From the NCBI GenBank assembly GCA_003599455.1, contig QZKF01000003.1:1-64000 (forward strand): a DNA stretch of 64,000 nt, given 5' to 3'. Positions 1 through 64,000 of the stretch are shown here, in pieces; position 1 is the first letter of the stretch; the number at the start of each line of letters is the position of its first letter. The DNA comes from Comamonadaceae bacterium. GTDB lineage: Bacteria > Pseudomonadota > Gammaproteobacteria > Burkholderiales > Burkholderiaceae_C. A model generated the notes under the pieces. That model saw only the letters and a program-made list of their open reading frames with translations. It was not told the DNA's origin and ran no database searches. Both the position numbers and the translations under genes were made by a program.

Positions 1-637
1 GCCAGCCGCGCGACGAGGCGGTGTCCACCGCCGTCGCGAGCACGCCCGGCGTGGCGCGGCCGCTGCGCAGCAGCACGCCCGCGGCCACCAGTTGCGACAG
101 CGGGTCCTTCATGGCGGCCACGGCCGCATCGGGTGCGGCGTTGCCACCCACCAGGCCGCGGTGCGCCTCGGGCAGCAGCGCCGCGTCGGCGGGCTGCGCG
201 GTGCCCATCAGGTAGCGCGCATAGGCCTGCTCGGCCGGGGCCGCGTCGGGCGCCAGCGCGTCGAAGCCGGCGCAGGCTTCGAACACCAGCGAGGCCACGC
301 GCGTGGCGCAGCGCAGGAGTTCGGCGCGCGCCAGCAGGTCGACCCGGCCGGTGCTGGAGAGTTCGCGCCGCGTGCGCGCGAACTCCGCCGCCTCGATGCG
401 CGCATCGCCCACCAGCCAGGCCTCGGCCGCGCGCTCGGCGCTGCCCTTGGCGTTCAGTTGCCACTCGGGCGCGGGGGGTGCGCTGGAACACGCGGCCAGG
501 ACAAAGATTGCCACGACAGAGATCACGCCAGTCCAGAAACACCGCGCAACCGGCTCTGCCGGGGCGCAGGGTGTTGCCCCCTTGAGGGGGGATGCGGCTA
601 CGCGCAGCGAGCAAGCGACGGGGGTGGGCCTCTTCAT
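1..637 (-). CDS. Putative lipoprotein, C-terminus beyond the window
   Basis: Reads leftwards off the edge; at least 212 codons are open. The ATG overlaps the stop of the MCE gene (ATGA), so it is the third gene of the operon. A hydrophobic stretch ends in a lipobox L-A-A-C with Cys50, predicting a lipid-anchored periplasmic protein. The mature part is Ala/Leu-rich and helical. I do not recognise a characterised family, and it does not look like the PqiC-type auxiliary lipoprotein usually found beside MCE genes, although that role is conceivable from position. Residues about 4-36, before the hydrophobic core, are encoded by a dispersed repeat (533-630), so the signal peptide has an unusually long n-region. 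The start could be wrong: a GTG at residue 38 would leave a signal peptide with no positive charge. Confidence 0.7.
   Translation of the reverse strand, partial: MKRPTPVACSLRVAASPLKGATPCAPAEPVARCFWTGVISVVAIFVLAACSSAPPAPEWQLNAKGSAERAAEAWLVGDARIEAAEFARTRRELSSTGRVDLLARAELLRCATRVASLVFEACAGFDALAPDAAPAEQAYARYLMGTAQPADAALLPEAHRGLVGGNAAPDAAVAAMKDPLSQLVAAGVLLRSGRATPGVLATAVDTASSRGW
533..630 (-). repeat. Dispersed short repeat, copy A, inside a lipoprotein gene
   Basis: Read on the minus strand it holds a CCCCCCTCAAGGGGG stem, a CGGCAGAGCCGG stem and the ending GCGGTGTTTCTGG. The same blocks in the same order occur at 58556-58637. From memory, near-identical elements are scattered through Comamonadaceae genomes as REP-like repeats. 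Here it lies in the 5' coding end of the lipoprotein gene. Confidence 0.75.
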
Positions 638-1644
638 GGCAACTTGATCTCGGTATCGCGGGCGAAGGGCCACTTGCGGTTGATGTCGTTGATCATGGCG
701 TCCACCTTGCGCAGACTGGACTCGACCTCGCCGCGCAGGTAACCCAGGTCGCTCGTGGCCTCGCGCGTGTTGCCCGCGATGCCCTGCACCTCGACCAGCA
801 CCGCGTCCACCTTCTGCAAACTGGTGCGCGCCTCGGCGAGCAGGCCATTGAGCTGCTGCACGGTGACCCGCGCATCGCCCACCAGACCGCCCTGCCCCGG
901 CGCGGCGCCCTGGCCGAACACCTGGCGGTCGGCGTTGGCGGCCAGGCTGTCGAGCCGCTTCGCGAGCGCGTCGGCGCGCAGCAGCAGCACGTTGGTGCGC
1001 TCGATGGTGATCACGAGCTTCTTCGCGTCCTCGTCGTTGCCCATCAACACACCCATCGCACCCTGCGGGCCCTTCAGGCGTTCGGTGGCGCCCTGCACGT
1101 TGGTGAGTGTGCCGGCCAGCGCGCCGTCGGCCTTGGTGAGCGCGGCGAGGTTCTCCAGCACCTCGCGCATGCTGGCCGCGAGCTTGGGGATCTCGGCCGC
1201 GGTGTCGCCGCGCAGCACCGTGCGCTCAGCGCCGTCTTCCAGCGGCGGGTCCTCGAGCACGCCGCTGTAGGCACGGATGCGCGTGCCGCCCACCAGGCCG
1301 CGCTCCATGGTGAAGATGCTGGAGGTGCGCAGCCATTTCGCGTCGTGGCTCGGCACGTCGATCAGGATGCGGGCGTTGCCGTCCGGCGCCAGCTCGATGC
1401 GCGCCACGCGCCCGATGGCAAAGCCGGAGAAGGTCATGTCCATGCCGACCACCACGCCCTCGGAATCGTCCGAGATCAGCACCAGCCGCTGCGTGTCCTC
1501 GAACATGCCGCGCGCGAACATCACGTAGACGGCCGAACCGATCACCAGCAGCAGCATCGCCGCCAGCAGCAGCGCGGCCTTGAACTCCAGGTTCTTCACC
1601 GGCGGCGGCTCGTTGGGCGGAAGGGCGGGGGGCGTGGGGTTCAT
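634..1644 (-). CDS. MCE/MlaD family substrate-binding protein
   Basis: 336 residues. One N-terminal membrane helix (about residues 21-45) is followed by an MCE domain (about 50-130, with GMDMTFSGFAIGRV and GLVGGTRIR typical of the fold) and a long helical tail. This is the architecture of periplasmic MCE proteins, which form a lipid-carrying ring on an ABC transporter in the inner membrane. It lies 6 bp after the MlaE-like permease gene and overlaps the lipoprotein gene by 4 bp, so the three are an operon. By family it should move phospholipids or other hydrophobic compounds between the two membranes; the substrate cannot be read from sequence. No MlaF-type ATPase lies next to it inside the window. 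Confidence 0.88.
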   Translation of the reverse strand: MNPTPPALPPNEPPPVKNLEFKAALLLAAMLLLVIGSAVYVMFARGMFEDTQRLVLISDDSEGVVVGMDMTFSGFAIGRVARIELAPDGNARILIDVPSHDAKWLRTSSIFTMERGLVGGTRIRAYSGVLEDPPLEDGAERTVLRGDTAAEIPKLAASMREVLENLAALTKADGALAGTLTNVQGATERLKGPQGAMGVLMGNDEDAKKLVITIERTNVLLLRADALAKRLDSLAANADRQVFGQGAAPGQGGLVGDARVTVQQLNGLLAEARTSLQKVDAVLVEVQGIAGNTREATSDLGYLRGEVESSLRKVDAMINDINRKWPFARDTEIKLP

Positions 1645-1650
1645 GGGGCT

Positions 1651-2457
1651 TCAATAGTAGTTGCCGACCAGCGACACCACCTCGATGAGCAGCACCACCG
1701 AGAACAAGCGCGCGAACTCCGAGATGTCGCTGCGCCGCGCGAAGCGACCCTCGGCGTCGGCCTGCGCGCTGGCCGCGAGCGGCACCACCGCCACGGCCAG
1801 GCTGAAGAACAGGGTCTTGAGCGCGAAGATCAGCGTGACCGCGGGCGTGAACACCTGGCCCACGCCGCGCGTGTAGCCGGGCAGGCCCCAGGGCGAAAAA
1901 CCGTAGACGGTGAAGTAGGTCAGCACCAGCGCCACCACGCCGCTGAGCGACGCAAGCATGAGCACCGAAAACACCGCGGCCAGCGCGCGCGGCAGCAGGG
2001 TGGTGACCAGCAGCACGCCCGGCACCGACACCACGCCCTCGCGCTGCTGCGCCGAGAGCCGCCGGCGCACCGCCTGCGCGCCAGGCATGGCATAGCGCAC
2101 CGCCACGAACATCGCCGCGTACAGCGGGATGAGTTCGAGCACCAGGGTGCGCACCAGCACCTCCAGCGCGTACTGAGAGAGGCCATAGCTGTAGGCGGTG
2201 GCCACCACGATGCGGATCAGCACCAGGCTGACCAGCGCGGACAGGATGAGGAACCAGGTCAGCAGCGGCGCGGTCGCGGTGTAGACCTGCAGCAGCACCG
2301 ACTGGCGCTGCGGCCCACGGGCATAGCTGGAGGGCGTGAGCGCCAGCACCAGGATCTGCGCGCCCATCATGACGACCTGCCACCACGCGAGCCAGCTCGC
2401 CCGGGCCTGGCGGCCCCAGCGGCTGAACAGGTTGTGGCTGGCGTTGAGGGGAAACAT
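1651..2457 (-). CDS. MlaE-family ABC transporter permease
   Basis: 268 residues with about five hydrophobic helices and the MlaE pattern: an amphipathic N-terminus, then long membrane segments around residues 60-95 and 150-215. It forms the inner-membrane channel partner of the MCE protein encoded immediately downstream. It is the first gene of the leftward operon; upstream (2458-2613) the next gene runs the other way, so no ATPase gene precedes it. The ATPase must lie beyond position 1 or elsewhere in the genome. The family call is firm; the transported lipid is unknown. Confidence 0.85.
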   Translation of the reverse strand: MFPLNASHNLFSRWGRQARASWLAWWQVVMMGAQILVLALTPSSYARGPQRQSVLLQVYTATAPLLTWFLILSALVSLVLIRIVVATAYSYGLSQYALEVLVRTLVLELIPLYAAMFVAVRYAMPGAQAVRRRLSAQQREGVVSVPGVLLVTTLLPRALAAVFSVLMLASLSGVVALVLTYFTVYGFSPWGLPGYTRGVGQVFTPAVTLIFALKTLFFSLAVAVVPLAASAQADAEGRFARRSDISEFARLFSVVLLIEVVSLVGNYY

Positions 2458-2613
2458 GCGGCCATGATAGCCCCCGGTTCGAAAGGGAAAATCGGCTCAA
2501 GGGTGTGCAAACGTGACAGCGGGCTGGTGTAAATGCCCATGGCAAGCGGGCCGGTTTCGCTTTCAATCGGAGCGCAGCAACCCACTTCAGTCCATCCCCT
2601 CAGGAGCCCATGC

Positions 2614-4173
2614 ATGTCCCCGTCCATCCACCCCGTCGTGCGCCGCCAGACCATCGCCGACGCCCTGCGCCGCACCGCGCTGCGCCTGCCCGCCAAGATG
2701 GCCATCGTCTGCGGCACCACGCGCTGGACCTATGCCGAGTTCGACGCGCTGGTGAGCCGGCTGGCCGCCGGGCTGGCGCGCATGGGCGTGGCCCAGGGTG
2801 ACAAGGTGGCCGTGCTCGCGCGCAATTCGCACGGTTTTGCCGCGCTGCGCTTCGCGCTGGCGCGCCGCGGCGCGGTGATGGTGCCGATCAACTTCATGCT
2901 CAAGGCCGACGAGGTGGCCTACATCCTGCGCCATGCGGGCGCCCGCACGCTGGCCACCGACAGCGGCCTGGCCGAGCTGGCCCGCGCGGCGTCCGCGCTG
3001 GACACGCAGGTGGCGCAGTTCATCTGGCTGCCGTCCGAAGACCCGAGCGAGCCGGTGGCCGGCATGCAGCGCTTCGACGAGCTGGCCGCCTGCACCGACG
3101 CGCTGCCCGACGTGACGCTGGGCAGCTTCGACCTGGCGCAGATCGTCTACACCAGCGGCACCGAGTCCACGCCCAAGGGCGCCATGCTCACGCACGACGC
3201 GGTGCTGTGGCAGTACGTGAGCTGCGTGATCAACGCCGAGATCGCCGAGGAGGACCGCGCGCTGCACGCGCTGCCGCTCTACCACTGCGCCCAGCTCGAC
3301 GTGTTCTTCGGCCCGGCGATCTACATCGGCAGCAGCAACGTGATCACGTCCAAGCCGGTGCCCGACAACCTGCTCGCGCTGATCGAGCAGCTGCAGATCA
3401 CCAGCTTCTTCGCGCCGCCCACGGTGTGGATCGCGCTGCTGCGTTCCCCCTTGTTCGACGCCACTAAGCTGAAAAGCCTGGTCAAGGGCTACTACGGCGC
3501 GTCCATCATGCCGGTGGAAGTGCTGAAGGAACTGGCGGCGCGCCTGCCGGCGGTGCGCCTGTGGAACCTGTACGGCCAGACCGAGATCGCGCCGCTGGCC
3601 ACCATGCTCGGCCCGCAGGACCAGCTGCGCAAACCCGGCTCCTGCGGCAAGGCCGTGCTCAACGTGGAGACGCGCGTGGTCAACGACGCCATGCAGGACG
3701 TGGCGGTGGGCGAGGTCGGCGAGATCGTGCACCGCTCGCCGCACCTGATGCTGGGCTACTTCAACGACCCCGAGCGCACGAAGGCCTCGTTCGAGGGCGA
3801 CTGGTTCCACAGCGGCGACCTCGCGGTGATCGACGACGAGGGCTTCATCACGGTGGTGGACCGCAAGAAGGACATGATCAAGACCGGTGGCGAGAACGTG
3901 GCCAGCCGCGAGGTGGAGGAAATGGTCTATCGCCTGCCGGCCGTTAGCGAGGTGGCGGTGATCGGCCTGCCCGATGCGAAGTGGGTCGAGGCGGTGACGG
4001 CGGTGATCGTGGTCAAGACCGGGCAGCAGCTCACCGAGGACGAGGTGATCGCGCACTGCAACCAGCACATGGCCACCTTCAAGAGCCCGAAGCGCGTGGT
4101 GTTCACCGACAGCCTGCCCAAGAACCCCAGCGGCAAGCTGCTCAAGCGCGAGCTGCGCCAGCGCTACACCTAA
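2614..4173 (+). CDS. AMP-binding acyl-CoA synthetase
   Basis: 519 residues from the chosen ATG, which follows AGGAG by 7 bases; an in-frame ATG at 2533 lacks such a site and would add 27 non-conserved residues. ANL-superfamily motifs are all present: the P-loop YTSGTESTPKG (from about residue 179), the YGQTE motif, the hinge region DRKKDMIKTGGENV, and the C-terminal PKNPSGKLLKREL with the catalytic lysine. It should activate a carboxylic acid (fatty, aryl or short-chain) to its CoA thioester through an acyl-adenylate in the cytoplasm. The acid is not predictable. The stop overlaps the stop of the convergent amidohydrolase gene. Confidence 0.9.
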   Translation: MSPSIHPVVRRQTIADALRRTALRLPAKMAIVCGTTRWTYAEFDALVSRLAAGLARMGVAQGDKVAVLARNSHGFAALRFALARRGAVMVPINFMLKADEVAYILRHAGARTLATDSGLAELARAASALDTQVAQFIWLPSEDPSEPVAGMQRFDELAACTDALPDVTLGSFDLAQIVYTSGTESTPKGAMLTHDAVLWQYVSCVINAEIAEEDRALHALPLYHCAQLDVFFGPAIYIGSSNVITSKPVPDNLLALIEQLQITSFFAPPTVWIALLRSPLFDATKLKSLVKGYYGASIMPVEVLKELAARLPAVRLWNLYGQTEIAPLATMLGPQDQLRKPGSCGKAVLNVETRVVNDAMQDVAVGEVGEIVHRSPHLMLGYFNDPERTKASFEGDWFHSGDLAVIDDEGFITVVDRKKDMIKTGGENVASREVEEMVYRLPAVSEVAVIGLPDAKWVEAVTAVIVVKTGQQLTEDEVIAHCNQHMATFKSPKRVVFTDSLPKNPSGKLLKRELRQRYT

Positions 4174-5234
4174 GCCCAGTCGCTGCCCGTGATCAGGCGC
4201 CAGGCGTTTTCGAACGCCAGCTTGCGCTGGGTTGCAGGCGTGAACGCCGCAAGGATCTCCTGGCGTTGGTGCCCGATCTGATGCGGGTAGTTCTTCTCGA
4301 CCGCGGGGCGGTAGTCGCTGGCGGCCAGAAATCGCCGTGGGTGCTCCTCGATCAGCTGGCGCCACCCCTCGGCCACCCGGCCACCCGCATCGAACAAGGT
4401 GGAGTCGCGCGCGCCTGAAGGCTTGTAGACAAAGCTCGCGCGCGCCACGGCCAGATCAAAGTGCAGGTGTTCAAAACGCTCGATGAGGCCACGCACGTAC
4501 GCCGGCCCGTAGCGCGTGTTGCGCTCGGGGTAACGCACCTGCCCGAGGTGGCACCAGATCACGCGCGCCTGCGGGTGGGCCTGCAGCATCGCTTCCAGCG
4601 GCGGCAGCAGCTTGTCCTCGATTTCGTAGTGGATCTGGAACGCCATGCCGGTGCGTGCACTCAATTCGAACAGCGCCTTGCCGCCCGGGCCCTGGATGTC
4701 CACCGTGATGTCGCGCGCGGTCTGGCCGGCAGCGGCTTGCTCGGGCGAAGGGTAGTGGCGGAACTCGTGCTCACCCATGAAGTAGTAGGCGCCGGTCTGC
4801 AGGTCGGCCGCCGACTGGCGAACGAAGGCCACGGGGTCGTTCCACCAGCGCGCAAATTCGCCGCTGTTGGTGGTGGGGATGAAACGGTCCGGGTGCTCGC
4901 GGTGCAGCGCCAGCGAAGGCTCACCCGATGGCGCGAAGGCGGGCGCGAACGCCAGCAAGGCGATGTCGAGCTCGTCCATCCAGCGCACCATCTGGGCCAC
5001 ATCGGTGGCCTTGCCACCGGTGCGGACGATCCCCGGGTTGGCCTGCACCGACGCCTCACTGATGTAGGTGGCCTGCAGGTCGATGAGGGGCAGGCGGCCG
5101 CGGTCGAGCATGGCCTGCACCCGGCGGCGCCAGGCGGACACGGTCGACAGGCGCGCGTCTTGAGCCCTGGCGACACCGTGCGCCAGCAGCCAGGGGGTGG
5201 CCATTGCAGCCAGACATGCGGTTCGACGGTCCAT
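4170..5234 (-). CDS. Secreted amidohydrolase-like TIM-barrel protein
   Basis: 354 residues. The ATG at 5234 follows AAGGAG; longer in-frame readings are out-of-frame queG sequence. An N-terminal signal peptide (residues 1-25, ending ARAQD) predicts export. The rest resembles the amidohydrolase-2 fold: His and Asp in IHYE, WCHLGQ and HFDLAV, and a C-terminal SDYRP segment that could supply the last metal ligand. The substrate is unknown. It lies 13 bp after queG on the same strand, so the two are probably cotranscribed, with no obvious functional link. Its last bases overlap the convergent acyl-CoA synthetase gene by 4 bp. Confidence 0.75.
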   Translation of the reverse strand: MDRRTACLAAMATPWLLAHGVARAQDARLSTVSAWRRRVQAMLDRGRLPLIDLQATYISEASVQANPGIVRTGGKATDVAQMVRWMDELDIALLAFAPAFAPSGEPSLALHREHPDRFIPTTNSGEFARWWNDPVAFVRQSAADLQTGAYYFMGEHEFRHYPSPEQAAAGQTARDITVDIQGPGGKALFELSARTGMAFQIHYEIEDKLLPPLEAMLQAHPQARVIWCHLGQVRYPERNTRYGPAYVRGLIERFEHLHFDLAVARASFVYKPSGARDSTLFDAGGRVAEGWRQLIEEHPRRFLAASDYRPAVEKNYPHQIGHQRQEILAAFTPATQRKLAFENAWRLITGSDWA

Positions 5235-5247
5235 CGGGTTTGCTCCT

Positions 5248-6324
5248 TCAGGCCTGCGCCAGCGCCCAGGCCACGTGTTCGCGCACCAGTGCGCCGGGGT
5301 GCTCCGCGCGAGTGTGCAACGCCTGCGCGATCGCGGCATCGGGGCCTTCCCGCAGGGCGTTGCCCAGCGCCACCGCAATGTTGCGCAACCAGCGCTCGTG
5401 CCCGATGCGCCGGATCGGGCTGCCCTCGGTGCGCTGCAGGAATTCGGTTTCGCTCCAGGCGAACAGCTCGACCAGCGTCGCACCACTCAGGCCTTCGCGT
5501 TCATCGAAGTCGGGCAAGGGGCTGCGCTGCGCGAACTTGTTCCAGGGGCAGACCAGCTGGCAGTCGTCGCAGCCGTAGATGCGGTTGCCCATGAGCGGGC
5601 GCAGGTCTTCGGGAATGGCGCCCGCGTGTTCGATCGTGAGGTAGCTGATGCAGCGGCGCGCGTCGAGCCGATGCGGCGCGGTGATGGCCTGCGTGGGGCA
5701 GATGTCGATGCAGGCGCTGCAGGCGCCGCAGTGCTCGCTGACCGCCTCGGTGGCCGGCAGTGCGAGGTCGACGTAGATCTCGCCCAGGAAGAACATCGAA
5801 CCGGCCTCGCGGTGCAGCAACAGCGTGTGCTTGCCGCGCCAGCCCTGGCCGCTGCGCTGCGCCAGTTCGGCCTCGAGCACGGGGGCCGAGTCGGTGAACA
5901 CGCGGTGGCCCAGCGGCCCCACCGCCGCCTGGATGCGTTCGCTCAGGGTCTGCAGCCGGTTGCGCAGCACCTTGTGGTAGTCCCGCCCCCGGGCATACAG
6001 CGACACCACGGCCTCGCCCGGACGCTCCAGGCGCTGCAGCTCCAGCGCCTGCCAGCCCTCGGGCGTGGCGCGCGGCAGGTAGTCCATGCGCGCGGTGATC
6101 ACGCTCAGCGTGCCCGGCACCAGCTCGGCCGGGCGCGCGCGTTTCATGCCGTGCGCGGCCATGTAGGCCATGTCACCGTGACATCCAGCCGACAACCAGG
6201 CCTGCAGACCCGGCTCGGCGGCCGACAAATCCACACCGGCCACGCCAATTTGGGAAAATGCAAGCTCCTGGCCCCAGGCCTGTATCTGCGAGACGAGTTG
6301 AGCGGCATCCAAAGCGACATTCAT
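5248..6324 (-). CDS. queG: Epoxyqueuosine reductase
   Basis: 358 residues, the usual length. QueG carries out the last step of queuosine synthesis, the cobalamin-dependent reduction of epoxyqueuosine at the tRNA wobble base. Visible landmarks are catalytic Asp145 in FTDSAPVLE, the first [4Fe-4S] ligands C199/C202/C205, C209, and the second set C225, C252, C255, C259, followed by PWNKF. The ATG at 6324 encodes the expected N-terminus. It runs opposite to tsaE with 42 bp between starts, the same head-to-head neighbourhood seen in E. coli, where nnr lies between them. Confidence 0.95.
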   Translation of the reverse strand: MNVALDAAQLVSQIQAWGQELAFSQIGVAGVDLSAAEPGLQAWLSAGCHGDMAYMAAHGMKRARPAELVPGTLSVITARMDYLPRATPEGWQALELQRLERPGEAVVSLYARGRDYHKVLRNRLQTLSERIQAAVGPLGHRVFTDSAPVLEAELAQRSGQGWRGKHTLLLHREAGSMFFLGEIYVDLALPATEAVSEHCGACSACIDICPTQAITAPHRLDARRCISYLTIEHAGAIPEDLRPLMGNRIYGCDDCQLVCPWNKFAQRSPLPDFDEREGLSGATLVELFAWSETEFLQRTEGSPIRRIGHERWLRNIAVALGNALREGPDAAIAQALHTRAEHPGALVREHVAWALAQA

Positions 6325-6366
6325 GGCAAGCCCATTGTAGGAACCGTCCCGGCTCCTGCGGGCTCG

Positions 6367-6900
6367 GTGTCCGCGCCCGTTCGCTGGCAGGGGCGCTGGA
6401 CCACCGAGGAAGACACGCAGGCCTTCGCCCGCCAGCTCGCCACCTGCCCCGCCATCGCCCACGCCACCCTCACGCTGCAGGGCGACCTGGGCGCGGGCAA
6501 GACCACCCTGGTGCGCCACCTGCTGCGCGCGCTCGGCGTGCGCGGGCGCATCAAGAGCCCCACCTACGCGGTGGTGGAACCGCACAGCACGATCGACTGC
6601 GCGGTGATGCCGGCGGGCGAGCCGCTGCTGATCTGGCACTTCGACTTCTACCGCTTCAACGACCCGCGCGAGTGGGAAGACGCGGGTTTCCGCGAACTTT
6701 TCGCCAGCCCCGGTCTCAAGCTGGTGGAGTGGCCCGAACGCGCCGGCGATTTTCTGCCCCCGGTCGATCTGCGGATCGACATCGAACCCGACGAGATGAC
6801 ACCCCACGCCCACATCGACCTGGACCAGGACACCCACCGCAAGGTCAGCGCCACCGCGCTGACCCCCACCGGCCGCCTGCTGCTGGAGGCCCTCGCATGA
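6367..6900 (+). CDS. tsaE: tRNA threonylcarbamoyladenosine synthesis ATPase TsaE
   Basis: 177 residues from a GTG start; there is no ATG until deep in the domain and this GTG gives the normal N-terminus. Walker A is GDLGAGKTT (about residues 40-48), followed by KSPTYAVVE (switch I) and HFDFYRF (Walker B). TsaE works with TsaB and TsaD to make t6A37 in ANN-decoding tRNAs. The stop overlaps the start of amiC (ATGA), giving translational coupling, the conserved tsaE-ami order. The start is the only uncertain point, since no strong ribosome binding site precedes it. Confidence 0.9.
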   Translation: MSAPVRWQGRWTTEEDTQAFARQLATCPAIAHATLTLQGDLGAGKTTLVRHLLRALGVRGRIKSPTYAVVEPHSTIDCAVMPAGEPLLIWHFDFYRFNDPREWEDAGFRELFASPGLKLVEWPERAGDFLPPVDLRIDIEPDEMTPHAHIDLDQDTHRKVSATALTPTGRLLLEALA

Positions 6901-8351
6901 GCGACGGGGGCCGCTTCAGCCGCCGCACCCTGCTGCGCACCGGATCGCTGGTGCTGCTGCTCGGCGCGCAGCAGATCGCGCGCGGCGCCAACGTGGTGGC
7001 GGTGCGCATCTGGCCGGCCGAGGACTACACCCGCGTGACCATCGAGTCCGACGGCGCGCTGCTGGCCAGGCAGTTCTTCGTGACCGAGCCACCACGCCTG
7101 GCGGTGGACATCGAGGGCATCGACCTGCTGCCCGGCCTGCGCGAGCTGGTGGGCAAGCTCAAGTCGGACGACCCCAACATCGCCGGCATCCGCGCCGCGC
7201 AGAACGCGCCCAACGTGGTGCGCCTGGTGATCGACCTCAAGAAGCCGATCAAGCCGCAGGTGTTCAACCTCGAACCGGTGGCGGCCTACCAGCACCGGCT
7301 GGTGTTCGACCTCTACCCGGTGAACCCGCCCGACCCGCTGGCGCAGCTGATCGCCCAGCGCATGAAGGACATGGACGCGGCCAGCGAGCGCGCCGCCCGC
7401 CTGCTGGGCCTGGAAGCCGACAAGGTCACCAGGCCGGCGACGCCGGCGGACGACCCGCTGGGCGACCTCATTGCGGGCCGCGAGCGGCCAAAGATCCCCG
7501 TCAATCCCGATCAGACGCCCAGCCCGACCATGCCCAGGCCCTCGGGCAACGAAAGCACGGCCGTGGCCGGCGCGAAGCCGGACAAGGGCAGCACCGCCAG
7601 ACAGCCGCCCGGCGGCAAGGGCAAGACCGAGCGCCTCATCATCGTCGCGCTGGACCCCGGCCACGGTGGCGAAGACCCGGGTGCCATCGGCCCCAATGGC
7701 ACGCACGAGAAGAAGGTGGTGCTGCAGATCGCGCAGAAACTGCGCGACCGCATCAACGAGACGCGCGTCAACGGCAGCCCCATGCGCGCCTACATGACGC
7801 GCGACAAGGACTTCTTCGTGCCTCTGCAGGTGCGCGTGCAGAAGGCCCAGCGCGTGCAGGCCGACCTGTTCATCAGCCTGCACGCCGACGCCTTTCTCAC
7901 GCCGCGCCCGCAAGGCGCCAGCGTGTACGCGCTGAGCACGCGCGGCGCCAGCAGCGCGGCCGCGCGCTGGATGGCCAACAAGGAAAATGCCGCCGACCTC
8001 GTGGGCGGCCTGAACGTGAAGGCGGCCGACGCCAATGTGCGCCGCGCCTTGCTCGACATGAGCACCACCGCGCAGATCAACGACAGCCTCAAGCTGGGCA
8101 GCGCCATGCTGGGTCACGTGAAGAAGATCGGCAAGCTGCACAAGCCGCGCGTGGAACAGGCCAACTTCGCGGTGCTGCGCGCGCCCGACATCCCCAGCGT
8201 GCTGGTGGAAACCGCCTTCATCAGCAACCCCGACGAAGAGCGCCGCCTGAACGACCCGAAGTACCAGGACGACCTCGCCGACGCCTTGGTGCGCGGCATC
8301 GTCGCCTACTTCTCGAAGAACCCGCCGCTGGCAAAGAACAGAGGTGTGTAG
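6897..8351 (+). CDS. amiC: N-acetylmuramoyl-L-alanine amidase, Tat-exported
   Basis: 484 residues. The N-terminus has a twin-arginine signal (SRRTLLRTG, hydrophobic core, ARGAN). An AMIN domain (about 30-150) targets the division site. A Pro-rich linker (about 190-245) leads to the amidase_3 zinc domain, with DPGHGGEDPGA (Asp253, His256), SLHADA and VLVETAFISN carrying the conserved zinc ligands and catalytic Glu. It cleaves stem peptides from septal peptidoglycan during daughter-cell separation. It is coupled to tsaE. In many proteobacteria mutL follows directly; here accessory genes intervene. Confidence 0.93.
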   Translation: MSDGGRFSRRTLLRTGSLVLLLGAQQIARGANVVAVRIWPAEDYTRVTIESDGALLARQFFVTEPPRLAVDIEGIDLLPGLRELVGKLKSDDPNIAGIRAAQNAPNVVRLVIDLKKPIKPQVFNLEPVAAYQHRLVFDLYPVNPPDPLAQLIAQRMKDMDAASERAARLLGLEADKVTRPATPADDPLGDLIAGRERPKIPVNPDQTPSPTMPRPSGNESTAVAGAKPDKGSTARQPPGGKGKTERLIIVALDPGHGGEDPGAIGPNGTHEKKVVLQIAQKLRDRINETRVNGSPMRAYMTRDKDFFVPLQVRVQKAQRVQADLFISLHADAFLTPRPQGASVYALSTRGASSAAARWMANKENAADLVGGLNVKAADANVRRALLDMSTTAQINDSLKLGSAMLGHVKKIGKLHKPRVEQANFAVLRAPDIPSVLVETAFISNPDEERRLNDPKYQDDLADALVRGIVAYFSKNPPLAKNRGV

Positions 8352-8430
8352 ACTTTAAAAAGGTACTTATGTAGTACATAATTGATTTCATGATAGCCTT
8401 TAAGTGATACAAACATCACGGGGAGGTTTC
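8352..8430 (+). promoter_or_regulatory. AT-rich leader of the island
   Basis: A 79-bp AT-rich stretch between amiC and the island's first gene, in sharp contrast to its surroundings. It holds a small inverted repeat GTACT-TATGT-AGTAC (8363-8377) and the ribosome binding site GGGAGG (8420-8425) ahead of the ATG at 8431. It probably contains the island promoter; I cannot assign -35/-10 boxes with confidence. Confidence 0.45.
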
Positions 8431-10083
8431 ATGAATCGTTCTGCAGCGACTCTGCACAAAGCACTCAAACGCAGCTACTTTTGCCGGGCCTTTTTGCTCA
8501 TGGTGTGGTCGGCGTTCCTAGTCACCACACCGGCGTTCGCGCAAAAGTTCACTTGCAACGACTATTTCCTGGAGGACACGGGCCAAGAACTTCCCGAGTC
8601 CATGTGGCGCGACATCGGCTACCACTTGACGATCGATATGAGCGTTCGAGCGGGGACGAGAGATGCCGTGTGCGCAATGTCGGGCGACTCGGTCAAACGC
8701 GGAGCGCCCTACCAAGCCAAGCACTTTTGCTACGTGGGTTGCAACCCGTTGAGCGTTTGGGAAGAGGGTCCCTTTTACTACTGTGAAAAACTCTGGGACG
8801 CTACTGCGTACTATGCCCAGTACCACTACAGGAACATTGGCCTGGGCGCGAAACACCGATGCGCAGAAACCACGGCACAACTGAGCGGGCCCAAACGCAT
8901 ACCAAGCGATCTTGAAGGTTTGGAACAAGGCATAGACCTGAAGCTTCGGCTCTCAGATCATGCAAGGTATTTCTCTTCGTTGAGTTTTCTCGTTGACACG
9001 GCAAAACTCGTCATCAGCAGTGATCGCCCAGGCGCAGACAACCGGTTGTCCGACTACAAACTCGACTACCTGTCGTTTCCACCCCCAATAGGTGGCTGGT
9101 ACCGAGTAGACGACAACGGCGAGTTCAATTTCAAACTCCTGCCACAGAAATACTTCCTGTCCCGCCCCGTCAAGCGCCAGACCATCACTGTCAAGGCTAC
9201 CTGCAGCTGGTGCCAGAACATCGCCACCTGGGACATTCAAGTCGGTCCACCCGACATCGTCATCGGCTTCTTCAACGGGGTGGCGAACACGCGAGACGCA
9301 GCTCAGAGCAGCATAGACCGACTCGAAGTCGAATTCGGCCCGCAGTACAAGGACGCCCCACTCAAGTACGAATGGTTCTACAACCAGACCGCCTGCGGCG
9401 AGGGCATTTTGGGAAAGCCGTCCTGCCTCGAAGACGTGGCCGAGGTGTTCGATCAGCGCACCCGAGAACTTGGTGGCGTGTTCGCCACGCGATGGGAAAC
9501 CTTCTGGGACATCCTGGCAGGTCGCCACCAGCAAGAGACGTCCTTGACCGGGCGCCTGGTCGACCTGCTGGGCAACGGTGGCAATGCGCTCCTGCAGTGG
9601 CTGGACACGGGCGTCAACGCGATGTTGAACCAGATCGTGCGCGACTCACTCAAGCTGATCACCCTGTTCAAGGACTCTCCCACCTACGAGAACCGGGCCA
9701 ATCACATGGAACGCCTGTGGCAACATGCCGATGAAAACAGCGGCATGGTGCTCGTGGCCCACTCTCAAGGCAACTTGTTCGTCAACAGCGCCTATGACGC
9801 ACTAAAGACCGTCAAACCCAACGCACAGGCAAAGGTTGTACACGTTGCCCCGGCCTCTCCCACGCTGCGCGGCGAATACGTGCTCGCCAACATCGATCTG
9901 GTCATCAATGCGCTGCGAGTCACCGGTCTCAACAGCGTGCCGGATGTCAATATCAGCTTGCCCCTGAGCAAGATCGATCCCAGCGGTCACGGTTTCGAGC
10001 CCACCTATCTCGACACGACCCGTTCAGCCTACGCGCGCACCCGAAGCCTGATCGTCCAGTCACTGGACGCCCTAGTCGACTGA
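8431..10083 (+). CDS. Secreted alpha/beta-hydrolase-like protein of unknown function
   Basis: 550 residues. The ATG at 8431 follows GGGAGG. A signal peptide (residues 1-38, ending TTPAFAQ) predicts export. The N-terminal third is Cys-rich (Cys in TCNDY, AVCAM, HFCYVGC, YYCEK, HRCAE), likely disulfide-bonded; a beta-rich middle part with TCSWC follows. From about residue 273 a domain begins with IGFFNGVANT and contains LVAHSQGN, an alpha/beta-hydrolase nucleophile elbow with Ser445. A later DPSGHG supplies His520 and a nearby Asp as possible triad partners. No characterised family is recognised; lipase, esterase or other serine hydrolase activity is inference. Base composition is much lower in GC than flanking genes. 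The EF-hand lipoprotein gene follows 15 bp downstream. Confidence 0.8.
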   Translation: MNRSAATLHKALKRSYFCRAFLLMVWSAFLVTTPAFAQKFTCNDYFLEDTGQELPESMWRDIGYHLTIDMSVRAGTRDAVCAMSGDSVKRGAPYQAKHFCYVGCNPLSVWEEGPFYYCEKLWDATAYYAQYHYRNIGLGAKHRCAETTAQLSGPKRIPSDLEGLEQGIDLKLRLSDHARYFSSLSFLVDTAKLVISSDRPGADNRLSDYKLDYLSFPPPIGGWYRVDDNGEFNFKLLPQKYFLSRPVKRQTITVKATCSWCQNIATWDIQVGPPDIVIGFFNGVANTRDAAQSSIDRLEVEFGPQYKDAPLKYEWFYNQTACGEGILGKPSCLEDVAEVFDQRTRELGGVFATRWETFWDILAGRHQQETSLTGRLVDLLGNGGNALLQWLDTGVNAMLNQIVRDSLKLITLFKDSPTYENRANHMERLWQHADENSGMVLVAHSQGNLFVNSAYDALKTVKPNAQAKVVHVAPASPTLRGEYVLANIDLVINALRVTGLNSVPDVNISLPLSKIDPSGHGFEPTYLDTTRSAYARTRSLIVQSLDALVD

Positions 10084-10098
10084 ATCCAGGAGAGCACC

Positions 10099-10638
10099 AT
10101 GAAACGACACTCCCTCTTTGTTCTATTTCCGCTGGCACTCACCGGCTGGCTATCCGCCTGCGGTGGTGGCACATCACCCAACAATTCGGGATTGCAAGGG
10201 ACCACGCTAGCCGAGCAGATCAAGGCATTGGAAGACAGCGGTCAACTACCAAAGCTGGACCGCTCCAGAGACATCAAGGGAATAGACGCGGACAACAACG
10301 GTATCCGCGACGATATAGACGTCTGGATTGCCGCCCAGCCCTTCTCCGACGCGCAGAAGAACGCGGCGCGCCAATCTGCTCGTGTGCGCCAAGCGGAACT
10401 ATTGGCTGATCTAACCGACAAGTCTGAACTGGACAGGCTCGGCAATTTGTCAATGGCTAGTGTGAAATGCCTGCGACTATCGTTCATGCCCGACTATCAA
10501 CAGGGCTACGACCTCAGCGGCAAAATCGTTGCCCTTACCGCCAACACAAAGCAACGCGCCAAGCAATACCTTGCCTACAACCGTGCCGTCTCCGGCAGTT
10601 CCGGACGCTTACCTGAAGGCAACACGTGCGAGCCATGA
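10099..10638 (+). CDS. Lipoprotein with an EF-hand-type calcium loop
   Basis: 179 residues. The ribosome binding site AGGAG lies 8 bases upstream of the ATG. The signal peptide ends in a lipobox, WLSAC-GGG, followed by a low-complexity spacer. Residues 63-74 (D-A-D-N-N-G-I-R-D-D-I-D) match a full 12-residue EF-hand/dockerin-type loop: acids or Asn at positions 1, 3, 5, 9 and 12, and Gly at 6. The remainder is helical with two Cys (VKCLRL and the C-terminal TCEP). It lies 15 bp after the hydrolase-like gene on the same strand, so a partner or chaperone role for that exported protein is plausible but unproven. Composition is lower in GC, like its neighbour. Confidence 0.78.
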   Translation: MKRHSLFVLFPLALTGWLSACGGGTSPNNSGLQGTTLAEQIKALEDSGQLPKLDRSRDIKGIDADNNGIRDDIDVWIAAQPFSDAQKNAARQSARVRQAELLADLTDKSELDRLGNLSMASVKCLRLSFMPDYQQGYDLSGKIVALTANTKQRAKQYLAYNRAVSGSSGRLPEGNTCEP

Positions 10639-10766
10639 TCTGCCGCTTCTTGCCGTTCTGGAAATGCCCTGCGTTCGGCGCCATGATCTCTACCTCAGTG
10701 ACCTGTGCCGGCGGCACATCGCCCAGTGAAATGAGCAAGAAGCGGCCCCTCAATCTGAACAGGTGA
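10635..10766 (+). CDS. Possible 43-residue coupled small protein
   Basis: An ATG overlapping the stop of the preceding lipoprotein gene (ATGA) opens 43 codons and ends with a basic tail (SKKRPLNLNR). It contains SVTCAGGTSP, close in protein and DNA to the ACGGGTSP segment of the lipoprotein upstream (16-base block, 2 differences), so it may be a degraded partial duplicate rather than a gene. It has no ribosome binding site of its own. Confidence 0.3.
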   Translation: MICRFLPFWKCPAFGAMISTSVTCAGGTSPSEMSKKRPLNLNR

Positions 10767-10899
10767 GATACAGCAGACGCCGGGCAAACAGCCAGTCCGC
10801 GCGAGGGGGAGTGCGCCACTGGGCGGCGTCCATGGGCTGACATGCGGGTCGCCCAGCGCCGCCGAGGCCCCCGGGGCTCCGCAAACGGCGCGGGCAGTC
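10767..10899. other. Gap between the island and the nag operon
   Basis: GC-rich, non-coding on inspection. It lies beyond the nagAb stop codon (minus strand) and the island genes (plus strand), so both transcripts converge here. I found no clear terminator hairpin with a T-run, attachment site or direct repeat. Confidence 0.4.
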
Positions 10900-11223
10900 T
10901 CAGCCTTGCAGTCGCAGCAACACCCGCCCACCCTCGATGCGCACCGGGTGGCAGCGAATGGCCTCGGTCACTGGCGCGCAGGTGGCGCTGCCGTCGCGAA
11001 TGTCGAACCGGCCCTGGTGCAACGGGCACTCGATCTCATGCCCCTCCAGAAAGCCATCGCACAGGCGCGCCTGGCCGTGGGTGCAGGTGTTGTCGGTGGC
11101 GAACACGCTGCCGTCCACCTTGTAGAGCGCAATGTCGTGGCCGGCGACCTGCACCCCGATCACGTCGTCGTCGGGCACGTCGGCTTCATCGCTGGCGTCG
11201 ATCCATCCGGTGTCGTTGTTCAT
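10900..11223 (-). CDS. nagAb: Rieske-type ferredoxin of a ring-hydroxylating oxygenase
   Basis: 107 residues. A Rieske [2Fe-2S] site is formed by Cys47-x-His49 (CTHG) and Cys66-P-L-His69 (CPLHQ). It carries electrons from the reductase to the terminal oxygenase. The ATG at 11223 lies 8 bp after the small-subunit gene; longer readings are out-of-frame sequence. As last gene of the reductase - large - small - ferredoxin set it matches nagAb of the nagAaGHAb salicylate 5-hydroxylase system. The family is certain; the salicylate assignment rests on gene order and the regulator. Confidence 0.87.
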
Positions 11224-11231
11224 GGTGTGTG

Positions 11232-11786
11232 TCAGATCGGGTAGATGATGGAATTCGGGATCATTTCGCTGTCGTACACGCACAGGCGCGACGCGAACTT
11301 CAGCCCCTCGGGGGTGCGCACGATCACGTCGATGTAGCGACCGACGTTGAACACGGTGGACTCGCGCGAGAGCTTGGTGCGAAAGACCGCGTAGTTGGCC
11401 TCCACCTCGAAGCGGTCGGCTTCGGCCTTGTGCACCAGCGGGGCGCCCACCACGTGGCGCTGGTAGTACGGGTCGTGGAACAGCGTCTCCTTGATCCCGT
11501 AGGCGCGGTCCTTGAGCATGCCCTTGCTCTCGAACGACAGCGTGGCCAGCGGGAAGCCGCGCTCGTGGTTCTCGCGCGGGATCAGTTTGTAGACGCAATC
11601 GTCGATGAAGAACTCGGGCCAGAGGTCCCAGTCGCCGGAGTCGACCGCCTGGGCATAGTCGGCGTACAGCCGCGAGATCGCCAGGTGGTCCTCGAAGCGG
11701 ATGGCCGGTGCGGTGCTCACTGGAGTACCTTCGCCCTGCGGGCTGCGGTGCGAGCTTGCTTGGGAACGGCCCGGCGCGGCGCTCAT
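11232..11786 (-). CDS. nagH: Ring-hydroxylating oxygenase small (beta) subunit, probable salicylate 5-hydroxylase
   Basis: 184 residues of the beta-subunit (NTF2/SnoaL-like) fold, a structural partner of the catalytic subunit. The ATG at 11786 overlaps the large-subunit stop and has GGAGG 7 bases upstream, but the first 22 residues are atypical; a GTG at 11720 would give a 162-residue protein, close to the usual NagH length. Conserved-looking features are [24 protein letters not shown] and [11 protein letters not shown]. It should form an alpha3beta3 oxygenase that turns salicylate into gentisate. The alternative is a related aromatic acid hydroxylase. Confidence 0.85.
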
Positions 11787-13057
11787 GCCAGGTCCTCCAT
11801 CACTTCGCGCCAGTACTGGTACATGCCGCGGATCAGGGTCTCGGTGACCATGTGATCGGTGTCGCCGACCTCGCGCCCGCCCAGCTCGGCCAGGGCGCGG
11901 TGGTAAGGCTTCTGCTCGAAGCCTTGCTGCGAGAACTCGATCACCTCGCCGTCGTCCGCCGAGACGAATCCCGCCGGGCCGAACAGGTTGGCCTGCCGCA
12001 GGCGGCGCTGGGTCATCTCGGCGCTGTCGTCTTCATAACCGAAGTGCGTCCAGACGAAATCGAACGCGCCATGGCCGTCGGGCTGGATGTGGCGCGTCGA
12101 CACGCTGTTGACCTGCTGCTGCAGGATGACGCTGGGGAAGAGCGTCATCATCACCGCCGTCGGGCCGTCCCACCAGGGCTCGGGCACGATGTCCAGGAAA
12201 CGCGGGTCGTGCAACTGCATGCTCTCCTTGAAACTGGAGACCTGGGTCACCTGCTCGGCCTTGCCCGACTGGCCGCGCGTGGAGATCATGGCCGCGTGGC
12301 GATGCCGGGCGTCCATCTTCAGTTCGCTCTTGTTGTCCGCGCGCCAGAGGCCGAAGGTGACGAACCAGGTGTGCAGCAGGCCCGGGTGGTAGGGGTCCTT
12401 GATGTTCTCCTGCATCAGCTTCCAGTTGCCCGGAATGCGCTGGCGGTTGTAGCCCAGGATGGTGAGCTTGCGGCCGTTGAACAGCCGGTCGAAGTAGCCC
12501 AGGATGGTCGGGCCGAGGAATTCCTCCAGCGACTCGATGCCGTGGTCGAAGCTGGCAAACACCACGCCGCCGCGCGTGGCCACCTTGAGCTGGTTCAGGC
12601 CGTGGTCGCTGGTCTTGAAATCGGCCGGCATGCCGCCATTGACCTTGCCGTCCTGCTTCACGCCGCGGCGAAACGGCACACCCTGGAGGTCGCCCTTGAG
12701 CGTGTAGCTCCACTGGTGGTACGGGCAGACGAACTCCTTCTTGTTGCCGTGCCGCTCGCGGCAGAACTGCATGCCGCGGTGGGCGCACACGTTCTCCACC
12801 ACGCTGATGCCACCCTCGGCATCGCGCACCATGATGACCGAGCGCTCCCCCACCACCGTGCGCTTGTAGTCGCCCGCGTTCGGTACCTCGGCCTCCAGGC
12901 CGACGTAGTTCCAGTGCTTCGTGTAGAAGAAGCGCTCGAGCTCTTTCCTGTGTTGTGCGGCGTCGGTGTAGGCCATGAAGGGAATGCGGCTCGTGCCTTC
13001 GGATTCCCAGTGGATGCGCTGCGGGAACGTGCTTTCGGCGGCGGGTGATGTGCTCAT
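11783..13057 (-). CDS. nagG: Ring-hydroxylating oxygenase large (alpha) subunit, probable salicylate 5-hydroxylase
   Basis: 424 residues, within a residue or two of known NagG proteins. The Rieske centre is Cys91-x-His93 and Cys111-x2-His114. The mononuclear iron site is DPYHPGLLH with bridging Asp221, His224 and His229. It would hydroxylate salicylate at C5 to gentisate using O2 and electrons from NagAa/NagAb. The ATG at 13057 gives the expected N-terminus; in-frame extension upstream overlaps the reductase gene and is not real. No naphthalene dioxygenase genes and no gentisate dioxygenase lie in the window, so the complete ring-cleavage route must be elsewhere. Confidence 0.88.
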
Positions 13058-13082
13058 GGGTGTGGTCTCCTTCTGAAAGCTT

Positions 13083-14069
13083 CTAGGTACCGCTGGCGTA
13101 GAACGCGTCGGCGTAAATCTGCTCGGGCAACACGCCCATGCGCTGAACAAGCCGCGACGCGGCCTCCACCATGGGTGGCGCGCCGCAGAGGTAGGCGCGA
13201 AAGCCTTGCAGGTCGGGCCAGTCCTGCTCGATCGCGTCGGTGACCAGCCCGGTGCGGCAGCCCGGCGCGCGGCCCGAGGCAATCACCGTGTGCACCTGCA
13301 GCCTGGGATACCGCTGCTGCAGTTCGGCCAGCCAGTCCAGCCCGTACACGTCGCGTTCCGAACGCACACCGAAGTAGAGGTGGATGGGGTTGTGCATGCC
13401 CGATGCGACCACGCCGCGCACGATGGACAGGATGGGCGCCAGGCCGGTGCCGCCGGCCACGCAGAGCATGGGCCCGGTGTGTTTGCGGCGCAGGTAGGCC
13501 GAGCCCAGCGGGCCGGTCACGCGCACCGCATCGCCCACCTTGAGTTCGCGCTCGATGTAGCCCGTCACGCGGCCGTCGGGCACGCGCCGCACATGGAACT
13601 CGAGCTCGCCATCGGTGCACAGGCCGGCCATGGAATAGGGGCGGATGTGGTCGGGCGTGAACTGCAGCTGCACATACTGCCCCGGCGAAAACTCCAGCGG
13701 CTTGGCGGGCTTGCGCCGCAGGCGCTGGATGTCGTGCGTGGGCGACTCGATCGCGACCACGGTGGCCTTGATGATGCGCGCGGGGTGCACCACCACCTCG
13801 TCGGGTTCGGGAATCTCGACCGTGCAGGGTTCGGTGAGGAAGGTCTGGCAGGCGAGCACGCTGGTCGCGTCTTCCAGCGCCTGCGGTGGCCGCTGTTCGC
13901 GCCCCGATTCCAGCACATGCCCCGAAGTCACCTTGCAGCGGCAGGTGCCGCAGCGGCCCGCCAGGCAGCTGTACGACACCGGGATGTCGTGGGCGCGCAG
14001 CGCTTCCAGCAGGTTCGCGCCCGCGTCGACACGCAGCGTGCGCTGCAGCGGGCGTACTTGAATGTCCAT
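13083..14069 (-). CDS. nagAa: Ferredoxin-NAD(P)H reductase of the oxygenase
   Basis: 328 residues, the length of NahAa/NagAa. A plant-type [2Fe-2S] domain comes first (Cys35, Cys40, Cys43, Cys74), then an FAD domain with RPYSMAG (about residues 140-146) and an NAD(P)H domain with [10 protein letters not shown] and [10 protein letters not shown]. It passes electrons from NAD(P)H to the Rieske ferredoxin NagAb. First gene of the leftward operon, 133 bp from the divergent nagR start, where the control region lies. Nag-type systems share this one reductase between oxygenases; here it serves a single oxygenase in the window. Confidence 0.9.
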
Positions 14070-14130
14070 CGGGGTGTGCCTCGGGTCTTTTCGTGGGAAC
14101 GGAGGCCATGATCACGGTCGCATGAAAATC

Positions 14131-14178
14131 AGTCAATGCAATGAAATCGATTGACACTATCATTCACATCAATATCAA
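14131..14178. promoter_or_regulatory. Divergent nagR/nagAa control region
   Basis: Between the starts of nagR and nagAa. For nagR, TTGACA (14151-14156) and TATCAA (14173-14178) are 16 bases apart, a good sigma-70 promoter. ATTCACATCAAT (14162-14173), a partial palindrome that begins ATTCAC like the known NahR half-site, lies inside that promoter, suggesting autorepression. GTCAAT-N12-ATTGAC (14132-14155) is a second inverted repeat. On the minus strand TTGACT (14136-14131) could be the nagAa -35. Protein binding is inferred. Confidence 0.6.
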
Positions 14179-14202
14179 AGAACCCTCCGCACGAGGCTCC
14201 CC

Positions 14203-15129
14203 ATGAAGCTCGAAGAGATCGACCTGAACCTGCTCGTCGTGTTCAACCAGTTGCTGACCGAACGCAAGGTCTCCCGGGTGGCCGAGAACCTGGGCCTGGG
14301 GCAACCCGCGGTGAGCAACGCGCTGGCGCGGCTGCGCAAGCTGTTCGACGACGAGCTGTTTCTGCGCACCGCCCACGGCATGCAGCCCACCCCCTATGCC
14401 GAGCAGCTGGCCGAATCGATCGGTTATGCGCTGGGCATGATCCACAGCGCCGTGAACGCGCGCAGCTCTTTCGATCCGGCCACCAGCCAGCGCAGCTTCA
14501 CCGTGGGCATGACCGACATCGGCGAGATCTATTTCCTGCCGCTGCTGATGCAGCGCATCCAGCAACTGGCGCCCGCGGTGACCATCAGCACGGTGCGCAA
14601 CACCTCGCTGCACCTGCGCGACGCGATGGAAGCCGGCCAGGTCGATCTGGCCATTGGCCTGCTGCCGCAGCTCAAGGCCGGCTTCTTTCAGCGGCGCCTG
14701 TTCGAGCAGCGCTACGTGTGCCTGTTCCGGCAGGGGCACCCGCTCGATCTGAAACGCATGAAGGCGGCCGATTTTTTTGCCGCCGAACATGTGGCCGTGG
14801 TCTCGGCCGGCACCGGGCATGGGCAGGTGGACGAGATTCTCGACAACCACTCACCGCAGCGCCGCGTGAAGCTGAAAGTGCCGCACTTCGTGGCCATTGG
14901 TCACATCCTGCAGTCCACCGACCTGATCGCCACCGTGCCCGAGCGCCTGGCCGAGCGCATGGTGCAGCCCTTCGGCCTGAAGCAGCTGCCGCACCCGGTG
15001 GACCTGCCGAGGATCGCCATCAACGTGTTCTGGCACGCGAAGTACCACAAGGACCCGGCCAGCCAGTGGCTGCGCAAGCTGGTGATCGATCTGCACGCCG
15101 ACGACCAGGGCGCACCGGCGCGCTCATGA
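14203..15129 (+). CDS. nagR: LysR-type regulator of the NahR/NagR group
   Basis: 308 residues. The N-terminal helix-turn-helix (KVSRVAENLGLGQPAVSNALARLRK) and blocks such as MTDIGEIYFLPLLM, GFFQRRL, VSAGTGHGQVD and INVFWHAKYHKD are hallmarks of NahR/NagR, which activate aromatic catabolism in response to salicylate. It is divergent from nagAaGHAb, the same arrangement as in the nag operon of Ralstonia sp. U2. It likely binds the 14.13-14.18 kb region, activates nagAa and represses itself. Effector identity is inferred from family resemblance. Confidence 0.88.
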   Translation: MKLEEIDLNLLVVFNQLLTERKVSRVAENLGLGQPAVSNALARLRKLFDDELFLRTAHGMQPTPYAEQLAESIGYALGMIHSAVNARSSFDPATSQRSFTVGMTDIGEIYFLPLLMQRIQQLAPAVTISTVRNTSLHLRDAMEAGQVDLAIGLLPQLKAGFFQRRLFEQRYVCLFRQGHPLDLKRMKAADFFAAEHVAVVSAGTGHGQVDEILDNHSPQRRVKLKVPHFVAIGHILQSTDLIATVPERLAERMVQPFGLKQLPHPVDLPRIAINVFWHAKYHKDPASQWLRKLVIDLHADDQGAPARS

Positions 15130-15150
15130 TGAGCGCCGCCGTGCGCGGGC

Positions 15151-15804
15151 TCAGGCGGGGTTGCGCTTGGCCTCGCGGCTGGCCTTCCAGCCCCCGTAGA
15201 GGGCGATCAGGCCGGGGATGATGATCATGGCCCAGATGATCTTGCTCAGGTTCTGCTGCACCCAGGGCAGGTTGCCGAACCAGTAGCCCGCGGCGGTGAG
15301 GCCCACCACCCAGATCAGCGCGCCCACCACGTTGTAGGCGGTGAACTTGGTGCGCGTCATCTCGGCCACCCCGGCCACGAAGGGCGCGAAGGTGCGGATG
15401 AAGGGCATGAAGCGCGCGAGGATGATGGTGATGCCGCCATAGCGCTCGTAGAACGCATGCGCCTGGTTGAAGGCGTTGCGGTTGAACAGCTTCGAGTTCT
15501 CCCACTGGAACACCTTGGGGCCGAAGTAGCGGCCGATCGAATAGTTCACCTGGTCGCCGAGCACCGCGGCCAGCACCAGCAGGCCCATGGCCAGCGGCAG
15601 GCTCATCAGGCCAGCGCCGCACAGCGTGCCCACCACGAACAGCAGCGAGTCGCCCGGCAGGAAGGGCATGACCACCACACCGGTCTCGGTGAAGATGATC
15701 AGGAACAGCAGGGCATAGACCCAGGCGCCGTAGTTCTGCACGAAGGTCTGCAGGTGCTGGTCCACGTGCAGGATGAAGTCGATGAGGAAGGCGATGAATT
15801 CCAT
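15151..15804 (-). CDS. DedA/VTT family membrane protein
   Basis: 217 residues with four to five hydrophobic segments. Typical DedA motifs are FTETGVVVMPFLPGD near residue 40, GDQVNYSIGRYFG around 85, and the amphipathic F-x-R-F-M-P-F-I-R-T-F-A-P segment around 130. DedA proteins are inner-membrane proteins linked to lipid (undecaprenyl phosphate) flipping, proton-motive-force maintenance and drug tolerance. It converges on nagR with 21 bp between stops and diverges from mutL. No link to either is apparent. Confidence 0.88.
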   Translation of the reverse strand: MEFIAFLIDFILHVDQHLQTFVQNYGAWVYALLFLIIFTETGVVVMPFLPGDSLLFVVGTLCGAGLMSLPLAMGLLVLAAVLGDQVNYSIGRYFGPKVFQWENSKLFNRNAFNQAHAFYERYGGITIILARFMPFIRTFAPFVAGVAEMTRTKFTAYNVVGALIWVVGLTAAGYWFGNLPWVQQNLSKIIWAMIIIPGLIALYGGWKASREAKRNPA

Positions 15805-15839
15805 GGAGGGGCATTATCCCTGCGCCCTACAATTTGTTC

Positions 15840-17768
<1,929 letters not shown>

Positions 17769-17905
17769 GCGGGCCCGTCCGCAGCCTTTGGTCGGGAATT
17801 CGGCGAAAAATCCCGCCGCCCGCCATGATGGGCCGACCCGCTGGCACGGAACGTGCGCGCAGCGACGTCTGAACTTTTTGCCCAGCGAGCCGCTCCATCC
17901 CTGTC

Positions 17906-18775
17906 ATGAAACGCCTCATCGCCCTTATGCTCGCCGCGCTGGCCCTGCTGGCCGGCTGTGCCACGCTCGACGAGAAGCAGCGCGCGTGGATCTTCCAGCC
18001 CTCGGACCGCAGCTGGGCCGGTGGCACCTACGCGGCAGAGAGCATGGAAGACGTGTGGATCGACTTCACGTCCCAGGTCACCGACAAACCCGTCAAGCTG
18101 CACGGGCTCTGGGCACCGCACGAGGACTTCGAGCGCCGCGCGGATGCGCCGGTGTTGCTCTATCTGCACGGCGCGCGCTTCAACGTGACCGGCTCGGCCT
18201 TTCGGGCCAGGCGCATGCAGGAGCTGGGCTTCTCGGTGCTGGCCATCGACTACCGCGGCTTCGGCAAGAGCACCAACGAGCTGCCCTCCGAAACCATGGC
18301 CTACGAGGACGCGCGCGCCGCCTGGGACTGGCTGGGCGCGAAGTACCCCGGGCGCCCGCGCTACATCTTCGGCCACTCGCTCGGCGGCGCCATCGCGATC
18401 GAGCTCGCGGCGCAGGTGAAGGACGAGGCGGGCACCGTGGTCGAGGGTACCTTCACCTCCATCGCCGACGTGGTGAGCACCTTCAAGTGGGGCTGGCTGC
18501 CGGTCTCGCTGCTGATCACCCAGCGCTTCGAGGCGGTCAAGCGCGTGCCCGACATCGGCTCGCCGCTGCTGGTGGTGCACGGCGGTGACGACCGCCTGAT
18601 CCAGCCCGAACTCGGCCGCAAGCTATACGAGGCCGCCACCGGGCGCAAGGCCTTCGTGCTGGTCGAGGGCGGCTCGCACCACAACACCAATTCGGTCGGC
18701 CAGGCGCAGTACCGCACCGCGCTCGCCAGCCTGTTCGGCCACCGCCACGGCGGCGTCAACGTGGTCGAGAAGTAA
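17906..18775 (+). CDS. Alpha/beta-hydrolase lipoprotein
   Basis: 289 residues. A signal peptide ends in LLAGC (Cys18), predicting a lipoprotein. The fold shows LLYLHGARFN (oxyanion hole), YRGFGKS, the nucleophile elbow FGHSLGGA, a late Asp in HGGDDRLI and His in EGGSHHN, a complete catalytic triad. Substrate unknown; such proteins are usually annotated as serine aminopeptidase S33-type or general esterases. The preceding gap (17769-17905) shows no terminator I can support. It lies between mutL and miaA. Confidence 0.85.
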   Translation: MKRLIALMLAALALLAGCATLDEKQRAWIFQPSDRSWAGGTYAAESMEDVWIDFTSQVTDKPVKLHGLWAPHEDFERRADAPVLLYLHGARFNVTGSAFRARRMQELGFSVLAIDYRGFGKSTNELPSETMAYEDARAAWDWLGAKYPGRPRYIFGHSLGGAIAIELAAQVKDEAGTVVEGTFTSIADVVSTFKWGWLPVSLLITQRFEAVKRVPDIGSPLLVVHGGDDRLIQPELGRKLYEAATGRKAFVLVEGGSHHNTNSVGQAQYRTALASLFGHRHGGVNVVEK

Positions 18776-18833
18776 GCGGGCCCGCGTCGGCGCGCGCCGA
18801 TGCCACCGGGGGTGTTCTGCTACCCTCGACCGG

Positions 18834-20099
18834 ATGCCCGCCACGCCTGCTTCTTCCGCCATGTCGCCCGGCCTGATCGTGCTGGTGCTCTCGCTGCTGC
18901 TGGGCCTGCAGCCCATCGCGACCGACCTCTACCTGCCCGCCCTGCCCGCGCTCACCGCCGGCTTTGGCGCAGCCATGCCGCAGGCCCAGCTCACGCTCAC
19001 CGCGCTGCTGCTGTGCTTCGGCCTGTCGCAACTGGTCTGGGGCCCGCTGTCGGACCGCTTCGGTCGCCGCCCCGTGCTGCTGGTGGGCATGACGGCCTTC
19101 GTCGCGGCCTCGGTGGGCAGCACCTTCGCGCCGTCGATGGAGCAGCTCATCGTCTGGCGCGCCATACAGGGCGTGGCCATGGGCGCGGGCGTGATGTGCG
19201 CGCGCGCCATCGTGCGCGACCTGTACGCGCCCAGCGAAGGCGCGCGCGTCATGTCCAAGGGCCTCACCGGCCTGGGCCTGATCGCCTGCACCGCCTCGCC
19301 GGTGGGCGGCCTGCTGTCGGACCTGTTCGGCTGGCGCGTCTCGCTGATGTCGCTCGCGGTGTTCGGCGCCATCGCGCTGGCGGTGGTGGCCTGGCGCTTT
19401 GAAGAGACACTGGCGCAGAAGAATCCGAAAGCCCTGGAGCCTCGCACCCTGCTGGCCAACTGGGTGCAGATCGCGCGCCACCCCACCTTCTGGGCCTTCG
19501 CGCTGCTCTCCACCGCGTCCTACGGCGGCCTGTTCACTTTCCTCGCCGCCTCGTCCTTCGTGTTCATCCGCGTGCTGGGCGTGTCCACTACCGGCTACGG
19601 CCTGCTGATGTTCAGCATGTCGCTGACCTACATCCTCGGCACCTTCCTGTGCCGCCACCTGCTGCCACGCGTGGGCCTGCGGCGCACGGTCGCCATCGCC
19701 GGTGGCATGACGCTCACCGCGGGTACCACCATGGGCGTGCTCGGCCTGCTGGGTGTGCAGAACACCTGGGCCATCATGCTGCCGTTCTGGCTGTTCATGC
19801 TCGCGCACGGCGTGCACCAGCCCTGCGGGCAGAGCGGCGCGGTCGGCCCGTTTCCGCAAGCGGCGGGCGCGGCCTCCGCGCTCAGCGGTTTTCTGTCGAT
19901 GGCGGCCGCCTTCGCCATGGGCGGCTGGCTCGGCGTGAGCCTGGCCGGCATCGGCGAAGGCCGGGGCTCGGTGCTGCCGCTGACCAACGGTCTGTGGTTC
20001 TGGAGCGTGCTGATCGCGGCCACCGCCTGGACGCTGGTGCAGCGCCACGGCGAGCCACAGGGTGCGCCGCAACGCGTGGCGGCCACGGGCACCCGCTGA
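18834..20099 (+). CDS. Bcr/CflA-type MFS drug-efflux transporter
   Basis: 421 residues with twelve predicted membrane helices. The start of helix 1 ([15 protein letters not shown]) and the loop motif [14 protein letters not shown] are diagnostic of the DHA1 Bcr/CflA subgroup, proton-driven exporters of drugs or sulfonamides and, in some cases, arabinose or cysteine. An alternative start is the ATG at 18861. It is followed 4 bp later by miaA. Substrate not predictable. Confidence 0.87.
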
Positions 20100-20103
20100 G
20101 CCC

Positions 20104-21078
20104 ATGCGCATGGCACAGGCAACCCGCTGCATCGCCCTCGCCGGCCCCACGGCCAGCGGCAAGAGCGCGGCCTCGATGGCCATCGCGCAGCGCTGGCCGG
20201 TGGAGATCGTCAGCGTCGACTCGGCCCTGGTCTACCGCGGCATGGACATCGGCAGCGCCAAACCCAGTGCCGCCGAGCGGGCACAGGTGCCGCACCACCT
20301 GATCGACATCCTCGACCCGCTGCAGAGCTACAGCGCGGCCGACTTCGTGCGCGACAGCACGCGCCTGGTGAACGAGATCGCCGCGCGCGGGCGCACCGCG
20401 CTGCTGGTGGGCGGCACCATGCTGTATTTCAAGGCGCTGCTGGTCGGCCTGGACGACATGCCGCAGGCCGATGCCGCTGTGCGAGAACGCATCGAGGCGC
20501 GTGCGAAGGCGATCGGCTGGCCCGCGCTGCACGCCGAGCTCGCGCGCGTGGACCCGGTGACCGCCGCGCGCCTGCCGCCCAACGACTCGCAGCGCATCCA
20601 GCGCGCGCTCGAGGTGCACGAGGTATCGGGCCAGCCGATCTCCAGCTTCCAGACCGGGCGCACGCACAACCCCGCGAGCCCGCTCGCGCCCGAGCACCTG
20701 ATCTCGCTGGAACCCCAGGACCGCGCCTGGCTGCACGCGCGCATCGCGCAGCGCTTCGACGCGATGCTGGACACCGGCTTCCTCGACGAGGTGCGCGCCC
20801 TGCGCGCGCGCGGCGACCTCTCGACCGAACTGCCCTCGATGCGCTGCGTGGGCTACCGCCAGGCCTGGGACCTGCTCGCCGCGCACGGCGACGCGCTCAC
20901 GCCCGAACAGCTCGGCGAGCTGCGCGTGCTCGGCACCGCCGCCACGCGCCAGCTCGGCAAGCGCCAGCTCACCTGGCTGCGCTCGATGCCGCAGCGCCGC
21001 GTGATCGCCTGCGACGCGCCCGACGCGCTCGCGCAGGTGCTGCGCGCGGTCGAGGAACGGCTGGGGGCGCCGGCATGA
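20104..21078 (+). CDS. miaA: tRNA dimethylallyltransferase
   Basis: 324 residues. The P-loop GPTASGKSA (about 14-22), [35 protein letters not shown] and CVGYRQAW are all MiaA signatures. It transfers dimethylallyl to N6 of A37 in tRNAs reading UNN codons. The start at 20104 follows the MFS stop by 4 bp; its own stop overlaps the next gene's start (ATGA). It belongs to the same conserved neighbourhood as tsaE, amiC and mutL. Confidence 0.95.
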
Positions 21079-21728
21079 GCCTGGTCGTGGCAGGTTTGGG
21101 CAAACGCTATGGCGACACCCCGGTGTTCAGCGGCGTGAGCCTGACGGTGGCGCCCGGCGAATTCGTCGCCATCGTGGGCGAGTCGGGCGTGGGCAAGTCC
21201 AGCCTGCTCAACTGCCTGGCCGCGCTCGACGACTGGAGCGAAGGCACGATCACCCACAACGGTGTGGACCTCGGCACACTCAACGACACGCAGCGCGCGC
21301 ACTGGCGGCGCGCGCACCTGGGCTTCGTGTTCCAGGCCTTCCACGTGCTGCCTCACCTGGACGTGGCGCAGAACGTGGGCCTGCCCCTGCTGCTGCTGGG
21401 CCGGCCCGATGCGGCGCGCGTGCAGCAGATGCTGGACGCCGTGGGCCTGGGCAGCCTCGGCGCGCGGCTGCCAGCCGAGCTCTCGGGCGGGCAGCTGCAG
21501 CGCGTGGCGATCGCGCGCGCGCTGGTGCACCGCCCCGGCCTGCTGCTCGCCGACGAACCCACCGGCAACCTCGACCCCTCCACCGCCGCGCAGGTGATGG
21601 CGGTGCTGCAGAACCAGGCGCAGGACAGTGGCGCCGCGCTGGTGCTGGTCACGCACTCGCAGGCCGCCGCGGCGCGCGCGCAGCGCGTGCTGCACCTCAC
21701 CGCCGGCGGCCTGCGGGCGGCGCAGTGA
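21075..21728 (+). CDS. Orphan ABC ATPase, LolD/MacB type
   Basis: 217 residues. Walker [11 protein letters not shown]-loop VFQAFHVLP, signature [15 protein letters not shown] and Walker [13 protein letters not shown] are intact. The LDPSTAA tail and short length fit the LolD/MacB/FtsE group, which works with FtsX-type permeases. No permease gene is adjacent (a ROK regulator converges 10 bp downstream), so the partner is encoded elsewhere. It is translationally coupled to miaA by a 4-bp overlap. Confidence 0.85.
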
Positions 21729-21737
21729 CAGCGCGCT

Positions 21738-22961
21738 TCAGCCCTTGAGGAAGGTGTCGTGGTCGGGCGCGAAACACGCGTGCAGCGGCAGCAGCGCGCC
21801 GCCCAGCGCGCGCGCGTCGGAGCCGATGCCGCCGAGTTCCAGCCGGGGCCGGTGCAGGCCTTCCCAGTCGTAGGCGTCCAGGGACGAGCGGGTCTGCTCG
21901 CACAGCGCGCGCAGCAGATCGGGCGCGATCGCGCCGTCCATCACCACCGCCTCCACATCCAGGAAAGCGGTGCCCGACACCACGCACTGGGCCAGCGCGC
22001 GCGCGGCCAGCGCGATCCACTCGCGGCTGTGCGGCAGCCAGGGCGGCTGCAGCGCGCGCGCGTCGTAGGCGGCCATGGCGTCCAGGCCGTGTTCGCGGTA
22101 GCGCTGCTCCAGGTCCCACAGCGAGGCCTGGCTGATGAGCTGCGGCGGCAGCGCGCCACCGGCCTGCGCGACCTGCAGCGGCAGCGAGGCCACCGCGCCC
22201 GCGTTGCCGTGGATGCCGCGGTGCAGGTGCGAATGGAGCACCAGCCCACCGCCCACGAAAGTGTCCATGAACAGGTACAGAAAGCTGCGCAGGTCGCGCC
22301 CGCGCCCCTGCAGCAGCTCGGCCACGCAGGCGGCCGAGGTGTCCTTGGCAAAGCTCACCGGCAACTCGGTGAGACGCTGCACCTCGGCCGCCAGGTCGAT
22401 GTCGTTCCAGGCCTGCGCCTGTTCGCCCGTCAATCCCAGCATGCGGTGCCAGCCACCGAGCTGGAACGGCGCGGCCACGCCCACGCCCACCACGCGGTCC
22501 TGCAAGGGTCCGAGCTTGCGCAGCAGGCGGTTCAGGTTGGACTTGATCGCCGGCAGCAGCACCGGGATGTCGGGAAAGTCGTAGTCCAGCGTCAGGCGCT
22601 CGCGCACCTGGCCGGTGAAGTCCACCAGCAGCCAGTCGGCGCTGCGCCGCCCGATCTTGATGCCGACCGCGAACGCACCGTCGGGGTGCAGGCCCAGCGG
22701 CACCGAAGGCTGACCCACGCGCCCGCGCACCGGCGCCTCGCGGCGCAGCAGCTGGTCCTCGTCGAGCCGGGCGGTGATCAGGCCGATGGTCTGCGCGGTC
22801 AGGCCGGTGAGGCGCGCGATGTCGGCCTTGGCCAGGCTGCCGTGCACACGCAGCGCCTGCAGCACCACGCGCTCGTTGAACTGGCGCATGCCCATCTGGT
22901 TGGAGCCGCGCGGGCGCAGGCGCGGTTGCTCGTCGGCGGCGGTATCGATCTCGTCGGACAT
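21738..22961 (-). CDS. frcR: ROK-family repressor, probable regulator of the sugar transporter
   Basis: 407 residues. An N-terminal winged helix (ALRVHGSLAKADIARLTGLTAQTIGLITARL) precedes a ROK sugar-kinase-like fold that lacks the Cys-rich zinc motif, as in transcriptional ROK members such as FrcR. It is last in the leftward frcBCA operon, starting 1 bp after the ATPase stop, so it is almost certainly the local regulator. It probably binds the AT-rich palindrome at 25832-25856 and senses the imported sugar or its phosphate. The FrcR name follows the Sinorhizobium frcBCAK arrangement. Confidence 0.8.
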   Translation of the reverse strand: MSDEIDTAADEQPRLRPRGSNQMGMRQFNERVVLQALRVHGSLAKADIARLTGLTAQTIGLITARLDEDQLLRREAPVRGRVGQPSVPLGLHPDGAFAVGIKIGRRSADWLLVDFTGQVRERLTLDYDFPDIPVLLPAIKSNLNRLLRKLGPLQDRVVGVGVAAPFQLGGWHRMLGLTGEQAQAWNDIDLAAEVQRLTELPVSFAKDTSAACVAELLQGRGRDLRSFLYLFMDTFVGGGLVLHSHLHRGIHGNAGAVASLPLQVAQAGGALPPQLISQASLWDLEQRYREHGLDAMAAYDARALQPPWLPHSREWIALAARALAQCVVSGTAFLDVEAVVMDGAIAPDLLRALCEQTRSSLDAYDWEGLHRPRLELGGIGSDARALGGALLPLHACFAPDHDTFLKG

Positions 22962-22962
22962 A

Positions 22963-23757
22963 TCAGGCCAGTGCCTCCGCAGGCAGCTCGGCGGCGGATT
23001 TCGCGCCCGTCATCACGGCCACGGTGTCGCTCATGCTGATCACCTTGGGGTTGACCACGGCGGCGCGCTTGCCCAGGCGCGCGATGTGGATGCGGTCGGC
23101 GATCTCGAACACGTGCGGCATGTTGTGGCTGATCAGGATCACCGGCAGGCCCTTGTCGCGCACGCGGCGGATGAGTTCGAGCACCATGTTGCCCTCCTTC
23201 ACGCCGAGCGCGGCGGTGGGTTCGTCCATGATCACCACGTGCTGCGCGAAGGCGGCGGCGCGCGCCACCGCCACGCACTGGCGCTGCCCGCCCGAGAGCG
23301 TCTCCACCGCCTGCGTCATCGAGCGGATGCCGACCTTGAGGTCGTTCATGCGCGCGATGCTCTCGGCCAGCATCTGCTTCTTGTCGATCATGCGCAGGAA
23401 GCGGCCGAGGAAACCGGCGCGCAGGATCTCGCGGCCGAGGAACAGGTTCTCGGCAATGGTCATCGCGGGCGCCACCGCGAGGTCCTGGTAGACGGTCTCG
23501 ATGCCGGCGCGGCGCGCGTCGATCGGGCTCTTGAAATGGATGGGCTGACCGTCGAGGAAGATCTGGCCCTCGTCGGGAATGGTCGCGCCCGAGAGCGCCT
23601 TGATCAGCGAGGACTTGCCGGCGCCGTTGTCGCCGATCACGGCCAGGATCTCGCCGGCGCGCAGCTCGAAGTCGGCGCCGTCAAGCGCGGTGACCTGGCC
23701 GTAGCGCTTGACCAGGCCCCGGGCCTGGATCACGAGGGGCGGGGTGTTCGGGTTCAT
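22963..23757 (-). CDS. frcA: Sugar ABC transporter ATPase, FrcA-like single-domain type
   Basis: 264 residues with a single nucleotide-binding domain: Walker A GDNGAGKSS, signature LSGGQRQCVAVARA, Walker B VVIMDEPTAALG. It is half the size of RbsA/XylG-type ATPases, as in FrcA of the fructose transporter. The ATG at 23757 overlaps the permease stop (TGATG). It powers uptake through the permease encoded upstream. A longer in-frame reading upstream is out-of-frame permease sequence. Confidence 0.86.
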   Translation of the reverse strand: MNPNTPPLVIQARGLVKRYGQVTALDGADFELRAGEILAVIGDNGAGKSSLIKALSGATIPDEGQIFLDGQPIHFKSPIDARRAGIETVYQDLAVAPAMTIAENLFLGREILRAGFLGRFLRMIDKKQMLAESIARMNDLKVGIRSMTQAVETLSGGQRQCVAVARAAAFAQHVVIMDEPTAALGVKEGNMVLELIRRVRDKGLPVILISHNMPHVFEIADRIHIARLGKRAAVVNPKVISMSDTVAVMTGAKSAAELPAEALA

Positions 23758-24707
23758 CAGCGGACTCCCTTGCGAGACATCTGGTCGGTCGCGACGGCGA
23801 GGATGACCAGGATGCCGGTGACGAGGATTTGATAGACGGAGGACACGCCCATGAGTGTGAGGCCGTTGCGGAACACGCCCACGATGAGCGCGCCCACCAG
23901 CGTGCCGAGCAGGATGCCGCGCCCGCCGAACAGGCTGGTGCCGCCCAGCACCACCGCGGTGATGGCGTCGAGGTTTTCGGTCTGCCCGGCGTTGGGGTCG
24001 CCCGCGCCGATGCGCGCCACGCTCAGCATGGACGCGATGCCGTAGAACACGCCGGCCGCCACGTACACGCCCAGCAGCACCTTGTCGGTCGAGATGCCGG
24101 TCAGGCGCGTGGCCTCGGGGCTGTTGCCCACCGCGTAGATGTGGCGCCCCGGCGCGGTTTCGCGCAGCGCGAACCAGGTGACGAGGTAGAGCGCGAGCAT
24201 GAGCACCACGCCATAGAGCACGTTGGTGCCGCCGACGCGGAACGACTGGCCCAGCCAGTTCATGCCCTCGGGGATGTCGGTAATGGTCTGCGAGCCGCTG
24301 TAGAGCTGGGTGATGGCGAAGGCGATGTTCAGCGTGCCCAGCGTGACGATGAAGGGCGGCAGCTTGGCCTTGGTCACCAGCAGGCCGTTGACCAGGCCGA
24401 ACAGCGCGGTCGCGGCTATGCCCAGGGCAATGGCCACCGGCGCGGAGAGGCCGAAGTCGGCCGCCATCTTGGTCATCACGATGCTGCCCAGCGCCATGAT
24501 CATTCCGCACGACAGGTCGATGCCCGCGGTCAGGATGATCAGGGTCTGGCCGATGGCGATGGTGCCGACCACCATCACCTGCTGCAGGATCAGCGAGAAA
24601 TTCTGCAGCGTGAGGAAGCGGTCGCTCTGCGTGGCAAAAAAGGCGCAGGCCAGCAGCAGCGCGATGAAGGGCCCGAGCGTGCCCATGGGGGGTAGTTTGG
24701 CTGTCAT
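23757..24707 (-). CDS. frcC: Sugar ABC transporter permease, FrcC/RbsC type
   Basis: 316 residues with eight to ten hydrophobic helices and the family's GQTLIILTAGIDLSCG and ENLDAITAVVLGGTSLFGGRG blocks. It forms the membrane channel as a homodimer for a monosaccharide. It lies 16 bp after the binding-protein gene. Fructose is favoured because a fructokinase gene lies divergent next to the operon; ribose, mannose or xylitol cannot be excluded. Confidence 0.87.
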   Translation of the reverse strand: MTAKLPPMGTLGPFIALLLACAFFATQSDRFLTLQNFSLILQQVMVVGTIAIGQTLIILTAGIDLSCGMIMALGSIVMTKMAADFGLSAPVAIALGIAATALFGLVNGLLVTKAKLPPFIVTLGTLNIAFAITQLYSGSQTITDIPEGMNWLGQSFRVGGTNVLYGVVLMLALYLVTWFALRETAPGRHIYAVGNSPEATRLTGISTDKVLLGVYVAAGVFYGIASMLSVARIGAGDPNAGQTENLDAITAVVLGGTSLFGGRGILLGTLVGALIVGVFRNGLTLMGVSSVYQILVTGILVILAVATDQMSRKGVR

Positions 24708-24723
24708 GTCCGGGCCCCTGCCA

Positions 24724-25719
24724 TCACTTGTTGCCCCAGCACAGGTCCATGCCGGTCTTCACGTCCTTGCTGTCCACGCCGGCCACGGGTCTGGCCGCGA
24801 TCAGGGTCACGCCGGTGTCGGTGTAGCCGCTGACCTTCTTGCCGGTCTTGGCGTATTCCACACCAGCGGCCACGCCCATGGCGGCCATGCGCAGCGGGTA
24901 CTGCTGCGAGGTCGCGGCGATCACGCCGGCGCCCACGTCCTTGATGCCGGCGCAACCGCCGTCGACCGAGACGATGAGCACGTCCCTATCCTTGCCGGCG
25001 GCCTTGAGCGCCTTGTAGGCACCGGCGGCGGCGGGTTCGTTGATGGTGTAGACCACGTTGATGCCCGGGTTCTTCTGCAGGCAATTCTCCATACCGGTCT
25101 GGCCCTTGGCGGCGTCGCCGAAGCTGTCGGCCATGCACACCACCTCGGCCGGCCTGGCCAGGTCGTTGCTTTTGGCATCGAGCGACTTCAGACCGTAGCC
25201 CTGCAGGAAGCCGTTGTGCCGCTGCGCGCCCACCGGGTGGCCGGGGAACAGGTCGAGCATCGCGATCACCGGCGCCTTGCCGCCCAGCGCGGCCCTGGCG
25301 TACTGGCCGATCAGCACGCCGGCCTTGTAGTTGTCGGTGGCGAACAGTCCGTCGACCGCGCCGGCCGGTTCGGTCGGGCTGTCCAGCGCGATCACCATCA
25401 CGCCCTGGGCCTGCGCGCGCTTGACGGCGGGGAGGATGGCCTTGGCATCGCTGGGCGTGAGCAGGATGGTTTTGGCGCCGGCGGCGATCATGTTCTCCAT
25501 CGCCGTCACCTGGCCGGCGTTGTCGCCGTCGGTCTTGCCCGAGGCCGACAGCAGTTTGGCGCCGAGCTTCTTCGCTTCGGCTTCGGCGCCCTCCTTCATC
25601 TTCACGAAGAAGGGGTTGGACTCGGTCTTGGTGATCAGGCCGATCACGGGCTGGGCGGTGGCAACACCGGCGGCGAGGGTCAGCGCGGACGCAACGAGGG
25701 TGGGGGCGAAGATGTTCAA
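24724..25719 (-). CDS. frcB: Periplasmic sugar-binding protein, FrcB-like
   Basis: 331 residues from a TTG start at 25719, chosen because AGGAG lies 8 bases upstream and the signal peptide (ending GVATAQ) begins right there; an in-frame ATG at 25767 has no such site. Type-I periplasmic binding fold: LITKTESNPFFVKMKEGA at the mature N-terminus, GKTDGDNAGQVTAMENMI, ALDSPTEPAGAVDG and NEPAAAGAYKAL. Delivers the sugar to FrcC. The non-ATG start may moderate expression of a normally abundant protein. Confidence 0.86.
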   Translation of the reverse strand: MNIFAPTLVASALTLAAGVATAQPVIGLITKTESNPFFVKMKEGAEAEAKKLGAKLLSASGKTDGDNAGQVTAMENMIAAGAKTILLTPSDAKAILPAVKRAQAQGVMVIALDSPTEPAGAVDGLFATDNYKAGVLIGQYARAALGGKAPVIAMLDLFPGHPVGAQRHNGFLQGYGLKSLDAKSNDLARPAEVVCMADSFGDAAKGQTGMENCLQKNPGINVVYTINEPAAAGAYKALKAAGKDRDVLIVSVDGGCAGIKDVGAGVIAATSQQYPLRMAAMGVAAGVEYAKTGKKVSGYTDTGVTLIAARPVAGVDSKDVKTGMDLCWGNK

Positions 25720-25855
25720 GGTGTGTCTCCTGGTGGGCGTGTGGGGAAGGCGGGCCTCTGGGCACAACGCGGGCCTCTTGGGGTTTTCACGAAGGACGCC
25801 GCGCGGTGCTTGAACTATATTTCGAGGCAGGTTAATAAATCAAGTGGATTTAATT
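25720..25855. promoter_or_regulatory. Divergent frcB/fructokinase control region with operator
   Basis: The 136-bp gap between divergent genes turns AT-rich near the kinase. TTAATAAATC (25832-25841) and GATTTAATTA (25847-25856) form an inverted repeat matching in 8 of 10 positions around AAGTG, ending at the A of the kinase ATG. This is a good candidate operator for the ROK repressor of the frc operon. Confidence 0.55.
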
Positions 25856-26869
25856 ATGGTTTTCCCTAAGCCTCCCCAACCGCTCCAGGTTGCCACCGCC
25901 GGCGAGGCCCTGATCGACCTCATCGAAGACGCCGACGGCCGGCTGCGCCCCTGCGCCGGTGGCGCGGTCTACAACCTCACGCGCGCGCTCGGCCTTCAGG
26001 GCGTGGGCACGCTCTACCTCAACCCGCTGTCGTCCGACCGCTTCGGCCGCCTGCTTGCCGAGGGTGTCGCGCACGCCGGCGTGGCGCTGGCCCGGCCGAC
26101 GCCGGTGTCCCAGCCCACCTCGCTCGCGGTGGTCGGGCTCGACGCGCAGGGCAAGGCCAGCTACAGCTTCTACCGCGACGGCGTGGCCGACCGGCAGGTG
26201 GACGCGGCGGGCCTGAACGCCGCCTGCAGCGCCGTGCCCACGCTGCGGGTGGTCGCCACCGGCTGCCTTGCGCTGGTGGCCGACGACGGCCCGCGCTACC
26301 TGCCCTGGCTGCGTGCCCAGCGCGCCGCCGGCCGCCTGGTGGTGGTGGACGCCAACCTGCGCCCGGCCATCGTGCCCGACATGGCGGCCTACCAGGCCAG
26401 CGTGATGGCCGCGCTGCAGCAGGCCCACCTGATCAAGGTGAGCGACGACGACCTGGCGACGCTGGGCCTGGACGGCGCCGACGCGCTGGCCAGCGCGCGC
26501 GCGCTGCTGGCGCGCACGCCGGCCACAGGGCTCGCGCTCACGCTGGGCGCGCAGGGCGCCATGCTGCTGCACCCCGACGGCCGCGCCTGGCACGCCACCG
26601 AAACCACGCCGGTGCCCGTGGCCGACACGGTGGGCGCGGGCGACTGTTTCCTGGCCGGCCTGCTGGTCGCGCTGCTGCAGCGCCCCGCGCTGCAGCAGGC
26701 CACGCGCGCCGACGAGCTGCAGCTCGGCGACGACGACGCGCGGCAGCTGCTGGCCCACGCGGTGGCCAGCGCCAGCCTGTGCGTGATGCAGACTGGCTGC
26801 GCGCCTCCAAGCCTGGCCCAGGTGGCCGCGCGGCTGGCCAGCGCGCCACCGCGGGTGCGTTCCCTCTGA
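25856..26869 (+). CDS. frk: PfkB-family sugar kinase, probable fructokinase
   Basis: 337 residues from ATG 25856; a GTG four codons earlier is possible. N-terminal AGEALIDLI and the C-terminal PfkB signature DTVGAGDCF (Asp257 to Phe265, catalytic Asp263) are present, with GGAVYNLTRALG as sugar contact. It would phosphorylate imported fructose to fructose-6-phosphate for Pgi and the Entner-Doudoroff genes that follow. It is divergent from the frcBCA operon, with the proposed operator overlapping its start codon. Other PfkB sugars such as ribose or 2-keto-3-deoxygluconate are possible. Confidence 0.82.
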   Translation: MVFPKPPQPLQVATAGEALIDLIEDADGRLRPCAGGAVYNLTRALGLQGVGTLYLNPLSSDRFGRLLAEGVAHAGVALARPTPVSQPTSLAVVGLDAQGKASYSFYRDGVADRQVDAAGLNAACSAVPTLRVVATGCLALVADDGPRYLPWLRAQRAAGRLVVVDANLRPAIVPDMAAYQASVMAALQQAHLIKVSDDDLATLGLDGADALASARALLARTPATGLALTLGAQGAMLLHPDGRAWHATETTPVPVADTVGAGDCFLAGLLVALLQRPALQQATRADELQLGDDDARQLLAHAVASASLCVMQTGCAPPSLAQVAARLASAPPRVRSL

Positions 26870-26952
26870 GCGCGTTTTCCGCGTGCATCGCGCAAGGCAT
26901 CGGGTTAAGGTGAGGGCATCGCGCCACACCGGCCCGCAGAAAGAACCCGGTT

Positions 26953-26967
26953 TGTAACTTGATTACA
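26953..26967. promoter_or_regulatory. HexR-like operator, distal site upstream of zwf
   Basis: TGTAACTTGATTACA has perfect outer arms TGTAA/TTACA and fits the palindromes reported for HexR, the RpiR-family regulator of central carbohydrate genes in Proteobacteria. It lies 36 bases before the zwf ATG. No hexR gene is present in the window. Confidence 0.65.
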
Positions 26968-26985
26968 ATAAAATCCAAATTTTTC

Positions 26986-27000
26986 AGTAACTAAATTAGA
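26986..27000. promoter_or_regulatory. HexR-like operator, proximal site upstream of zwf
   Basis: AGTAACTAAATTAGA matches the distal site at 11 of 15 positions and keeps the central TAA/TTA arms. The centres of the two sites are 33 bp apart, about three helical turns, on one face of the DNA. It ends 3 bases before the zwf ATG. Confidence 0.45.
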
Positions 27001-27003
27001 GAC

Positions 27004-28479
<1,476 letters not shown>

Positions 28480-28483
28480 GACC

Positions 28484-29227
28484 ATGGACAAGCAACACGA
28501 GCCGATACCGCCCAACACGCTGCAGGTGCACCCGGCCGGCAGCCCGCGGGAGCTCGCGCAGCAGCTGGCGCGCCACATCGCGCGGCGCCTGCGCGAGGCG
28601 ATCACCTCGCGCGGCCACGCGGTGCTCGCGGTCTCGGGCGGCAAGTCGCCGGTGGCGCTGTTCGAGCAGCTGCGCGACCAGACGCTGGACTGGTCGCGCG
28701 TCACCGTGCTGCTGGTCGACGAGCGCTGCGTGCCGCACACCCACGCCGACAGCAACACCGCCCTGGTGCGCACCCACCTGCTGCAGGGCCCGGCCGCGGC
28801 CGCCAGCTTCGTGCCCTTCTTCGACACGCTGCCAGCCACGCTGGACGACGCCGCGCTCGAGGCCCTGGCCGACCAGGCCAACACCCGCCTGGCGGCCCAG
28901 CCCTGGCCGCTGGACGTGGCCGTGCTCGGCATGGGCGAAGACGGCCACACCGCCTCGCTGTTCCCCGGCGCGCCGCGCCTGGCCAAGGCGCTCAACGGCA
29001 GCGGCCCGGTGACCTGGCTGCGCCCGGCCGAAGCGTCCAAAGCCCCCCAGGCCCGCCTCACCCTCACCCTGCCCGCCCTGCTGGCCACGCGCGAGCTCGC
29101 GCTGTCCATCACCGGCGCGGGCAAGCTCGCCACCTACCAGCAGGCCCGCCTGGCCGCCGACGAGACCCTGCCGGTCTCGCTGGTGCTCAACCAGCACCTC
29201 ACGCCCGTGAGCGTGTGGCTGGCCTGA
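28484..29227 (+). CDS. pgl: 6-phosphogluconolactonase
   Basis: 247 residues of the DevB/NagB-like fold. [14 protein letters not shown] binds phosphate, [17 protein letters not shown] and [15 protein letters not shown] are the diagnostic active-site blocks. It hydrolyses the Zwf product to 6-phosphogluconate. It follows zwf by 4 bp and is followed closely by edd, so the three form one transcription unit. Confidence 0.94.
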
Positions 29228-29241
29228 ACGAGACCCACACG

Positions 29242-31122
<1,881 letters not shown>

Positions 31123-31127
31123 ACCCC

Positions 31128-31766
31128 ATGTCGACCACCTGCTTCACCCGCCCCACCTTCAAATCGCGCGTCGTGCCCGTGATCGTGCTCAAGGACGCGG
31201 CCCACGCCGTGCCGCTGGCCCATGCGCTGCTCGAAGGCGGCATCGACGTGATGGAGATCACCCTGCGCTCGGGCGTCGCGCTGCAGGCCATCGAGGCGGT
31301 GGCGCGCGCCGTGCCGCAGATGCACCTGGGCGCGGGCACCGTCACGCGCGCGGCCGAGGTGCCGCAGGTCATGGCCGCGGGCGCCACGTTCGCGCTCTCG
31401 CCCGGCTGCACCGAGGCGCTGGTGCACGCGGTGCGCGGCGCCGGCCTGCCCTTCATTCCCGGCGTGATGACGCCCGGCGAGGTGATGCGCGCGCGCGACC
31501 ACGGCTTCACGCTGATGAAGCTGTTCCCCGCCGCGCAGGCCGGCGGCATCGCCATGCTCAAGGCGCTCGGCGCGCCGTTGCCCGACGTGCGCTTCTGCCC
31601 CACCGGCGGCGTGGGCACCGACAACCTGCGCGAGATCCTGGCCCTGCCCAACGTCGCCATGGCCGGCGGCTCCTGGCTCACCCCGGCCGACACCATGCGC
31701 CAGGGCGACTGGAAGCGCATCACGCAGCTCGCGCGCGAAGCGACCGCGCTGGCGGCTGGCGTTTAA
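31128..31766 (+). CDS. eda: KDPG aldolase
   Basis: 212 residues, a typical TIM-barrel class I aldolase. VPVIVLKDA at the start, [14 protein letters not shown] with catalytic Glu, [11 protein letters not shown], the Schiff-base lysine in [13 protein letters not shown], and [16 protein letters not shown] are all intact. It cleaves KDPG to pyruvate and glyceraldehyde-3-phosphate. It follows edd by 5 bp; a dispersed inverted repeat separates it from pgi. Confidence 0.95.
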
Positions 31767-31769
31767 TCT

Positions 31770-31842
31770 CCGTTCGGGCTGAGCTTGTCGAAGCCCTCGC
31801 ACCAACACCCCGCAGGCCCTTCGACAAGCTCAGGGCGAACGG
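31770..31842. repeat. Inverted pair of dispersed 25-bp repeats between eda and pgi
   Basis: 31770-31794 (core CCGTTCGGGCTGAGC) and 31818-31842 (core on the opposite strand) flank 23 bp and could fold into a strong hairpin in the transcript. It is the same family as the pair inside mutL. It may act as a terminator or mRNA stabiliser between eda and pgi, but it has no T-run. Confidence 0.85.
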
Positions 31843-31861
31843 GGACTGCGGATCTCAAGAC

Positions 31862-33436
31862 ATGAACCTGCCGACCGCCCTGCCCGCCTGGGCCGCATTG
31901 CAAGCCCTGGCCGCGGCCCCGCAACCGCACCTGCGCGACGTGCTCGCTGGCGAGCCCGCCCGCGCCGAGCGCATGACGCTGCGCGCCGCTGGCCTCACGC
32001 TGGACTCGAGCCGCCAGCGCAGCTCGCCCGCCGTCGAGCAGGCCCTGCTGGCGCTGGCCGAACAGGCCGGTGTGGCGGCGCAGCGCGACGCGATGTTCCG
32101 TGGCGACGCGATCAATACCACCGAAGGCCGCCCGGTGCTGCACGTGGCCCTGCGCGGCGACCCGCTGCACACGGGGCCGTGGGGCGCCACGGTGCAAGCC
32201 GAGGTGCAGCGCGAGCTGGCCCGGGTGTGCGACTTCGCCGAGGCGCTGCGCGCAGGCGCGGTGCACGGCCACAGCGGCGAAGTCATCACCGACGTGGTGA
32301 ACATCGGCATCGGTGGCTCGGACCTCGGCCCGCGCATGGCGGCCGACGCGCTGGCCCACCTGGCCCACCCCGGCGTGCGCGTGCACTACGTCTCCAACCC
32401 CGACGCCTGGGCGCTGTGGAGCGTGCTGCGCGGGCTTGACGCGGCGCGCACGCTGCTCGTGGTCTCCAGCAAGACCTTCACCACGCAGGAGACGCTGACC
32501 AACGCCGCGAGCGCGCAGCGCTGGCTCACCGACCAAGGCTGCCCGGCCGACGCGCTGGCGAAACACCTGGTGGCCATCACCGCCAGCCCGGCCCAGGCTG
32601 CGAAGCTCGGCTACCCGGCCGCGCGCACGTTTCTGTTCTGGGACTGGGTCGGCGGGCGCTACTCGGTCTGGTCGGCCCTGGGCCTGCCGCTGGCCATCGC
32701 CGTTGGCGCCGAGAACTTCCGCGCTTTCCTGGCGGGCGCGCGCGAGATGGACGAACATTTCTGCACCGCCCCGCTGGCGCTGAACCTGCCGGTGCAGATG
32801 GCGCTGCACGGCGTGTGGAACCGCAACTTCCTGCGCCTGCCCACGCAACTCATCGTGCCCTACGCTTCGCGGCTGGTGCGCTTCACGCCCTTCGTGCAGC
32901 AGATGGACATGGAGTCCAACGGCAAGCACACCCACCTCGACGGCACGCCCGCGACGGTGGACACCGGCCCCATCGTCTGGGGCGGCCTGGGCATCGACGG
33001 CCAGCACGCCTACTTCCAGCTGATCCACCAGGGCCAGCACACCGTGCCGGTGGACTTCATCGGCGTGCAGAACGAGGACACGCCGCTGCCGCTGGCCGCC
33101 ACGCACCATGCGGTGGTCAACCTCAACCTGCGCGCCCAGGCCCAGGCCATGGCCTGCGGCCGCTCGCTGCAGGACACACAGGCGCAACTGCTGCAGGACG
33201 GGCTGGGTGAGGCCGAGGCAAAAGCCATGGCGCCGCACCGCAGCTTCAGGGGCAACATCCCCAGCCACATCCTGTGGCTCGACCGCCTCGACCCGCTGCG
33301 CCTGGGCGCGCTGATCGCGCTGTACGAACACAAGGTCTTCACCCAGGCCGCGATCTGGCGCATCAACGCCTACGACCAGTGGGGCGTGGAGCTGGGCAAG
33401 ACGATGGCGAAGGCGATGGAGAAGCGCGGGGGCTGA
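31862..33436 (+). CDS. pgi: Glucose-6-phosphate isomerase
   Basis: 524 residues. The ATG follows the repeat by 19 bp; longer in-frame readings across it are not real. Signatures: NIGIGGSDLGPRMAADAL, SSKTFTTQETLTNA, WDWVGGRYSVWSALG, and ESNGKHTHLDG, which holds the catalytic region. It interconverts fructose-6- and glucose-6-phosphate, so fructokinase product can enter the Zwf route and the Entner-Doudoroff pathway can run cyclically. Probably part of the zwf transcription unit, perhaps at reduced level because of the repeat hairpin. Confidence 0.94.
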   Translation: MNLPTALPAWAALQALAAAPQPHLRDVLAGEPARAERMTLRAAGLTLDSSRQRSSPAVEQALLALAEQAGVAAQRDAMFRGDAINTTEGRPVLHVALRGDPLHTGPWGATVQAEVQRELARVCDFAEALRAGAVHGHSGEVITDVVNIGIGGSDLGPRMAADALAHLAHPGVRVHYVSNPDAWALWSVLRGLDAARTLLVVSSKTFTTQETLTNAASAQRWLTDQGCPADALAKHLVAITASPAQAAKLGYPAARTFLFWDWVGGRYSVWSALGLPLAIAVGAENFRAFLAGAREMDEHFCTAPLALNLPVQMALHGVWNRNFLRLPTQLIVPYASRLVRFTPFVQQMDMESNGKHTHLDGTPATVDTGPIVWGGLGIDGQHAYFQLIHQGQHTVPVDFIGVQNEDTPLPLAATHHAVVNLNLRAQAQAMACGRSLQDTQAQLLQDGLGEAEAKAMAPHRSFRGNIPSHILWLDRLDPLRLGALIALYEHKVFTQAAIWRINAYDQWGVELGKTMAKAMEKRGG

Positions 33437-33583
33437 GGCGGCATCGCGCTGGAATGAACCGCCAACCCGCGCCTTGTCGCTCAAAATCGCACGAAAAATA
33501 CGGTATCGGGTATAAACCTATCAGCCCGACCCGGGCCGGCTCTCCCCCAACAGGTTCGCGACACACGGAAAGCATCCACAAGC
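33437..33583 (+). other. Gap after pgi
   Basis: Non-coding. The first part is GC-rich; 33475-33525 is AT-richer (AAAAATACGG, GTATAAACC) and may hold the promoter of the next small gene. No terminator with a T-run is visible after pgi. Confidence 0.35.
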
Positions 33584-33946
33584 ATGCACAGAGTCAAAAC
33601 CTTCCTCAGCAGCCTGACGTCGATCCTGACTTCCAACGGCTCGGAGACGACGCCCCGGGCACCGGACCCGCAGGCGATGGTGCTGATACAGAAGTCGATG
33701 CTGCGTTTGCTGGGGGTTCGCGGGGCCGAGTTGAACCCGCAGCTGGAGCACCGGATCCGCTACGCGCAAAGCATCGAAGCCCTCTGGTTCCTGCGCGCCG
33801 ACCTGGCGCAGGCGCTGTGCCTGCAGCGCGACGAGTCCAGCGCGCTGGCCGCCGTCTCGGACCTCACGCCTCTGTTCGAGGGCAATGTGTCCAAAACCCA
33901 GCTGCAGTCCTTCCAGCGCGGCCACCGCGGCGCACGCCGGCCCTGA
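33584..33946 (+). CDS. Conserved-looking hypothetical protein
   Basis: 120 residues; not recognised. The N-terminus is Ser/Thr-rich and weakly amphipathic, the centre (about residues 35-100) is helical with LEHRIRYAQSIEALWFLRADLAQALC, and the C-terminus is basic. No signal peptide, membrane helix or enzyme motif. GGAAAG lies upstream of the ATG as a weak ribosome binding site. GC content is lower in its 5' end than in neighbours. It sits alone between pgi and the sulfur module. Confidence 0.6.
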   Translation: MHRVKTFLSSLTSILTSNGSETTPRAPDPQAMVLIQKSMLRLLGVRGAELNPQLEHRIRYAQSIEALWFLRADLAQALCLQRDESSALAAVSDLTPLFEGNVSKTQLQSFQRGHRGARRP

Positions 33947-33997
33947 GCGCACGCGGCATCCGGCCGACCGTGACCGTGTTCGACCAGGCCGCCCCGA

Positions 33998-34873
33998 TCA
34001 CAGCACGTTGAGCGGGATCTTCGCGTAGGCGATGCCGTTCTCTTCGGCGGGCGGCAGCTGGCCGGCGCGGATGTTGATCTGCACCGAGGGCAGGATCAGC
34101 ACCGGCAGCTCCAGCGTGGCGTCGCGCCGCTCGCGCATGGCCACGAACTCTTCCTCGCTCACGCCGTCGTGCACGTGGATGTTGCGGGCGCGCTGCTCGG
34201 CCACCGTGGTCTCGAAGGCCACCTCGCGGTCGATCGGCGGGTAGTCGTGGCACATGAACAGGCGCGTCTCGGGCGGCAGGCTCAGCAGCTTGCGCGTGGA
34301 GGCGTAGAGCGTCTTCGCGTCACCACCGGGGAAGTCGCAGCGCGCCGTGCCCACGTCGGGCATGAACAGCGTGTCGCCCACGAACACCGCGTCGCCGAAC
34401 TGGTAGGCCACGCAGGCTGGCGTGTGGCCGGGCACGTAGAGGATGCGGCCGCTCAGCTCGCCGACCTGGAACTGCTCGTCATCCTTGAACAGGTGGTCGA
34501 ACTGCGAGCCGTCGAGCTTGAAGCCGGGCTCCAGGTTGAAGATGCCCTTGAACACCTTCTGCACCGCGGTGATGTGATCGCCGATGGCGATCTGGCCGCC
34601 GAGCTGCGCCTTGATGTAAGGCGCGGCCGAGAGGTGGTCGGCGTGCGCGTGGGTCTCCAGGATCCACTCCACCTGGAGGTTCTGGGCGCGCACGTAGGCG
34701 ATCACCCGGTCGGCCGAGGCGTGGCCGGTGCGGCCCGCCTTGGGGTCGTAGTCGAGCACCGGGTCGATGACGGCGCAGGCGCTGCCCGGCCCGTTGTGCA
34801 CGACGTAGGTGACGGTCCAGGTGGCCGGATCGAACAGGCCGTGGACTTGGGGAGAGATGGCACCGGGTTTCAT
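33998..34873 (-). CDS. MBL-fold hydrolase, probable persulfide dioxygenase (Blh-type)
   Basis: 291 residues from ATG 34873, preceded by AAGGAGG; a start five codons earlier is less likely. The metallo-beta-lactamase motif is T74-H75-A-H77-A-D79-H80, with GHTPAC, GDTLFMPDVGTARCDFPGGDA and MCHDYPP supplying further ligands. This is the arrangement of ETHE1/Blh-like proteins, which oxidise glutathione persulfide to sulfite with one iron. There is no fused rhodanese domain. It is divergent from the BigR-type repressor across a perfect inverted repeat, consistent with sulfide-induced expression. Confidence 0.83.
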   Translation of the reverse strand: MKPGAISPQVHGLFDPATWTVTYVVHNGPGSACAVIDPVLDYDPKAGRTGHASADRVIAYVRAQNLQVEWILETHAHADHLSAAPYIKAQLGGQIAIGDHITAVQKVFKGIFNLEPGFKLDGSQFDHLFKDDEQFQVGELSGRILYVPGHTPACVAYQFGDAVFVGDTLFMPDVGTARCDFPGGDAKTLYASTRKLLSLPPETRLFMCHDYPPIDREVAFETTVAEQRARNIHVHDGVSEEEFVAMRERRDATLELPVLILPSVQINIRAGQLPPAEENGIAYAKIPLNVL

Positions 34874-34899
34874 GAAGACCTCCTTCAATTAAGTTATTG

Positions 34900-34938
34900 A
34901 TAGTCTATTGACAGATATATTGTTTGTCAATAGACTAT
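34900..34938. promoter_or_regulatory. Perfect 14-bp inverted repeat, probable BigR-type operator
   Basis: ATAGTCTATTGACA (34900-34913) and its exact reverse complement (34925-34938) flank 11 AT-rich bases. It sits between the divergent MBL gene and the ArsR-family gene, only 28 bp before the repressor ATG, where it would block both promoters when repressor is bound. Confidence 0.75.
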
Positions 34939-34966
34939 GCGCCATGTTGAACCGAAAGGAACCGAG

Positions 34967-35293
34967 ATGAATACCGAGACCCTGGATCTCGAAGACATGC
35001 AGATGGCCGCGGCCGATGCATGCCGGCTGATGAAGGTGCTGTCCAACCCGGACCGCCTGCTCATCCTGTGCCAGCTCTCGCAGGGCGAACACCGTGTGGG
35101 CGAGCTGGAGGAGCTGCTCGGCATCGTGCAGCCCACGCTGTCGCAGCAGCTCACCGTGTTGCGCGACGAGGCGCTGGTGAGTACGCGCCGCGAGGGCAAG
35201 AACATTTATTACCTGCTCGACAGCCCGCAGGCGCTGGCGGTGATACAGGTGCTGTACGCACAGTTTTGCGGCAAGAAACGGAGGAAATCATGA
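34967..35293 (+). CDS. bigR: ArsR-family repressor, BigR/SqrR-like sulfide sensor
   Basis: 108 residues from ATG 34967 after AAAGGA. A winged helix-turn-helix (QPTLSQQLTVLRDEALVSTRREGKNIYY) is flanked by helices carrying Cys35 (LILCQLS) and Cys101 (AQFCGKK), in positions like the redox pair of BigR/SqrR that forms a disulfide or polysulfide bridge with persulfides. The stop overlaps the start of the next transporter gene. It should repress both the divergent dioxygenase-like gene and its own operon. The arsenic/metal alternative is unlikely: no metal-binding box is present. Confidence 0.83.
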   Translation: MNTETLDLEDMQMAAADACRLMKVLSNPDRLLILCQLSQGEHRVGELEELLGIVQPTLSQQLTVLRDEALVSTRREGKNIYYLLDSPQALAVIQVLYAQFCGKKRRKS

Positions 35294-35727
35294 ACATCGA
35301 CTGGGCCAACTTCACCCCCTGGGCCTCGCTGTCCGGCGGCATCCTGCTGGGCGTCGCCTCGGCGCTCTTCATCCTGTTGAACGGCCGCGTGCTCGGCATC
35401 AGCGGCATCCTCGGCGGGCTGCTCACGCCCAAGGCCGGCGACGCGGGCTGGCGCATCGCCTTCCTGCTGGGCATGCTCGCCGCGCCACTGGCCTACGGCC
35501 TGCTCGCGCCCGAGGGCTTCGCGCAGGCGCCGCGCATCGACGCGGGCTTCGGCGCCATCGTGGCAGCCGGCCTGCTGGTCGGGCTGGGCACGCGCTACGG
35601 CTCGGGCTGCACCAGCGGCCACGGCGTGTGCGGGCTCTCGCGCCTGTCGCCGCGTTCGCTGGTCGCCACCCTCGCCTTCATGGGCGCGGGCTTCGCCATG
35701 GTTTTCGTGGTTCGCCACGTTCTGTAA
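35290..35727 (+). CDS. YeeE/YedE (DUF395) transporter, first half
   Basis: 145 residues with four hydrophobic segments. It carries the first YeeE signature, [17 protein letters not shown], with two Cys likely to handle sulfur. It is half the size of full YeeE proteins; the second half is the next gene, as in PmpA/PmpB pairs that move sulfur compounds across the inner membrane. It overlaps the bigR stop by 4 bp and lies 10 bp before its partner. Confidence 0.88.
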
Positions 35728-35737
35728 GGAGCACCTC

Positions 35738-36172
35738 ATGCACCGCATCACCGAATTTTTCGTGGGCCTGCTGTTCGGCCTGGGCCTGCTGCTCTCCGGC
35801 ATGACCGACCCGGGCAAGGTGCTCGGCTTCCTGGACCTGTTCGGCAACTGGGATCCCTCGCTCGCCTTCGTCATGGGCGGCGCCATCGCCGTGGGCTTCT
35901 TCGCCTTCGCGCTGGCCCGCAAGCGCACCACCAGCTTTCTGGGCGGTGCCCTGCACCTGCCCAAGTCGACCCAGATCGACCGGCGCCTGGTGCTCGGTGG
36001 CCTGACCTTCGGCGCCGGCTGGGGCCTGGCGGGCTTCTGCCCGGGGCCCGGCATCGTGTCCATGGCCTCGGGCGAGGTCAAGGCCGCGGTCTTCGTGGCC
36101 GCCATGCTCGCGGGCATGGCGCTGTACGAAGTGGCCGAGCGCAGCCTGAGCCGCCCGCGCGCGGCGCACTGA
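35738..36172 (+). CDS. YeeE/YedE (DUF395) transporter, second half
   Basis: 144 residues with four hydrophobic segments and the second family signature [17 protein letters not shown], with one Cys. It complements the preceding half-protein; together they should build the channel of a YeeE-type thiosulfate/sulfur carrier. A good ribosome binding site AAGGAG precedes the ATG, and the SulP gene starts 9 bp downstream, indicating one operon. Confidence 0.88.
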
Positions 36173-36181
36173 GGACACGAC

Positions 36182-37915
36182 ATGAACGACCGGCTGCGCG
36201 CCTGGCTGCCTTCGTTGCCGCTGCTGCAGTGGGCGCGAGCCTACCGGCGCGACACGCTGCTGGGCGACGGCGTGGCGGCGCTGATCGTCACCGTCATGCT
36301 GATCCCGCAGAGCCTGGCCTACGCCATGCTCGCGGGCCTGCCGCCCGAGGTCGGCCTGTACGCCAGCGTGGCGCCGCTGCTGCTCTACGCGGTGTTCGGC
36401 TCCAGCCGCGTGCTCGCGGTGGGGCCGGTGGCGGTGGTCTCGCTCATGACGGCCGCGGCCATCGGCCAGCACGCCGTGCCGGGGTCGGACGCCTACTGGG
36501 CGGTGGCCATCACGCTGGCCTTCCTGTCGGGCGCCCTGCTGCTGGCCATGGGCCTGCTGCGCCTGGGCTTCCTGGCCAACTTCCTGAGCCACCCCGTCAT
36601 CTCGGGCTTCATCACCGCTTCCGGCCTGCTGATCGCGGCCAGCCAGCTCAAACCCCTGCTGGGCGTGAAGGCCGAGGGCCACAACTTCGTCGAGCTGGGC
36701 CTGTCGCTGCTGTCGCAGCTGGGCCAGGTGCACGCGCTCACCGCGCTGGTGGGCGTGGCCACGGTCGTGTTCCTGTTCTGGGTGCGCAGCGGGCTCAAGC
36801 CCCTGCTGGTGCGCGCCGGCCTGCCCGCCCGCGCCGCCGACCTGATCGCCAAGACCGGGCCCATCGCCGCCATCGCGGTGACGGCGCTGCTCACCTGGGC
36901 CCTGCAGTGGCAGGACCAGGGCGTGAAGATCGTGGGCGCCGTGCCGCAGGGCCTGCCCCCCTTCACGCTGCCGCTGTGGGACCTGGCCCTGTGGCAGTCG
37001 CTGCTGGTGCCCGCGCTGCTGATCAGCGTGGTGGGTTTTGTCGAATCGGTCTCGGTCGGCCAGACGCTGGCGGCCCGGCGCCGCCAGCGCATCGACCCCG
37101 ACCAGGAACTGGTGGCGCTGGGCGCGAGCAACCTGGGCGCGGCCTTCACCGGCGGCTTTCCCGTCACCGGCGGCTTCGCGCGCTCGGTGGTCAATTTCGA
37201 CGCCGGCGCGCAAACGCCGGCGGCCGGCGTATTCACCGCCGCCGGCATCCTGCTGGCCTCGCTGTTGCTCACCCCGGCCCTGTTCTACCTGCCGCAGGCC
37301 ACGCTGGCGGCCACCATCGTGGTGGCGGTGCTCTCGCTGGTGGACTTCAGCGTGTTCAGGAAAACCTGGGCCTATTCAAAGCCCGACTTCATCGCCGTGC
37401 TGGCCACGCTGCTGGCCACGCTCACCGTGGGTGTGGAAACCGGCCTGGTGGTGGGCGTGGGGGTGTCGCTCGCGCTCTACCTGTTCCGCACCAGCCGCCC
37501 GCACATCGCCGAGGTGGGACTGGTGGCCGGCACCGAACACTTCCGCAACGTGCAGCGGCACGCGGTGGTGGTGAGCCCGAAGCTGCTGAGCCTGCGCGTT
37601 GACGAGAGCCTGTACTTCGCGAACTCTCGCGCCCTGGAAGACCGCGTGAACGACGCGGTGGCCAGCCACCCCGGGCTGGAACACGTGGTGCTGCAGTGCT
37701 CCGCCATCAACGACATCGACGCCAGCGCGCTGGAAAGCCTGGAGGCGATCGACCAGCGCCTGCGCGAGGCCGGCATCCGGCTGCACCTCTCGGAGGTGAA
37801 GGGCCCGGTGATGGACCGCCTGCAGCACACGCACTTCCTGCACGGTCTCAGCGGCCAGGTCTTCCTCAGCCACTACCAGGCGGTCCACGAGCTGGCGCCC
37901 GACGTGGCGCATTGA
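36182..37915 (+). CDS. SulP-family anion transporter with STAS domain
   Basis: 577 residues: ten to twelve helices, the SulP signature AVGPVAVVSLMTAAAIG near residue 80, PVTGGFARSVVNFDAGAQT around 325, and a C-terminal STAS domain (about 455-560). SulP proteins exchange sulfate, bicarbonate or other anions. As last gene of the bigR operon it probably handles sulfate or sulfite arising from sulfide oxidation, where TauE/SafE-type exporters are found in other BigR operons; this is inference. Confidence 0.87.
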   Translation: MNDRLRAWLPSLPLLQWARAYRRDTLLGDGVAALIVTVMLIPQSLAYAMLAGLPPEVGLYASVAPLLLYAVFGSSRVLAVGPVAVVSLMTAAAIGQHAVPGSDAYWAVAITLAFLSGALLLAMGLLRLGFLANFLSHPVISGFITASGLLIAASQLKPLLGVKAEGHNFVELGLSLLSQLGQVHALTALVGVATVVFLFWVRSGLKPLLVRAGLPARAADLIAKTGPIAAIAVTALLTWALQWQDQGVKIVGAVPQGLPPFTLPLWDLALWQSLLVPALLISVVGFVESVSVGQTLAARRRQRIDPDQELVALGASNLGAAFTGGFPVTGGFARSVVNFDAGAQTPAAGVFTAAGILLASLLLTPALFYLPQATLAATIVVAVLSLVDFSVFRKTWAYSKPDFIAVLATLLATLTVGVETGLVVGVGVSLALYLFRTSRPHIAEVGLVAGTEHFRNVQRHAVVVSPKLLSLRVDESLYFANSRALEDRVNDAVASHPGLEHVVLQCSAINDIDASALESLEAIDQRLREAGIRLHLSEVKGPVMDRLQHTHFLHGLSGQVFLSHYQAVHELAPDVAH

Positions 37916-37948
37916 GTTTGCTCAGTGGGCGCCGCGGGGTGGGCGCCT

Positions 37949-38004
37949 AGAGTGGTGGCCAGAGGGGCGCATGCCCGTCTGCCCAAAAAACAACCACTCT
38001 GGAG
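37949..38004 (+). promoter_or_regulatory. Possible 5'-leader stem hiding a ribosome binding site
   Basis: AGAGTGGT (37949-37956) and ACCACTCT (37993-38000) are perfect complements; the second arm directly abuts the GGAG (38001-38004) that serves the lipoprotein ATG at 38010. An inner GGGC/GCCC stem is possible. This could be chance. Confidence 0.3.
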
Positions 38005-38009
38005 CCACC

Positions 38010-38669
38010 ATGAACCCACGACGCACCGCGCTGTCCGCTGCCCTGCTGGCCCTCACCGGCCTCACCCTCCTGACCGTCACGGGCTGTGCCGCGCCACCGC
38101 CCGTGGCCGAGCGCATGGACATGTCGCCCATGGGCACTGTCACCACCTACCACCGCAAGAGCTCGGGCAGCCTGGGCAGCTTCGACGGCAAGGTGGTGTG
38201 GACGCACGCGCCGGCCACCTGGCAGGGCAAGCCGGTGATCTCGTTCGGCGCGCCGCAGGCGGGCGTGGCGTTGCACGACCCGGTGAGCTTCGCCATGCTG
38301 GCCTCGCTCGCCCCCGACGGCAAGCCCCTCATGGCGTTCGACCCCCCCATCGACTACGCCTGGCCGCTGACGGTGGGCCAGACCTGGAGCACGCAGTACA
38401 CCGTGACCCTCTACCCCAGCGGCAACAAGGTGCCGTTCAAGCGCGACTTCAAGGTCGAGGGCATCGAAGACATCACCGTGCCGGCCGGCACCTTCAAGAC
38501 CTGGAGACTGTCGTGGAAGGACAGCACGGGCGAGACCGAGACGCGCTGGATCAGCCCGGCGCAGGGCATCGCCACGGTCAAGCGCCATGTCGAGCGCCCT
38601 GTCACACACGCGCAGGGGCCCGGCGTGCTCGACGCCGAACTGCTGTCGCGCGTGCTGCCGGCGAAGTGA
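38010..38669 (+). CDS. Putative lipoprotein of unknown function
   Basis: 219 residues from ATG 38010, which follows GGAG; an ATG at 37971 lacks a site. The signal peptide ends LLTVTGC (lipobox), so it is probably membrane-anchored in the periplasm. The mature part is beta-rich with repeated short hydrophobic strands and the segment VEGIEDITVPAGTFKTWRLSW, reminiscent of DUF-type beta-barrel lipoproteins. No catalytic motif is seen. It converges on the TRAP dctP gene, with 1 bp between stops. Confidence 0.72.
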   Translation: MNPRRTALSAALLALTGLTLLTVTGCAAPPPVAERMDMSPMGTVTTYHRKSSGSLGSFDGKVVWTHAPATWQGKPVISFGAPQAGVALHDPVSFAMLASLAPDGKPLMAFDPPIDYAWPLTVGQTWSTQYTVTLYPSGNKVPFKRDFKVEGIEDITVPAGTFKTWRLSWKDSTGETETRWISPAQGIATVKRHVERPVTHAQGPGVLDAELLSRVLPAK

Positions 38670-38670
38670 A

Positions 38671-39693
38671 TCACTTGCCCGTGCGCGCCTTGGCCACGGC
38701 GGCCTGGGTTTCCTTCCACAGGTCCATGCCCACGTTGGTGGCGATGGACGCGTTGATGCGGGTGAGCTGGTCGCGCATGCGGCCGGCTTCGGTCGGGCTG
38801 AGCTGGTTCACCTGCATGCCCTTGGCCTTGAGGTCGGTCAGCGCCTTCTCGGCTTCGGCGCGCGTGTCCTGGCGCTCGAAGTCGCGGCTCTTCTTCGCGG
38901 CGTCCATCAGCACCTTCTGCTCGTCCTTGCTCAGGCCATCCCAGTACTTCTTGCTCACCAGCACGATCCACGGGCTGTAGACGTGGTTGGTCACGGTCAG
39001 GTACTTCTGCACCTCGTAGAACTTGCTCGACAGGATGGTGTTGTAGGGGTTCTCCTGGCCATCCACGGTCTTGGTTTCCAGCGCGGTGAACAGCTCGGAG
39101 AACGGCAGCGGAACGGCGTTGGCGCCCAGGGTCTTGAAGCTGTCGATGAAGACGTTGTTCTGCATCACGCGCAGCTTGATGCCGTCCATGTCTTCCAGCC
39201 TGGTGACGGCGCGCTTGTTGTTGGTGAGGTTGCGGAAACCGTTCTCCCAGTACACCAGGCCGACCAGGCCTTTCTCCTGCAGCTTGTCCATCACTTTCTG
39301 GCCGACCGGGCCGTCGAGCACCACGTCGGCTTCTTTCGCGTTGTTGAAAAGGAAGGGCGTGTCCCAGATCGCCATTTCCTTGGTGATGCCCACCAGCGTG
39401 GCGGTGGAGCCCACCATCATTTCCTGCGCGCCACCGATCAGGGCCTGCTGCATCTGCACGTCCGAGCCGAGCGCGGCGGCGCCGATGGCGCGGATCTTCA
39501 TCTTGCCGCCGGAGGCCTTTTCCACCTCTTCGGCAAACACCTTGGTGGCGCGGCCCTGGTTGGAGATTTCGTTGAGGCCGTAGCCAAAGCGAATCAGGCG
39601 CGGCTTGATGTCCTGCGCCCAGCTGGCGGCGAACGGAGTGGCGAGCGCGGCCGCGGCGGTGGCGGCGATGAGGGTGCGGCGGAACAGGGTCAT
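38671..39693 (-). CDS. dctP: TRAP transporter substrate-binding protein (gntK-linked)
   Basis: 340 residues with a signal peptide ending ASWAQD. DctP-type periplasmic fold; blocks such as GAAALGSDVQMQQALIGG, RLEDMDGIKLRVMQN with the conserved carboxylate-binding Arg, and ETKTVDGQENPYNTI are typical. Last gene of gntK-dctQ-dctM-dctP. The carboxylate-binding Arg and linkage to gluconokinase point to gluconate or a related sugar acid as ligand; this is inference. The ATG at 39693 follows AGGAGA. Confidence 0.88.
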   Translation of the reverse strand: MTLFRRTLIAATAAAALATPFAASWAQDIKPRLIRFGYGLNEISNQGRATKVFAEEVEKASGGKMKIRAIGAAALGSDVQMQQALIGGAQEMMVGSTATLVGITKEMAIWDTPFLFNNAKEADVVLDGPVGQKVMDKLQEKGLVGLVYWENGFRNLTNNKRAVTRLEDMDGIKLRVMQNNVFIDSFKTLGANAVPLPFSELFTALETKTVDGQENPYNTILSSKFYEVQKYLTVTNHVYSPWIVLVSKKYWDGLSKDEQKVLMDAAKKSRDFERQDTRAEAEKALTDLKAKGMQVNQLSPTEAGRMRDQLTRINASIATNVGMDLWKETQAAVAKARTGK

Positions 39694-39728
39694 GACAGTC
39701 TCCTTCGGGGGTGGGTAAGAGTGAAAGG

Positions 39729-41021
39729 TCAGCGCATCCAGGCCACAGGCGCGGTGACGATCTGCGGGAACACGATGAACAGGCCGAGAACGATGAGGTA
39801 GGTGAGCAGGAACGGGTTGACGCCCTTGATGACCTGGTGCATGGGCAGGCGCCCCACACCGGCCACCACGTTGAGCACCGTGCCCACGGGCGGCGTGACC
39901 AGGCCGATCGCGCCGTTGAGCACGAACATCAGGCCGAAGTACACGGGGTCGATGCCCGCCTTCACGGCGATGGGCAACATCACCGGCGCGAAGATCAGGA
40001 TGGTGGGCGTGAGGTCGAGCGCGGTGCCGATCAGCACCAGCACGATCATCATGGTGACCATCAACACGCGCGGATGCTCCACCAGCGGCCCCAGCCAGCC
40101 CGTGAGCGTGGACGGCAGGTCGGCCAGCGTGATCATGTAGCTGGCCACGGCGGCGCCGGCGCACAGGAACATCACCACCGAGGTGGTGCTGGCTGCGCGC
40201 ACCAGCACGCCGTACACCTCGGGCAGGCGCATCTCGCGGTGCACGAAGAGCGCGATCACCAGCGCGTAGGCGGCGGCCACCACGGCGGCTTCGGTCGGCG
40301 TGAACACGCCGCTCTTCATGCCGCCGATGATGATCACCGGCATGAGCAACGCCCACACCGCGCGGCCGGTGAGGCGCAGGCGCTCGGCCATGGGCACCGG
40401 CGGGTGGCTCTGCAGCGTCATCTTGCGCAGCACGATGCGCCAGGCCACCACCAGCGCGGCGCCCATGATCAGGCCGGGCACGATGCCCGAGATGAACAGC
40501 GCCGAGATCGAGGTGTTGGTGGTCACGCCGTAGATCACGAAGGCCATCGACGGCGGGATGATCGGGCCGATCACGCTGCCCGCGGCAATCAGCCCGGCGG
40601 ACGAGGCCACCGGGTAACCGTGCTTGCGCATCATGGGCAGCAGGATGGCCGACATGGCGGCCGCGTCGGCCAGCGCCGAGCCCGACATGGCCGAGAGCAG
40701 CACCGCCGCGCCGATGGCCACATAGCCCAGGCCGCCGCGTACATGGCCGACCCAGGCCTGCGCCATGTCGATGATGCGCTTGCTGATGCCGCCCGAGTTC
40801 ATGAGCTCACCCGCGAGGATGAAGAAGGGCACGGCCAGCAGCGGAAAGCTGTCGATGCCGGCGACCATGTTCTGGGCCAGCAGTTGCGTGTCCCAGAAAT
40901 CCATCACCCAGGCCATGGCGGCCCCGGTGAGCAACAGGGCAAACGCCATGTTCATGCCGATGCCCATGAGCACCACCATGCCGGCGATGAAGACCACGAA
41001 GGCCAGTGCTTCCACGCTCAT
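39729..41021 (-). CDS. dctM: TRAP transporter large membrane subunit
   Basis: 430 residues, twelve hydrophobic segments, the expected size. The GSVIGPIIPPSMAFVIYG block and the late GLVTPPVGTVLNVV are hallmark helical-hairpin sequences. It couples sodium entry to uptake of the ligand delivered by DctP. It starts 4 bp after dctQ. An upstream in-frame extension is out-of-frame dctQ sequence. Confidence 0.9.
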   Translation of the reverse strand: MSVEALAFVVFIAGMVVLMGIGMNMAFALLLTGAAMAWVMDFWDTQLLAQNMVAGIDSFPLLAVPFFILAGELMNSGGISKRIIDMAQAWVGHVRGGLGYVAIGAAVLLSAMSGSALADAAAMSAILLPMMRKHGYPVASSAGLIAAGSVIGPIIPPSMAFVIYGVTTNTSISALFISGIVPGLIMGAALVVAWRIVLRKMTLQSHPPVPMAERLRLTGRAVWALLMPVIIIGGMKSGVFTPTEAAVVAAAYALVIALFVHREMRLPEVYGVLVRAASTTSVVMFLCAGAAVASYMITLADLPSTLTGWLGPLVEHPRVLMVTMMIVLVLIGTALDLTPTILIFAPVMLPIAVKAGIDPVYFGLMFVLNGAIGLVTPPVGTVLNVVAGVGRLPMHQVIKGVNPFLLTYLIVLGLFIVFPQIVTAPVAWMR

Positions 41022-41025
41022 CGCA

Positions 41026-41517
41026 TCACTCCATCTCGGCCTGGTGGCCCAGGTCCAGCGGCGTGCGCTGCACGATCTCGACCAGCACCATGAGGCCGAT
41101 GGCCCCGGCGCACAGCAGCGCGGGCAGCGGCAGCAGCGCCACCGGGTAACCCAGCACCACCGAATGGCTGTCCATGCCCACCACCACCTGCTGCCAGGCG
41201 CCCCGGCCCAGCAGCACGCAGGCCAGCAGCACCAGCAGGCGGATCGCCAGCGTGGCGCTGGCGAACAGCGCGGGCTTGTCGCGCAGCGCGCCGACCAGGC
41301 TGGTGAAGGCCATGTGCTGGCCCACCGGGTAGGCGGCGGTCGCACCCAGGAACACCATCCACACGAACAGCAGGCGCGACAGCTCCTCGGTGGCGTTGAT
41401 GCCGCTGTTGAAGCCGTAGCGCAGCACCACGTTGCCGAACACGCAGACCACCATGCCGAGCAGGCACAGCGCGAGCAGGGCTTCGGCCCCGTGCTTCAAA
41501 ACATGGCCCAGTTTCAT
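41026..41517 (-). CDS. dctQ: TRAP transporter small membrane subunit
   Basis: 163 residues with four hydrophobic segments. The NATEELSRLLFVWMVFLGA segment is the conserved DctQ region. It partners DctM in the membrane. The ATG overlaps the gntK stop by 4 bp, showing that kinase and transporter are made together. Confidence 0.88.
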   Translation of the reverse strand: MKLGHVLKHGAEALLALCLLGMVVCVFGNVVLRYGFNSGINATEELSRLLFVWMVFLGATAAYPVGQHMAFTSLVGALRDKPALFASATLAIRLLVLLACVLLGRGAWQQVVVGMDSHSVVLGYPVALLPLPALLCAGAIGLMVLVEIVQRTPLDLGHQAEME

Positions 41518-42053
41518 GAGCGGGTCTCCAGGGGTCGGGCTGCAGTGGTGCTGCGCACCCAGCGCACCACCGCCGAGCCCAGGTCGTCCAGCGACTGTGT
41601 GGCATCGAGCGGCAACACGCCGGGTTCCTGGCGCGGGTCTTCCAGCGCGGCGAACTGGCTCGCCACCAGGCTCACCGGGAACAGGTGCGCCGGCCGCGCG
41701 GCCACACGCTCGCGTGCCTGGTCCTGCGTGAGTTCAAGGAACACGAAACGCAGGCCGGGTGTGGCCGCGCGCAGGCGGTCGCGGTAGCGCCGCTTGAGCG
41801 CCGAGCAGGTCAGCACCACGCCCTGCGGGTGGGCCTGCAGCTGGTTGGCCAGGGTGTCGAGCCAGGCCGCGCGGTCGTCGTCGCTCAGCGGGGTGCCGCT
41901 GCGCATCTTGGCGACGTTGCCCGCGGAGTGGAAGTCGTCGCCTTCCAGCAGCGGCAGGCCCAGCGCCTCGGCGCAGAGCTGGCCCAGGCTGGACTTGCCG
42001 CAACCCGCCACGCCCATGACGACGAGGGAGGTGTTTTCGGGTCGGGTGTTCAT
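41514..42053 (-). CDS. gntK: Gluconokinase
   Basis: 179 residues of the GntK/IdnK P-loop family: GVAGCGKSS (residues 14-22), EGDDFHSAGNVAKM, and TCSALKRRYRDRLR. It phosphorylates gluconate to 6-phosphogluconate, substrate of Edd encoded at 29-31 kb. First gene of the operon; the ATG lies only 1 base from an operator-like palindrome (42055-42070) and has no clear ribosome binding site, so it may be poorly initiated or leaderless. Divergent from the LacI regulator. Confidence 0.9.
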   Translation of the reverse strand: MNTRPENTSLVVMGVAGCGKSSLGQLCAEALGLPLLEGDDFHSAGNVAKMRSGTPLSDDDRAAWLDTLANQLQAHPQGVVLTCSALKRRYRDRLRAATPGLRFVFLELTQDQARERVAARPAHLFPVSLVASQFAALEDPRQEPGVLPLDATQSLDDLGSAVVRWVRSTTAARPLETRS

Positions 42054-42054
42054 T

Positions 42055-42070
42055 TGGTAGCGCTATCCCA
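42055..42070. promoter_or_regulatory. LacI-type operator next to the gntK start
   Basis: TGGTAGCGCTATCCCA is centred on GC/GC with the arm GCTATCC identical to that of the site at 42183. It ends one base before the gntK start codon on the minus strand, where a bound repressor would block initiation. Confidence 0.6.
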
Positions 42071-42182
42071 ACGGGTCAAAAAAAAGGACGGTCCACATGG
42101 GGTGCATCGCCCTCCGCATCGAGAGAGCTTCATGGCAACATGCGGGAGCGATTCAGGGTAAGTTCGGGGTGCAATCTGCTTC

Positions 42183-42196
42183 GGACAGCGCTATCC
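42183..42196. promoter_or_regulatory. LacI-type operator upstream of the regulator gene
   Basis: GGACAGCGCTATCC differs from a perfect palindrome (GGATAGC/GCTATCC) at one position. Its centre is 128 bp from the gntK-proximal site, allowing loop formation and joint control of the divergent genes. Confidence 0.6.
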
Positions 42197-42234
42197 TACC
42201 GCCAGGACGACGCCACCAAATACCGGGAAAACCC

Positions 42235-43260
42235 TTGGAACCGACCGAACGCAAGCGCCGCCACAGCGGCCGCACCACCCTCAGCGACGTGGCCCGGGCC
42301 GCCGAGGTCAGCCCCATCACCGCCTCGCGCGCGCTGCGCGGCGAGCGCAGCGTGGCGCCCGAGCTGGTGGAGCGTGTGAAGCTCGCGGTCGAGCAACTGG
42401 GCTACGTGCCCGACCCGGCCGCGCGCGCCCTCGCCTCGCAGCGCAGCACGCAGGTGCCGGTGCTGGTGCCGTTGCTGTCCAACGCGCTGTTTGTCGACGT
42501 GCTCGAGGCCGTGCACCGCACCCTGCTGCCCCACGGCTACCAGACCCTGATCGGCGTGACGCACTACGAGCCGCGCGAAGAAGAGCAGCTGCTGCGCAGC
42601 TACTTGGCGCACCGCCCCGCCGGCCTGCTGATCACCGGCTTCGACCGCACCGAGGCCGCGCGCCAGATGATCGCGGCCAGCGGCGTGCCCTGCGTGTACC
42701 TGATGGAGCTGACGCAGGCACCCGGCGTGCACTGCGTGGGCTTCTCGCAGACCGAAGCCGGCCACGCCATCACCGAGCACCTGGTGCAGCGCGGCCGAAA
42801 ACGCATCGCCTTCGTGGCGGCCCAGCTCGACCCGCGCACCATGCAGCGCGCCGAGGGCTACCGCCGCTGCCTGCGCCAGCACGGCCTGTACGACGCGCGA
42901 CTGGAGTTGCTGAGCCCGCAGCCCTCTTCGATGCGCCTCGGCGGTGAACTGCTCGAAGACCTGCTGCGCACCCGCCCCGAGGTGGACGCCGTGTTTTTCT
43001 GCAACGACGATCTGGCGCAAGGCGGCCTGCTCACCGCGTTGAAGCTGGGCGTAGACGTGCCGGGCCGCATCGCGGTGGCCGGCTTCAACGACCTCTCGGG
43101 CAGCGACCAGATGGTGCCGCCCCTGACCACCGTGCGCACGCCCCGCCGCGCGATTGGCGAGGCCAGCGCGCAGATGCTGCTGGGCCTGATTCGCGGGGAA
43201 TCACCGGCCGTGAACTCGGTGGACCTGGGCTTCGAACTGCTGGTGCGCGGCAGCAGCTAG
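42235..43260 (+). CDS. gntR: LacI-family repressor of gluconate genes
   Basis: 341 residues from a TTG start, chosen because the DNA-binding domain begins right after it (TLSDVARAAEVSPITASRALRG); the in-frame region before it is not LacI-like and crosses the operator. The hinge (YVPDPAARALASQRS) and type-I periplasmic-like effector domain with FFCNDDLAQGGL and VAGFNDL are complete. It presumably represses gntK-dctQMP and itself through the two palindromes, released by gluconate or 6-phosphogluconate. The start is uncertain; the family is certain. Confidence 0.84.
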   Translation: MEPTERKRRHSGRTTLSDVARAAEVSPITASRALRGERSVAPELVERVKLAVEQLGYVPDPAARALASQRSTQVPVLVPLLSNALFVDVLEAVHRTLLPHGYQTLIGVTHYEPREEEQLLRSYLAHRPAGLLITGFDRTEAARQMIAASGVPCVYLMELTQAPGVHCVGFSQTEAGHAITEHLVQRGRKRIAFVAAQLDPRTMQRAEGYRRCLRQHGLYDARLELLSPQPSSMRLGGELLEDLLRTRPEVDAVFFCNDDLAQGGLLTALKLGVDVPGRIAVAGFNDLSGSDQMVPPLTTVRTPRRAIGEASAQMLLGLIRGESPAVNSVDLGFELLVRGSS

Positions 43261-43267
43261 GCGGGCC

Positions 43268-43621
43268 TCACAAGGCCTTGCCGTCGAACTGCTTCACCGG
43301 GATCGCGGCGAGGTCGATGTTCTCGATGCACCGCAGATTGACTGCGGCCACCGCGTTGCCCTTGGAATCCGTGGCTTCACCGAAAGCGTGGATGCCGCAG
43401 GTGGGGCAGAAACGGTGCTTGATCCCATGCTTGTTGAACAGGTAGGTGCTGGCCGCCGCCTCCGGCGTCTTCAGCCTGAGGCTCGCGCGCGGCACGGACC
43501 ACAGCAGCGATGCCCGGCGCGAACAGATCGAACAGTTGCAGGCCAGGCCACTGTCGATGGTTCCTTCGACTTCGAAGGCGATGGCGCCGCAATGGCAACT
43601 GCCGGTGTAGGTGGTGCTCAT
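43268..43621 (-). CDS. GFA-domain zinc protein
   Basis: 117 residues. Zinc-binding Cys sets CHCGAIAFE, CNCSICSRR and FCPTCGIHAF are the pattern of the glutathione-dependent formaldehyde-activating (GFA/CENP-V) family. Catalytic role in formaldehyde handling is established only for some members, so function here is open. It converges on the LacI gene (7 bp). The ATG at 43621 gives the standard MSTTYTGSCHCG start. Confidence 0.87.
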   Translation of the reverse strand: MSTTYTGSCHCGAIAFEVEGTIDSGLACNCSICSRRASLLWSVPRASLRLKTPEAAASTYLFNKHGIKHRFCPTCGIHAFGEATDSKGNAVAAVNLRCIENIDLAAIPVKQFDGKAL

Positions 43622-43878
43622 GGGTCTGGGCTCTCGGTGGGGATGGAGGAGGACCTGACTGTATTCATGCGGTGGCGAAGCGGGGAGTAACAAGATCGTC
43701 GGGAAACGACCCTGGGCAACTCCCGAACAGGGGCCGCTCGGCTTTGGCTGTGCCTGCCGCGACAGAACAGCCGTGCTCCACCGTCGACAACACCAGGCTT
43801 GAAGCCGGCTGGAGGGGGGCAGGTCACGGAGGAACGCGGTAGCGGTAAGCTGCGCACACATTCACCCCTGGAGACCCC
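43622..43878 (+). other. 257-bp gap before the DUF1330 gene
   Basis: No gene is supported on either strand. It contains the promoter regions of the divergent GFA and DUF1330 genes; the ribosome binding site TGGAGA lies at 43869-43874. I recognise no palindrome or hairpin strong enough to name. Confidence 0.4.
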
Positions 43879-44166
43879 ATGCCCGCCTACCTCTACGGCA
43901 ACATCGAAATCACGCGTCCCGACCTCTACGAGGTCTACCGCGCGGAGGTGCCGGCGCTGATCGCCGCGCACGGCGGGCGCTACCTGGTGCGCGGTGGCGC
44001 GGTCAGCGTGCTCGAAGGCAGCGGCGTGCCGCAACGCCAGGTCATCCTGGAGTTTCCCGACATGGCGCACCTGCAGGCCTTCTACACCTCGCCCGAGTAC
44101 CAGCGCCTGATCAGGATTCGCCAGAGCGCGTCCACCGGCACGCTGTTCGCGATCGAGGGAGTTTGA
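43879..44166 (+). CDS. DUF1330 family protein
   Basis: 95 residues, full length for the family. YLYGNIEITRPDLYEVYRAEVPALIAAHGG and VILEFPDMAHLQAFYTSPEYQRL are the two conserved blocks of this dimeric alpha/beta-barrel (ferredoxin-like) fold. No biochemical role is established. It stands alone before the penicillin-binding protein. Confidence 0.88.
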   Translation: MPAYLYGNIEITRPDLYEVYRAEVPALIAAHGGRYLVRGGAVSVLEGSGVPQRQVILEFPDMAHLQAFYTSPEYQRLIRIRQSASTGTLFAIEGV

Positions 44167-44251
44167 GGGCCGGCGCAGCGGTCACAGCTGGTTACCTCGC
44201 CGACCTTTGACCACACCTGCGCTTCACACGGGGGCGGGATAATTCAGCCCC

Positions 44252-46573
44252 ATGTTCCAGCCTTCCCTGCGCCGGGCGGTCATCGCCCTGGCGGTCACCG
44301 CCGCCACCCTCGTGGCGCTGCCCTCGCCGGCGTCGACCTTCGACCTGCCGCCGCTCGACCGCATCGTCAACTACCAGCCCAAGCTGCCCCTGCAGGTGTT
44401 CACCGCCGACGGCGTGGAGATCGCGCAGTTCGGCACCGAACGGCGCGAATACCTGCCGCTGTCGCGCACGCCGAAGCTGCTGCAGCAGGCCGTGCTCGCC
44501 GTGGAGGACGCGCGCTTTCGCGAGCACTCGGGCGTGGACCCGAAAGGCATGGCGCGCGCGCTGGTTGCCGCCATCACCGGCGGGCGCAAGCAGGGCGCCT
44601 CCACCATCACGCAGCAGCTGGTGCGCACCATGCTGCTCACGCGCGAGTTCTCGGCCGAGCGCAAGGTCAAGGAAATCTGGCTCGCGCTGAAGCTGGAGGA
44701 TGAAATCTCCAAGGACCGCATCCTGGAGATCTACCTCAACGAGATCTTCCTGGGCCAGCGCGCCTATGGTTTCGCGGCCGCCTCGCAGATCTATTTCGGC
44801 AAGCCGCTGGACAAGCTCTCGCTGGCCGAGACCGCCATGCTCGCCGGCCTGCCGCAGAACCCCTATTACGCCAACCCGGTGGCCAACCTGGAGCGCGCGA
44901 CGCAGCGCCAGCGCGTGGTGCTCGAGCGCATGCGCGCCACCGAGGTCATCAACGACAAACAGCTGGCCGCCGCGCGCGCCGAGAAGCTCGTCATCCGTCC
45001 GCCCGGCCTGCGCAGCGTGCACGCCGCGCACGTGGCCGAGATGGCGCGCGCCGTGGTGGTCGAGCGTTTCGGCACCGAGGCCTATTCCAGCGGCCTGCGT
45101 GTGACGACCTCGCTGCGCGCGGCCGACCAGCGCGCGGCGCACGCGGCGGTCCAGCGCGGGGTGCTGGCCTTCGACCGCCGTGGTCCGTGGCGCGGCCCGG
45201 AAGACCTGGAAACCCTGCCCGCTGGCGGCGGTGCCGAGCTGGAGCGCGCCGCCGCCGAGGCCCTGAAGGACCACCGGGACGACGAAACGCTGCGCGTGGG
45301 CATCGTGCTGGCGGCCAGCCCCAAGGCCTTGCAGGTGCAGCTGGCCAGCGGCGAGCGCGTCAGCGTGCAGGGCGAGGGTCTGCGCTGGGCGCAGCGCGGA
45401 CTCGACCCCAAGGCCAAGGCGCCGCTCAAGATTGCGCGCGGCGCCGTCGTGCGCGTGGTCAGCACCGGCAAGACCAAGGACAGGAAGAGCGACGTGTGGG
45501 CCATCTCGCAATGGCCCGAGGCCGAGGCGGCGCTGGTCGCGATGGACCCCAGGACCGGCCGCGTGCGCGCGCTGGTGGGCGGCTTCGACTTCGCGCGCCA
45601 ACCGTTCAACCACGTCACGCAGGGCTGGCGCCAACCCGGCTCGGCCTTGAAGCCGCTGCTGTACTCCGCCGCGCTGGAAGCGCGCGTGATGCCGGCCACG
45701 CTGGTGGACGACCTGCCCTTTCGCGCCGCCAACGGCTGGAGCCCGGGCAACAGCAATGGCGAGTACGCCGGCCCGATCACGCTGCGCCAGGCGCTGGCGC
45801 GCTCCAGCAACCTGGCGAGCGTGCGCGTGCTCCAGCACACCGGCACCCAGCCCGCGCGCGAGTGGACCGGCCGCTTCGGCCTGGACACCGCGCGCCAGCC
45901 CGACGACCTCACGCTGGCCCTGGGCACCGGCAGCGTGACGCCGCTGCAGATGGCGCAGGCCTACGCCACGCTGGCCAACGGCGGCTGGCGCGTCGCGCCG
46001 GTGGTGGTCGAGAAGATCACCGATGCGCAGGGCAAGCTGCTGTTCGAAGCGCCGCCGCCGGCCGCGCTCACCGAAGACAACCGCAGCGTTCCCGCGCGCA
46101 ACGCCTTCGTGGTCGGCAGCCTGCTCAACGAGGTCACGCGCACCGGCACCGCCGCACGCGCGCAGGCCGCGCTCAAGCGGCCCGACATCTACGGCAAGAC
46201 CGGCACCACCAACGACGCGGTGGACGCCTGGTTCGCGGGTTACCAGCCCACGCTGGCCGCCGCCGTGTGGATGGGCTACGACAAGCCGCGCAGCCTGGGT
46301 GGCGGCGAATCGGGCGGCCGGCTCGCGCTGCCGATCTGGATCGACTTCATGGGCAGCGCGCTCAAGGGCACGCCGGTGGCGGCCCCGCCGGCAGCGCCCG
46401 AGGGCCTGGTGCGCGAGGGCGATGAATGGCTGTACGCCGAATGGCGCGAGGGCGGCTGGGTGTCGGAGATCTCGGACGCGCACGGCGTGCAGTACAAGAC
46501 GAACATCGGCCACGAAATCGGCAAGGCCTTCAGTTCCTTTGGTGCCTGGCTGCGCGGCGAATCCCGGCCCTGA
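44252..46573 (+). CDS. Bifunctional penicillin-binding protein 1A-like
   Basis: 773 residues. An N-terminal membrane anchor is followed by the glycosyltransferase-51 domain: catalytic Glu85 in VEDARF, QGASTITQQLVR, RKVKEIWLALKLE, EIYLNEIFLGQ. The transpeptidase domain has Ser464-A-L-Lys467, Ser518-Ser-Asn520 and Lys649-Thr-Gly. All catalytic residues are intact. It polymerises and cross-links peptidoglycan. The mid-region (about 300-420) is an OB-like insert as in PBP1a. A strong terminator follows 21 bp after the stop. A genome usually has another mrcA near the pil genes, so this may be an additional class A PBP. Confidence 0.9.
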   Translation: MFQPSLRRAVIALAVTAATLVALPSPASTFDLPPLDRIVNYQPKLPLQVFTADGVEIAQFGTERREYLPLSRTPKLLQQAVLAVEDARFREHSGVDPKGMARALVAAITGGRKQGASTITQQLVRTMLLTREFSAERKVKEIWLALKLEDEISKDRILEIYLNEIFLGQRAYGFAAASQIYFGKPLDKLSLAETAMLAGLPQNPYYANPVANLERATQRQRVVLERMRATEVINDKQLAAARAEKLVIRPPGLRSVHAAHVAEMARAVVVERFGTEAYSSGLRVTTSLRAADQRAAHAAVQRGVLAFDRRGPWRGPEDLETLPAGGGAELERAAAEALKDHRDDETLRVGIVLAASPKALQVQLASGERVSVQGEGLRWAQRGLDPKAKAPLKIARGAVVRVVSTGKTKDRKSDVWAISQWPEAEAALVAMDPRTGRVRALVGGFDFARQPFNHVTQGWRQPGSALKPLLYSAALEARVMPATLVDDLPFRAANGWSPGNSNGEYAGPITLRQALARSSNLASVRVLQHTGTQPAREWTGRFGLDTARQPDDLTLALGTGSVTPLQMAQAYATLANGGWRVAPVVVEKITDAQGKLLFEAPPPAALTEDNRSVPARNAFVVGSLLNEVTRTGTAARAQAALKRPDIYGKTGTTNDAVDAWFAGYQPTLAAAVWMGYDKPRSLGGGESGGRLALPIWIDFMGSALKGTPVAAPPAAPEGLVREGDEWLYAEWREGGWVSEISDAHGVQYKTNIGHEIGKAFSSFGAWLRGESRP

Positions 46574-46594
46574 TGACACCCCACGCGCGGACGC

Positions 46595-46627
46595 AAAAAA
46601 AAGCCGGCCACGAAGGCCGGCTTTTTT
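46595..46627. terminator. Bidirectional rho-independent terminator
   Basis: AAGCCGGCC (46601-46609) pairs with GGCCGGCTT (46615-46623) around a short loop, flanked by an A-run on the left and a T-run on the right. It terminates the penicillin-binding protein gene on the plus strand and the etf/acyl-CoA dehydrogenase operon on the minus strand. Confidence 0.92.
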
Positions 46628-46645
46628 GTGGGCGCCGCAGAGGGA

Positions 46646-47626
46646 TCAACCGGCGCAGATGCGCGCCTTGGCTTCCGCGTATTCGCGCTTGAAGCGCGCC
46701 ACCAGCTCGGCCGCGGGCACGACCTCGCGGATCGCGCCAATGCCCTGGCCGCAACCCCAGATGTCCTTCCAGGCCTTGGCGGCGTTGGCGCCTTCGCCGG
46801 TGGAGAAGTTCATCTTGCTCGGGTCGCTCTGCGGCAGGTTGTCCGGGTCCATGCCGGCGTTCTTGATACTGCCCTTGAGGTAGTTGCCGTGGATGCCGGT
46901 GTAGAAGTTGCTGTAGACGATGTCGTCGGAGTCCGACGAGGTGATCATCGCCTTGTAGCCGTCCACCGCGCGCGCTTCGTCGGTGGCGATGAAGGCCGAG
47001 CCGATGTAGGCGAAGTCGGCGCCCATGGCCTGCGCGGCCAGGATAGCGCCGCCCGAGGCGATCGAACCCGAGAGCGCGATCGGCCCGCCAAACCACTCGC
47101 GGATCTCCTGCACCATGGCGAACGGGCTCTTCACGCTGGCGTGGCCGCCGGCACCGGCCGCCACCGGGATCAGGCCGTCAGCGCCCTTCTCGATCGCCTT
47201 GTGCGCGAACACGTTGTTGATCACGTCGTGCAGCACCACCCCACCCCAGCTCTGCACCGCCCTGTTCACGTCTTCGCGCGCGCCCAGGCTGGTGATGATG
47301 ATCGGCACCTTGTACTTGGCACACAGCTGCATGTCGTGGTCCAGCCGGTCGTTGCTCTTGTGCACGATCTGGTTGATGGCGAACGGCGCGGCCTTGTTGT
47401 CCGGGTTCGCTGCGTCGTGCGCGGCCAGGGCCTCGGTGATCTCGGCCAGCCACTCGTCGAGCTGCGAAGCCGGTCGCGCATTGAGCGCGGGCATGGAGCC
47501 CACCACGCCGGCCTTGCACTGGGCAATGACGAGCTTGGGGTTGCTGATGATGAACAGCGGCGAGCCGATCACCGGGAACCTGATGTTCTTGAGAAGGGGT
47601 GGCAGGCTGCGGGCGGGTGCGGTCAT
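46646..47626 (-). CDS. Nitronate monooxygenase / 2-nitropropane dioxygenase-like FMN protein
   Basis: 326 residues from ATG 47626. TIM-barrel NMO family: PVIGSPLFIISNPKL at the start, VAAGAGGHA near residue 155 and GGAILAAQAMGADFAYIGSAFIAT in the FMN phosphate site. By family it may oxidise nitronates or act as an enoyl reductase. It ends the leftward operon behind the acyl-CoA dehydrogenase (26 bp), which supports a role in lipid or acyl-CoA metabolism rather than nitroalkane use. Specificity unresolved. Confidence 0.82.
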   Translation of the reverse strand: MTAPARSLPPLLKNIRFPVIGSPLFIISNPKLVIAQCKAGVVGSMPALNARPASQLDEWLAEITEALAAHDAANPDNKAAPFAINQIVHKSNDRLDHDMQLCAKYKVPIIITSLGAREDVNRAVQSWGGVVLHDVINNVFAHKAIEKGADGLIPVAAGAGGHASVKSPFAMVQEIREWFGGPIALSGSIASGGAILAAQAMGADFAYIGSAFIATDEARAVDGYKAMITSSDSDDIVYSNFYTGIHGNYLKGSIKNAGMDPDNLPQSDPSKMNFSTGEGANAAKAWKDIWGCGQGIGAIREVVPAAELVARFKREYAEAKARICAG

Positions 47627-47652
47627 GAAGTCTCCGTCGGGGTTGTGGGGGC

Positions 47653-49443
47653 TCAGAACGATTCGATGGCCAGTGCCGTCACGGCCTCGGCACCGTCCAC
47701 GATGGCGTCGCGAACGCCCGGGGCCCGGCTGAGGATGTGGTCGGCATAAAAGCGTGCGGTGGTGATCTTGGCCTGCATGAAGGCCGTGTCCTGTCCCTTG
47801 GCTGACAGGTCCTCGGCCACGATGAGCGCGCGCGCCATCTGCCACCCCGCCATCAGGTTGCCGGCGAGCATCAGGTAGGGCACGCTGCCGGCGAAGGCGG
47901 CGTTGGGGTTGCTGCGCGTGTTCGCCGCGATGAACTCCACCACGTCGACAAAAGCCTCGCGCGCCGCCTTCAGGCGCTGGTGCACGGCCCTGGCGTTGCC
48001 GCTGCTTCGTTTCGCGAGTTCGGCTTCGGTCTTCTCGATCTGCGCGGCAATCGCCTTGGCGCCGGTGCCGCCGTCGCGCGCGGTCTTGCGGCCCACGAGG
48101 TCGTTGGCCTGAATGGCCGTGGTGCCTTCGTAGATGGTGAGGATCTTGGCGTCGCGGTAGTACTGCGCCGCGCCGGTTTCTTCGATGAAGCCCATGCCGC
48201 CGTGCACCTGCACGCCCAGGCTGGTGACATCCAGGCTCATCTCGGTGCTGTAGCCCTTGACCAGCGGCACCAGGAATTCGTAGAAGGCGGCGTTCTGCTT
48301 GCGCACCTCGGCGTCCGGGTGGTGGTGGGCCGCGTCGTAGGCGGCCGCGGCCACGCTGGCCATGGCACGGCAGCCCTCGGTGAAGGCGCGCATGGTCATG
48401 AGCATGCGCTTCACGTCCGGGTGGTGGATGATGGGCGCGGCCGCGGAGAGCGAGCCGTCGACCGGGCGGCTCTGCACGCGGTCTTTCGCATAGCCCACGG
48501 CCTTCTGGTACGCGCGCTCGGCGATCGCGATGCCCTGCACGCCCACGGCGTAGCGCGCGGCGTTCATCATGATGAACATGTACTCCAGGCCGCGGTTTTC
48601 CTGGCCCACGAGGTAGCCCACGGCGCCGCCGTGGTCGCCGTACTGCAGCACGGCGGTGGGGCTGGCCTTGATGCCCATCTTGTGCTCGATGCTCACGCAG
48701 TGCACGTCGTTGCGCGCGCCGAGCGAACCGTCCTTGTTGACCATGAACTTCGGCACCACGAACAGGCTGATACCCTTCACGCCCTCGGGCGCGCCGGTCA
48801 CGCGCGCCAGCACGAGGTGCACGATGTTCTCGGCCATGTCGTGCTCACCGTAGGTGATGAAGATCTTGGTGCCGAACACCTTGTAGCTGCCGTCGGGCTG
48901 CGGTTCGGCGCGGCTGCGCACGGCGGCCAGGTCGGAGCCGGCCTGCGGCTCGGTGAGGTTCATGGTGCCGGTCCACTGGCCGCTCACCAGCTTCTCCAGG
49001 TAGATGGCCTTGAGTTCGTCGCTGCCCGCGGTGATCAGCGCCTCGATGGCCCCATCGGTCAGCAGCGGGCAGAGCGCGAAGCTCATGTTGGCGCTGTTGA
49101 GGATTTCGCCGCAGGCCGCGCCGATGGTCTTGGGCAGGCCCTGGCCACCGAAGTCCACCGGGTGCTGCAGGCCCTGCCAGCCGCCTTCGGCGTACTGCTT
49201 GAACGCCTCCTTGAAGCCGGGCGTGGTGGTGACCTTGCCGTCGTGGAAGGACGACGGGTACTTGTCGCCTTCCCAGTTCAGCGGCGCGATCACGCCTTCA
49301 TTGAGCTTGGCGCACTCTTCCAGCACGGCCTGCGCGGTTTCGAGTCCGGCGTCTTCGAAGCCCGGCATCTGCGCCACCTGGTCGATGCGCGCCAGGTGCT
49401 CGATGTCGAACAGCATGTCTTTGAGGGGAGCGGTGTAGCTCAT
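47653..49443 (-). CDS. Acyl-CoA dehydrogenase, long DmdC-like type
   Basis: 596 residues, longer than the classical 380-residue enzymes, with the extra C-terminal domain of the FadE12/DmdC-like group. TMNLTEPQAGSDLAAVRSRA binds FAD and substrate, LTIYEGTTAIQANDLVGRK contains the catalytic-base region. It oxidises an acyl-CoA, passing electrons to the ETF encoded upstream. Methylmercaptopropionyl-CoA or medium/long-chain acyl-CoA are candidate substrates. It lies 78 bp from etfA, the gap containing a 12-bp perfect hairpin. Confidence 0.88.
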   Translation of the reverse strand: MSYTAPLKDMLFDIEHLARIDQVAQMPGFEDAGLETAQAVLEECAKLNEGVIAPLNWEGDKYPSSFHDGKVTTTPGFKEAFKQYAEGGWQGLQHPVDFGGQGLPKTIGAACGEILNSANMSFALCPLLTDGAIEALITAGSDELKAIYLEKLVSGQWTGTMNLTEPQAGSDLAAVRSRAEPQPDGSYKVFGTKIFITYGEHDMAENIVHLVLARVTGAPEGVKGISLFVVPKFMVNKDGSLGARNDVHCVSIEHKMGIKASPTAVLQYGDHGGAVGYLVGQENRGLEYMFIMMNAARYAVGVQGIAIAERAYQKAVGYAKDRVQSRPVDGSLSAAAPIIHHPDVKRMLMTMRAFTEGCRAMASVAAAAYDAAHHHPDAEVRKQNAAFYEFLVPLVKGYSTEMSLDVTSLGVQVHGGMGFIEETGAAQYYRDAKILTIYEGTTAIQANDLVGRKTARDGGTGAKAIAAQIEKTEAELAKRSSGNARAVHQRLKAAREAFVDVVEFIAANTRSNPNAAFAGSVPYLMLAGNLMAGWQMARALIVAEDLSAKGQDTAFMQAKITTARFYADHILSRAPGVRDAIVDGAEAVTALAIESF

Positions 49444-49479
49444 CGTCTTGTCTCCAGGGAATTCAGGGGTGCAGATACG

Positions 49480-49507
49480 GCAAGGGCATCGCGAACGATG
49501 CCCTTGC
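49480..49507. other. Perfect 12-bp hairpin between etfA and the acyl-CoA dehydrogenase gene
   Basis: GCAAGGGCATCG (49480-49491), loop CGAA, then the exact complement (49496-49507). No T-run follows on the minus strand, so it is more likely an mRNA stability or processing stem that sets the etf to dehydrogenase ratio than a standard terminator. Confidence 0.6.
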
Positions 49508-49521
49508 GTGGTTCACAGGCC

Positions 49522-50454
49522 TCAGAGCGCCTTGATCAATTCGGGCACGGCCTCAAAGAGGTCGGCCTCCAGGCCATAGTCGGCCACCGAGAAGATCGGG
49601 GCCTCGGGGTCCTTGTTGATGGCCACGATGACCTTGCTGTCCTTCATGCCGGCCAGGTGCTGGATGGCGCCCGAGATGCCGGCCGCGATGTACAACTGCG
49701 GCGCCACGATCTTGCCGGTCTGGCCCACCTGCCAGTCGTTGGGGGCGTAGCCCGCGTCCACCGCGGCGCGGCTGGCACCCAGCGCGGCACCGAGCTTGTC
49801 GGCCAGCGGCGTCATCACCTCGTTGAACTTCTCCGCGCTGCCCAGCGCACGACCACCGGAGACGATGATCTTCGCGGCGGTCAGCTCGGGGCGGTCGCTC
49901 TTGGCGATCTCGCTGCCCAGGAATTTGCTCTTGCCCTCGTCGGCCACAGCGGCGGCCGTTTCCACCGCGGCACTGCCACCGCTGGCGGCCGCCGGGTCGA
50001 AGCCGGTGGTGCGCACGGTGATGACTTTGGTCGCGTCCAGTGCCTGCACGGTGGCGATCGCGTTGCCGGCGTAGATCGGGCGCTCGAAGGTGTCGGCGCT
50101 GATCACCTTGGTGATGTCGGAGAGCTGGCCCACGTCCAGCGCGGCGGCCACGCGGGGGGCCACGTTCTTGCCGCTGGCGGTGGCCGGAAACAGGATGTGG
50201 CTGTAGTTCGCGGCGATGCTGAGCACCTGCGCGGCCACGTTCTCGGCCAGGCCGTGTTCGAAGCCCGGCGCGTCGGCGTGGATCACCTTGGCCACGCCGG
50301 CGATCTGTGCGGCGGCTTGTGCGGCGCCTGCGGCGTTGTGCCCGGCGATGAGCACGTGCACGTCCCCGCCACATTGGGCGGCGGCGGCCACGGTGTTGAG
50401 GGTCGCGCCCTTGACGGAGGCGTTGTCGTGTTCGGCAATAACGAGTGCGGTCAT
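49522..50454 (-). CDS. etfA: Electron transfer flavoprotein alpha subunit
   Basis: 310 residues. The C-terminal FAD domain has [14 protein letters not shown], the [28 protein letters not shown] block and [24 protein letters not shown], all diagnostic for EtfA. With EtfB it carries electrons from acyl-CoA dehydrogenases to ETF-quinone oxidoreductase. It lies 11 bp after etfB. Confidence 0.95.
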
Positions 50455-50465
50455 TTGTCAGGTCC

Positions 50466-51215
50466 TCAGATCACTTTGGCTTCGTTCTTCAGCTTGTCCA
50501 CCAGGGCGGCCACATCGGCCACCTTGATGCCCGCGCCGCGCTTGGGCGGTTCGCTGACCTTCAGGGTCTTGATGCGCGGCGTCACGTCCACGCCCAGGTC
50601 TTCGGGCTTGACGATGTCGAGCTGCTTCTTCTTGGCCTTCATGATGTTGGGCAGCGTCACATAACGCGGCTCGTTCAGGCGCAGGTCGGTGGTGATCACC
50701 GCCGGCAGCGTGACCGACAGGGTCTCCAGGCCGCCATCCACTTCGCGGGTGACGCTGGCCTTGCCGTCGGCCACTTCCACCTTGGACGCAAACGTGGCCT
50801 GCGGCAGGCCGGCGAGCGCGGCCAGCATCTGGCCGGTCTGGTTGCAGTCGTCGTCGATCGCCTGCTTGCCCAGGATGATGAGGCCGGGTTGTTCCTTGTC
50901 CACCAGCGCCTTGAGCAGCTTGGCCACGGCCAGGGGCTGCAATTCGACGGTGGTCTCCACCAGGATGGCGCGGTCCGCGCCGATGGCCATGGCCGTGCGC
51001 AGGGTCTCCTGACACTGCGTGACGCCGCAGGAAACGGCGATCACCTCGGTGACCACGCCCTTCTCCTTCAAGCGAACCGCCTCTTCCACCGCGATCTCGT
51101 CAAACGGGTTCATGCTCATCTTGACGTTGGCGATGTCGACGCCACTGCCGTCGCTCTTGACGCGCACCTTGACGTTGTAATCCACCACGCGCTTGACGGG
51201 GACGATGACCTTCAT
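50466..51215 (-). CDS. etfB: Electron transfer flavoprotein beta subunit
   Basis: 249 residues from ATG 51215 after [20 protein letters not shown] at the N-terminus, [35 protein letters not shown] and the C-terminal AMP-binding part are typical. First gene of etfB-etfA-acd-nmo. A 16-bp palindrome lies 41 bp upstream as a candidate operator. Confidence 0.95.
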
Positions 51216-51562
51216 GTTGGGTTGCTCCTGATGATTGGAAAAATGGCGCCACGAATTGACGTGCACGTCAACTCGACGATTGTATGCCCGCACCCACCGG
51301 CCGACGGCGACGAAACCGATCCCATACCGGGTAGGGGTCAAAAAAGAACGGTCGTGCTTTTTCGTGATTATAGGGGATCGACACCGCGACCCAAAGCCCC
51401 CACGGATGCCCGCAGCGAATGTCGCCCGGAAGACCATTAACCAACCGGACGGTCGGGCAATCCGGGTAAGTCTGGAGATGCCCGGAGACGGTATTCACCT
51501 ATAGTGAAAAATCCTCACATATTTATGTTGAGTAACCATCCATCCCGCCCCGGAGACCCTGC
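51216..51562. promoter_or_regulatory. 347-bp divergent region between etfB and the second TRAP operon
   Basis: No gene. TTGACGTGCACGTCAA (51256-51271) is a perfect 16-bp palindrome close to etfB, of the kind bound by TetR- or MerR-family regulators of acyl-CoA catabolism. Near the TRAP side the sequence is AT-rich, with TATAGT (51500-51505) as a possible -10 box; a matching -35 is not convincing. Confidence 0.55.
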
Positions 51563-52576
51563 ATGAAACTTCGTTCCCTTGCCGCCGCGGCACTGTCCGC
51601 CACCCTGCTGGGCAGCGGCCTGGCATCGGCCCAGACCGTCTTTACGGTCTCGAGCTGGCTGCCGCCTTCCCACACGCTGAGCACGGTGCAGAAGAACTGG
51701 TGCGACCTGCTCGAGAAGGACAGCGCGGGTCGCATGAAGTGCAACATCCTGCCCAAGGGCGTGGCCGCCGCGCCCGGCACCTTCGACGCGGTGCGCGACG
51801 GTCTGGCCGACATCTCCTACACGGTGGACGGCTACACCCCCGGACGGTTCATCAACACACAGGTGGCCGAGTTCCCCTTCCTCGGCGACAGCGCCACCGC
51901 CACCTCGGTGGCCTACCAGCGCATCTACAGCAAGTACTTCGCCCCCCTGGGTGAGCACCGCGGTGTGAAGACGCTGGCCGTGTTCACGCATGGCCCGGGC
52001 ATCATCTTCAACAGCAAGAAGCCGGTGGCGTCGGCGGCCGACGCCTCGGCGCTGAAGTTCCGCATCGGCGGCGGCAACATCAACGAACTCTCCAAAGCCA
52101 TGGGCTGGAACACCACGCTCAAGGCCGCGCCCGAGTCGTTCGAGCTGCTGTCCACCGGCGTGATGGACGGCACCTTCTTCCCCGACGAATCGATCGCTTC
52201 GTTCAAGCTCAGCATGATCAAGCACGCCACCACCTTTCCCGGCGGCCTGTACAACACCAGCTTCGTCTTCATGATGAACCAGGCCAAGTACAACGCCTTG
52301 TCCGCGCAGGACAAGGCGGTGGTCGACAAGATCTCCGGTGAAACCGCGGCCCGCATGTTCGGTGAGGGCTGGGACAGGGTGGATGCGGCCAGCCGCGAGC
52401 TGCAGAAGTCGCAGGGCGTGAGCCGCATCGTGGCCGACAAGGCCTTCGTGAAGGCGGTGATGGACAAGCAGGACTACCTGGAAACCAAGTGGGCCGCGAG
52501 CGCCCAGGTCAAGGGCCTGCAGAACCCCAAGGCCGTGCTGGCCGAGTTTCGTGCTGAAATCGCCAAGGTGAAGTAA
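51563..52576 (+). CDS. dctP: TRAP transporter substrate-binding protein (second system)
   Basis: 337 residues with a signal peptide ending LASAQT. DctP-like fold with SSWLPPSHTLSTVQKNWCDLLEKDSAGRMK and the FRIGGGNINELSKAMGWN block in place of the usual R-x-x-x-N-x-x-x motif. Only distant from the gluconate-linked DctP, so a different ligand is expected; aromatic or short-chain acids are possible. Divergent from etfB. A hairpin with a T-run separates it from dctQ. Confidence 0.86.
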   Translation: MKLRSLAAAALSATLLGSGLASAQTVFTVSSWLPPSHTLSTVQKNWCDLLEKDSAGRMKCNILPKGVAAAPGTFDAVRDGLADISYTVDGYTPGRFINTQVAEFPFLGDSATATSVAYQRIYSKYFAPLGEHRGVKTLAVFTHGPGIIFNSKKPVASAADASALKFRIGGGNINELSKAMGWNTTLKAAPESFELLSTGVMDGTFFPDESIASFKLSMIKHATTFPGGLYNTSFVFMMNQAKYNALSAQDKAVVDKISGETAARMFGEGWDRVDAASRELQKSQGVSRIVADKAFVKAVMDKQDYLETKWAASAQVKGLQNPKAVLAEFRAEIAKVK

Positions 52577-52606
52577 GCACCGGGCCCTTCGACCCGGGCC
52601 TTCACC

Positions 52607-52638
52607 GGCCGGCGGCGCAGATGGCCCGCCGGCCTTTT
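52607..52638 (+). terminator. Intra-operon terminator/attenuator after dctP
   Basis: GGCCGGCGG (52607-52615) pairs perfectly with CCGCCGGCC (52626-52634), followed by TTTT. Placed between the binding-protein gene and the membrane subunits, it would let most transcripts stop after dctP and so give an excess of binding protein. Confidence 0.75.
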
Positions 52639-52657
52639 CACATCAAGACCCTTCATC

Positions 52658-53176
52658 ATGCTCAAGACGCTGGAGCGCATGCTGCGCTGGTCCACCGGAC
52701 TCATGGCCGCCATGGCCCTGTTCACCATCATGTGGCTCACCCTGGTGGACGTGACCGGCCGCCGCTTCTTCAGCCACTCGGTGCCGGGGGGTCTGGAAAT
52801 CACCGAGATCCTGATGGTGATCGTGATCTTCGGCGCCATGCCCATGGTGTCGTGGCGCAGCGAGCACGTGGTGTTCGATTCGCTGGACGCCTTCCTGCCC
52901 GACTGGGTGCGCGACATCCAGGGCCGGCTCGTCAACCTGATCTGCGCGGTGGCGTTCGGCTTTCTTGCCTACCTCATGTCCACCCGCGCCGACCGCTTCG
53001 CCGAGTACGGCGACACCACCGTCTACCTGCAGCTCTCGATCGCGCCGGTGGCCTGGATGATGGCCTTCTTCCTGGCCCTCACCGCGCTGGTCCACCTGCT
53101 GTTCGTGTTCGTCTCGGTGCCGGTGCCCTCGCCCCACCACCCACCGCCGGCCGACCTGGAAGGGGGCACGCCATGA
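52658..53176 (+). CDS. dctQ: TRAP transporter small membrane subunit (second system)
   Basis: 172 residues with four hydrophobic segments; VDVTGRRFFSHSVPGGLEITEILM is the conserved DctQ block. The C-terminus is Pro-rich. It lies behind the attenuator hairpin and overlaps dctM by 4 bp (ATGA). Confidence 0.86.
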   Translation: MLKTLERMLRWSTGLMAAMALFTIMWLTLVDVTGRRFFSHSVPGGLEITEILMVIVIFGAMPMVSWRSEHVVFDSLDAFLPDWVRDIQGRLVNLICAVAFGFLAYLMSTRADRFAEYGDTTVYLQLSIAPVAWMMAFFLALTALVHLLFVFVSVPVPSPHHPPPADLEGGTP

Positions 53177-54468
53177 TCGAAGCAAGCCTGGGCTTCCTGG
53201 CCGTCTTCGCGATGGCCTTCCTGCGCATTCCGCTGGCGCTGGCCATGGCCATCGCCGGCCTCGTCGGGCTGGGCCTCATGCGCGGCTGGCAACCGGCCTT
53301 CGCCAGTACCAGCCAGGTGATCTTCGAGACCGGCTTCGCCTACGTGCTCTCGGTCATCCCGCTGTTCATCCTGATGGGCAACCTGGTCGCGCGCGCGGGC
53401 ATGGCACGCGAGCTCTACACCGCGGCCAACGCCTTCGTGGGACACCGCAAGGGCGGCCTCGCCATGGCCAGCATCATCGCCTCGGGCGGCTTCGGCTCGA
53501 TCTGCGGCTCGTCGATCGCGACCGCCGCCACCATGACGCGCGTGGCCTACCCGGAAATGAAACGCCACGGCTACAAGGACACGCTGGCCACCGGCGCCAT
53601 TGCTTCCGGCGGCACGCTGGGCATCCTGATCCCGCCCTCCACCATCCTGGTGATCTACGGCATCATCACCGAGACCGACATCGGCAAGCTCTTCATTGCG
53701 GGCATCCTGCCGGGTCTGGTGGCCATGCTCTGCCTGTGCCTCGCGGTGGTCTACATCACCTGGCGCGACCCGCTGGCCGGGCCGCCCGCCGAGCGCTTCA
53801 CCTGGGCGCAGCGGCTGGCCGCGGTGCGTGGCATCTGGGGTGTGGCGGTGCTGTTCGCGCTGGTGATCGGGGGCATCTACGGCGGCGTGTTCACCGCCAC
53901 CGAGGGCGCGGGCGTGGGCGCGGCCGGCGCCTTCTTCTTTGCGTTGTTCCGCGGCGCCCTCACGCCGCGCGTGCTGATGGACATCCTGGTCGAGAGCACG
54001 CGCACCACGGCCATGCTGTTCACCATCCTGATCGGTGCGATGGTCTTCACCAGCTTCATCAACTTCACCAGCATGCCGGGCGACCTGCGCGACTTCCTGC
54101 TGCAGTTCAGCCCCCACCCCATCATGGTGGTGGTGGTGATGATGACGATCTACGTCGCGCTGGGCCTGGTGATGGAGGAGCTGTCGATGGTGCTGCTGAC
54201 CATTCCGGTGTTCTTCCCGGTGATCACCGGCCTGGGCTTCGATCCGGTGTGGTTCGGCATCCTCATCGTCACCATCGTCGAGATCGGCATGATCTCGCCG
54301 CCGGTGGGCATGAACCTGTTCGTCATGAACTCGCTGCTGCCGCTGGTCAAGCTCAAGCACATCTTCCAGGGCGTCTGGCCCTTCGTCATGGCCGACATCG
54401 TGCGCCTGGGCATCCTGATCGCATTCCCCGCGATCTCGCTCTGGCTACCGGGTTTCATGGACCGCTGA
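53173..54468 (+). CDS. dctM: TRAP transporter large membrane subunit (second system)
   Basis: 431 residues, twelve hydrophobic segments. GTLGILIPPSTILVIYGIITE and GMISPPVGMNLFVMN are the two characteristic hairpin motifs. The start at 53173 overlaps the dctQ stop. The 3' end overlaps the convergent mscS-like gene by 24 bp, an unusual length of coding overlap. Substrate as for the linked DctP: unknown. Confidence 0.9.
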   Translation: MIEASLGFLAVFAMAFLRIPLALAMAIAGLVGLGLMRGWQPAFASTSQVIFETGFAYVLSVIPLFILMGNLVARAGMARELYTAANAFVGHRKGGLAMASIIASGGFGSICGSSIATAATMTRVAYPEMKRHGYKDTLATGAIASGGTLGILIPPSTILVIYGIITETDIGKLFIAGILPGLVAMLCLCLAVVYITWRDPLAGPPAERFTWAQRLAAVRGIWGVAVLFALVIGGIYGGVFTATEGAGVGAAGAFFFALFRGALTPRVLMDILVESTRTTAMLFTILIGAMVFTSFINFTSMPGDLRDFLLQFSPHPIMVVVVMMTIYVALGLVMEELSMVLLTIPVFFPVITGLGFDPVWFGILIVTIVEIGMISPPVGMNLFVMNSLLPLVKLKHIFQGVWPFVMADIVRLGILIAFPAISLWLPGFMDR

Positions 54469-55779
54469 CGCGGTCCCGTCGTCGGCGACACCGCGCTGCG
54501 GCCGCACGTGCAGCACACGTTGCGGGTAAGGGATCTCGATGCCATGGGCGCGCAGCGCCTGCAGGATGCTGCGGTTGATCAGCGAACGGATGTTGAGCGT
54601 GCCGTTCTCCGGGTCGGCGATCCAGTAGCCCAGCGTGAACTCCAGCCCGTCGGCGCCGAAGTTGGACAGGGCCACCGAGGGCGCCGGGTCCTTGAGCACG
54701 CGCTCGTGGACCACGGCCGCCTCCAACAGCAGGCGCGTCACCTGCTCCACGTCGCTGTCGTAGGCCACCGACACCACGGTCGACTGCCACAGGCGGTCAT
54801 CGGCCAGTGACAGGTTCTCCACCCGGTTGATGATGAGCAACTCGTTGGGCACGATGGACTCACGGCCGGTGGTCGAGCGGATCACGGTGTAGCGCGCGTT
54901 GATGTCGGTGATGCGGCCCTCGAAGTTGTCCACCCGCACGTTGTCGCCGATGCGCATGCTGCGCTCGGCCAGGATCACGAAGCCGCTGACGTAGTTGGAT
55001 GCGAGCTTCTGCAGGCCGAAGCCGATGCCGACGCCGATGGCGCCACCGAGCACCGACAGCGCGGTGAGGTCGATGCCCACGGCCGACAGCGCGATGATCA
55101 GGCCGACGAACATGAGCAGCGCCCGCGTGGCGTTGCTCACCGCCTTGCGCAGCGAGAGGTCGCTGCCCACCGCCTTGCGCAGCAGCCGCGTCTCGATCGC
55201 AGCCGATACCCAGAGCGAGAGGATCAGCACCGCGCCAGCCGTGAGCGCGCCCTCGATCAGGGTGCGCAGGCTCAGGGTGGTGGTACCGATCTTCCAGGTG
55301 ATGTCGTCCAGCTCGGCCAGCACCACCGGCAGCAGGCCGCTGACCCACAGCACCATGGCCAGCCAGGCCACCCAGGAAATGGTGCGCTCCAGCACCCGCA
55401 CCCAGGGCGCGGTGGCAAACGCCACCTGCAGCACCTTCACGCCCACGCGGATCACCACCAGCGACACCAGCACGGGAATCGCCACCTTGAACACCGCCAG
55501 CGGTAGCGCCTTGGCGAGCAGGGAGCGCGCCACATAACCCAGCGTGAGCAGCACCAGCGGGAACATCACGCCGTCCACCAGCCGCCGTCCGAACAGCACC
55601 GAGGTCTTTTCCTCCTGCATGCCCAGCGCGCGCCGCAGCAGCCAGGCGAAGCCCAGGGCCAAGGCCACGCAGGTGGCCAACGCACCGAGCTCGATCAACA
55701 CCGTGGGCTGGGTGAAGCCGGCGAGCCAGAGCTCGAAGTCGTCAATGGGCTTGGGGGCGGCGGGGGCGGTGATGGTCAT
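54445..55779 (-). CDS. MscS-family mechanosensitive channel, multi-helix type
   Basis: 444 residues. Several N-terminal membrane helices precede the pore helix and MscS beta-domain: LSVLGGAIGVGIGFGLQKLASNYVSGFVILAERSMRIGD and IRSTTGRESIVPNELL are diagnostic. The Gly/Ala-rich pore helix is intact. It would open on osmotic downshock; longer family members can have other modulating roles. The ATG at 55779 gives the standard topology. It lies 23 bp after the enoyl-CoA hydratase gene. Confidence 0.87.
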   Translation of the reverse strand: MTITAPAAPKPIDDFELWLAGFTQPTVLIELGALATCVALALGFAWLLRRALGMQEEKTSVLFGRRLVDGVMFPLVLLTLGYVARSLLAKALPLAVFKVAIPVLVSLVVIRVGVKVLQVAFATAPWVRVLERTISWVAWLAMVLWVSGLLPVVLAELDDITWKIGTTTLSLRTLIEGALTAGAVLILSLWVSAAIETRLLRKAVGSDLSLRKAVSNATRALLMFVGLIIALSAVGIDLTALSVLGGAIGVGIGFGLQKLASNYVSGFVILAERSMRIGDNVRVDNFEGRITDINARYTVIRSTTGRESIVPNELLIINRVENLSLADDRLWQSTVVSVAYDSDVEQVTRLLLEAAVVHERVLKDPAPSVALSNFGADGLEFTLGYWIADPENGTLNIRSLINRSILQALRAHGIEIPYPQRVLHVRPQRGVADDGTASAVHETR

Positions 55780-55802
55780 GCTGGAAAAGGAAACTGAAGG
55801 GT

Positions 55803-56624
55803 TCAGGGGCGCCAGGCCGGCGCGCGCTTGTCGATGAAGGCCTGCACCCCCTCCTGCGCCACGTCCAGGGCCATGTTGCAGGCCATGGTCTGGCCCGCGA
55901 GCTGGTAGGCCGACGCGATGCCGGTTTCCAGTTGCCGGTAGAACAACGCCTTGCCCATGGCGATGGCCTCGCGCGGCTTGGCCAGGATGCGCTCCACCAG
56001 CGCCTCCACGGCCGCGTCCAGCGCATCGGCGGTCACCACCCGGTTGACGAGCCCGCGCGCGCGCGCTTCCTCGGCCGAGATGAAATCCCCCGTGAGCAGC
56101 ATCTCCATCGCCTGCTTGGGCAGGATGTTGCGCGACAGGGCCACCCCCGGCGTGGCGCAGAACAGGCCGACATCGATGCCGTTCACGCCGAAGCTGGCTT
56201 TGTCGCTGGCCACCGCGAGGTCGCACTGCGCCACCAGCTGGCAGCCCGCGGCGGTGGCCAGGCCCTGCACCCTCGCGATCACCGGCACTTCGAGGTGGCG
56301 AATCGCCAGCATCAGGCGCGAGCACTGCGCGAACAGCTTCTGGTAGTAGCCCAGCTCGGGCGAGGCGCGCATCTGCTTCAGGTCGTGACCGGCGCAGAAG
56401 GCCTTGCCGTTCGCGGCGATCACCACCAGCCGAGCCTGCGCATCGGCCGCCACCGCATCCACCGCCGCCTGCAGCGCGGCCAGCATGGCTTCGGACAACA
56501 CGTTGAAGCCGCGCGGGTTGTTGAAGGTGAGCGTGTGCACGCCGCGCGCATCGCGCGCGTGCAGCAGCACGGCATCATCGGCGGTGGTGGGGCTGGGCGG
56601 GGCTTGATCGAACATGGAGCGCAT
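55803..56624 (-). CDS. Enoyl-CoA hydratase/isomerase family protein
   Basis: 273 residues; starts at GTG 56639, ATG 56624 or ATG 56615 are all open and none has a strong ribosome binding site. Crotonase fold: GKAFCAGHDLKQM forms the oxyanion hole, and GLATAAGCQLVAQCDLAVAS the second one. The usual hydratase glutamates are not evident (the second is replaced in the GVNGIDVGLFC segment), so a dehydration/hydration role is less sure than the fold. It lies 24 bp after the deacetylase-like gene. Confidence 0.8.
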   Translation of the reverse strand: MRSMFDQAPPSPTTADDAVLLHARDARGVHTLTFNNPRGFNVLSEAMLAALQAAVDAVAADAQARLVVIAANGKAFCAGHDLKQMRASPELGYYQKLFAQCSRLMLAIRHLEVPVIARVQGLATAAGCQLVAQCDLAVASDKASFGVNGIDVGLFCATPGVALSRNILPKQAMEMLLTGDFISAEEARARGLVNRVVTADALDAAVEALVERILAKPREAIAMGKALFYRQLETGIASAYQLAGQTMACNMALDVAQEGVQAFIDKRAPAWRP

Positions 56625-56648
56625 TATCGGCCGCGCCACCGCCGGGCT

Positions 56649-57602
56649 TCAGACGTCGGCCAGCACGCGCAGGTGCGCTTCCACGCTGCGCCCGAGCGCG
56701 CTCAGGGCATAGCCGCCCTCGAGGCAGCTCACGATGCGGCCCCGCGCGTGGCGCTGCGCCACTTCCTTGATGCGCTGGGTGAGCCAGGTGTAGTCGCTCT
56801 CCACCAGGCCGAGTTGCGCCATGTCGTCCTCTCGGTGCGCGTCGAAGCCGGCGCTGATGAAGACCATCTGCGGCTTGTGCGCCTCCAGCCGGGGCAGCCA
56901 CATCATGTCGACCAGCTCGCGGATCTCCATGCCCTTGGTGTAGGCCGGCACCGGCAGGTTGACCAGGTTGCTCGCGGTGGAGTGCTCGCACACCGGGTAG
57001 AACGGGTGCTGGTAGAAGCTGCACATGAGGATGCGCTCGTCGCCGGCCACGATGTCTTCGGTGCCGTTGCCGTGGTGCACGTCGAAGTCGACGATGGCCA
57101 CGCGCTTGAGGCCATGGCGCTCCAGGGCGTACTTGGCGGCCACCGCCACGTTGTTGACGAAGCAGAAACCCATGGCCTGGTTGCGCGTGGCGTGGTGGCC
57201 CGGCGGGCGCACCGCGCAGAAGGCGTTGGCCAGCTCACCGGCCATCACCGCATCGGTGGCGTCGATGGCGGCGCCCGCGGCCATCAGGATCGCGTCCCAG
57301 CTGTGCGTGTTGATGGAGGTGTCGGGGTCGACCTGCGCACGGTTCGGGCCGCCGGCTGCGACCTCGTCGCGCAGGTTGTCACTCAGGCCGCGCAGCGAGG
57401 CCAGGTGCATGCGGCCGTGGGCGAGCTCGAGATCGGCCATCGAGGCCGCGGTGGCCTCGCGCCGCTCGAGTGCGACGTCCAGCCCGGAGATCAGAAGGCG
57501 GTCCTCGATCGCGTCGAGACGCTCGGGGCATTCCGGGTGGCCGGCGCCCATTTCGTGTCTCCAGCAATCCTTGTGGGTGAAATACCCGGTGGCCTGGCTC
57601 AT
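56649..57602 (-). CDS. Histone-deacetylase-like amidohydrolase
   Basis: 317 residues from ATG 57602. Class II HDAC/acetylpolyamine amidohydrolase fold: RPPGHHATRNQAMGFCFVNNVAVAA contains the paired catalytic His, VDFDVHHGNGTEDI the zinc Asp and His, and SAGFDAHREDDM the second zinc Asp. Bacterial members deacetylate acetylpolyamines or other small amides. It is divergent from moxR with 14 bp between start codons, so the promoters overlap the coding regions. Confidence 0.88.
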   Translation of the reverse strand: MSQATGYFTHKDCWRHEMGAGHPECPERLDAIEDRLLISGLDVALERREATAASMADLELAHGRMHLASLRGLSDNLRDEVAAGGPNRAQVDPDTSINTHSWDAILMAAGAAIDATDAVMAGELANAFCAVRPPGHHATRNQAMGFCFVNNVAVAAKYALERHGLKRVAIVDFDVHHGNGTEDIVAGDERILMCSFYQHPFYPVCEHSTASNLVNLPVPAYTKGMEIRELVDMMWLPRLEAHKPQMVFISAGFDAHREDDMAQLGLVESDYTWLTQRIKEVAQRHARGRIVSCLEGGYALSALGRSVEAHLRVLADV

Positions 57603-57616
57603 GGCGGTTTTACGGT

Positions 57617-58549
<933 letters not shown>

Positions 58550-58551
58550 GA

Positions 58552-59610
58552 ATGGACACCCCCCGAAGCGCCTTCGGCGCCTCCCCCCAGGGGGCAGCAC
58601 CAGCGGCCCGGCACAGCCGGTTCCGCGGTGCTTCTGGACGCTTCAATCCCCGCGATCGGCTCAGGACCTGGTGGCACAACCGCCTGCCGCGCCTCGACAC
58701 GCTCACGCTGACCCAGCGCAACGTCTACATCCTGCCCACGCGCGCGGGCTGGATGCTCGTGCTCACGCTCCTGCTGCTGCTGGTGGCCAGCATCAACTAC
58801 CAGCTCAACCTGGGTTACCTCCTCACCTTTCTGCTGGCCGGCAGCGCGGTGGTGGGCATGCATGTGTGCCACGGCAACCTGCGCGGCACCACGCTGCACC
58901 TGAACCCGCCCGACCCGGTGCACGCCGGCCAGGCCGCGGCGCTGGACATCCGCCTCTCCAGCGAGCGCCGAAGCATCCGCTACGGCATCGGCATGGGTGT
59001 GATCGGCGCCGACCCGGCGCACGCCCCGCTGGCCTGGACCGACGTGCCCGCGCAGGGCAGCGCCACGCTGCAGGTGAGCTGGCCGGTGCCCGGGCGCGGC
59101 CTGCATGCGCTGCCACCGCTGACCGCGCTCACGCTGTTCCCGCTCGGCACCTTCCGCGTCTGGACGGTGTGGCGCCCGGCCAGCACGGTGCTGGTCTACC
59201 CCGAGCCCGAGCACCAGCCGCCACCGCTGCCCCCGGGCGAGCCGCAGGCCGGCAGCTCGGGCAGCGCGCGCGTGCAGAGCACCGGCGAGTTCGACGGCGT
59301 GCGTGGCTACCGCCGGGGCGACCCCATGAAGGCGGTGGTCTGGAAGAAGGCCGCGCAGGCGTTTGCCAGCGGGCGCGACGAACTGGTGAGCCGCGATGCA
59401 CTCTCCAGCCAGCGCCAGCAGCTCTGGCTGGACCACACCCAGTGCGGCCACAGCGGCCTGGAATCGCGGCTCTCGCGCCTGACGGCCTGGGTGCTCATGG
59501 CCGACCGGCTCGGCCTGGACTACGGCCTGCGCCTGCCCGGCCGCGAGATCGCGCCCGACCAGGGCCCGGCGCACCGCGCGCGTTGCCTGGAGGCACTGGC
59601 GCTGTGCTGA
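58552..59610 (+). CDS. DUF58 (VWA-like) membrane protein
   Basis: 352 residues. Two hydrophobic helices near residues 62-105 follow RNVYILPTRAGWM, the family's start block; the DUF58 signature GEFDGVRGYRRGDPMKAVVWKKAA lies near residue 245. Residues about 1-28 are encoded by a dispersed repeat (58556-58637), and the ATG sits 2 bases after the moxR stop at the repeat's edge. The authentic ancestral N-terminus probably began near residue 33. Works with the adjacent MoxR ATPase; molecular role unknown. Confidence 0.87.
   Translation: MDTPRSAFGASPQGAAPAARHSRFRGASGRFNPRDRLRTWWHNRLPRLDTLTLTQRNVYILPTRAGWMLVLTLLLLLVASINYQLNLGYLLTFLLAGSAVVGMHVCHGNLRGTTLHLNPPDPVHAGQAAALDIRLSSERRSIRYGIGMGVIGADPAHAPLAWTDVPAQGSATLQVSWPVPGRGLHALPPLTALTLFPLGTFRVWTVWRPASTVLVYPEPEHQPPPLPPGEPQAGSSGSARVQSTGEFDGVRGYRRGDPMKAVVWKKAAQAFASGRDELVSRDALSSQRQQLWLDHTQCGHSGLESRLSRLTAWVLMADRLGLDYGLRLPGREIAPDQGPAHRARCLEALALC
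58556..58637 (+). repeat. Dispersed short repeat, copy B, at the 5' end of the DUF58 gene
   Basis: Holds a GCGCC-TTC-GGCGC stem, CCCCCCAGGGGG, the CCCGGCACAGCCGG stem and GCGGTGCTTCTGG, the same order as copy A at 533-630 on the opposite strand. A 1-base length difference puts the two copies in different reading frames, so the encoded peptides are unrelated. Confidence 0.8.
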
Positions 59611-61631
59611 ACCGCTTCTTCACCGCCTTGCCCCGGGAAACGCGCGACACCCTGTTCCTGCTCGCGGTAATCGCCTGGGTGATCGCCATGCAGGTCGGCC
59701 ACATCCCATGGTGGTGCACGGCGCTCGCGGCCGGCGTGCTGGTCTGGCGCACCACTCTGGCGCTTCGAGGTCTGCCACTGCCCGGCTGGCCGTGGCGCTT
59801 GGGTCTGCTGGCGATCACGCTGGCCGCCACCTGGGCCACGCACAGCACCCTTTTGGGGCAGGACGCGGGGGTCACACTCATCGTGGTGCTGCTCGCGCTC
59901 AAGACGCTGGAGATGCGCGCCCGGCGCGACGCCTTCGTGGTGTTCTTCCTCGCCTTCTTCACCCTGCTCACGCACTTCTTCCATTCGCAGTCGCTGCCCA
60001 CCGCCGCCGGCATCCTGCTGGCGCTGCTGGGCCTGCTCACCGCGCTGGTGAACGCCCACATGCCGGTGGGCCGGCCTTCGCTGGCACAGGCCGCGCGCAT
60101 CGCCGCCGGCATGGCCGCCATGGGCGCGCCCATCATGCTGGTGCTGTTCCTGCTGTTTCCGCGCCTCTCGCCGCTGTGGGGCGTGCCCGGGCAGAACGAG
60201 ACCGGGCGCAGCGGCCTCTCGAGCCAGATGCGCGTGGGCCAGATCGCCGAGCTGGTGCTGGACGACAGCATCGCCCTGCGCGTGCGCTTCGAGGGCCGCC
60301 CCCCGCCGCAGTCCGACCTGTATTTCCGCGGGCCGGTGCTCAGCGACTTCGACGGCGTCGAATGGCGCCCGCTGCGCTCGGAGTTCCCGGCCCGCATGGC
60401 GCTGCCGACCGACCTGAGCGTGGCGGGCGAACCCGTGCACTACGAAGTGACGCTGGAGCCGAACCGCCGGCCCTGGCTGTTCCTGCTGGAGGCCGCCACA
60501 CAGGTGCCCGAGGTGCCGGGCGCGCGCGTGCGCATGACCGCCGACCTGCAATGGCTGACCGACCGGCCCATCAACAGCCTGGTGCGCTACAGCGCGGTGA
60601 GCCACACCAGCTTCCGCCACGGCCCGCTCACGCCGACGCTGGCGCTGCAGGACCACATCACCCTGCCGCCCGCCTCCAACCCGCGCACGCTCGAACTCGC
60701 GCAACAGCTGCGGCGCGAGCACGGCGCGGGGGCCGAAGCCAACCCCCGGCTGATCCAGGCGGTGATGGAGCGCCTGCGCACCGGCGGCTACACCTACACG
60801 CTGGAACCCGGCGTGTACGGCCAGCACACGGCCGACGAGTTCTGGTTCGACCGCCGCCAGGGCTTCTGCGAACACATCGCGAGCAGCTTCGTGGTGCTCA
60901 TGCGCGCGCTCGACATCCCGGCGCGCATCGTCACCGGCTACCAGGGCGGCGAGCTCAACGGCGTCGACGGCTACTGGACGGTGCGCCAGCGCGACGCCCA
61001 CGCCTGGACGGAAGTCTGGCTGCAGGGCCAGGGCTGGGTGCGGATCGACCCCACCTCGGTCGTGGCGCCGGGGCGCACCGGCTCGCTGCAGCGCCTGCGC
61101 GCGCCCGAAGGCGCGATCGCCGGTGCCATCCGCAACCTCACGCCCAACCTCTCGGCCCAGCTGCGCGCGGCCTGGGAAGCCGTGAACAACAGCTGGAACC
61201 AGTGGGTGCTGAACTACACCCAGGGCCGCCAGCTCGACCTGCTCAAGAACCTCGGCTTCCAGTCGCCGAGCTGGACCGACCTGGCCTATGTGCTGATCGG
61301 CGTGGTGGTGTTCGCGAGCCTGGCCGGCGCCGCCTGGACGCTGTGGGAGCGCCAGCAGCACGACCCCTGGCTGCGCCTGCTGCAGCGCGCGCGCGCCCGG
61401 CTGCGGGCGCAGGGCCTGGACAGCACCGACCACACGCCACCGCGCGAACTCGCACGGCGCGTGCAGCAGCGCTGGGGCACGACCGGCGCCGCGCAGCGCG
61501 TTGCACAATGGCTGCTCCAGCTCGAGGCGCAGCGCTACAGCCGCCCCGGCACCCCCGAAGCCACCACCCCCCTGGCCACGTTGCAGCGCGAGTTTCGGCA
61601 ACTGGCCTGGCCCCGAGACACGCCCCGTTGA
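59604..61631 (+). CDS. tgpA: TgpA-like transmembrane transglutaminase-family protein
   Basis: 675 residues from GTG 59604, overlapping the DUF58 stop. Six N-terminal membrane helices (about 15-190), then a periplasmic domain with a complete Cys422-His466-Asp482 triad (RQGFCEHIASSF, DAHAWTEVW, RIDPTS), then another helix near residue 565 and a cytoplasmic DUF4129-like tail. TgpA is essential in Pseudomonas aeruginosa; its substrate is unknown. Operon with moxR and DUF58. The longer in-frame reading upstream is out-of-frame DUF58 sequence. Confidence 0.88.
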   Translation: MLNRFFTALPRETRDTLFLLAVIAWVIAMQVGHIPWWCTALAAGVLVWRTTLALRGLPLPGWPWRLGLLAITLAATWATHSTLLGQDAGVTLIVVLLALKTLEMRARRDAFVVFFLAFFTLLTHFFHSQSLPTAAGILLALLGLLTALVNAHMPVGRPSLAQAARIAAGMAAMGAPIMLVLFLLFPRLSPLWGVPGQNETGRSGLSSQMRVGQIAELVLDDSIALRVRFEGRPPPQSDLYFRGPVLSDFDGVEWRPLRSEFPARMALPTDLSVAGEPVHYEVTLEPNRRPWLFLLEAATQVPEVPGARVRMTADLQWLTDRPINSLVRYSAVSHTSFRHGPLTPTLALQDHITLPPASNPRTLELAQQLRREHGAGAEANPRLIQAVMERLRTGGYTYTLEPGVYGQHTADEFWFDRRQGFCEHIASSFVVLMRALDIPARIVTGYQGGELNGVDGYWTVRQRDAHAWTEVWLQGQGWVRIDPTSVVAPGRTGSLQRLRAPEGAIAGAIRNLTPNLSAQLRAAWEAVNNSWNQWVLNYTQGRQLDLLKNLGFQSPSWTDLAYVLIGVVVFASLAGAAWTLWERQQHDPWLRLLQRARARLRAQGLDSTDHTPPRELARRVQQRWGTTGAAQRVAQWLLQLEAQRYSRPGTPEATTPLATLQREFRQLAWPRDTPR

Positions 61632-62740
61632 AATCCGCTCCCCTCTTCCGCTCCCGCTGGCACCGCCGCAGCGCACTCACCGCCGCCCTGTTCTGCCTGT
61701 GCACCGCCACGGCCACCGCGCAATCGACCACCCGGCCCCGGCCCGGGCCGGCCGCCAAGGCCGCACCCACATTCAGCTACGGACAAAGCGAGGCCGCCAT
61801 GGCGTTCGCCACCGACCTGGCCGAGCGCCGCAACCTCGACCCCGCCTGGGTGCGCCAGCAGCTCGGCGCGGCGCAGCGCATCCCCGCCGTCATCCGCCTC
61901 ATGCAGCCCGCGCCCAGCGGCACACCCAAGAACTGGGCCGCCTACCGCGCACGCTTCATCGAGCCGGTGCGCCTGCGCGCCGGCCAGCGGTTCTGGGCCA
62001 CGCACCGCGACACCCTGGCGCGCGCCGAGGCCGAGTACGGCGTGCCCGCCAGCCTCATCGTGGGCGTGATCGGCGTGGAGACGCTGTACGGCCAGCACAC
62101 CGGCAACTTCCGCGTGATCGACGCCCTCGCCACGCTGGCCTTCGACTTCCCGCCCAGCCACCCGCGCGCGGCCGCGCGCACCGAGTTCTTCCGCGGTGAA
62201 CTCGAACAGTTCCTGAGCCTGACCGAACGCACCGGGACCGACCCGATGAGCTACCTGGGGAGCTACGCCGGCGCCATGGGCTGGCCGCAGTTCATGCCCA
62301 GCAGCTGGGTGAAGTACGCGATCGACTTCGACGCCGACGGCAAGGTCGACCTGTTCAACAGCCCGGCCGACGTGATCGGCTCGGTGGCCAACTACTTCAA
62401 GGTCTTCGGCTGGGTGCCCGGCCTGCCCACGCACTACCCGGTGCGCTTCGACCCGAACCAGAGCAAGGAGGACCTGGACACCCTGCTCGCCCCCGACATC
62501 CTGCCCAGTTTCAGCGTGGAGAGCTTCAACCTCAAGGGCGTGCTGGTCGACAGCCCCGCCGCCCCCCGGCACAGCGGCAAGCTCGCGCTGGTCGAACTGC
62601 AGAACAACGGCGCGCCGTCCACCTTTGTGGCGGGCACCGAAAATTTCTATGTGGTGACGCGCTACAACTGGAGCAGCTACTACGCGCTGGCGGTGATCGA
62701 ACTCGGGGAGGCGGTGCGGACCGCGGCGGGGGAGCGCTGA
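61628..62740 (+). CDS. mltB: Membrane-bound lytic murein transglycosylase B-like
   Basis: 370 residues from TTG 61628, which overlaps the tgpA stop (TTGA). Signal peptide ends ATATAQS; no lipobox Cys, so a soluble or loosely bound form. SLT-like domain with catalytic Glu151 in GVIGVETLYGQHTG, then GAMGWPQFMPSSW and DFDADGKVDLFNSPADVIGSVANYF, all MltB signatures. It cleaves glycan strands to 1,6-anhydromuropeptides. Placed last in the moxR operon; its non-ATG coupled start suggests low expression. Confidence 0.9.
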   Translation: MKSAPLFRSRWHRRSALTAALFCLCTATATAQSTTRPRPGPAAKAAPTFSYGQSEAAMAFATDLAERRNLDPAWVRQQLGAAQRIPAVIRLMQPAPSGTPKNWAAYRARFIEPVRLRAGQRFWATHRDTLARAEAEYGVPASLIVGVIGVETLYGQHTGNFRVIDALATLAFDFPPSHPRAAARTEFFRGELEQFLSLTERTGTDPMSYLGSYAGAMGWPQFMPSSWVKYAIDFDADGKVDLFNSPADVIGSVANYFKVFGWVPGLPTHYPVRFDPNQSKEDLDTLLAPDILPSFSVESFNLKGVLVDSPAAPRHSGKLALVELQNNGAPSTFVAGTENFYVVTRYNWSSYYALAVIELGEAVRTAAGER

Positions 62741-62806
62741 GCGCTCGTTCGCCGGCGTGAGAAACGGCACCGGGGGTCAGGCGGTTTGGATAGGACAATG
62801 GGCCCG

Positions 62807-64000
62807 ATGCAGTTCAAGAACGTCGCCGACGCGCCGCACCCGCACACGGACCCTGAACGCAGGCGCCTCAGGCTCGCGCTGGCGCTCTCCCTGCTGTTCC
62901 ACGCGCTGCTGCTGAGCCTGACCTTCGGCGGCCAGGGGCTGGGGCTGCCGGGCTTCGGCTTCCCGTGGCAGGACCGCCGGGCCGAGGTGCCCGAGCTGCG
63001 CGTCGTGCTGACGCCGGTGCAGGGCACGGCTGCGGAGCCCGCGGGCACGCCGGTCGCGCCGGCCATACAGCCCATGCAGCAGGCCGGGGTCGGGCAACCG
63101 GTGCCCGGGCGCCCGGCGCCGACGCCCCCCGTGCTGCCCGAGCCGGCCCCTGCAGAGGCGGCGGCAGCGGCGACGGTGCCACAGGCCACTGCGGAGGCAG
63201 AAGCCCCAGCCCCAGCCCCAGCCCCAGCCCCCGCAGCCGCCACCGCACGCACGGTTCCTGACGATGCGCCCACGGCGGCCGCTGCGCCGCTGGACACGCC
63301 GCCCCCACCTCTCCCTGAGCCTGCCGCCGCACCCGCCGCACCCGTCGCACCCGCGGCGCCAGCAACCCTCGTCGCCGCAGCGCCCAGCGCCCCGAGCCCG
63401 GAGGCCACCCAGCCGGCGCTTCGGGAGGCCGACGGTGCGGCACAGGCGCAGATCGACCGGGAAGCGCGGGAACGCGCCACCGAGGTGGCCCTGCTCGACC
63501 GTGCCCGGCAGGAAGCAGAACAGCAGCAACAGCAGGAAGCGGCACGCCAGGAGGCGGTGCGTGCCGAGGCCGCCCGGCTGGAGGTCGAACGCGAGGCCGC
63601 CGCGCGCGTCGAGATGGCGCGGCTGGAAGTCGAACGCCAGTCGGCGGCGCGGCAGGAAGCGGCGCGTCAGGACCAGGCACGGGCCGAAGCCGCGCGGCAG
63701 GAGGCCGAACGCCAGGCGGCTGCACGGCAGGCGGCGGACCAGCAAGAGGCAGCGCGGCAGGAAGCGGCTCGGGCCGAGGCCGCGCGGCAGGAGACCGAGC
63801 GCCAGGCGGCAGCGCGGCAGTCGGCGGCCCAGCAAGAGGCAGCGCGACAGGAAGTCGCTCGCCAGGAGGCGGCACGGGTCGAGGCTGCGCGGCGGGAGGC
63901 CGAGCGCGAGGCGGCAGCGCGGCAATGGGAAGCGCAACGAGAGGCCGCGCGGCAGGAAGAAGCCCGTCAGGAAGCGACACGCGTCGAGCTTGCACGGCAG
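62807..64000 (+). CDS. TonB/TolA-like protein with long coiled coil, C-terminus beyond the window
   Basis: At least 398 codons, open to the window edge. ATG 62807 is chosen over 62798 because AGGA (62792) is too close to the latter. One membrane helix (about residues 24-42, after a basic stretch) places the rest in the periplasm. A Pro/Ala-rich region (60-200) is followed by a long Ala/Glu/Arg/Gln-rich coiled coil from about residue 205, as in TolA/TonB energy transducers. No C-terminal domain can be seen, so the family is tentative. Confidence 0.7.
   Translation, partial: MQFKNVADAPHPHTDPERRRLRLALALSLLFHALLLSLTFGGQGLGLPGFGFPWQDRRAEVPELRVVLTPVQGTAAEPAGTPVAPAIQPMQQAGVGQPVPGRPAPTPPVLPEPAPAEAAAAATVPQATAEAEAPAPAPAPAPAAATARTVPDDAPTAAAAPLDTPPPPLPEPAAAPAAPVAPAAPATLVAAAPSAPSPEATQPALREADGAAQAQIDREARERATEVALLDRARQEAEQQQQQEAARQEAVRAEAARLEVEREAAARVEMARLEVERQSAARQEAARQDQARAEAARQEAERQAAARQAADQQEAARQEAARAEAARQETERQAAARQSAAQQEAARQEVARQEAARVEAARREAEREAAARQWEAQREAARQEEARQEATRVELARQ
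63203..63226 (+). repeat. In-frame GCCCCA hexamer tandem repeat
   Basis: Four perfect copies of GCCCCA, then GCCCCC, encode an alternating Ala-Pro tract in the TonB/TolA-like protein. The unit is a multiple of three, so copy-number slippage would lengthen or shorten the linker without a frameshift. Confidence 0.85.

Follow-up and report, generated by a model that had tools for sequence, protein, structure and literature searches.

A low-GC island carries a predicted cutinase-like hydrolase gene coupled to the gene of a calcium-loop lipoprotein

The window analyzed here is a stretch of 64,000 nucleotides from a Comamonadaceae genome (contig QZKF01000003.1), and the locus of interest lies between amiC and a Rieske ferredoxin gene, where two genes, which we refer to as H and P, occupy a region of low GC content. 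The features are as follows:

8333-10898, no strand assigned: inserted low-GC island, from amiC to the Rieske ferredoxin gene, including the last codons of amiC
8354-8382, + strand: weak promoter-like site (consensus scan, 9/12 matches)
8420-8426, + strand: ribosome-binding site GGGGAGG of gene H (from the sequence)
8431-10083, + strand: gene H, 550 aa, encoding a predicted exported alpha/beta hydrolase of cutinase-like type, with a candidate triad of Ser445, Asp489 and His520
8431-8541, + strand: signal peptide of H (Sec type, residues 1-37, by eye)
9223-10080, + strand: conserved hydrolase domain of H, residues 265-550 (from relatives and the model)
10099-10638, + strand: gene P, 179 aa, encoding the lipoprotein partner; lipobox LSAC21 read by eye (from sequence, model and conservation)
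10285-10320, + strand: calcium-type loop DADNNGIRDDID, residues 63-74 of P (from conservation in 70 homologs)

Both genes are intact, with 15 bases between the end of H at 10083 and the start of P at 10099, just as an initial annotation made from the letters had described them; its start for H, at 8352, was not borne out, and the ATG lies instead at 8431, behind the GGGGAGG at 8420-8426. The promoter scan returned two overlapping sites at 8354-8382, compared with a mean of 0.8 (sd 0.9) in shuffled sequence, and an Rfam gathering search of positions 8200-11000 gave no match.

The segment comprising both genes (8431-10638) has a GC content of 0.573, which falls below the whole range of 571 overlapping segments of the same size (2208 bases) taken from the rest of the window (mean 0.692, sd 0.024, minimum 0.632). 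At third codon positions, the GC content is 0.726 in H and 0.639 in P, versus 0.94 in amiC, and the counts on which the low-GC claim had originally been based (27 of 60 at 8941-9000; 43 of 60 at 7141-7200, in amiC) proved exact on recounting. To place the segment in a comparative context, we located the end of amiC in 65 of the 67 genomes of the genus, with sequence returned for 29 loci besides the window's own; none of these 29 has an alignment of more than 60 bases inside 8333-10898. Three of them (L268, L270 and L279) pass from amiC, within some tens of bases, to a match with the window from 10899 onward, and at a fourth (L269) the match begins at 10915; in all four, the sequence following amiC is the Rieske ferredoxin gene. 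In the remaining relatives, amiC is followed by dioxygenase genes but no Rieske gene, by the window's region from 15150 onward, or by unaligned sequence. Because 8333-10898 is absent from relatives at this site, it is, as judged by this alignment, an insertion. The last codons of amiC differ in the window.

The product of H had been proposed to be exported and rich in cysteine, and indeed the signal peptide is read (by eye) as cleaved after AFA37, with 10 Cys in the mature protein. Upstream of residue 265, H is variable among relatives and poorly modeled, so that the mean pLDDT of 70.5 for the predicted structure reflects a model that is good in the conserved domain only (along the mature chain, most of 391-513 exceeds 90, and nearly all of the first 106 residues fall below 50). 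An alpha/beta-hydrolase fold, which the initial annotation had suspected, is present in this predicted model: 274 chains match it at Z >= 8, and the core agrees best with cutinases (1oxm_A; Z 13.1, rmsd 3.6, 168 residues). Ser445, within an AHSQG motif, and His520 are found where they had been reported, and with Asp489 they make up the candidate triad, conserved among the relatives of H in 62/62 (Ser445), 62/62 (Asp489) and 61/62 (His520) sequences, the lone exception being L079, with Asp in place of His520. This assignment rests on conservation and on the order Ser, Asp, His along the sequence, which is the catalytic layout of cutinases; Asp516, conserved in 58/62, could alternatively be the acid. 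A helical insertion spanning residues of about 325-432 is a possible lid in the model.

P has 159 mature residues and a confident, helical predicted model (pLDDT 93.4). Its 12-residue loop DADNNGIRDDID lies at residues 63-74, as claimed from the outset, and is strongly conserved in 70 homologs: D63 is found in 67, N/D65 in 66, N/D67 in 68, G68 in 68, D/E71 in 69 and D/E74 in 61, so that ligand positions 1, 3, 5, 9 and 12 are kept in 67, 66, 68, 69 and 61 of the 70, respectively. Cys124 and Arg153 are invariant in the same set, and Cys177 is present in 69/70. The EF-hand label originally attached to P held in part: the conserved loop stands, but no helix enters it in the model (in mature numbering, coil at 28-50 and helix at 51-58, around a loop at 43-54), and none of the 70 P proteins matches an EF-hand family in Pfam. 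Without an entering helix, the modeled feature falls short of a full EF-hand and is better termed a calcium-type loop. Foldseek found no relative of P (best E 1.7), and in a further structure comparison the top matches, at Z 6.4, were designed bundles, with no solved structure standing out; such matches may reflect a common helical arrangement only. In several distant relatives P has a plain signal sequence and no lipobox (by eye), and anchoring is therefore not universal.

Neither family has a curated Pfam or NCBIfam model. Neither protein of the window scores above cut-off against any model of the two collections, H giving only a sub-threshold hit to Ser_hydrolase (PF06821, E 0.11). Across 62 H proteins, Pfam gave weak matches of single members only (general hydrolase models at E 0.005-0.009, DUF2135 and DUF746) and NCBIfam a single chance-level match; no H protein matched a cutinase family (0/62) or a phosphoesterase family. 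The 70 P proteins matched 8 Pfam families, one member each and PKD domains among them, and 13 NCBIfam families, the commonest being invert_tail (5 members, best E 0.00023; the window's P reaches E 0.021, and 15.2 of the 37 bits required), with most of the others matching one member each, e.g., long metallopeptidase models. We rejected these scattered hits as indications of identity and take them to be leader-sequence, accessory-domain or chance matches. The expectation that the pair would not resemble lipase/foldase systems in sequence was upheld, as 0/70 P proteins match the lipase-chaperone family (Pfam, E <= 0.01); nor did Pfam, NCBIfam or PDB sequences yield a close match to any characterized enzyme/foldase pair, and PDB sequence profiles gave no relative of H or P. 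A first contig search with P0001 as its single query confirmed no relative. Membership of a known anti-phage defense system was also considered and rejected, as PADLOC models match 0/4 proteins (H and P of the window and two relatives of H). No publication on the pair was found in the open-licence literature with the terms used.

Searching 399 genomes of the family with H identified 8 carriers, and at one inspected locus from each a homologous lipoprotein gene lies beside H in 8/8 (two of these loci, L017 and L018, are near-identical). From an alignment of seven H domains we obtained 80 loci in a named genome collection, at which adjacency was scored with small models (7 H and 10 P sequences). 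P adjoins H in 78 of the 80, lying upstream in 61 and downstream in 17, with the two open frames no more than 60 bases apart in 75/78 and 232 at the maximum; in the window's clade P is downstream. At the other two loci (L089 and L092) the H-like match is weak, and the small model detects no P. Within the genus, 18 of the 67 genomes carry H, and every one of these also has P; a nineteenth genome with P, G845, has a fragment of it at a contig edge. Starting from P instead, H was found beside it in 14 of 17 genomes in a phylum sample, and in a class sample 8 of 14 matching genomes matched the body of P (the 6 in which the match was confined to the lipobox end were left out), of which 7 have H or a piece of H beside P. 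Because the family, phylum and genus samples overlap the 80 named loci, these counts are not additive. The co-occurrence that had been proposed as a check on the pair is borne out, by the 78/80 loci and by the 18 genus carriers.

By title, carriers include Hydrogenophaga, Variovorax, Polaromonas, Cupriavidus, Marinobacter, Photobacterium, Acinetobacter and Sphingomonas, as well as Campylobacteraceae, Denitrovibrio, Nitrospirota, Aquifex and candidate-phylum bacteria, a breadth that includes several short MAG contigs that may be misbinned (L047 and L049 are about 3 kb) and in which the P match is weak in the most distant carriers. In a tree of P, the copy from a Polyangiaceae locus (L029) nests among Variovorax P proteins. 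Identities of H and of P between loci are correlated (r 0.80; 54 loci, one P per locus), which shared descent alone could be sufficient to explain. We observed no third gene suggestive of a larger system at these loci: among the top 25 groups of neighbors, recurrence traced to shared synteny, to antisense frames of the pair and to one ABC-ATPase-like set, present at 7 loci, and in a Pfam scan of 95 neighbor proteins (93 from 18 diverse loci and 2 from plasmids) no family occurred in more than 4.

Three genomes contain P followed by H in a single reading frame. The fusion of L214 (G788) is a protein of 942 aa with a lipobox and DUF5648 and Lcl_C domains; that of L216 (G875) is an open frame of 795 aa; and that of L264, on plasmid pDAETH-1 of Deinococcus aetherius, is a 573-aa lipoprotein with a lipobox, in which P occupies residues 36-151 and the H match runs from 168; both its calcium loop and its hydrolase motifs look intact by eye. 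The opposite order is seen at L035 (identical in location to L209), where an H lacking its end continues in the same frame into the final third of P; a deletion probably produced this arrangement. The three P-H fusions are the strongest evidence that H and P would act jointly, and likewise the strongest against a plain toxin-immunity pair. Given that the two genes are nearly always together and sometimes fused, P is very probably a dedicated partner of H. The initial annotation was right to suspect an undescribed system, and the two coupled genes do form one, without a curated model.

More than one P open frame is present in 11 of the 80 loci, although at L051 the four P frames include the two halves of a broken P. 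The most extensive array, at L020, has five P genes with one H; these copies are 59-74% identical with a mosaic of shared blocks that suggests exchange, and in the tree they intermix, with modest support, with the P proteins of other genomes. Their dN/dS values (0.14-0.31 in the 9 of 10 pairs that were computable) indicate purifying selection, and positive selection on tandem P was rejected, the values with the window's P included being 0.11-0.31 in 13 of 15 pairs (2 not computable). The three genomes of the phylum sample without H beside P (G568, G642 and G628) are 70-90% complete and have P arrays and no recognizable H anywhere; the one such genome of the class sample, G862, is a single contig with a weak P match and likewise lacks H. 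In the genus, H has decayed while P has stayed intact at L012, L196, L200 and L201, among other places; loci of this kind include this genome's second one, on contig 27. The tally of decay in the genus is 7/23 copies for H versus 2-4/32 for P, leaving out contig-edge copies, the ambiguous contig-end H of L211 and L212, and the L214 fusion. The greater length of H, roughly threefold that of P, could explain its more frequent decay, and for this reason we rejected the decay counts as proof of immunity.

A tblastn search with H matched 17 plasmid records, 7 of them typed conjugative, and no phage records; at five of the plasmid loci that were inspected, P precedes H in four and is fused to it in the fifth. 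From these placements, the pair is apparently a cassette that moves on plasmids and islands. As a marker of type VI secretion (T6SS), TssB scored over cut-off in 6 of 38 carriers (8/38 at E <= 0.001), with a match in 1 of 14 control genomes and none in the window's own genome; a reading of H as a T6SS effector was rejected, as most carriers tested are without TssB. GspD (T2SS) is over cut-off in 36/38 carriers and also in 18/20 genus genomes without H (one of which, G845, carries the P fragment), and so does not discriminate.

Directly supported are the fold class of H (in the model), the conserved triad residues, adjacency in either order, the fusions and the insertion. The reading that we favor, and consider moderately probable, is that H and P are one two-part envelope enzyme, P being a dedicated partner that folds, activates or anchors H. 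H would be exported as a serine esterase with a cutinase-like core and would meet P outside the cytoplasm, where P would bind it; P, helical and usually lipid-anchored, would then fold, activate or anchor H at the membrane, in an action that probably involves calcium; and H would go on to cleave an ester or lipid, either at the cell surface or after secretion. Several observations count against a helper role for P: a foldase or anchor would not be expected to occur in tandem copies, of which there are up to five per H; the P arrays without a recognizable H (G568, G642, G628) and the P without H in G862 are not readily accommodated; P has no lipobox in several relatives and no solved fold relative to suggest a chaperone; and L089 and L092 lack P by the small model.

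H might instead be a secreted lipase-type antibacterial toxin and P an immunity lipoprotein that protects the envelope of the producer, with extra P copies directed against variants of H. We regard this reading, which the initial annotation had not considered, as rather unlikely, but it is the main and a serious rival and does draw on a good deal of the evidence: tandem immunity genes are a sign of toxin systems, and here multiple P frames, the exchange-like blocks of the L020 copies and their intermixing with P from other genomes, loci where H has decayed and P has not, three incomplete genomes with P arrays but no H, and patchy, plasmid-borne distribution would all fit. In the available text of the sources, T6SS phospholipase immunity proteins can be outer-membrane lipoproteins (Tle3/Tli3, PMC9860674), and effector pairs of type IV secretion include lipases (PMC6759196). 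The three P-H fusions, at least one of them with both motif sets intact, would however tie a toxin to its own inhibitor; the tandem copies are under purifying selection; the excess decay of H has to be set against its greater length; and no delivery system is evident, given the TssB counts above. A distinctly improbable reading would reconcile the fusions with the P arrays by taking P as a split-off pro-domain that would work in cis where it is fused to H and in trans in other genomes, folding H and silencing it until release; P is N-terminal to H in all three fusions and upstream at 61/80 loci, but it is downstream in the window's clade, and at L035 (= L209) H precedes a piece of P in frame, though in a deletion-like form. 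According to the part of PMC10294624 available, a Tli protein that both activates and neutralizes its Tle toxin is on record, which lends this reading a precedent and means that the helper and immunity readings need not exclude each other.

That H and P are unrelated cargo genes co-traveling on an island is scarcely credible: the island is an insertion and the family does occur on plasmids, but adjacency at 78/80 loci with swapped order, together with the fusions, already contradicts it. We also entertain, tentatively, a bolder possibility, in which the pair would represent an undescribed class of mobile envelope esterases in distant lineages that needs a lipid-anchored calcium-loop domain (in cis in some, in trans in most) serving at once as folding helper and as safety catch, while its tandem copies would adjust specificity.

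Enzymes that come with a helper of their own are already known; here, both families are uncurated and yet coupled across distant bacteria and on plasmids. The fusions bear on whether the helper can act both in cis and in trans. For the P arrays, the choice is sharply between chaperone and immunity protein. Should activity depend on P, a group of "hypothetical proteins" would turn into esterases that can be expressed.

Among known systems, the fungal cutinases (1oxm, 1cuz) have their core fold in common with the H model (Z 13.1) at about 10% identity, and H differs in its helical insertion and additional parts, and in having a partner gene. Lif, for its part, is helical and encoded beside its lipase. 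In LipA/Lif of Burkholderia glumae, an exported alpha/beta hydrolase requires a membrane-based periplasmic helper (PMC3352829, from the text available), and H (an exported alpha/beta hydrolase by its model) with an adjacent P bearing a lipobox (by eye) is similar, in a resemblance rather than membership; unlike Lif, P has a lipobox, 159 mature residues, tandem copies and fusions, and 0/70 match the lipase-chaperone family. Tle3/Tli3 likewise pairs a lipase-type enzyme with a lipoprotein (PMC9860674, in its available portion), whereas H has a Sec-type signal and most carriers tested are without TssB. PlaA1/PlaS of Serratia, a phospholipase with an accessory protein that binds it (PMC11199421, as far as the accessible text goes), is also a lipolytic enzyme plus accessory protein, likened here by description and not by sequence. 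A closer functional parallel than those drawn in the initial annotation is PlcH with PlcR1/PlcR2 of Pseudomonas aeruginosa, in which a secreted lipid-cleaving enzyme and a small, putatively calcium-binding helper encoded by an adjacent gene are secreted as a heterodimer (PMC3601568, in the sections available). PlcH, exported by Tat, is a phospholipase C from a different superfamily, unlike H with its alpha/beta-hydrolase model and Sec-type signal, and PlcR, compared with P by description, is not called a lipoprotein in those sections, unlike P. Because H is unlike PlcH, and P is a small lipoprotein without a lipase-chaperone match, we file H/P under neither system, although by analogy the pair would work most like LipA/Lif and PlcH/PlcR2.

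Another locus combining the hydrolase (H) and its lipoprotein partner (P) lies on contig 27 of the genome to which the window belongs (locus L012, 6642-10010), with the gene order P, truncated H, P, full H; the truncated copy, of 184 aa, stops short of the nucleophile elbow, and the full-length copy has 559 aa. Next to the island, within the window itself, lie the following genes, named by eye from their translations:

10899-14069, minus strand: genes for a Rieske ferredoxin, for proteins resembling the small and the large subunit of a dioxygenase, and for a ferredoxin reductase-like protein, adjoining the island
14203: LysR-type regulator-like gene, beyond the dioxygenase-type genes

Among the H copies of other genomes, a 586-aa form is near-identical between two genomes, with one copy carried on a Methylibium petroleiphilum plasmid. 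Its entries are:

L017, 7501-9261: H, 586 aa
L018, 7828-9588: H, 586 aa
L079, 5908-7668: H, 586 aa; its row of the H alignment lacks the conserved His

In Comamonas sp. BIGb0124 (L015, 6936-8300; L039 is the same place), H is in two pieces, with a single stop within the match, and an intact P adjoins it.

P also occurs as arrays of two or three genes (L190, 5883-7326; L191; L192), and no recognisable H was found anywhere in these three genomes, all of which are incomplete.

The P-H fusion of L214 is a member of a lipoprotein cluster (1448-12742), and this member matches DUF5648. At L264, 3583-8248, the plasmid-borne Deinococcus fusion gene is flanked by genes for a repeat-rich, adhesin-like lipoprotein and a putative membrane protein. 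In genomes of one other family (L104, L109, L111, L114 and L122), the P domain terminates longer open frames containing low-complexity or putatively HYR-like repeats; members of the L214 cluster carry similar repeats.
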